From a virus: a DNA stretch of 24,345 bases. A model generated the notes under the pieces. That model was given only the letters and a program-made list of their open reading frames with translations. It did not search any database and had not been told where the DNA came from. The DNA lies in the IMG/VR virus record IMGVR_UViG_3300024180_000037, positions 1-24,345 of that record; one strand, given 5' to 3'. The position numbers and the translations under genes were made by a program. Below, piece after piece: positions 1-24,345 of the stretch; position 1 is the first letter of the stretch, and every line of letters starts with the position of its first letter.

Positions 1-510
1 AAGTTTATTGACGAGCGTATTGCGAGCCTCGCTGGTGCTATAGGCTGCATCTACGTAGGCGGTAACTCAGACGTGGAGCAGAAGGAGAAGTTTGACAGGG
101 TGGACGACTCAGTGTGTGCAGTAAGATCCGCACTTGAGGAGGGCATAGTTGCAGGTGGGGGCATAGCCCTGTACCAGATAGCCAGCAGGCTTGAGAACAA
201 GGACAGCGACTCGCTGGACTACTCGACCGCATACGCCATAGTACGTGACGCACTACGCACACCGATAAGGCAGATACTGATGAACGCAGGCATAAACCCA
301 GAGGACGTGCTTGGGGTTGTTGACGCAGACAACGCTCAGAACAAGAACGCAGGGTTTGACGTGAAGAACGAGAGATACGGTGACATGTTCAAGCTTGGTG
401 TGATTGACCCGCTAAAGGTCACAAGGAACGCACTGCTCAACGCAAGCAGCGTTGCGACAACCATACTATCAACGAACGCAATCGTAACACACAAGAGGGT
501 AACATCATGA
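1..510 (+). CDS. groEL: GroEL-type chaperonin (60 kDa subunit), C-terminal part, 5' end outside the window
   Basis: The frame is open from base 1 and gives 169 residues corresponding to about the last third of GroEL: the end of the apical domain, the second intermediate-domain segment and the C-terminal equatorial segment. Landmarks are RIASLAGAIG (6-15), the RVDD stretch (33-36) whose second Asp matches the ATP-hydrolysing Asp398 of E. coli GroEL, EEGIVAGGG (46-54) and the GVIDPLKVTR segment near the end. GroEL forms the barrel that folds proteins in the cytoplasm with its lid GroES, encoded just downstream. The protein ends at THKRVTS, a few residues after the last equatorial strand, so the Gly-Gly-Met tail of most bacterial GroELs is absent. 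It is phage-encoded judging by the surrounding genes. Family identity is very secure; the missing N-terminal two thirds cannot be judged. Confidence 0.95.
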   Translation, partial: KFIDERIASLAGAIGCIYVGGNSDVEQKEKFDRVDDSVCAVRSALEEGIVAGGGIALYQIASRLENKDSDSLDYSTAYAIVRDALRTPIRQILMNAGINPEDVLGVVDADNAQNKNAGFDVKNERYGDMFKLGVIDPLKVTRNALLNASSVATTILSTNAIVTHKRVTS

Positions 511-545
511 TACTAGACAGCATAATTGAATTGAAAATAATATGA
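507..545 (+). other. 12-codon mini-ORF bridging groEL and groES (possible translational coupler)
   Basis: An ATG overlaps the groEL stop (ATGA, 507-510) and opens a 12-codon frame, MILDSIIELKII, whose TGA overlaps the groES ATG in the same way (ATGA, 542-545). Ribosomes finishing groEL could reinitiate here and hand over to groES. It may equally be chance in an A/T-rich gap; no independent evidence of translation is visible. Confidence 0.25.
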
Positions 546-799
546 AGCCAATAGGGAAGTACATAGTGATCACAAAGGTAGAGGCCGAGGTCAAGACCGA
601 GTCAGGCATACTGCTGTCCGCAGAGGACGTGGGTGCTATGAGGTATCACCAGGGTAAGGTAATCAAGCCAGGGACTCTGGTTGAACACATCAAGGAGGGT
701 GACGACATATACTACGACAAGGCGGCTGGGCATTCGATGCTAATAAACGACAAGATATACACGGTTATAAGCGAGAGGGACGTGGTCGTTGTTATCTAG
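542..799 (+). CDS. groES: GroES co-chaperonin
   Basis: An 85-residue protein with the whole GroES fold: an N-terminal strand (GKYIVITKV), a mobile loop of roughly residues 14-32 holding the hydrophobic tripeptide ILL (23-25) that would dock on the GroEL apical domain, a GKV turn (38-40), KEGDDIYYDK (51-60) matching the GroES VGD-strand, and a closing strand ending SERDVVVVI. It is somewhat shorter than the roughly 97 residues of bacterial GroES. It caps the GroEL ring during ATP-driven folding. It lies 31 bases after groEL, so the order is groEL-groES rather than the usual bacterial groES-groEL. Its stop lies inside the CTAG at 796-799, which also holds the stop of the opposing gene. Identity is secure. 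Confidence 0.93.
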   Translation: MKPIGKYIVITKVEAEVKTESGILLSAEDVGAMRYHQGKVIKPGTLVEHIKEGDDIYYDKAAGHSMLINDKIYTVISERDVVVVI

Positions 800-1251
800 C
801 GATCCTTCCTTATCTCCTTGTTGATCTTCTTCATCTGGTTTCGGAACACCTTGTCCCTGAACTTAACATCGTGTTTAAACACAGGGTTGTTCACGTAGTT
901 CTCTGGGAACTCCTCACCGTTCAGCTTTCCATATATATTGCTAATCATCCTCTTACCCTTGTACGTAAGCTCGTATAGTGCAGCCTCCTTCCCCTTCTTG
1001 TTCCTCCACTTGTGTATCCACCCCTGCTTTATAAGCTTATAGAACCTGTTCTTGTCCCAGCTCATTATCTCCTGGTACTCCTCGAACTTTGTCTTGTTGA
1101 AAAGATGTTCGCTGTACAGGAACATCATCATCTCGATGTCAGCGGTTGTGACATCGTACTTCCTTTTTGCCCAGTACTTTACCACGCTCCAGTACTTTAG
1201 GTAGTCGTGTTCTGGCTGCTTGCGTGAGGTGTTTCTAACAGTTACGCCCAT
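796..1251 (-). CDS. Winged-helix (MarR-like) DNA-binding protein, putative phage regulator
   Basis: A 151-residue basic protein on the opposite strand to everything around it. Residues about 34-106 have the pattern of a winged helix: helices at TTADIEMMMFLYSE, KFEEYQEIMSWDKNRFYKLIKQGWI (two helices forming the helix-turn-helix) and then a beta wing ending in ALYELTYKGKRM. The C-terminus is Lys/Arg-rich. I recognise this as a type common in Bacteroidetes phages; its regulatory role is inferred from the fold. The ATG at 1249-1251 follows a T/A-rich leader and a -7 box at 1289-1296. The inverted repeat at 1271-1298 lies between this gene and the endolysin gene and is a natural operator candidate. 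It converges on groES with overlapping stop codons and no terminator, so the two transcripts may overlap. Confidence 0.82.
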   Translation of the reverse strand: MGVTVRNTSRKQPEHDYLKYWSVVKYWAKRKYDVTTADIEMMMFLYSEHLFNKTKFEEYQEIMSWDKNRFYKLIKQGWIHKWRNKKGKEAALYELTYKGKRMISNIYGKLNGEEFPENYVNNPVFKHDVKFRDKVFRNQMKKINKEIRKDR

Positions 1252-1272
1252 AAAACATTTAATTTAATTTAT

Positions 1273-1280
1273 TACTTTTG
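1273..1280 (+). promoter_or_regulatory. Bacteroidetes-type -7 box upstream of the amidase gene
   Basis: TACTTTTG fits TAnnTTTG and lies 21 bases before the ATG at 1302. No TTTG or TTG is visible in the -33 zone. It faces the opposing -7 box at 1289-1296. Confidence 0.6.
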
Positions 1281-1288
1281 TAAATATA

Positions 1289-1296
1289 CAAAACTA
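1289..1296 (-). promoter_or_regulatory. Bacteroidetes-type -7 box upstream of the winged-helix gene
   Basis: On the minus strand the bases read TAGTTTTG, fitting TAnnTTTG, 37 bases before the ATG at 1251. Transcription would run leftwards through the plus-strand box at 1273-1280, so the two promoters face each other with overlapping start regions. Confidence 0.5.
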
Positions 1297-1301
1297 ATAG
1301 A

Positions 1302-1721
1302 ATGAAATCATCTGACGTTAAGGAAATCATTATACACTGCTCTGCTACTAGAGAGTGTGATGACTCTATAAACGCAGAGGTTATTGACAGGTGGCATAAG
1401 GATAGGGGGTGGAAAGGTATTGGATACCACTACGTGGTACTGATGGATGGCACTATCGAGACGGGACGTATGGTAGACCAGTGTGGCGCACACACAAAGG
1501 GACACAACTGTGAGTCTATAGGCGTGTGCTACATAGGGGGAGTAGAGTCTGACGGCAAGACACCGAAGGACACTAGGACACCAGAACAGATAGAGTCATT
1601 ATTAGAATTATTGCTGGTTCTTCGCAAGATGTATCCAGGTGCAAAAATTCATAGCCATCGAGACTTTGCAGCGAAAGCCTGCCCAAGTTTTGATGCCACA
1701 GCAGAGTATACTTACATTTAA
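1302..1721 (+). CDS. N-acetylmuramoyl-L-alanine amidase, T7-lysozyme type (endolysin)
   Basis: A 139-residue single-domain amidase_2/PGRP-fold enzyme that would cut the bond between N-acetylmuramic acid and L-alanine in peptidoglycan. The zinc ligands of T7 lysozyme are all in place: His12 (IIIHCSAT), His119 (HSHRDF) and Cys127 (KACPSFD). The catalytic Tyr42 (GYHYVV) and Lys125 are also present, and the length is close to T7 lysozyme. There is no signal peptide or cell-wall-binding domain, so it needs a holin for release; holin candidates lie at 3972-4148 and 4162-4611. The ATG at 1302 is the first in frame after the promoter region. In T7 this protein also inhibits the phage RNA polymerase; nothing here shows that second role. 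Confidence 0.95.
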   Translation: MKSSDVKEIIIHCSATRECDDSINAEVIDRWHKDRGWKGIGYHYVVLMDGTIETGRMVDQCGAHTKGHNCESIGVCYIGGVESDGKTPKDTRTPEQIESLLELLLVLRKMYPGAKIHSHRDFAAKACPSFDATAEYTYI

Positions 1722-1733
1722 AACTATAAACCA

Positions 1734-1844
1734 ATGATGTACGGCAAGAAGACAGTTACAAAGAAGAAGGGATACGGTGGCAAGGCTACCCCTAAGAAGA
1801 CAACTAAAAAAGTGGTTGTTAAAACCAAAAGAGGCAAGAGGTAA
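1734..1844 (+). CDS. Tiny Lys-rich protein, 36 residues
   Basis: Reads from a double ATG (1734 and 1737) to TAA at 1842-1844. Fifteen of the 36 residues are Lys or Arg and there are no acidic residues. The stop shares a base with the next start (TAATG), so translation is probably coupled. No domain is recognisable. The composition suggests nucleic-acid binding, for example on packaged DNA or RNA, but that is inference. It is first in a run of small proteins behind the endolysin. I accept it as a gene because of the tight overlapping spacing. Confidence 0.65.
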   Translation: MMYGKKTVTKKKGYGGKATPKKTTKKVVVKTKRGKR

Positions 1845-2014
1845 TGGCAAAGGGCAGGACTAAAAAAAAGTCTAACAAAATATGTGACGCAGGAATCTCT
1901 TGGGCTAAACGAACGTTTGACAAGTACCCATCGGCATACGCAAACATGGCTGCATCAAAGTACTGTAAAGATCCTAACTATGGAAAAGGAAAGAAAGGAA
2001 ATAAAGGCTCTTGA
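1844..2014 (+). CDS. Small basic protein with KYPSAYAN...ASKYC motif, 56 residues
   Basis: Begins at the ATG overlapping the preceding stop. A Lys-rich start is followed by ISWAKRTFDKYPSAYANMAA and SKYCKDP, then a GKGKKGNKGS tail. The KYPSAYAN...ASKYC pattern is one I recognise from small basic proteins of marine phages and large DNA viruses; its function is not known to me. It contains two cysteines (in ICD and KYC). The next gene begins inside its last 35 bases in another frame. Confidence 0.75.
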   Translation: MAKGRTKKKSNKICDAGISWAKRTFDKYPSAYANMAASKYCKDPNYGKGKKGNKGS

Positions 2015-2147
2015 GGAGCTTAAGGATAAGACAACTAACTTTGAGGAGCAGATGGAGATTGCAGACAGGATACATAACCTCAAGATGAAAATAAACGGAG
2101 TAAAACCAAGTCACAGTTACGTTGACTGTATTGGCTGCGGATCATAG
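1980..2147 (+). CDS. Small helical protein ending in a CxxC motif, 55 residues
   Basis: The ATG at 1980 starts MEKERKEIKALEELKDKTTN, giving a charged, probably coiled-coil helix over residues 1-37, a short hinge (GVKPSHS) and the terminus YVDCIGCGS. I chose this start because the frame upstream overlaps the preceding gene and has an unlikely composition there. The CIGC pair could bind metal or form a disulfide. The ending VDCxGCGS feels familiar from other Bacteroidetes phages, but I can name no function. The next gene starts two bases after its stop. Confidence 0.72.
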   Translation: MEKERKEIKALEELKDKTTNFEEQMEIADRIHNLKMKINGVKPSHSYVDCIGCGS

Positions 2148-2149
2148 GT

Positions 2150-2380
2150 ATGGGAGAGTTAAAGAAATGGAGGGACGAGAAGTGGGTACGTATAGGTACT
2201 GACGGAAAGATAAAGGGAGAGTGCGGTACTTCTAAGAATAAGAAGAACCCAGACAGGTGTCTACCCCTGGCAAAGGCTCGTTCACTATCAAAAAGAAAAC
2301 TAGCTGCTACCGCAAGGAAGAAGAAGAAGGAGGGGGCAAAGGGTAAGCAGTTTGTTAGGAACACTAAGGGAGTAAGGTAA
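2150..2380 (+). CDS. Small basic DUF5872-like protein, 76 residues
   Basis: Opens MGELKKWRDEKWVRIGTDGK, then GECGTSKNKKNPDRCLPLAKA, then a Lys/Arg-rich tail. The pattern W-x-x-EKWVxI...G.CG......RCLP..KA resembles the DUF5872-type proteins of phages and giant viruses; I recall the family by eye only. The two cysteines (CG and CLP) flank the conserved block. A role in the virion or on DNA is a guess from charge. It is part of the chain of small genes read from the promoter at 1273. Confidence 0.75.
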   Translation: MGELKKWRDEKWVRIGTDGKIKGECGTSKNKKNPDRCLPLAKARSLSKRKLAATARKKKKEGAKGKQFVRNTKGVR

Positions 2381-2398
2381 CTAAAAAAATAAAAGGTA

Positions 2399-2515
2399 AT
2401 GGCAAAGTTCAAGGTACATAACATGTACAGCAAGTCAGGTGTTAAAAAGGTAGCCAAGACTATGAAGCAACATCTGGCTCTAAAGAAAAAAGGTTACACC
2501 CACACTAAAAGGTAA
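2399..2515 (+). CDS. Tiny Lys-rich protein, 38 residues
   Basis: Runs from ATG 2399 to TAA 2513-2515; its stop overlaps the next start as TAATG. Twelve residues are Lys or Arg and there is no Asp or Glu. The middle (SKSGVKKVAKTMKQHLALKKKGYTH) can form one strongly basic helix. No domain is recognised. It is supported mainly by its exact overlap with the downstream gene and by the type of its neighbours. Confidence 0.65.
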   Translation: MAKFKVHNMYSKSGVKKVAKTMKQHLALKKKGYTHTKR

Positions 2516-2805
2516 TGGCTAATAAAAGTAAAATGAAGTGCAACTCCGTCAGGGCAAGTGACAGGGCAGGCAAGAAGAAAATGGTCAAGGCATGTGCTGG
2601 TGGCAAGGAGAAGCTTATACACTTCGGTGCTAAGGGGTACGGACACAACTACTCTGCTAAGGCAAGGAAGTCTTTCAAGGCTAGGCACAACTGTTCGACT
2701 GCCACATCGAAGATGACTGCAAGGTACTGGTCATGTAAAAAACTATGGGCAGGGAAGGGTGGAAGCACTGAGTCATCGCCTAAGAATAGGCAAGGAAAAT
2801 ATTAG
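2515..2805 (+). CDS. Small basic Cys-containing protein, 96 residues
   Basis: A very Lys-rich protein with four cysteines. The second half, KARKSFKARHNCSTATSKM followed by TARYWSCKKLWAG, matches a block (KSFxARHxC...T.RYWSCK.LW) that I recognise from small proteins of marine phages and large eukaryotic viruses; its function is unknown to me. Its first half repeats the basic, Cys-containing style (CNSVRASDRAGKKKMVKAC). The start is fixed by the TAATG overlap with the previous gene. It is the last gene before the promoter at 2806. Confidence 0.82.
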   Translation: MANKSKMKCNSVRASDRAGKKKMVKACAGGKEKLIHFGAKGYGHNYSAKARKSFKARHNCSTATSKMTARYWSCKKLWAGKGGSTESSPKNRQGKY

Positions 2806-2813
2806 TATATTTG
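2806..2813 (+). promoter_or_regulatory. Bacteroidetes-type -7 box before the 71-residue gene
   Basis: TATATTTG, directly after the previous stop codon and 16 bases before the ATG at 2830. No -33 TTTG is seen. It probably starts the unit that carries the small proteins, holins and fibres. Confidence 0.6.
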
Positions 2814-2829
2814 CATTAAATAAATTATT

Positions 2830-3045
2830 ATGAAACAAGGATACAATTCAAGACTCGATGAGTCACTTGGAGCAAGGAACGGAAAAAAGTCTCAGTCAAT
2901 GAAATCAAGACGAGACGAGAGCAAGGGAATGTCCAAGAAGGAGTCTGGGCATGCATACGGTGGCGACAAGTCTATGAGCTACAACCACCAGTGTATAAAG
3001 GACGGCAAGGTTAAGGATCACTTAGGTAAACTTATAAAGAAGTAA
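2830..3045 (+). CDS. Small charged protein with two RxDES motifs, 71 residues
   Basis: The sequence holds SRLDES at 7-12 (continuing LGARNGKKS) and SRRDES at 26-31 (continuing KGMSKKE), so the first half is a degenerate tandem repeat of about 19 residues. The second half is polar, with one His-Gln-Cys stretch and a Lys-rich end. Proteins with RLDESLGxRxG are familiar from marine phages, but I know no function. The stop overlaps the next ATG (TAATG at 3043-3047). Confidence 0.8.
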   Translation: MKQGYNSRLDESLGARNGKKSQSMKSRRDESKGMSKKESGHAYGGDKSMSYNHQCIKDGKVKDHLGKLIKK

Positions 3046-3188
3046 TGGGAAAATTATTAATAAGGATGGGCCTGTGGGTTCAAGAATTTTGGTGCAGGAC
3101 TCAGTGTAACTGGAACTGCCTAATGATTAACTTAATGTTTGACGTAACAAGATGTCCAAATGCCGACTGTAATTGTGAAAAAAAATAA
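3045..3188 (+). CDS. Tiny Cys/Trp-rich protein, 47 residues
   Basis: Starts inside the previous stop and ends with EKK-stop at 3188. It is unlike its Lys-rich neighbours: hydrophobic and aromatic (MGLWVQEFWC, NWNCLMINLM) with six cysteines, four of them in a close C-terminal set (TRCPNADCNCE). The pattern could bind zinc or an iron-sulfur cluster, or stabilise a small peripheral membrane protein; none of this is established. Its last 29 bases overlap the next gene. Confidence 0.6.
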   Translation: MGKLLIRMGLWVQEFWCRTQCNWNCLMINLMFDVTRCPNADCNCEKK

Positions 3189-3342
3189 GTCAAGGGGATT
3201 GGGAGACTCAATCCAGAAGATAACAAAGGCAACAGGCATACATACCGTTGTAGAAAAAGTAAGCAAGGCTATGGGAAAGGACTGTGGCTGTGCTTCAAGG
3301 AGAGACACGTTGAACCGTAAGTTTCCTTACAAGCAAGATTAA
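3160..3342 (+). CDS. Small conserved phage protein with CGC and FPYK motifs, 60 residues
   Basis: The order is a short basic start, GLGDSIQKITKATGIHTVVE (an amphipathic helix), then KDCGCASRRDTLNRKFPYK. The combination GLGD...TKATGI...DCGC..R.D.LN..FPYK is one I recognise from many Bacteroidetes phages, where the protein has no assigned function. The CGC could bind metal. It overlaps the upstream gene by 29 bases in another frame, which is consistent with translational coupling. Confidence 0.8.
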   Translation: MPTVIVKKNKSRGLGDSIQKITKATGIHTVVEKVSKAMGKDCGCASRRDTLNRKFPYKQD

Positions 3343-3373
3343 CAAGAGATTTTTAACCCTCTAATATAAAAGG

Positions 3374-3907
3374 ATGGCATACCCAAAGATTACAGTTAAC
3401 ACTGGCATGACACTACAGGTTGTGGGCAGTGACTCAATTCCAATACCAGCTGCAGACCTGCCAGTTTTATCTGGAACAACAACAGCCGCTACTGCAAATA
3501 AACTTGTAGATGTTGGAGCTGACTTTTCTAATGTAAGTGTAGGTGATATTATTTATAACACTACAGACAGTTCTGTTGCTACAGTAACAGCAATAGATAC
3601 CTCAACAATATTATCAGTAAGTGAAGATATATTTACTTCACCTGAGAACTATACTATTTTCTTGGGAGGCCCTAACGGATCTTCAAGGATAAAGTCATCC
3701 GAGGGGTGCTTACTATACGTGGGTAGCAGTGAGGCCACTATGACTGCAGCAAGTTCTTACGTGAACGTGACGGTAAAGACTGTGTCAGGAAGTGACGTAA
3801 CATTCTCTAACTTCCCTGTAGGAGAGTACCTACCAGTACAAGTGATCCAGCTGTATACAACTGGAACATCAGCTGCTGCAGAGAACAACTGTGTAGCAAT
3901 ATGGTAA
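3374..3907 (+). CDS. Beta-rich virion-type protein carrying the shared beta-module, 177 residues
   Basis: A Thr/Ser/Val-rich protein with no signal peptide. Residues 1-33 and about 98-177 read as one small beta-sandwich (MTLQVVGSDSIPIPAADLP ... SFPVGEYLPVQVIQLYTTGT type). Between them, at 34-97, sits a separate module (NKLVDVGADFSNVSVGDIIY and following) that also occurs in the proteins at 9999-10787 and 20391-21362. It looks like a minor structural or decoration protein, inferred from composition, the module and location. The ATG at 3374 follows an A-rich leader with no promoter visible. Confidence 0.75.
   Translation: MAYPKITVNTGMTLQVVGSDSIPIPAADLPVLSGTTTAATANKLVDVGADFSNVSVGDIIYNTTDSSVATVTAIDTSTILSVSEDIFTSPENYTIFLGGPNGSSRIKSSEGCLLYVGSSEATMTAASSYVNVTVKTVSGSDVTFSNFPVGEYLPVQVIQLYTTGTSAAAENNCVAIW
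3473..3664 (+). repeat. Shared beta-module, copy A (most divergent)
   Basis: Codons 34-97 of the 177-residue protein. The NKLVD..A.F...V..GDI pattern followed by a strand-rich stretch ending in ENYTIF aligns with copies B (10329-10583) and C (20736-20975) at the protein level only. Confidence 0.5.
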
Positions 3908-3912
3908 CAGTT

Positions 3913-3975
3913 ATGTACAACCAGAACAATACTTGGTCAGACCAATTAGTGATTACATATACCTACGTAAAATGA
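3913..3975 (+). other. 20-codon ORF coupled to the small holin candidate
   Basis: ATG 3913 gives MYNQNNTWSDQLVITYTYVK and its TGA overlaps the next ATG as ATGA (3972-3975). It may be a real micro-gene or a reinitiation leader; composition does not decide. Supported only by the overlap. Confidence 0.3.
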
Positions 3976-4148
3976 ATGCTTGGATGTCAGATATAAAACT
4001 ATACCTACTGAATGCAAGCACATTCGCAATATCCTTAACGACTATTGACATGACACTAAAACTGGTGTTGTTAGTGGTATCCATAGGCTATACGATAAAC
4101 AAGTGGCTGTTATTACACAATAGAGACGATCAAGAAACAAACAAGTAA
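3972..4148 (+). CDS. Small membrane protein, putative holin, 58 residues
   Basis: From ATG 3972 the product has a moderately hydrophobic first half (IKLYLLNASTFAISLTTID) and one clear membrane segment (LKLVLLVVSIGYTINKWLLL, about 30-48), followed by a charged tail (HNRDDQETNK). Size and layout fit small phage holins or holin partners, and it sits between the endolysin and the 3TM holin. A TTG at 3933 could extend it by 13 residues, but the ATG that overlaps a preceding stop is more plausible. The holin role is inference. Confidence 0.65.
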   Translation: MNAWMSDIKLYLLNASTFAISLTTIDMTLKLVLLVVSIGYTINKWLLLHNRDDQETNK

Positions 4149-4161
4149 ATGATCGTAACTA

Positions 4162-4611
4162 ATGCCAAAGAAAAAATTCAAAGAGACCACAATAGGTAAG
4201 ATCCTACTGGGGGCTGCGCACATAATAAACCCAGGACTAGGTAAGGTTCTTGACGGGGTTGTGTCACCCAAGGATGCTATTTCAGAGATAACTAAGGCTG
4301 ATATTTCTACTGAGGACAAGATAAAGCTTCAGCAGATGATATACGACTACCAGAACACTGAGCTTCAGGAGGTGACTAAGAGGTGGTCTTCGGACATGTC
4401 AAGCGACAACGCACTTTCTAAGTCTATCAGGCCACTGACGTTAGCGTTCGTGGTACTAAGCACGGTCATACTTATTTTCATTGACTCAGGATTTATTAAC
4501 TTTACGGTTGACAACGAGTGGAAGGATTTATTAAAGATGTTGCTCCTAACAATAGTTGCCGCCTACTTTGGTGGCAGGTCTTATGAGAAGGGCAAGGCAA
4601 TAACTAAATAA
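4162..4611 (+). CDS. Holin of the GTA 3TM type, 149 residues
   Basis: Layout: Lys-rich start, a weakly hydrophobic stretch (IGKILLGAAHIINPGLGKVL, 11-30), a helical central part with the family-typical KRWSSDMSSDNALSKSIRPL (73-92), a membrane segment about 91-112 and a second about 122-139 ending in AYFGGRSYEKGKA. The W..D..SDN.LSK.IRP block and terminal GGRSYEK match the Pfam family named holin of 3TMs for gene-transfer release. It would permeabilise the inner membrane so that the signal-less amidase at 1302-1721 reaches the wall. Confident on family; which of the two membrane proteins triggers lysis is open. Confidence 0.85.
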   Translation: MPKKKFKETTIGKILLGAAHIINPGLGKVLDGVVSPKDAISEITKADISTEDKIKLQQMIYDYQNTELQEVTKRWSSDMSSDNALSKSIRPLTLAFVVLSTVILIFIDSGFINFTVDNEWKDLLKMLLLTIVAAYFGGRSYEKGKAITK

Positions 4612-4616
4612 GATTA

Positions 4617-5342
4617 ATGGCAAAGATAGCAACATACGAACTAGACACTAACGTAGTAGCAGCAGACAAGTGGATTGGGTCTGACTCTCAAAATTCTTGG
4701 CAGACCAAGAACTTTACCGCTGGTGATGTTGCTGAGTTCATAAACAAAAAAGCAATCCAGAGTCAGCTACTGAGGTACACATACCAGAACAAGGGGGATA
4801 GGAGGGATGCAACTGTGAGCTTCGATCCATACGGAGCTGACCAGGTTCTGTTTAGTTCTATAAGCTCATTCACTCTGAGTAATTTTGACGCATACAGCTT
4901 AAACTCAAACCCACCTGTTGATATATCTACGTTATATAAATCACCGTTTACAGATGGTGAGATACTAATGACGCAGTGCAACGACATGAGTCAGTGGGCA
5001 ATATTTGAGTGGGACTCACAGGAAGCTAACCTTGGTGACAATAACTTTACTAACATTTTCCTCACGTATAAGGCGGGTAAGGGGAGCATAGATGTGGGAC
5101 AAGATTATTTCATATCTTTGCTTACATACCAAGTGGGTGAGACAGTAGACAAAAACTTTGTGTACACACAGAATGTAGCTTCTAATACATGGGTAGTTAC
5201 CCACAACTTAAATAAGTTTCCGTCTGTGTCTGTGGTAGACTCGGCCAATACGTTAGTAAACGGACAGGTAGAATACAACAGTATAAACGAAGTAACAATA
5301 TCATTTAGGGCTGCCTTTACAGGAAAGGCATTTTTTAATTAA
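4617..5342 (+). CDS. Tail appendage/fibre protein, 241 residues
   Basis: The N-terminus (ATYELDTNVVAADKWIGSD...TKNFTAGDVAEFI) is the type of anchor found at the start of appendage proteins in these phages, and aligns loosely with that of the 262-residue protein at 9999. The middle is probably a small beta domain. The last 55 or so residues (NTWVVTHNLNKFPSVSVVD ... EYNSINEVTISFRAAFTGKA) form a familiar C-terminal module of fibre and baseplate appendages, also present in diverged form at the end of the next gene. The function, attachment to the host surface, is inferred from these modules and the fibre neighbourhood. Confidence 0.75.
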   Translation: MAKIATYELDTNVVAADKWIGSDSQNSWQTKNFTAGDVAEFINKKAIQSQLLRYTYQNKGDRRDATVSFDPYGADQVLFSSISSFTLSNFDAYSLNSNPPVDISTLYKSPFTDGEILMTQCNDMSQWAIFEWDSQEANLGDNNFTNIFLTYKAGKGSIDVGQDYFISLLTYQVGETVDKNFVYTQNVASNTWVVTHNLNKFPSVSVVDSANTLVNGQVEYNSINEVTISFRAAFTGKAFFN

Positions 5343-5356
5343 GAACAAGTAATACC

Positions 5357-7060
5357 ATGGCAATAAGATTTCTATCCAACGTTGACTTAACAAACGGAGA
5401 GTTACAGAACTTCAAGGTTCAGAACCTAGCAGCAGACCCGTCTGGATTAACTGGAGAGGGTCAGCTGATATACAGGACAGACACCAACCAGATGAAGTAC
5501 TATGACGGTAGTAACTGGCAGGTAATAAATACAACAGGGGGTGACATTACTGACGTAAACGGAGGCACGTATATAACCACCGTAAACTCAGGAGGCCCTG
5601 TGGTCACAGTCAACCACGATGATACAACACGAAATGACACGACAACCAGCATTACTCCTATTTTTGGAGGCAGCTTTACTGCAATAGACACCGTAACCAC
5701 TAATACTACGGGACACGTTACTGGAGTTAGGCTGCAGACTATTAATCTGTCTGCACAGGTATATACGTGGAACTTAACTGCTGACAGTGGAACTAACCAA
5801 ACTATATCAAACGGGAACACGGTAGACATAGCTGGGGGTACAGGACTGACATCTCTTGTTTCAAACACAGACACGGTAACAATAAGCCTTGACGACACTG
5901 CTGTAACAGCGGGTACTTATACATCCGCTGATATTACTGTTGATGCACAGGGTAGGATTACTGCTGCTGCTGATGGAGGGGCAGGTACAATGAGTAGCTG
6001 GGAATTAGCTGGAGAGTCGGGTACGCCACAGGTAATAACGGATGGAAACCAAGTTCGTATAGTGGGGGGGACTGGTATAAACACTGTAGCTAGTAGTACA
6101 GATATTTTGACAACAAATCTTGCTTTAAGTGACTTAAGTACGGTTACAACTATTGACCCCGCTACAGACTTCTTGGTAGGCGTAGATGGAACTGCAAACG
6201 AAAAAATACTATACAGCAACGTACACTTAGACCAGTGGGGAGATGCAGAGGCAGATGTAGACCTTGGGAACAATAAATTATTAGATGTCAAAACTGGTAC
6301 AGCAGGTACAGATGGTGTAAACCTAGGACAGGTACAGTCCTTAGTTGCAGGAGTGGGAGTATTCCAGGGTGGATACAACGCATCTACAAACACCCCTGCA
6401 TTAACGGGTGGATCAAACGTAGCCTTGACACAGGGTGACTTCTTTGCCGTAACAGTTGCGGGATCTTTCTTTACAGAAAACTTAGAGCCTGGTGACTTAA
6501 TATTTGCTAACTCAGACATTGCGGCAAGTTCAACTCCATCTCTTTCGGATTACACGGTTGTAATTGCAGACGCTAACATTGCAGGCACGGGAGCTAATGA
6601 CGGGGCTACAGAGAAGGGTGTTGCAGGATTTGACTCTGCAAACTTTAGTGCCACTGCTAATGGGTTCATAACACTGGATGACACGGGTGTAACTGCCGCT
6701 AGTTATGGTTCTGCGAGTAAGTCTCTCTCTGCCACGGTAACCGCAAAGGGTTTGCTTACGTCACTGGCAGAACAGAATATTGCAATCACAGCATCTCAGG
6801 TAACTGACTTCTGTACAGCGGTTGAAAATTGTATATCATCTGATCTTAATTATTCTGCACAAATTGGTGACGGAACGGCTACTGTATACGATGTAACCCA
6901 TAGCTTAGGTTCAAGGGCTGTTATGGTGCAGCTATATGACGCCAGTGGTATTACTATTTATGCCGATGTAGAAAGGACTAGCAATGATGAAGTAGAAATA
7001 ACGTTTAACAATACAATAGCAACTAACAGCGTAACGGTACTTATTAATAGAATAGCTTAA
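5357..7060 (+). CDS. Tail fibre protein, 567 residues
   Basis: Starts with MAIRFLSNVDLTNGEL, an anchor shared with the fibre at 7510. Then come a typical fibre repeat region: GQLIYRTDTNQMKYYDGSNW (35-54), a pair of related segments WNLTADSGTNQTI...GGTGL (138-164) and WELAGESGTPQVI...GGTGI (215-241), and TYTSADITVDAQGRITAAAD (187-206). A knob-like part includes QGDFFAVTVAGSFFTENLEPGD (359-380). The C-terminus (VTHSLGSRAVMVQLYDASG...) is a diverged copy of the module ending the 241-residue protein. There are no cysteine-rich or enzymatic regions. It would act on the virion surface in receptor binding. The fibre assignment is firm; the receptor is unknown. Confidence 0.85.
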   Translation: MAIRFLSNVDLTNGELQNFKVQNLAADPSGLTGEGQLIYRTDTNQMKYYDGSNWQVINTTGGDITDVNGGTYITTVNSGGPVVTVNHDDTTRNDTTTSITPIFGGSFTAIDTVTTNTTGHVTGVRLQTINLSAQVYTWNLTADSGTNQTISNGNTVDIAGGTGLTSLVSNTDTVTISLDDTAVTAGTYTSADITVDAQGRITAAADGGAGTMSSWELAGESGTPQVITDGNQVRIVGGTGINTVASSTDILTTNLALSDLSTVTTIDPATDFLVGVDGTANEKILYSNVHLDQWGDAEADVDLGNNKLLDVKTGTAGTDGVNLGQVQSLVAGVGVFQGGYNASTNTPALTGGSNVALTQGDFFAVTVAGSFFTENLEPGDLIFANSDIAASSTPSLSDYTVVIADANIAGTGANDGATEKGVAGFDSANFSATANGFITLDDTGVTAASYGSASKSLSATVTAKGLLTSLAEQNIAITASQVTDFCTAVENCISSDLNYSAQIGDGTATVYDVTHSLGSRAVMVQLYDASGITIYADVERTSNDEVEITFNNTIATNSVTVLINRIA

Positions 7061-7071
7061 AATTAAAAACT

Positions 7072-7473
7072 ATGGCAACAATTTTTAACTGGGACTGCAA
7101 GACAGTAGATGCATACCCATTAGTGGGGGAAGATTCAGATGTGGTGTACAACGTACACTGGATAGTAACGGGTGTATCAGACCAACTAGACCCGCAGGGT
7201 AATCCCTATCAGGCTAGGAGTATTGGTACTCAGGCGTTAAGCACGGATGACATTACAGACTTTATTCCCTTTGGGGACTTGACAAACGAAATTGTTGTTG
7301 AGTGGACTAAGGGTGCAATGGGGGAGTTTGATGTTACTTCTGTAGAGGACGGTATACAGAATAGTATTGATCTTCAAATCACTCCAGTATCAGTGACACT
7401 TATTGTGGGGGGAGAACCACAGCCACCAGTAGAGGAAGAGCCAGTAGAGGCTGAACCAGAGGAGGAGATATAA
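7072..7473 (+). CDS. Small phage protein of the MATIFNWDCKTVDAYP type, 133 residues
   Basis: The first ~110 residues form a compact alpha/beta protein (TIFNWDCKTVDAYP, VVYNVHWIVTGV, STDDITDFIPFGDLT, VEWTKGAMG, SVTLIVG). This sequence style is conserved in marine phages, usually among tail genes, without a known function. The last 21 residues are almost all Pro and Glu (PQPPVEEEPVEAEPEEEI), an acidic flexible tail. It lies between two fibre genes; a chaperone or a small virion part are both possible. No promoter or terminator is visible on either side; the 36-base gap after it holds only A/T-rich sequence. Confidence 0.75.
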   Translation: MATIFNWDCKTVDAYPLVGEDSDVVYNVHWIVTGVSDQLDPQGNPYQARSIGTQALSTDDITDFIPFGDLTNEIVVEWTKGAMGEFDVTSVEDGIQNSIDLQITPVSVTLIVGGEPQPPVEEEPVEAEPEEEI

Positions 7474-7509
7474 TACCAACCTATAAAATATAATACAATT
7501 TAATACCCT

Positions 7510-9696
7510 ATGGCAATTAGATTTTTAAACAGTCAGTCTATTGATGGAGAGCTTACGGTAACAGAAAACGTAGGTATAGGTATTGCTACTCCAGATTCAC
7601 CATTGCACATATGGTTTGATGATAACAATGCAGCAGAGAAGGTATTCCTTAATGTAGAAAGTGGTTACGGATCTGATAATCCTATCTTCCAAGTAGGAAC
7701 ACAACTAGGAGAAGGTTTTATGCGGCTAAAAGATAAATTTGATGTTTCTAAAATTGAATTATTATCAAGTGGAAATTCTTATTTTAATGGAGGCAACGTA
7801 GGTATAGGCACTACTACCCCTGGTCATCTTCTTGATGTACAGGGAACTACCGATCCTTCTATTAGAGTTAAGTCTACAGGTACAGGAAATTCAGATGATT
7901 CATCAATTAGAATGACAATTGGGGGAACTACTGCTAATAATAGGATTCGCTTTGGGGATGCTACAACAAGTACCGCAGGACAGCTTATGTATTCACATAG
8001 TTCTAATGCAATGCGTTTCTATACATCAGCTACAGAAAAAGTACGGATAGACTCCAGTGGCAACGTAGGTATAGGGAATGCAAGTCCTGAAAATATACTA
8101 CATGTTGAAAAAGCAAATCCAATTATTTTCGTTCAAGATACTGACACATCTCTTTCAACTACAGAGGCATATATTAAATTCAGTGGATCTCAAAGTTCAG
8201 CAGCAGGGGGTGGTTTTAGAACAGATGTAGAAAAGGCTATCGGATATAAAGAAGATAGTTTAGTTTTTGAAGATGGGGGTACTGAAAGAATGCGTATTGA
8301 TTCATCAGGTAACGTAGGTATAGGAACTACGAATCCAGTTTATCTCCTTGATGTACAAGCCACTACCGATCCTTCTATTAGAGTACGTTCTTCAGGTACA
8401 GGATCTTCAGATGATGCTTTAGTTAGAATACAAATTGGAGGTACAACTGCAAGTAGTTACATATTTTTTGGAGATAGTTCTGATGCTGATGCTGGATCTA
8501 TTAGATACCGTCATTCTGAAGATTCTCTACAGTTTCGTGTGAATGCAGCAGAAAGAATGCGTATCTCATCAACTGGTAACGTAGGTATAGGAACTACAAG
8601 TCCTGATGTATCTCTTGAAGTTGAAGGGCCGCATATTAGTGGTATTGGAATGTTTCTTTTAGATGGAGACACCCATGCATATATGACTATGGATTCTGCA
8701 ACAGGATCTAATTCAGGACTCTTTTTTAAAGAAAATTCAGCTAATAGGTGGCTTATTGATTATCAGTCATCAAGTAATTTTTTGAGGTTTTATGACTACT
8801 CAGGAGCTGCAGGGGTAAGGATGGTTATAGAAGACTCAACAGGTAACGTAGGAATAGGAACTACAACTCCATCACAACCACTCCATGTAACTGGAAATAT
8901 ATTATCTAATGGAGTACTTTATGGGGACACAGGAATTTACTCAGATGGTTATATTACTGCTGATGGGAATATCACAACTTACAATGATTTACAGGTTGAC
9001 GGTAGTGCAGAAATAGGAGGCAGTACAGGTCTAGGCACTTCAAGTCCTACTCAAAAACTTCATGTAAATGGAAACGCTAGGGTCACAGGTGCTTATTATG
9101 ATTCAAATAATCTACCAGGAACAAGTGGACAAGTATTGTCATCTACTGCAACAGGTACATCTTGGGTAAATGAGGGGAGTAGTGTTGGTGTGTCATCTAT
9201 AATAGCAGGAACAAATATTACCATTTCTCCTACAGGCGGGACTGGTGCGGTTACTATTAACGCATCAGGCGGAGGCGGAGGCGGTGGTAGTAGAACTGCC
9301 TCTTTTAATTCTGCGTTTTTTCAATCAGGTAATGGTAATTATTATCTTCCTATTTCTACTGAGAGTGAACAAACATCAAGGCAGCGAGGTAATACCATAG
9401 TCCCTCCATTTAATGCGTATTTAAAAAGTGTTACTATGACTCATACATCAGTTAATGCTCCTACATCTGGAACAAGGATTTTGACAATGCAGGATTCAAG
9501 TGGTACTACTATAGAAGCTATAACTGTAAATTACAATGACTATGTATCGGTGGGGGTTGGCAGATATACATGGACATTTACATTTACCTCATCAGCCCAA
9601 ATCTCTGCTGGAAGACCTTTTTGGATTTATGGTACTAACAACTTTAATGTAGGTTGGGGAAATGCAATATATACTATTCTTTTAGAAGAACAATAA
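7510..9696 (+). CDS. Repeat-built tail fibre protein with NVGIG repeats, 728 residues
   Basis: Begins MAIRFLNSQSIDGEL, the anchor shared with the fibre at 5357. The shaft is built of units that each close with GNVGIGTTxP: NVGIG at 20 and full motifs at 95, 184, 267, 356 and 445, with a worn copy (GLGTSSP) near 507. Spacing is 89, 83, 89 and 89 residues. Units at about 105-190 and 278-362 are especially alike (LLDVQxTTDPSIRV...). A Gly-rich linker (585-593) leads to a distinct C-terminal head of about 135 residues, which probably carries the binding site. Arg codons here are mainly AGA and CGT, whereas neighbours favour AGG, and the gene looks more A/T-rich, suggesting recent acquisition. No autoproteolytic chaperone domain is recognisable. 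Confidence 0.85.
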   Translation: MAIRFLNSQSIDGELTVTENVGIGIATPDSPLHIWFDDNNAAEKVFLNVESGYGSDNPIFQVGTQLGEGFMRLKDKFDVSKIELLSSGNSYFNGGNVGIGTTTPGHLLDVQGTTDPSIRVKSTGTGNSDDSSIRMTIGGTTANNRIRFGDATTSTAGQLMYSHSSNAMRFYTSATEKVRIDSSGNVGIGNASPENILHVEKANPIIFVQDTDTSLSTTEAYIKFSGSQSSAAGGGFRTDVEKAIGYKEDSLVFEDGGTERMRIDSSGNVGIGTTNPVYLLDVQATTDPSIRVRSSGTGSSDDALVRIQIGGTTASSYIFFGDSSDADAGSIRYRHSEDSLQFRVNAAERMRISSTGNVGIGTTSPDVSLEVEGPHISGIGMFLLDGDTHAYMTMDSATGSNSGLFFKENSANRWLIDYQSSSNFLRFYDYSGAAGVRMVIEDSTGNVGIGTTTPSQPLHVTGNILSNGVLYGDTGIYSDGYITADGNITTYNDLQVDGSAEIGGSTGLGTSSPTQKLHVNGNARVTGAYYDSNNLPGTSGQVLSSTATGTSWVNEGSSVGVSSIIAGTNITISPTGGTGAVTINASGGGGGGGSRTASFNSAFFQSGNGNYYLPISTESEQTSRQRGNTIVPPFNAYLKSVTMTHTSVNAPTSGTRILTMQDSSGTTIEAITVNYNDYVSVGVGRYTWTFTFTSSAQISAGRPFWIYGTNNFNVGWGNAIYTILLEEQ
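7792..8871 (+). repeat. About 89-codon tandem fibre repeats with near-identical GNVGIG DNA core
   Basis: Cores start at codons 95, 184, 267, 356 and 445 (bases 7792, 8059, 8308, 8575, 8842). The core GGyAACGTAGGwATAGG is nearly identical at each site while the DNA between is more diverged. The spacing is that of protein repeats, so this is a shaft repeat and not an RNA or CRISPR repeat. Confidence 0.8.
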
Positions 9697-9702
9697 ATTT
9701 AC

Positions 9703-9710
9703 TATCTTTG
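9703..9710 (+). promoter_or_regulatory. Bacteroidetes-type -7 box before the coiled-coil gene
   Basis: TATCTTTG in the 44-base gap after the long fibre gene, 30 bases before the ATG at 9741. No -33 TTTG is seen. It probably drives the unit through terminase and portal. Confidence 0.6.
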
Positions 9711-9740
9711 TGTTACTGATAACTAATTAAATTTAATATA

Positions 9741-9995
9741 ATGAGTAAAAGTAAAGAACAGGTGATGTTAACCGCAGACGAGTTAACAGCTATACAGGAG
9801 CTAAACAATAAGTTCATGCAAATAAAGGTTGCAATTGCAGACACTGTAATTCAACAGCAGCAACTTACCGCAGAGATTGGTTTGGTACAAAAAGATTTTA
9901 AGGAGCAGGAACTATTGCTTGCTGAAAAATATGGGAAGAATGCTACCATCAACCTACAGGATGGTGAGGTAACTCAACCCGAAGAAAAAAAATAA
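9741..9995 (+). CDS. Small coiled-coil protein, 84 residues
   Basis: Residues 9-64 (MLTADELTAIQELNNKF ... LVQKDFKEQELLLAEKYG) are charged and heptad-like, so mostly one long helix. The end, GKNATINLQDGEVTQPEEKK, is a short conserved-looking tail I recognise from homologous small proteins in Bacteroidetes phages. Its function is unknown; the place between fibre and packaging genes allows an assembly chaperone or scaffold-like role. The ATG follows an A/T-rich leader. The next gene starts three bases after the stop. Confidence 0.75.
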   Translation: MSKSKEQVMLTADELTAIQELNNKFMQIKVAIADTVIQQQQLTAEIGLVQKDFKEQELLLAEKYGKNATINLQDGEVTQPEEKK

Positions 9996-9998
9996 AAC

Positions 9999-10787
9999 AT
10001 GGCACGGATAAGTAACACAACGGCATACCCTCAGATTGCTACCTTAGACACAGATGACTACATACTATTAACCGACAAGGATAATAAGTTAATGACAAAG
10101 TCCTGTAGCATAGGCAAGCTGCAGGAAAAGTTTGGTATAGACACACTGGTTGCCCATGTGGAGGTCACACCTACTGACCTGTTATCCTTATCTACGTCAA
10201 ACAAGGTTATTATACCTAGCCCTGGTGTTGATAAGGTTATAGATGTTATATCTTTAGCTGTAAACACTGTGCCAGGAACAACTGCATATAACTTTAATGA
10301 CCCACTAGAGTTTGTGTCTGCGGTTGACCAAACGATTAGGGCTGCGGGGACTACAACGGGACAAGCACCAGGGCCAGCAGGAGACCCTCAGAATAAAATA
10401 GTAGACACCGCTGCTACGTTTATAACAAGCGGGGTACTGCCTGGAGATATAGCAACCTATACAATTAGCGGTGTTACAACTAACACGGTGGTGACAAACG
10501 TAATATCCGAAACACAGCTACAGGTGGCGGCAGTAAACCTTGATACTTTTCCAGTTACGTATATAATATATACCCCTGATAATACTGTGTCACTTGGAAC
10601 TATTCCTGCGGTAGATATGAACACCATACATGAACGGGTATATAAACTGGTTCAGCCATCTTCAAACTACCACATGGGTGCTGGAAGTCCACTTAGGTTA
10701 AAGTGTGCATCCAATCCAACCCAGGGTAACGGTAATATGTTTGTTAATATATTTTACAGGGTACTAACAATAGGTACTTCATTTTAA
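9999..10787 (+). CDS. Beta-rich appendage protein carrying the shared beta-module, 262 residues
   Basis: The N-terminal 45 residues (ISNTTAYPQIATLDTDDYIL...TKSCSIGKLQEKFG) resemble the anchor of the 241-residue appendage protein. A beta domain follows (VEVTPTDLLSLSTSNKVIIP and after); residues 111-195 are an inserted copy of the module also found at 3473-3664 and 20736-20975. The host domain resumes at about 196 and ends in GNGNMFVNIFYRVLTIGTSF, which reads as its last strands. This suggests a small virion appendage or baseplate part. No catalytic residues are visible. Confidence 0.7.
   Translation: MARISNTTAYPQIATLDTDDYILLTDKDNKLMTKSCSIGKLQEKFGIDTLVAHVEVTPTDLLSLSTSNKVIIPSPGVDKVIDVISLAVNTVPGTTAYNFNDPLEFVSAVDQTIRAAGTTTGQAPGPAGDPQNKIVDTAATFITSGVLPGDIATYTISGVTTNTVVTNVISETQLQVAAVNLDTFPVTYIIYTPDNTVSLGTIPAVDMNTIHERVYKLVQPSSNYHMGAGSPLRLKCASNPTQGNGNMFVNIFYRVLTIGTSF
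10329..10583 (+). repeat. Shared beta-module, copy B
   Basis: Codons 111-195 of the 262-residue protein, from QTIRAAGTTT to YTPDN. It aligns with copy C by hand at about 47 identical positions over roughly 80. The 16-base string ACCAAACGATTAGGGC is identical at the start of both copies. The two copies lie in otherwise unrelated proteins 10 kb apart. Confidence 0.7.
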
Positions 10788-10796
10788 TCTAATACT

Positions 10797-11021
10797 TTGG
10801 ACATAAGAAAGATATCCATAGGAGCAGACTATAAGTCTGGGGCAATGCATTATATTGCAGGGCAGGATGTCCTAGGCGGCAGCTACTGTATCCATCTGAT
10901 TCAGTACGACCAAGAGGATTTTTCTTATAGGATATGGATTCGCAATAAGGACGAGGTCTTGCTATGGAAGGAGTTCAAGAAGACGATGCCTATATCCCTG
11001 GAGTACAACATAAACTTTTAA
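10797..11021 (+). CDS. Conserved small phage protein with TTG start, 74 residues
   Basis: The frame is closed by the stop of the previous gene at 10785-10787, and the only usual start before residue 18 is the TTG at 10797, giving MDIRKISIGADYKSGAMHYI and onwards. The sequence (ISIGADYKSGAMHYI.GQ.VLGG...I.LI.YD, VLLWKEF...MPIS.EYNINF) matches a protein I know as conserved just upstream of the packaging genes in Bacteroidetes phages, and homologs begin at this same residue. No function is known. The compact alpha/beta form without charged tails suggests a folded soluble protein. Its TAA overlaps the next ATG as TAATG. Confidence 0.82.
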   Translation: MDIRKISIGADYKSGAMHYIAGQDVLGGSYCIHLIQYDQEDFSYRIWIRNKDEVLLWKEFKKTMPISLEYNINF

Positions 11022-11587
11022 TGCAATCACCATACTCATTTATTGTAAAGCCTGTAAAGGGCAGGCGCTATGACAACATAAGGGTATATGGTGATAGGGA
11101 CTTAATCATCAGCGTATCTGAGGAGGATCACACGGTAGCTAATCGCTATGCAGAGGTAGTCAGCGTACCCATGGGGTACGAAGGAGAGGTATCTCCAGGG
11201 GACACCATATTGGTACACCACAATGTATTCAAGTACTATAACGATATATACGGCAGGCAGAAGAGTGGCAGGAGCTGGCTCAAGGATAACCTATTTATTG
11301 TAGACTTCGATCAGTTCTTTTTATACAAGAAGGGAGATGAGTGGAAGGCATTTGATAAGTACTGCTTTGTAAAACCAATCAAAAAGAAGGACTCTTACAT
11401 TATAGGCAGCGGGGTAAAAGAAGAGCCACTACATGGAGAGTTAGTGTACCTCAACGACCAGTTAGTAGAGCTTGGTTTAGAGAAGGGGGACAACATATGC
11501 TTCGAGCCTTTCAGTGAGTACATGTTTGATATAGAGGGCCAGAAGTTGTTTAGGATGTACACCAGCAATATAACCATCAAGCTATAG
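11021..11587 (+). CDS. Tandem GroES-like protein of the virion region, 188 residues
   Basis: Starts at the ATG overlapping the previous stop (MQSPYSFIVKP); a longer frame from 10964 would only overlap the upstream gene. The sequence falls into two halves with the same order of elements. Half one has FIVKP (7-11), AEVVSVP (44-50), VSPGDTILVHH (57-67) and DNLFIVDFDQFFLY (89-102). Half two has CFVKPI (115-120), HGELVYLN (138-145), LEKGDNICFEP (153-163) and GQKLFRMYTSNI (173-184). Each follows the GroES plan: first strand, GeV strand, GD strand, closing strand. I recognise homologs in Bacteroidetes phages as hypothetical proteins. The GroES-like reading is my inference. It may be a co-chaperonin variant or a beta-barrel virion part. 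Confidence 0.75.
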   Translation: MQSPYSFIVKPVKGRRYDNIRVYGDRDLIISVSEEDHTVANRYAEVVSVPMGYEGEVSPGDTILVHHNVFKYYNDIYGRQKSGRSWLKDNLFIVDFDQFFLYKKGDEWKAFDKYCFVKPIKKKDSYIIGSGVKEEPLHGELVYLNDQLVELGLEKGDNICFEPFSEYMFDIEGQKLFRMYTSNITIKL

Positions 11588-11588
11588 T

Positions 11589-11864
11589 ATGGATATAAGG
11601 GAACTAAAGATACAGATAATTCAAGCAGGAAAAAACTCTGTGCAGCACTTGATTCAGGTAGCCAACGAGAAGATAATAAAGATAGACCCAGAGGATGAGC
11701 TTGCGGCTGACAGACTAAAGAACGCTGCGGCTGCTAAGAAGCTTGCTATCTTTGATGCCTTCGATATACTTCAGCGTATACAGGAGGAGGAAGACAGGAT
11801 CAATGGCGTGGAAAGAGAAAAAAATAACTTACCAAAAGGATTTGCAGAATCAAAGTCAAAATAG
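11589..11864 (+). CDS. Small terminase subunit candidate, 91 residues
   Basis: A helical, charged protein (MDIRELKIQIIQAGKNSVQH, IKIDPEDELAADRLKNAAAA, LAIFDAFDILQRIQEEEDRI) lying directly upstream of, and overlapping by 62 bases, the large terminase gene. Such a position and size are typical of small terminase subunits, which bind DNA and regulate packaging. No helix-turn-helix is certain by eye, so the role is inferred from location. It begins two bases after the previous stop. I recognise homologs from flavobacterial phages at the same place. Confidence 0.65.
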   Translation: MDIRELKIQIIQAGKNSVQHLIQVANEKIIKIDPEDELAADRLKNAAAAKKLAIFDAFDILQRIQEEEDRINGVEREKNNLPKGFAESKSK

Positions 11865-14094
11865 CTTATACACAAAAGTAAACGACACTATACCCTCAAG
11901 CGTTAGGAAGCTAAAGAACAGACACAAGTCCTGGGTCTATGGCTACGATGAGAAGTATGATATCGTGGTTATATCTCGTGACGGGACTATCGGAGATATA
12001 TACAACATAAACAACCTAAAGGTTGCCCTACCACATACACCTAAAGACCCATACAAGAGGTCTACTGAAAAAGCGTCTCAGTACTGGGAAGCATCAGAGT
12101 ACTCCAAGGAGTTAAAGAGGATATCAACAATTTTTCAGTGGCACAACATGCCCCTTAGTTTTAAGGAGAGGTGGGTGGACTACATAGAGAAAGAGTTTAA
12201 TAGGAGGGACTTAGGTTACTGGTTCTATAACAATGGAGTTCCTACATATATTACAGGTTCTCATTATATGTATCTACAGTGGACTAAGATTGATGTTGGA
12301 CTACCAGACTTTAGGGAGGCCAATAGGGTGTTCTATATATACTGGGAGGCTTGCAAGGCAGACAAGAGAAGCTTTGGTATATGCTACCTAAAGATTAGGA
12401 GGTCAGGGTTTTCTTACATGGGTTCTGAGGAGTGTGTAAACATGGCTACGCTTGCTAGGGATGCTCGTGTAGGTATACTGTCAAAGACAGGGTCTGATGC
12501 AAAGAAGATGTTTACAGACAAGGTTGTTCCCATATCAAACAACTACCCATTCTTCTTTAAGCCTATACAGGACGGTATGGATAAGCCTAAGACAGAGCTT
12601 GCTTACAGAGTCCCTGCGTCTAAGATTACAAAAAAGAATATGTTCCTCATAGACGAAGAGGAAAAGCTTGAGGGGCTTGACACCACTATTGACTGGAAGA
12701 ACACCTCAGACAACAGCTATGATGGTGAGAAGCTAAAGCTACTTATACATGACGAGAGTGGAAAGTGGGACAAGCCAGACAATATACTAAACAACTGGCG
12801 TGTTACTAAAACATGTCTTAGGTTAGGTAGCAAGGTTGTGGGTAAATGTATGATGGGTTCTACGTCTAATGCCTTGGACAAGGGTGGTAGAAACTTTAAG
12901 CATCTATACTACGACTCTGACGTATCTAAGAGGAACTCAAACGGACAGACTAAGAGTGGACTGTATAACCTATTCATTCCTATGGAGTGGAACATGGAGG
13001 GGTTTATAGATGTGTATGGCATGCCTGTGTTAAAGACACCAAGCAAGCCAGTCATGGGTATTGACGAAGAGCTTATTAGTCAGGGTGCTATTGACTACTG
13101 GGACAACGAGGTTAGTTCTCTAACATCAGACCCCGATGCACTTAATGAGTTCTACAGGCAGTTTCCTCGTAGCGAGTCTCATGCTTTTAGGGATGAGAGT
13201 AAGCAGTCTATATTTAACCTAACCAAGATATACCAACAGATAGATTACAACGACTCCCTTATAAGGGAACACTTTGTAACTCAGGGTTCGTTTAGTTGGA
13301 AGGATGGCATCAAGGACAGCAAGGTAGTTTGGACTCCAAATAAAAGAGGCAGATTTTTTGTAACTTACATGCCTAAACCTGCGTTACAGAATAATGTAAT
13401 AAGGAGGAATGGTAGATTTTTTCCAGGCAACGAACACCTTGGAACTTTTGGATGCGATTCCTACGATATATCTGGAGTAGTTGTGGGCAAGGGGTCTAAC
13501 GGATCTTTGCATGGTTTGACTAAGTTTTCTATGGAGGAGATACCAAGTAATCATTTCTTCTTGGAGTACATAGCCAGGCCTCAGACTGCTGAGATATTCT
13601 TTGAGGAGGTATTGATGGCGTGTGTGTTCTTTGGTATGCCTATCCTATGTGAGAACAATAAACCTCGTTTACTGTATCACTTCAAGAACAGGGGGTATAG
13701 AGGGTTCTCTTTAAACCGACCAGACAAGGCTTACTCAAAGCTGTCTAAGACAGAGAAGGAGTTGGGTGGTATACCTAACACATCCCAGGATGTAAAGCAG
13801 TCACACGCATCTGCTATTGAGTCTTATATAGAAAAATATGTAGGACTAGATGAGACTGGTATATATAGAACTGAGGGAGACATGGGGGACGTATACTTTG
13901 AAAGAACCTTAGAGGACTGGGCAAAGTTTGATATCAACAACAGGACAAAGTTTGATGCGTCTATAAGTTCAGGTCTGGCTATAATGGCTAACCAAAAACA
14001 CCTATATACACCGTTAAAAGAAAATAAAAAAATAAGCATTAAATTTGCAACATATAACAACACTGATTCCCGCAGTAGAATAATAAATAGATGA
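11803..14094 (+). CDS. terL: Terminase large subunit (packaging ATPase/nuclease), 763 residues
   Basis: The DNA-packaging motor: an N-terminal ATPase and a C-terminal RNase-H-fold nuclease. Visible motifs, numbered from the ATG at 11803, are an unorthodox Walker A, LKIRRSGFSYMGSEE (about 196-210); Walker B KLLIHDESG with Asp317-Glu318; the coupling motif GSTSN (352-356); and the nuclease, Asp552 and Asp555 in TFGCDSYDIS, Glu617 in LCENNKP, and Asp663 as candidate third metal ligand. The P-loop has Arg-Arg-Ser-Gly instead of the GKT/S element; this arginine-type form is known in terminases of this phage group. I chose MAWKEKKITY as start because the open frame upstream lies inside the previous gene. 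The ATGA at 14091-14094 couples it to the portal. Confidence 0.93.
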   Translation: MAWKEKKITYQKDLQNQSQNSLYTKVNDTIPSSVRKLKNRHKSWVYGYDEKYDIVVISRDGTIGDIYNINNLKVALPHTPKDPYKRSTEKASQYWEASEYSKELKRISTIFQWHNMPLSFKERWVDYIEKEFNRRDLGYWFYNNGVPTYITGSHYMYLQWTKIDVGLPDFREANRVFYIYWEACKADKRSFGICYLKIRRSGFSYMGSEECVNMATLARDARVGILSKTGSDAKKMFTDKVVPISNNYPFFFKPIQDGMDKPKTELAYRVPASKITKKNMFLIDEEEKLEGLDTTIDWKNTSDNSYDGEKLKLLIHDESGKWDKPDNILNNWRVTKTCLRLGSKVVGKCMMGSTSNALDKGGRNFKHLYYDSDVSKRNSNGQTKSGLYNLFIPMEWNMEGFIDVYGMPVLKTPSKPVMGIDEELISQGAIDYWDNEVSSLTSDPDALNEFYRQFPRSESHAFRDESKQSIFNLTKIYQQIDYNDSLIREHFVTQGSFSWKDGIKDSKVVWTPNKRGRFFVTYMPKPALQNNVIRRNGRFFPGNEHLGTFGCDSYDISGVVVGKGSNGSLHGLTKFSMEEIPSNHFFLEYIARPQTAEIFFEEVLMACVFFGMPILCENNKPRLLYHFKNRGYRGFSLNRPDKAYSKLSKTEKELGGIPNTSQDVKQSHASAIESYIEKYVGLDETGIYRTEGDMGDVYFERTLEDWAKFDINNRTKFDASISSGLAIMANQKHLYTPLKENKKISIKFATYNNTDSRSRIINR

Positions 14095-16526
14095 AAGAGG
14101 TAAAAATAGAAATCAATCAAGCCGCTTTTCCTGATCAGTTTGTTACTGACGCACAGAAAGATACGATGGAGTATGGCCTACAGATAGGGCAGGCGATACA
14201 GTACGAGTGGTTCAGGAAGGACAATAGTTCATGTAGGTTCTTCAACCAGTGGGGGGAGTTCAATAGGCTAAGGCTGTATGCCCGTGGTGAGCAGTCTGTG
14301 GCTAAGTACAAGAACGAGATTGCGGTAGACGGAGACCTAAGTTACCTTAACCTAGACTGGACACCTGTTCCAGTTATACCTAAGTTTGTAGACATAGTAG
14401 TAAACGGATTAAACGATAGGCTGTTTAAGGTGAAGGCCTTTGCAGAGGATGCTATGTCAGCGGAGAAGAGGGATGAGTTTCAGAAAATGATAGAGGGAGA
14501 GATGATTGCACGTCCGTTGTTTCAACAGATAGAGCAAGACTTTGACCTAAACCTTTTTCAGACGGAAGAGTCTGAGCTACCTGAGAGTGATGAGGAACTT
14601 CAGTTATATATGCAGCTTAAATATAAGCCAGCTATAGAGATTGCTGCGGAGGAGGCTATAGACACCATACTAAACCAGAACCAATATAACGAGATAAGAA
14701 AGAGATGCGACTACGACCTTATGACGCTTGGCGTTAGTATGGCAAAGCATCAGTTCCTACCAGGACAGGGGGTACAGCTAGACTATGTTGACCCTGCAAA
14801 CGTTGTGTACAGCTATACAGAAGATCCATACTTTAAGGACTGCTACTACTGGGGTGAGGTAAAGACTATACCTATGGCAGAACTTGTTAAGATAGACCCA
14901 GACATATCAAACGAGGATATGGATAAGATATCTAAATACAGTCAGTCTTGGTATAACTACTACAACAACGCCCAGTACTACGAGAACTCTATGTTCCAGC
15001 GTGACACAGTCACCCTGCTGTACTTTAACTACAAGACCACACACTCTTTTGTTTACAAGAAGAAGGAGATGGCAGACGGTAGTTACAAGGTTGTGGCTAA
15101 GGACGACCAGTTTAACCCACCCATTGAGATGCAGCAGGAGGGTAAGTTTGAGAGGGTAGAAAAGAATATAGAGGTATGGTACGATGGTATCATGGTGATG
15201 GGTACAAACATTTTATTGAAGTGGGAGTTAGCTGAAAATATGGTAAGACCAAAGTCAGCTTCTCAGCATGCACTGCCTAACTATGTTGCGTGTGCGCCAA
15301 GGATGTACAAGGGTGTATACGAATCTTTAGTGAGGCGTATGATTCCTTTTGCAGACCTTATACAGATGACACACTTAAAGATACAGCAGGTAGTTTCTCG
15401 TGTTGTACCAGACGGTGTGTTCATAGACGCTGATGGATTAAACGAGGTAGACTTGGGTACAGGTAACGCTTACAACCCTGAGGATGCACTGAGGCTATAC
15501 TTCCAGACAGGTTCTGTTGTTGGTAGGTCTTACACCCAAGACGGTGAGTTTAATAACGCAAGGCAGCCGATACAGCAGCTTACATCAAGCAGTGGGTCAG
15601 GTAAGCTACAGATGCTGATAGGTAACTATAATCACTACATGGACATGATTAGGACGGTTACTGGATTGAACGAGGCAAGGGATGCTTCAAGCCCTAACCC
15701 ACAGGCGTTGGTTGGTGTACAGAAGCTCGCTGCACTAAGCTCTAACACGGCAACTAGACACATACTTAACAGCAGCTTATATATAACAAAGCGTTTGGCT
15801 GAGGGTATTGTTATAAGGACATCAGATATATTGGAGTACTCAAACTTTAAGAATCAGTTTGCTATGCAGATTGGTAAGTACAACCTAAGGCTGTTAGAAG
15901 ACCTAAGGGACTTCTACTTGTATGACTTTGGTATATTCCTAGAGATGTCTCCAGACGAGGAGCAGAAGGCTATGCTTGAGCAGAACATACAGATGGCATT
16001 ATCCAAGCAGGATATAAACCTTGAGGACGCTATTGACATTAGGGAGATACATAACCTAAAGATGGCTAACCAGCTATTGAAGGTTAAGAGAAAAAGAAAG
16101 CAGGAGGCAGAGCAGCAGGCAGTACAGCAGCAGCAACAAGCAGCGGCACAGATGCAACAGCAGCAAGTAATGGCACAGTCTCAAGCCGAACAGATGAGGA
16201 TACAGACAGAGACACAGGCTAAGATGCAGATAAAGCAAGCAGAGGTTGCTATGGATATTGAGAAGCTAAAGAACGAGGCGCAGCTAAAGGCTCAGTTGAT
16301 GGAGATTGAGTTCGGCTACCAGATGCAGATGAGGGGCTTAGAACAGCAGCAGATAGATATGAGGGAGCAGTCAAGGGAGAAGGCTAAGTCTGACAGGATT
16401 ACTCAGGCTAACACGCAGCAGTCTAAGATGATTGAGCAGAGGAAGAGAAACCTGCCACCAATAAACTTTGAGTCTAACGAGGACAGTTTAGATGGCTTTG
16501 ATCTAGCTGAGTTTAACCCAAGGTAG
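14091..16526 (+). CDS. Portal protein, crAss-like type, 811 residues
   Basis: The ring at the head vertex through which DNA enters and leaves. Sequence blocks that identify it include FRKDNSSCRFFNQWGEFNRL (early), ADLIQMTHLKIQQVVSRVVP (middle) and, at about 531-560, SPNPQALVGVQKLAALSSNT followed by ATRHIL, which is highly characteristic of portals in crAss-like and related marine podoviruses. From about 665 to 775 there is a Gln-rich coiled coil (KRKQEAEQQAVQQQQQAAAQ and onwards), probably the internal barrel. The protein ends acidic and hydrophobic. It follows the terminase with a 4-base overlap, and the scaffold and capsid genes come next, the standard head order. Very secure. Confidence 0.93.
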   Translation: MKEVKIEINQAAFPDQFVTDAQKDTMEYGLQIGQAIQYEWFRKDNSSCRFFNQWGEFNRLRLYARGEQSVAKYKNEIAVDGDLSYLNLDWTPVPVIPKFVDIVVNGLNDRLFKVKAFAEDAMSAEKRDEFQKMIEGEMIARPLFQQIEQDFDLNLFQTEESELPESDEELQLYMQLKYKPAIEIAAEEAIDTILNQNQYNEIRKRCDYDLMTLGVSMAKHQFLPGQGVQLDYVDPANVVYSYTEDPYFKDCYYWGEVKTIPMAELVKIDPDISNEDMDKISKYSQSWYNYYNNAQYYENSMFQRDTVTLLYFNYKTTHSFVYKKKEMADGSYKVVAKDDQFNPPIEMQQEGKFERVEKNIEVWYDGIMVMGTNILLKWELAENMVRPKSASQHALPNYVACAPRMYKGVYESLVRRMIPFADLIQMTHLKIQQVVSRVVPDGVFIDADGLNEVDLGTGNAYNPEDALRLYFQTGSVVGRSYTQDGEFNNARQPIQQLTSSSGSGKLQMLIGNYNHYMDMIRTVTGLNEARDASSPNPQALVGVQKLAALSSNTATRHILNSSLYITKRLAEGIVIRTSDILEYSNFKNQFAMQIGKYNLRLLEDLRDFYLYDFGIFLEMSPDEEQKAMLEQNIQMALSKQDINLEDAIDIREIHNLKMANQLLKVKRKRKQEAEQQAVQQQQQAAAQMQQQQVMAQSQAEQMRIQTETQAKMQIKQAEVAMDIEKLKNEAQLKAQLMEIEFGYQMQMRGLEQQQIDMREQSREKAKSDRITQANTQQSKMIEQRKRNLPPINFESNEDSLDGFDLAEFNPR

Positions 16527-16553
16527 GCTAAAATATTATTATATAATATGTAT

Positions 16554-16561
16554 TAACTTTG
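16554..16561 (+). promoter_or_regulatory. Bacteroidetes-type -7 box before the scaffold-capsid unit
   Basis: TAACTTTG, 16 bases before the ATG at 16578, after an A/T-rich run. It would give the scaffold and capsid genes their own transcript start, and the terminator at 19175 closes the unit. Confidence 0.62.
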
Positions 16562-16577
16562 TACAAAATTAAATCAA

Positions 16578-17672
16578 ATGAATTTACAAGTAAAAGAAGT
16601 TGGTGGAAACCAAGAAAAATCAAAGGCTGAGATAGAGGAGCAGTTACTTAAGAAACATGAAGAGTCTTTTGCTGACGCAGAGACTGTATCTAGTGAGCCA
16701 GAGGTTATAACTAAAGAGCCAGAGGTTACACCTGAGCCATTAACTATAGATGACGACAGTGTTCTGTCGTATATAAAGGAAAGGTATAACAAGGACATTG
16801 ATTCAGTTGATCAGTTGTTCGAGACGAGAGAGTCAAACGAGCAGTTGCCTGATGATGTGTTAAAGTATTTTGAGTATAAGAAAGAGACTGGGCGTGGTAT
16901 TGAGGACTTTTATAAACTACAAAAGGACTACGATAGCATGGACGAGAACTCTATACTAGCTGACTACATGGCTATTCATGAGGAGGGTTTAGATGCGATA
17001 GACATCGAGGACTTGATGGATGATAAGTTTGGCTATGATGAGCTTGATGACGACAAGGATATCAAGAAGAGACAGCTGGCTAAGAAAAGAGAACTTGCGA
17101 AAGCACGTAAGTTTTTTAATGAACAGAAAGATAAATATAAAATTCCTCTTGAGTCAAGTGGGGGTGGGTTATCTGAAGATCAGAAAGAAAACTTAAGTGC
17201 ATATCATAAGTATATAAACGAATCTAATTCTGTTGCTGAACAAAATCAGAAGCGATATGATTACTTCTTAAACCGCACTAAGGAAGTGTTTAACAACGAG
17301 TTCAAAGGTTTTGAATTTGAGGTCGGTGAAAAGAAGATTAATTACAAACCAGGTACAGCAGAAGAGCTGTATAACAAACAGTCTGACGTAAACAACTTTA
17401 TAAACAAGTTTGTAGACAAGGAGGGTTTACTGAGCGAGACAAAGGATTACCACAGGGCCTTATCGGTTGCTATGAATCCAGAGAAGTTTGCTCAGTTCTT
17501 TTATGAACAAGGTGTTGCAGCAGCGGTTGATGACGTTACACGTAAGTCCAAGAACATAAACATGGATGTACGTAAGTCACCTCAGCTCTCATCAAAAGAT
17601 GGTTTGAAAATTCGTTCTGTTGGAGACACAAGCAGCGGGAAGGGACTCAAAATTAGAAGTTTAAAAAAATAA
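16578..17672 (+). CDS. Head scaffolding protein candidate, 364 residues
   Basis: A highly charged, mostly helical protein lying between portal and capsid genes. Features: a Glu/Pro-rich N-terminus (EEQLLKKHEESFADAE, EPEVITKEPEVTPEP), VLSYIKERYNKDIDSVDQLF (63-82), a Lys-Glu helical region around 165-190, and a Ser/Lys C-terminus with two copies of a GLKIRS motif, the second as KGLKIRSLKK at the very end. A basic C-terminal end that binds the capsid protein is usual in scaffolds. The place and composition support scaffolding of the procapsid; it might also carry a protease-sensitive region, but no protease motif is seen. Confidence 0.8.
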   Translation: MNLQVKEVGGNQEKSKAEIEEQLLKKHEESFADAETVSSEPEVITKEPEVTPEPLTIDDDSVLSYIKERYNKDIDSVDQLFETRESNEQLPDDVLKYFEYKKETGRGIEDFYKLQKDYDSMDENSILADYMAIHEEGLDAIDIEDLMDDKFGYDELDDDKDIKKRQLAKKRELAKARKFFNEQKDKYKIPLESSGGGLSEDQKENLSAYHKYINESNSVAEQNQKRYDYFLNRTKEVFNNEFKGFEFEVGEKKINYKPGTAEELYNKQSDVNNFINKFVDKEGLLSETKDYHRALSVAMNPEKFAQFFYEQGVAAAVDDVTRKSKNINMDVRKSPQLSSKDGLKIRSVGDTSSGKGLKIRSLKK

Positions 17673-17695
17673 TTAACAAAAAAAAGTAAAAAATT
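17673..17695 (+). promoter_or_regulatory. A-rich translation leader of the major capsid gene
   Basis: The 23-base gap is almost only A and T with an unbroken run of eight A and no Shine-Dalgarno. A-rich leaders favour strong initiation in Bacteroidetes. No -7 box is present, so the capsid gene is read from the promoter at 16554. Confidence 0.4.
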
Positions 17696-19159
17696 ATGGC
17701 AGTAAATGCAACGCCAGGTTTCGACCTGCAGCCATCAGCACAGCAAGTGCCGTTGGAAAGTAACTATATCACAAACTTTGATTTCTTGAATCAGTATCTA
17801 CCCGATACTTACGAGAAAGAGTTTGAGAGATATGGAAATAGAAGTGTATCATCTTTCCTAAGACTAGTGGGAGCAGAGATGCCTTCTAACTCTGACCTTA
17901 TCAAGTGGGCAGAGCAGGGAAGACTACACGTAAAGTACCAAAACTGTACATCAGCTGGTGTATTGAATGCTTTAACTGGGGTATGGACTATTCCTAGCCC
18001 AGGGCCTAACTTTAACCCTGCCCTAGCTAACGGTAGTTCAGCGGCATTAAGGGTCGGACAGACGGTAATGATATCTGACAGGACACCTGGGTCTACCCTA
18101 ACTAACAAGGGTGTGATCACTGTAGCTCCTACATCAGGTGGAAACGGTGCAAACCAAGTAACAATAGCCTACTACGAGGCCGCTGGACAAGCAATGGTAG
18201 CGGGTGTAGCTTGTGATATATTTATCTACGGGTCTGAGTTCAACAAGGGAACTGAGGGCATGGTAGGATCTAACGAGTCTGACGACCTAATCTTTGACAA
18301 CAAGCCAATAATTATCAAGGACAAGTATGCTGTCTCTGGTTCTGACATGGCTCAGATTGGATGGATCGAGGTATCAGGCGAGGACGGAGTAAGCGGATAC
18401 CTTTGGTATCTAAAGTCTGAGCATGACACGAGACTACGTTTCGAGGACTACATGGAGACTGCAATGATTGAGGCCGTGCCTGCAGAGGCTGCTTCTGGGG
18501 CAGGAGACTTCTTCCAAGGTACTGGAGCTGGATTATCAGCAGCTAACCTTAACGGTTCAGAGGGTGTGTTCTACGTAGTGGGTCAGAGAGGTAACGTGTT
18601 TGGTGGAGGTAATCCAACAACGCTTGCTGAGTTTGATTCTATTATACAGAGGCTAGACAAGCAGGGAGCAATCGAGGAGAACGTTCTCTTCGTGAACAGA
18701 AACTTCTCGTTTGATATGGACGACATGTTAGCTGCTCAGAACTCTTACGGGGCTGGTGGTACTTCATATGGACTGTTTGACAATGATGAGGAGATGGCTT
18801 TAAATCTTGGGTTCTCAGGATTCAGGAGAGGCTATGACTTCTATAAGTCTGACTGGAAGTATCTTAACGACCCAACAATGAGAGGCGGTCTTGTAGGCGG
18901 TGCGATCAACGGAATGTTAGTTCCTGCTGGTTCGACTACAGTATACGACCAGGTACTAGGAAAGAATGCAAAGCGTCCTTTCTTACACGTTCGTTACAGA
19001 GCTTCTGAGACTGAAGACAGACGTTATAAAACTTGGATCACTGGTTCAGCTGGTGGAGCAAGGACATCTTCTTTGGATGCTATGGAGGTAAACTTCTTGA
19101 CAGAGAGAGCAGTTTGTGTATTAGGCGCAAACAACTTCTTCTTATTCCAAGATGCATAA
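17696..19159 (+). CDS. Major capsid protein, HK97-fold crAss-like type, 487 residues
   Basis: Forms the icosahedral shell. Blocks such as YEKEFERYGNRSVSSFLRLV (39-58), GAEMPSNSDLIKWAEQGRLH (59-78), SGSDMAQIGWIEVSGEDG, YLWYLKSEHDTRLRFEDYME and, near the end, RYKTWITGSAGGARTSSLD match major capsid proteins of crAss-like and related marine Bacteroidetes podoviruses. Residues about 81-185 look like an added beta-rich lobe (NALTGVWTIPSPGPNFNP ... ALRVGQTVMISDRTPG...) of the sort that sits on the HK97 core in this group. It is read from the promoter at 16554 and followed directly by an intrinsic terminator, consistent with very high and separate expression. Secure. Confidence 0.94.
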   Translation: MAVNATPGFDLQPSAQQVPLESNYITNFDFLNQYLPDTYEKEFERYGNRSVSSFLRLVGAEMPSNSDLIKWAEQGRLHVKYQNCTSAGVLNALTGVWTIPSPGPNFNPALANGSSAALRVGQTVMISDRTPGSTLTNKGVITVAPTSGGNGANQVTIAYYEAAGQAMVAGVACDIFIYGSEFNKGTEGMVGSNESDDLIFDNKPIIIKDKYAVSGSDMAQIGWIEVSGEDGVSGYLWYLKSEHDTRLRFEDYMETAMIEAVPAEAASGAGDFFQGTGAGLSAANLNGSEGVFYVVGQRGNVFGGGNPTTLAEFDSIIQRLDKQGAIEENVLFVNRNFSFDMDDMLAAQNSYGAGGTSYGLFDNDEEMALNLGFSGFRRGYDFYKSDWKYLNDPTMRGGLVGGAINGMLVPAGSTTVYDQVLGKNAKRPFLHVRYRASETEDRRYKTWITGSAGGARTSSLDAMEVNFLTERAVCVLGANNFFLFQDA

Positions 19160-19174
19160 TAAGTAGTAATGTTA

Positions 19175-19202
19175 GGGGAGATGTAACAGTCTCCCCTTTT
19201 TT
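19175..19202 (+). terminator. Intrinsic terminator after the major capsid gene
   Basis: GGGGAGA (19175-19181) pairs with TCTCCCC (19190-19196) around an 8-base loop, followed by six T. It lies 15 bases after the capsid stop. Confidence 0.85.
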
Positions 19203-19225
19203 AATTCTAAATTAAATTATATCAA

Positions 19226-19981
19226 ATGAAAAAAACACAAAAGTTTGTAGACAAAACTTACAGGCTAAAACAAGACCGTGCGCCACTCAGCTATATGCTG
19301 TCATCAAGGCACTCTAGGAGATCACCTTTGTTACACTTCGATGAGGGCAAGGGACTTAATAGGCCACTGAGGTATGCGAGAAACCAAAAGAGTCCGTTCG
19401 AGGACGAGCAGGATGGTAACGCTATACTAGAGCCTATCGTATTCGAGGATGGCATGCTATTCGTACCTAAACAAAACCAAGTACTGCAACAGTTCTTACA
19501 CTACCACCCGTCTAATGGGAGGGTGTATGAGGTTGTAGATAAGTCAAGGGATGCGTCCAAGGAGCTGGAGATGGTAGAGAAGGCTGTTGATGCAATGATT
19601 GTTGCAAAGGAATTAAAGGGCGATAAGTTATTGGCTGTGGCAAGGGTATTGATCGGGGTTTCGGTTGACAAGATGTCTACCGCTGAGATCAAGAGGGATG
19701 TACTTGTATATGCAAGAAACAGTCCACATGACTTTATGGAGACCATAAACGATCCTATGCTAGACCTGACCAATGATGTTGTTCAGTTCTTTAATAACTC
19801 TTACCTGTCGTTTAGGAACTCAGGTAAAGACGTTTACTTTAACTTACCAAAGAATAAAACTAAGTTACTAACCGTTCCGTTTGGTGAAGACCCGTACTAC
19901 ATTGTGGCTTCATTGTTCCAGACAGATGATGGCATTGAGACTTACAAGCTCCTAAAGAAACGCTTAAGTAGCAATAGTTAA
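19226..19981 (+). CDS. Conserved virion-region protein downstream of the capsid gene, 251 residues
   Basis: A soluble, mixed alpha/beta protein. Recognisable conserved stretches are RAPLSYMLSSRHSRRSPLLH (19-38), RPLRYARNQKSPFEDEQDGN (46-65), AILEPIVFEDGMLFVPKQN (66-84), MSTAEIKRDVLVYAR (about 156-170) and FGEDPYYIVASLFQTDDGIE (about 219-238). I recognise it as the standard gene following the capsid gene in Bacteroidetes podoviruses, with no established function. A head accessory or assembly role is inferred from position. No -7 box is visible in the gap before it (19160-19225), so it may depend on read-through past the terminator, which would keep it at lower levels than capsid. Confidence 0.8.
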   Translation: MKKTQKFVDKTYRLKQDRAPLSYMLSSRHSRRSPLLHFDEGKGLNRPLRYARNQKSPFEDEQDGNAILEPIVFEDGMLFVPKQNQVLQQFLHYHPSNGRVYEVVDKSRDASKELEMVEKAVDAMIVAKELKGDKLLAVARVLIGVSVDKMSTAEIKRDVLVYARNSPHDFMETINDPMLDLTNDVVQFFNNSYLSFRNSGKDVYFNLPKNKTKLLTVPFGEDPYYIVASLFQTDDGIETYKLLKKRLSSNS

Positions 19982-19988
19982 TAACAGT

Positions 19989-19996
19989 TATATTTG
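19989..19996 (+). promoter_or_regulatory. Bacteroidetes-type -7 box before the 93-residue gene
   Basis: TATATTTG, eight bases after the previous stop and 30 bases before the ATG at 20027. With the terminator at 20334 it brackets a single gene. Confidence 0.62.
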
Positions 19997-20026
19997 TGAC
20001 TATTATTAACCCATTAAATTTTTATC

Positions 20027-20308
20027 ATGGTAAAGTTTTTAAAGATTACAAATGCTAGTGCAGTTGAAGGACAGCTTATAGGGCTTACAGGAATTAAGAC
20101 TATAACTACTCCGACAGCGACTGATACAACAGTTCTTGTTAAATACACGGACGGTACTACTACTACTGTTACTACAGCAGCTCAAGAAGCTAGTGACGTT
20201 TGTTTAGCAATTATCAAGGCAACTGAGGTAGCCCTTGCAACTTCTTGGCAGAAGCCGTACTTCGAGATGGTTCTACCAAAGGCAGTGACGAGTATTGTTA
20301 ATGCATAG
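20027..20308 (+). CDS. Small virion protein candidate in its own transcription unit, 93 residues
   Basis: A Thr/Ala/Val-rich protein that appears to be one small beta domain followed by helices: MVKFLKITNASAVEGQLIGL, TGIKTITTPTATDTTVLVKY, DGTTTTVTTAAQEASDVCLA, and the end WQKPYFEMVLPKAVTSIVNA. The pattern (VKFLKIT.A....G.LI...GI, strand, TSWQ...F..VLPKAV..I) is familiar from small proteins of marine phage head regions. It is bracketed by its own -7 box and terminator, so it is probably made in large amounts. That suggests a capsid decoration or head-fibre protein, but the role is inference. There are no charged tails or catalytic residues. Confidence 0.75.
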   Translation: MVKFLKITNASAVEGQLIGLTGIKTITTPTATDTTVLVKYTDGTTTTVTTAAQEASDVCLAIIKATEVALATSWQKPYFEMVLPKAVTSIVNA

Positions 20309-20333
20309 TAGCGTTAACTAAACAGAAAGAGAG

Positions 20334-20365
20334 AGAGGCTTAAAAAATTAGGCCTCTTTTTTTTT
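20334..20365 (+). terminator. Intrinsic terminator after the 93-residue gene
   Basis: AGAGGCTTAA (20334-20343) pairs with TTAGGCCTCT (20348-20357), with one T-G wobble, around an AAAA loop, followed by a run of T to 20365. A -7 box for the next gene starts three bases later. Confidence 0.9.
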
Positions 20366-20367
20366 GT

Positions 20368-20375
20368 TATCTTTG
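20368..20375 (+). promoter_or_regulatory. Bacteroidetes-type -7 box before the ring/tail unit
   Basis: TATCTTTG immediately after the terminator, 15 bases before the ATG at 20391. The close back-to-back terminator and promoter mark a clear transcription boundary. Confidence 0.65.
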
Positions 20376-20390
20376 TAAAAAAGAATATCG

Positions 20391-21362
20391 ATGATAAATT
20401 CTGTGAGAAATACAGTGTTAGCTGTACTCAATAAAAACAATTACGGATATCTATCTCCCCAAGACTTTAACTTATACTGCCTACAAGCCCAGATGGACTT
20501 GTTTGAGGACTACTTTTATCAGTACAACAACTGGATCAACAGAGAAAATAACAGGTCTTCAGGGACTGGTTACGCAGATATAGTAAAGGGACTAGAGGAG
20601 GTTATAGACACGTTTACGGTACTAGCACCCCTACAAAATCAGAGTACGGCTACATTAAATAAAAGCTCGTACCTTCTCCCTACCGCAACACTAAACGGAA
20701 GTGACTACTACCTACTTAACAAGATGTTAGTCTACCAAACGATTAGGGCCACGGGTACTACAACCAGCTTTGCGGTTGGTCAGAACGAGATACTAGACAC
20801 AAACGCTACCTTTGTAACAAGCGGAGTACTTCCAGGAGATGTTGTTGGGTATAGTATTGGGGGTGTACCAACAAACACATTAGTGGAGAGCGTGGTGTCA
20901 GAGACACAGCTTCAGGTGGAAAGTACAAATATTATTTCGTCTCCTATAGACTACGCAGTATATAATCCTAATAACTTAAAGGAAGCAGAGAAGGTAACAC
21001 AGGCTAAGATAACCTTACTAGATAACTCTATACTAACCAAGCCAACGTTGACATACCCTGCGTATGTTCAGAACGCATTAAGCTCTAAGATATACCCATC
21101 TAGTGTATACGAACAGGGGCAGGTATTGGCTCAGTATATTAGGTATCCGTTTGTACCTAGCTGGACTTACTTAGAGACCTCTGGTAACGACCCTATATTT
21201 AATATATCTGATGGACTGTATCAAGACTTTGAGCTACCGCTTTCAGATGAACCTAACTTAGTTAATAAGATTTTACAGTATGCGGGAGTAGAGATAAGGG
21301 AGGCAGATGTTGTACAGTTTGCACAGGGACAGGAAGCATTAGATACACAAGAAACAAGTTAA
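20391..21362 (+). CDS. Head-tail connector/ring-type protein with inserted beta-module, 323 residues
   Basis: The first ~80 residues (MINSVRNTVLAVLNKNNYGY, LSPQDFNLYCLQAQMDLFED, YFYQYNNWINRENNRSSGTG) are helical and match a protein conserved after the capsid gene in crAss-like and related podoviruses, where such proteins form the connector rings below the portal. Residues 116-195 are an inserted copy of the module seen at 3473 and 10329, beginning QTIRATGTTT. The original protein then continues, with KIYPSSVYEQGQVLAQYIRY and DFELPLSDEPNLVNKILQYA. The Gln/Thr tail overlaps nothing; the next gene begins after one base. Ring role by recognition and position; the exact ring is not assigned. Confidence 0.8.
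   Translation: MINSVRNTVLAVLNKNNYGYLSPQDFNLYCLQAQMDLFEDYFYQYNNWINRENNRSSGTGYADIVKGLEEVIDTFTVLAPLQNQSTATLNKSSYLLPTATLNGSDYYLLNKMLVYQTIRATGTTTSFAVGQNEILDTNATFVTSGVLPGDVVGYSIGGVPTNTLVESVVSETQLQVESTNIISSPIDYAVYNPNNLKEAEKVTQAKITLLDNSILTKPTLTYPAYVQNALSSKIYPSSVYEQGQVLAQYIRYPFVPSWTYLETSGNDPIFNISDGLYQDFELPLSDEPNLVNKILQYAGVEIREADVVQFAQGQEALDTQETS
20736..20975 (+). repeat. Shared beta-module, copy C
   Basis: Codons 116-195 of the 323-residue ring-type protein. It opens with the same DNA as copy B and includes FVTSGVLPGDVVGYSIGGV and VSETQLQV. It interrupts a domain that is otherwise continuous on both sides. Confidence 0.7.
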
Positions 21363-21363
21363 G

Positions 21364-22287
21364 ATGGCATATATAAATCAGTACCAGTACTACACAAACA
21401 ACGAGGGAAACCCTAACGATGCGAATTGGGGTTCGTACCAGTATGTAACACTAGAGGATATAGTTAATAACTTCATGCTTATATACCAAGGAAACCACGA
21501 GTTGGTTAACAACCTGAACAGGTTTCAGGTACTGTTCCATGCAAAGCGTGGTATACAGGAGTTAAACTACGATGCACTCAAGGAGATAAAGATACTGCAG
21601 CTAGACTTAGACAGCAGCTATAGGTTTGTTTTGCCATCCGATTTTGTGAACTGGGTTAGGATATCTGAGTGGAGGAATGGTGTACTGCGTCCATTGACTG
21701 AAAACATACAGACAAGCTACGCCAAGGCCTACCTACAAGACAACGATGCTAACCTATTATTCGACCAAGACGGCAATGTACTAAGCCCTCAGGACAGTGA
21801 AATAGATCTAGCCCGTATAAGGGGTGGGTCAAGGAGTATATACCTAAACTCAAACAGTGTCTATGACGGGCAGGAGGGATGGAATGTAGACGGGTGTTGG
21901 TACTTTGATTACCAGGTTGGCGCAAGGTTTGGTCTGAATACAGAGACAGCAAACTCAAACCCCACGTTTAATGTAGACAAGAAGGCGGGGGTAATAAACT
22001 TTAGCTCTGGGAGTAGCATGAGGTCAGTGGTATTAGAGTATGTCTCTGACGGAATGGAGAACGGAGACGATGCGTCTGTTAGTTTAAATAAGTTATTTGA
22101 GGAGTACATATATGCGTACATACGTTACTCTATTTTAAACGGCAGGCTTGGTGTGCAGGAGTATGTAGTGAACAGGGCAAGGAAAGACAAGTCATCACTA
22201 CTAAGGAACGCAAAATTAAGACTAAGTAACATACACCCTGGCAGGCTTCTGATGAACATGAGGGGCAAGGATAAATGGATAAAATAA
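21364..22287 (+). CDS. Ring/tail connector-type protein, 307 residues
   Basis: Conserved blocks include YQYVTLEDIVNNFMLIYQGN (25-44), FHAKRGIQELNYDALKEIKI (60-79), LQLDLDSSYRFVLPSDFVNW (80-99) and VRISEWRNGVLRPLTE, followed by a beta region ending near SSGSSMRSVVLEYVSDGMEN and a helical C-terminus rich in Arg and Lys. I recognise it as the usual partner of the preceding ring protein in crAss-like and related marine podoviruses, in the position where head-tail adaptor or tail-tube-type proteins lie. The exact role is not settled by sequence. One base separates it from the upstream gene and four from the next, so the three are one operon from the promoter at 20368. Confidence 0.8.
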   Translation: MAYINQYQYYTNNEGNPNDANWGSYQYVTLEDIVNNFMLIYQGNHELVNNLNRFQVLFHAKRGIQELNYDALKEIKILQLDLDSSYRFVLPSDFVNWVRISEWRNGVLRPLTENIQTSYAKAYLQDNDANLLFDQDGNVLSPQDSEIDLARIRGGSRSIYLNSNSVYDGQEGWNVDGCWYFDYQVGARFGLNTETANSNPTFNVDKKAGVINFSSGSSMRSVVLEYVSDGMENGDDASVSLNKLFEEYIYAYIRYSILNGRLGVQEYVVNRARKDKSSLLRNAKLRLSNIHPGRLLMNMRGKDKWIK

Positions 22288-22291
22288 TAAT

Positions 22292-24345
22292 ATGCCAATA
22301 ATAAATACAAACTTTATTGCAGGTAGGATGAATAAGTCTGTGGACGAGAGACTCCTTCCACCAGGTGAATATGTAGATGCTATAAACGTGCGTCTGGGTT
22401 CTACTGAAAACACTGAGATAGGTGCTGTAGAGAACTCAAAGGGTAACAACTCCTTGACTACATTAGAGTATGGTGGGCAGTCACTGTCAAGCTCGGCAAC
22501 ATGCTTAGGTGCGTATGACGATGGGCAGCTGGAGACTATGTACTGGTTTGTTCATGACCCCGCTAACACAGTGGCTACCGATGGTGTAGTTGATATGGTG
22601 GTGTCGTTTAACACGCAGAACAATCAGCTCAGATACCATGTGATAACACTTGACGTATTAAAGTTTGACCCAGAGTATTTAATAACTGGCGTAGATAAGA
22701 TCGAGGACTTACTGTTCTTTACGGACGGAAAGAATCCACCAAGGAGAATAAATGTAAACGACACATACGAATTTCCTACGGGGGATGTGGATGGTATAGA
22801 GGAGGAGGATATATCTGTGATACTAAAGCCACCTGGTTTTGAAGACCAGACAGCAACTGGCGAAGTTCCACTGACAGCACCTACGTTTGAGTTAATCAAT
22901 GTGGTGGGTGGAGAAAATTATTTGGAGGACAGGTTTATAAGCTTTGCCTACAGGTACAGGTACATAAACAACGAGTACAGTGCGACTTCTTTATTCAGTC
23001 TGCCTGCATTCCAGCCATCAAACTTTAGGTTCGATACCCGAAGCTATGACAACGCTGGTATGTCTAATGCATTCAACGGTGCTAAGGTAAAGTTTAGCAC
23101 AGGGAGTGACAGGGTTGTTCAAGTTGACTTGCTGTATAAGGACTCTAACACTAACAGGATATATGTAATAGAGAGGTTCAAGAAGGAAGACTACGGCTGG
23201 GCAGACAACGCAACGCAGGAGTATGTGTTCACGAACAGTAAGATATACTCTGTAATAGGATCGGATGAGTTACTGAGGCTGTACGACAACGTCCCACTAA
23301 AGGCACAGGCCCAAACAATAATGGGCAACAGGCTGATATACGGTAACTATACCGATGGCTACGACATAGTAAACATAAACGGACAGAACATTCCCATAGA
23401 CTACTCTACAGCACTATTCACTACATCGTTAAGCCTTATAAACCTAGACAATGCTGTACTAAGCAAGGGTGTTGATTATACTATAAACCCATCAGCAACT
23501 ACTAATAATGTGGAGAACTCTTTAGCCACAGTAGACCTTGCAGAGGTAGAAGACCAACTCTTAAGGGGGGCGCAGTTAGTTTTTGATATAAGGATTGAAC
23601 ACAACCAAATAAACGGTACAGTAGGTACTGCATGTTACAATGCTAATGATGAGTTTCAAAATTCTCCTCTTAACATAAATATCACCATAAACCTCACACA
23701 GGACTATGCAAATGTGTTTGACTTTGTTGGTTCAACGGATTTTGAGAACGCTATAGGAACTGTACTGAACGACCCAGCAAATTCACAGAACGGAAACTTT
23801 GAGTTAATAGGCAGTGCTGACGAGGGAATATCTCTAACGGATAGGTTCAACGCAGGATTAGTAGCACCCAATCTTGCTGCTCCTCTAGAAACCTGTAATT
23901 TTACAAAAATTATAAGTTCTATTACAAGTAGTAGTGAGCAGCAGGGATTTGCTATTACTTCTACCTCTGGGCAAACTACCTTTAGTTTACAGACGCTGGC
24001 GATGAAGTACTCTGCAGCCACTACTCCATCTACTGACATATACGAGTACTTTAGTTTTAGTTCGTTTAAGGTGGGCTTTACTAACAACATAAATAAATCA
24101 AGCCTACACAGTGACAGGGACTTTGAGACTGGGATTGTATACCTGGATGAGTACGGCAGGAGTTCTACCGTTCTAGTATCTGAGTACAATACTATATTTG
24201 TTCCACCTGTTGCGAGCTTAACAAAGAACCAGATACAGGCCACAGTACAGAACTACGCACCAACATGGGCGACTAAGTATAAGTTTGTAGTCAAGCCAAG
24301 TAAGGTTGGGTACGAGACAGTTTACAGCAACTTCTTTTACACAAA
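22292..24345 (+). CDS. Large tail hub/stabilisation-type protein, N-terminal 684 residues, 3' end outside the window
   Basis: The frame is open from ATG 22292 to the end with no stop. The start, NTNFIAGRMNKSVDERLLPP then GEYVDAINVRLGSTE, is the signature of the big tail protein of Bacteroidetes podoviruses and crAss-like phages, related in style to P22 gp10-type tail stabilisation or T7-type tubular proteins. Later blocks include DKIEDLLFFTDGKNPPRRIN, DRFISFAYRYRYINNEYSAT, GNRLIYGNYTDGYD, and, near the break, HSDRDFETGIVYLDEYGRSS followed by TVLVSEYN. Segments of beta propeller type are likely. It would sit below the ring proteins as part of the short tail. The family is secure; the precise tail role needs the missing C-terminus. 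Confidence 0.88.
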   Translation, partial: MPIINTNFIAGRMNKSVDERLLPPGEYVDAINVRLGSTENTEIGAVENSKGNNSLTTLEYGGQSLSSSATCLGAYDDGQLETMYWFVHDPANTVATDGVVDMVVSFNTQNNQLRYHVITLDVLKFDPEYLITGVDKIEDLLFFTDGKNPPRRINVNDTYEFPTGDVDGIEEEDISVILKPPGFEDQTATGEVPLTAPTFELINVVGGENYLEDRFISFAYRYRYINNEYSATSLFSLPAFQPSNFRFDTRSYDNAGMSNAFNGAKVKFSTGSDRVVQVDLLYKDSNTNRIYVIERFKKEDYGWADNATQEYVFTNSKIYSVIGSDELLRLYDNVPLKAQAQTIMGNRLIYGNYTDGYDIVNINGQNIPIDYSTALFTTSLSLINLDNAVLSKGVDYTINPSATTNNVENSLATVDLAEVEDQLLRGAQLVFDIRIEHNQINGTVGTACYNANDEFQNSPLNINITINLTQDYANVFDFVGSTDFENAIGTVLNDPANSQNGNFELIGSADEGISLTDRFNAGLVAPNLAAPLETCNFTKIISSITSSSEQQGFAITSTSGQTTFSLQTLAMKYSAATTPSTDIYEYFSFSSFKVGFTNNINKSSLHSDRDFETGIVYLDEYGRSSTVLVSEYNTIFVPPVASLTKNQIQATVQNYAPTWATKYKFVVKPSKVGYETVYSNFFYT

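Follow-up and report, generated by a model that had tools for sequence, protein, structure and literature searches.

The window considered here, meaning the whole 24,345-base virus record, begins inside a groEL gene, which is open at the window edge, and continues beyond a groES gene into the amidase, terminase, portal, and virion genes of a tailed phage. The initial annotation had described both chaperonin subunits in a phage structural and lysis setting, with groES following groEL in reverse of the usual order, a GroEL that stops at THKRVTS without the Gly-Gly-Met tail, and two ATGA overlaps that link the genes via a 12-codon ORF. The Pfam and PHROG matches, the coordinates of the pair (1-510, then 542-799), the translation, and the letters themselves agree with this description. 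The features that carry the argument are as follows.

1..510, + strand: groEL, last 169 residues (Pfam Cpn60, E 8e-34)
507..545, + strand: 12-codon ORF ATGATACTAGACAGCATAATTGAATTGAAAATAATATGA, peptide MILDSIIELKII (read from the sequence)
542..799, + strand: groES, 85 aa (Pfam Cpn10, E 1.4e-12, above the gathering score)
796..1251, - strand: convergent gene, 151 aa, weakly regulator-like (PHROG 17028, E 4e-8; PHROG 12817, transcriptional regulator, E 5e-4)
11021..11587, + strand: second Cpn10-like protein, 188 aa, upstream of the terminase (Pfam Cpn10, PHROG 13932)
11743..14094, + strand: large terminase (PHROG 6681, E 7e-171)
17696..19159, + strand: virion structural protein, 487 aa, 52.6 kDa (PHROG 13704, virion structural protein, E 1e-98)

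The TTG start of the terminase ORF is probably placed too early. The product of 17696..19159 is a candidate major capsid protein and may be a substrate of the chaperonin. The convergent gene overlaps the end of groES by 4 bases in antisense orientation and is the next gene after groES in 104 of 107 relatives. Elsewhere in the window, a run of small Lys/Arg-rich ORFs (35-96 aa) with no significant match in a Pfam search occupies 1738-3342 (+), between the amidase and virion genes, and 7510-9696 (+) encodes a 728-aa protein with repeated GNVGIGTxxP motifs that has no match in Pfam and is perhaps a tail fiber. The predicted host is a (marine) Bacteroidota, because, apart from an unassigned podovirus, everything that the terminase matches is a phage of Flavobacterium, Cellulophaga, Tenacibaculum, or Maribacter, and because the motif TAnnTTTG, the Bacteroidota promoter element, lies just upstream of groEL in the sequence of a near-identical contig.

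The first gene is a group I chaperonin (Cpn60/GroEL) both by profile and by full-length fold. The part within the window scores 117.6 bits against a Pfam Cpn60 cut-off of 34.3. Its 5' part comes, strictly, from near-identical contigs rather than from the window's own record: IMGVR_UViG_3300024185_000324 (L002), which matches the window at 99.94% identity across 6.5 kb and reaches 1.35 kb further upstream, holds an intact groEL of 536 aa at 253-1863, and a further contig, sharing 309 bases with the window at 99.4% identity, has the same 5' part. In these contigs the gene is thus neither truncated nor frameshifted. The completed protein passes the NCBIfam GroEL subfamily models, with the GroEL equivalog TIGR02348 giving 472 bits, below its cut-off of 582, and 518 residues of its AlphaFold2 model (pLDDT 80.9) align with solved GroEL chains at Z 38. 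With E. coli GroEL from MG1655 as the reference for numbering and alignment, the ATP-site residues T30-P33, D52, G86-T91, D398, and D495 are identical in the protein completed from L002 and in all 105 full-length relatives; the ATPase residues D52, D87, and D398 and the GDGTTT motif are likewise present in the window's gene and in every one of these relatives.

The product of 542..799 is a GroES/Cpn10, again by profile (47.9 bits against a Pfam cut-off of 21.1) and by fold, as structural comparison of its model (pLDDT 93.5) gives Z 11.6 with T. thermophilus Cpn10 (1.9 A, 83 residues) and Z 8.7 with T4 gp31. The mobile loop, SG(I/L)LLS, is conserved in the phage GroES proteins and kept in the groES adjacent to this groEL. 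Because of the ATP-site residues, the GroEL and GroES models, and this conserved loop, ATP-driven, GroES-capped folding is very likely. The initial annotation had asked whether the ATPase and the apical GroES-binding residues encoded upstream are intact. The ATPase set is; the apical L234, V263, and V264 are substituted, becoming E, A, and A in 104-105 of the 105 relatives. This altered apical face, together with the shortened GroES roof described below, suggests at the level of sequence that the two proteins form a matched, dedicated pair. The distances of GroEL and GroES across 97 phages correlate (r 0.63), a value that shared ancestry alone also explains.

Searches of IMG/VR returned 162 stretches with a GroEL relative and 292 with a GroES relative. 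Every fetched locus that has both genes shows the order groEL-groES on one strand, and the Bacteroidota host loci show groES-groEL in 30 of 30. A relative 84% identical (G065) has a contig that stops short of the groEL position. By maximum likelihood, the phages with the order groEL-groES cluster in one clade (support 100/98). Among its members are a Flavobacterium Elemovirus, a podovirus deposited as MW202828 (61 kb), and two contigs from a Bacteroidetes MAG, with Elemovirus and one MAG row on long branches. The Bacteroidota phages immuto and Calle_1, in which the co-chaperonin gene comes first, and DAC16, with a Cpn10-like ORF before groEL, fall outside this clade. Because phages of the one order form a single clade and those of the other order lie outside, the reversed order belongs to an old phage clade as a whole. 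A recent host origin of groEL is ruled out on two grounds: in the tree the gene sits among phage GroELs rather than within a host species, and a genome scan yielded one match, a 58%-identical copy, likewise ordered groEL-groES, on a contig of a Bacteroidetes MAG that is probably phage. With an intact 5' part and this grouping, the chaperonin claim survives two of the three tests by which the initial annotation had proposed that it be refuted. The chaperonin genes, their order, and the missing tail are beyond chance, because all are family-wide. Work by Marine et al. in 2017 (ISME J) is said to have found that gene order follows GroEL phylogeny in virioplankton. The phage groEL-groES pair as such is already of a known kind, GroEL having been described in marine Bacteroidetes phages by Nishimura et al. 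2017 (PMC5332604).

The loss of the C-terminal tail, like the reversed order, is general in the phage clade and not peculiar to the window contig. The window's GroEL ends in NAIVTHKRVTS, about 21 residues before the end of E. coli GroEL. None of the 105 relatives has a GGM-like tail, and nearly all stop 4-15 residues past the conserved NAIxT motif. The GroELs of Cellulophaga phages Calle_1 and phi14:2 are tailless too. Host GroELs have mostly Gly-Met-rich ends, with other tails of similar length in some Bacteroidota. The loss is real but mild, and the missing tail alone says little, because E. coli GroEL lacking its last 27 residues supports growth and phage morphogenesis at a high expression level (PMC11978752).

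A different kind of change, absent from the initial annotation, is found at the interface between rings. The single-ring E. coli GroEL known as SR1 carries R452E, E461A, S463A, and V464A, and a resurrected ancestor (ACI) with E460R, S463A, and V464E forms single rings (PMC12696368). The SR1 and ACI changes fall at positions that are also altered in the phage clade. In the window-type GroEL the differences are E460I, E461N, S463E, V464D, K105E, and A109P; R452 is kept, and the trio 452/461/464 reads R-N-D. The canonical trio R452/E461/[VI]464 occurs in none of the 105 phage relatives and, as R-E-V or R-E-I, in 28 of 30 Bacteroidota hosts, and 92 of the 105 phages have a polar or charged residue at position 464. 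Vibrio phage 2.275, which has the canonical gene order, keeps the trio. At eight inter-ring positions, those beyond the SR1 four being generally assigned to the interface, the phage sequences vary more than those of hosts by 1.84 bits (permutation p 1.5e-4), an excess that for the protein as a whole is 0.44 bits, and the same entropy comparison finds no such excess at ATP-site or apical positions. Although read from a handful of positions, this pattern suggests that the phage clade no longer stacks its rings in the GroEL way, which would most simply mean a single ring. A single-ring chaperonin is thus predicted, because the contact trio is absent in 105 of 105 relatives.

Aligned with host proteins, E. 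coli GroES, and gp31, the phage GroES proteins also depart from the canonical form in the roof of the dome. The roof segment, which in E. coli is AVGNGRILENGEVKPLD and 17 residues long, comprises 8 residues in all 109 phage GroES proteins and 11-17 residues in 27 Bacteroidota host sequences, so that most of the hairpin that closes the dome is missing throughout the phage set. T4 gp31 also has the Cpn10 fold without the GroES roof loops, and the chamber that it forms with GroEL is 8% larger (PMC6318259). By very rough arithmetic, the lost tail corresponds to about 15,000 and the lost roof to about 8,000 cubic angstroms per chamber.

A further co-chaperonin-like gene is linked by position to the terminase. 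The C-terminal part of the 11021-11587 product matches Pfam Cpn10 with E 4.8e-4, 0.6 bit under the cut-off, and the protein matches PHROG 13932 (co-chaperonin GroES) with E 2e-20; the N-terminal half was considered as a further Cpn10 domain, for which hhalign gave no support. In 75 of 78 relatives this gene precedes the terminase at a distance of no more than 0.9 kb. The same gene, annotated GroES or cpn10, stands just before the terminase in Cellulophaga phages phi38:1 and phi13:2 and in Elemovirus, and phi13:2 has it with no GroEL match in the search. A role in the head or in packaging is a fair guess.

Comparison with known systems places the window pair among several partly similar solutions. 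Cellulophaga phi38:1 and the "group 2" environmental viral genomes (PMC5332604) likewise combine GroEL with related structural genes in marine Bacteroidota phages, but the GroEL of the phi38:1-type phage Calle_1 falls outside the window's clade, and there the Cpn10 gene precedes groEL. Podoviridae sp. ctfjg026 (MW202828) and the Flavobacterium Elemovirus belong to the same clade and share with the window the reversed order and the absence of a GGM tail, with GroELs 53% and 37% identical to the window's, respectively. MW202828 also has a convergent "repressor" gene after groES. Both lack the 12-codon ORF, and in both groES overlaps groEL. The GroES-GroEL proteins of Bacteroidota hosts are of the same families and have the same ATP site, yet they differ in gene order, in their longer and mostly Gly-Met-rich tail, in the inter-ring trio that they keep, and in the longer roof.

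Canonical bacterial GroEL combines a GGM tail with R452/E461/V464, whereas the window protein lacks the former and has R-N-D at the latter. T4 gp31, similar to the window GroES in its roof, cooperates with the host's GroEL and its mobile loop is longer, whereas the window phage brings its own GroEL and a GroES of only 85 aa. Among giant-phage chaperonins, those of OBP and AR9 function as single rings, or are predicted to, a likeness that for the window is predicted from sequence, and that of phage EL, the one included in the identity search and 27% identical to the window GroEL, forms a double ring with single-ring intermediates. None of these three needs a co-chaperonin, whereas the window GroEL comes with a GroES.

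The reading that we favor, at somewhat better than even confidence, is that this marine Bacteroidota tailed phage encodes a complete ATP-driven group I chaperonin, likely a single ring with its own GroES, and that the 12-codon ORF is a spacer. The phage clade would have fixed the groEL-groES order and lost the Gly-Gly-Met tail long ago, with the pair inherited within the clade thereafter. A single heptameric GroEL ring would be capped by the phage's own GroES, and with the floor tails and the roof of the lid both gone the chamber may be slightly larger and more open, as has been proposed for GroEL with T4 gp31 (PMC6318259). Phage proteins would be folded in it during infection, including the candidate capsid protein of 53 kDa and other virion proteins of 58-94 kDa, and either its own A-rich leader or ordinary coupling would account for the translation of groES. 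That the phage chaperonin serves virion folding is a reasonable supposition.

The main rival to a single ring is a different contact between two rings, that is, an ordinary double-ring GroEL/GroES with a changed stacking interface, in which the missing tail, the short roof, and the diverged interface reflect drift or retuning and bring no new architecture. The full conservation of the GroEL fold and ATPase, the retained R452, and the precedent of the phage EL chaperonin, which stacks its rings via contacts of its own unlike those of GroEL (PMC7185714), all speak for such an arrangement. Yet the interface positions vary freely (entropy percentile 0.80-0.97) and position 464 carries charged residues, which is unlike a new conserved contact, and the loss of the roof is uniform rather than scattered as drift might leave it; we therefore regard this alternative as unlikely, if the most serious of those considered. 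A more distant alternative concerns purpose rather than architecture. Phages carry auxiliary metabolic and stress genes, and the chaperonin could be a general host-protection or stress gene instead of a virion-folding factor, in keeping with a neighbor at 796..1251 that may be a regulator. The altered and fixed apical face with its matched short GroES suggests dedicated substrates instead; with the second Cpn10-like protein linked to the terminase as well, the stress-gene explanation is improbable.

The 12-codon ORF raises a separate question about how the pair is expressed. Its ATGA at 507-510 is common to the groEL stop and that at 542-545 to the groES start, an arrangement from which the initial annotation had proposed that reinitiation through the mini-ORF sets the subunit ratio: ribosomes leaving groEL would reinitiate on the ORF and then on groES. 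Besides these overlaps at both ends, a direct 4-base overlap of groEL and groES in 23 of 113 junctions and longer bridging small ORFs with similar overlaps in some relatives (L119 and L031, for example) are in favor of a coupling device. The distance between the genes, however, ranges from -17 to 1,242 bases over the 113 junctions, with gaps of 60-350 in 50, and neither the ORF nor the spacer is conserved; the nearest relatives, L010 and L008 (GroEL 79% and 77% identical), have gaps of 196 and 154 bases with unrelated content. A search of IMG/VR with a degenerate DNA pattern for the peptide found no match beyond the near-identical contig, which rules out a conserved peptide. Such a bridge, noticed after the fact, has a chance of about 1-4% per junction, because ATGA or GTGA occurs at 12 of 79 non-overlapping groEL stops and 8-28% of random spacers stay open to the groES TGA. 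The groES leader is A-rich, of the same kind as those of uncoupled genes in the window. On these grounds the proposed control of the subunit ratio is not supported; a real coupling device is very improbable, and the ORF is probably an incidental spacer. In relatives (L153, L148, L004, L078, L086, L033, L125, and others) the gap holds several unrelated small ORFs, for example MPIYNQIFEHYR..., MKKRKLNSKNPK..., and one with a hydrophobic N-terminus plus NIKQYE, of which six of seven have no match in PHROG. The 12-codon ORF was also considered as a remnant of these genes, to which it has no recognizable similarity.

A broader and more tentative reading extends the preferred single-ring chaperonin to the whole clade of marine Bacteroidota phages. 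As judged from sequence, these phages would possess a dedicated single-ring GroEL and a roofless GroES, with no floor tails and a chamber open at both ends, for long virion proteins, possibly with a second, terminase-linked co-chaperonin; we hold this to be possible, though short of probable. If true, phages would thereby provide their first known natural chaperonin that is both single-ring and GroES-dependent, as far as the literature could be checked. In the literature examined, which covers prior work on viral chaperonins only in part, lost inter-ring contacts, a roofless GroES, and a missing tail are not reported together, and our search found nothing on gene order in Flavobacterium phages or on single-ring chaperonins of Bacteroidetes phages. 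The need for two rings, for C-terminal tails, and for a closed dome has been debated largely via E. coli mutants and mitochondrial Hsp60. The conserved gene pair of this phage clade, found in well over a hundred contigs, seems to have altered in all three respects together, and this naturally evolved system, with its likely virion substrates, would make the question of ring, tail, and dome testable.
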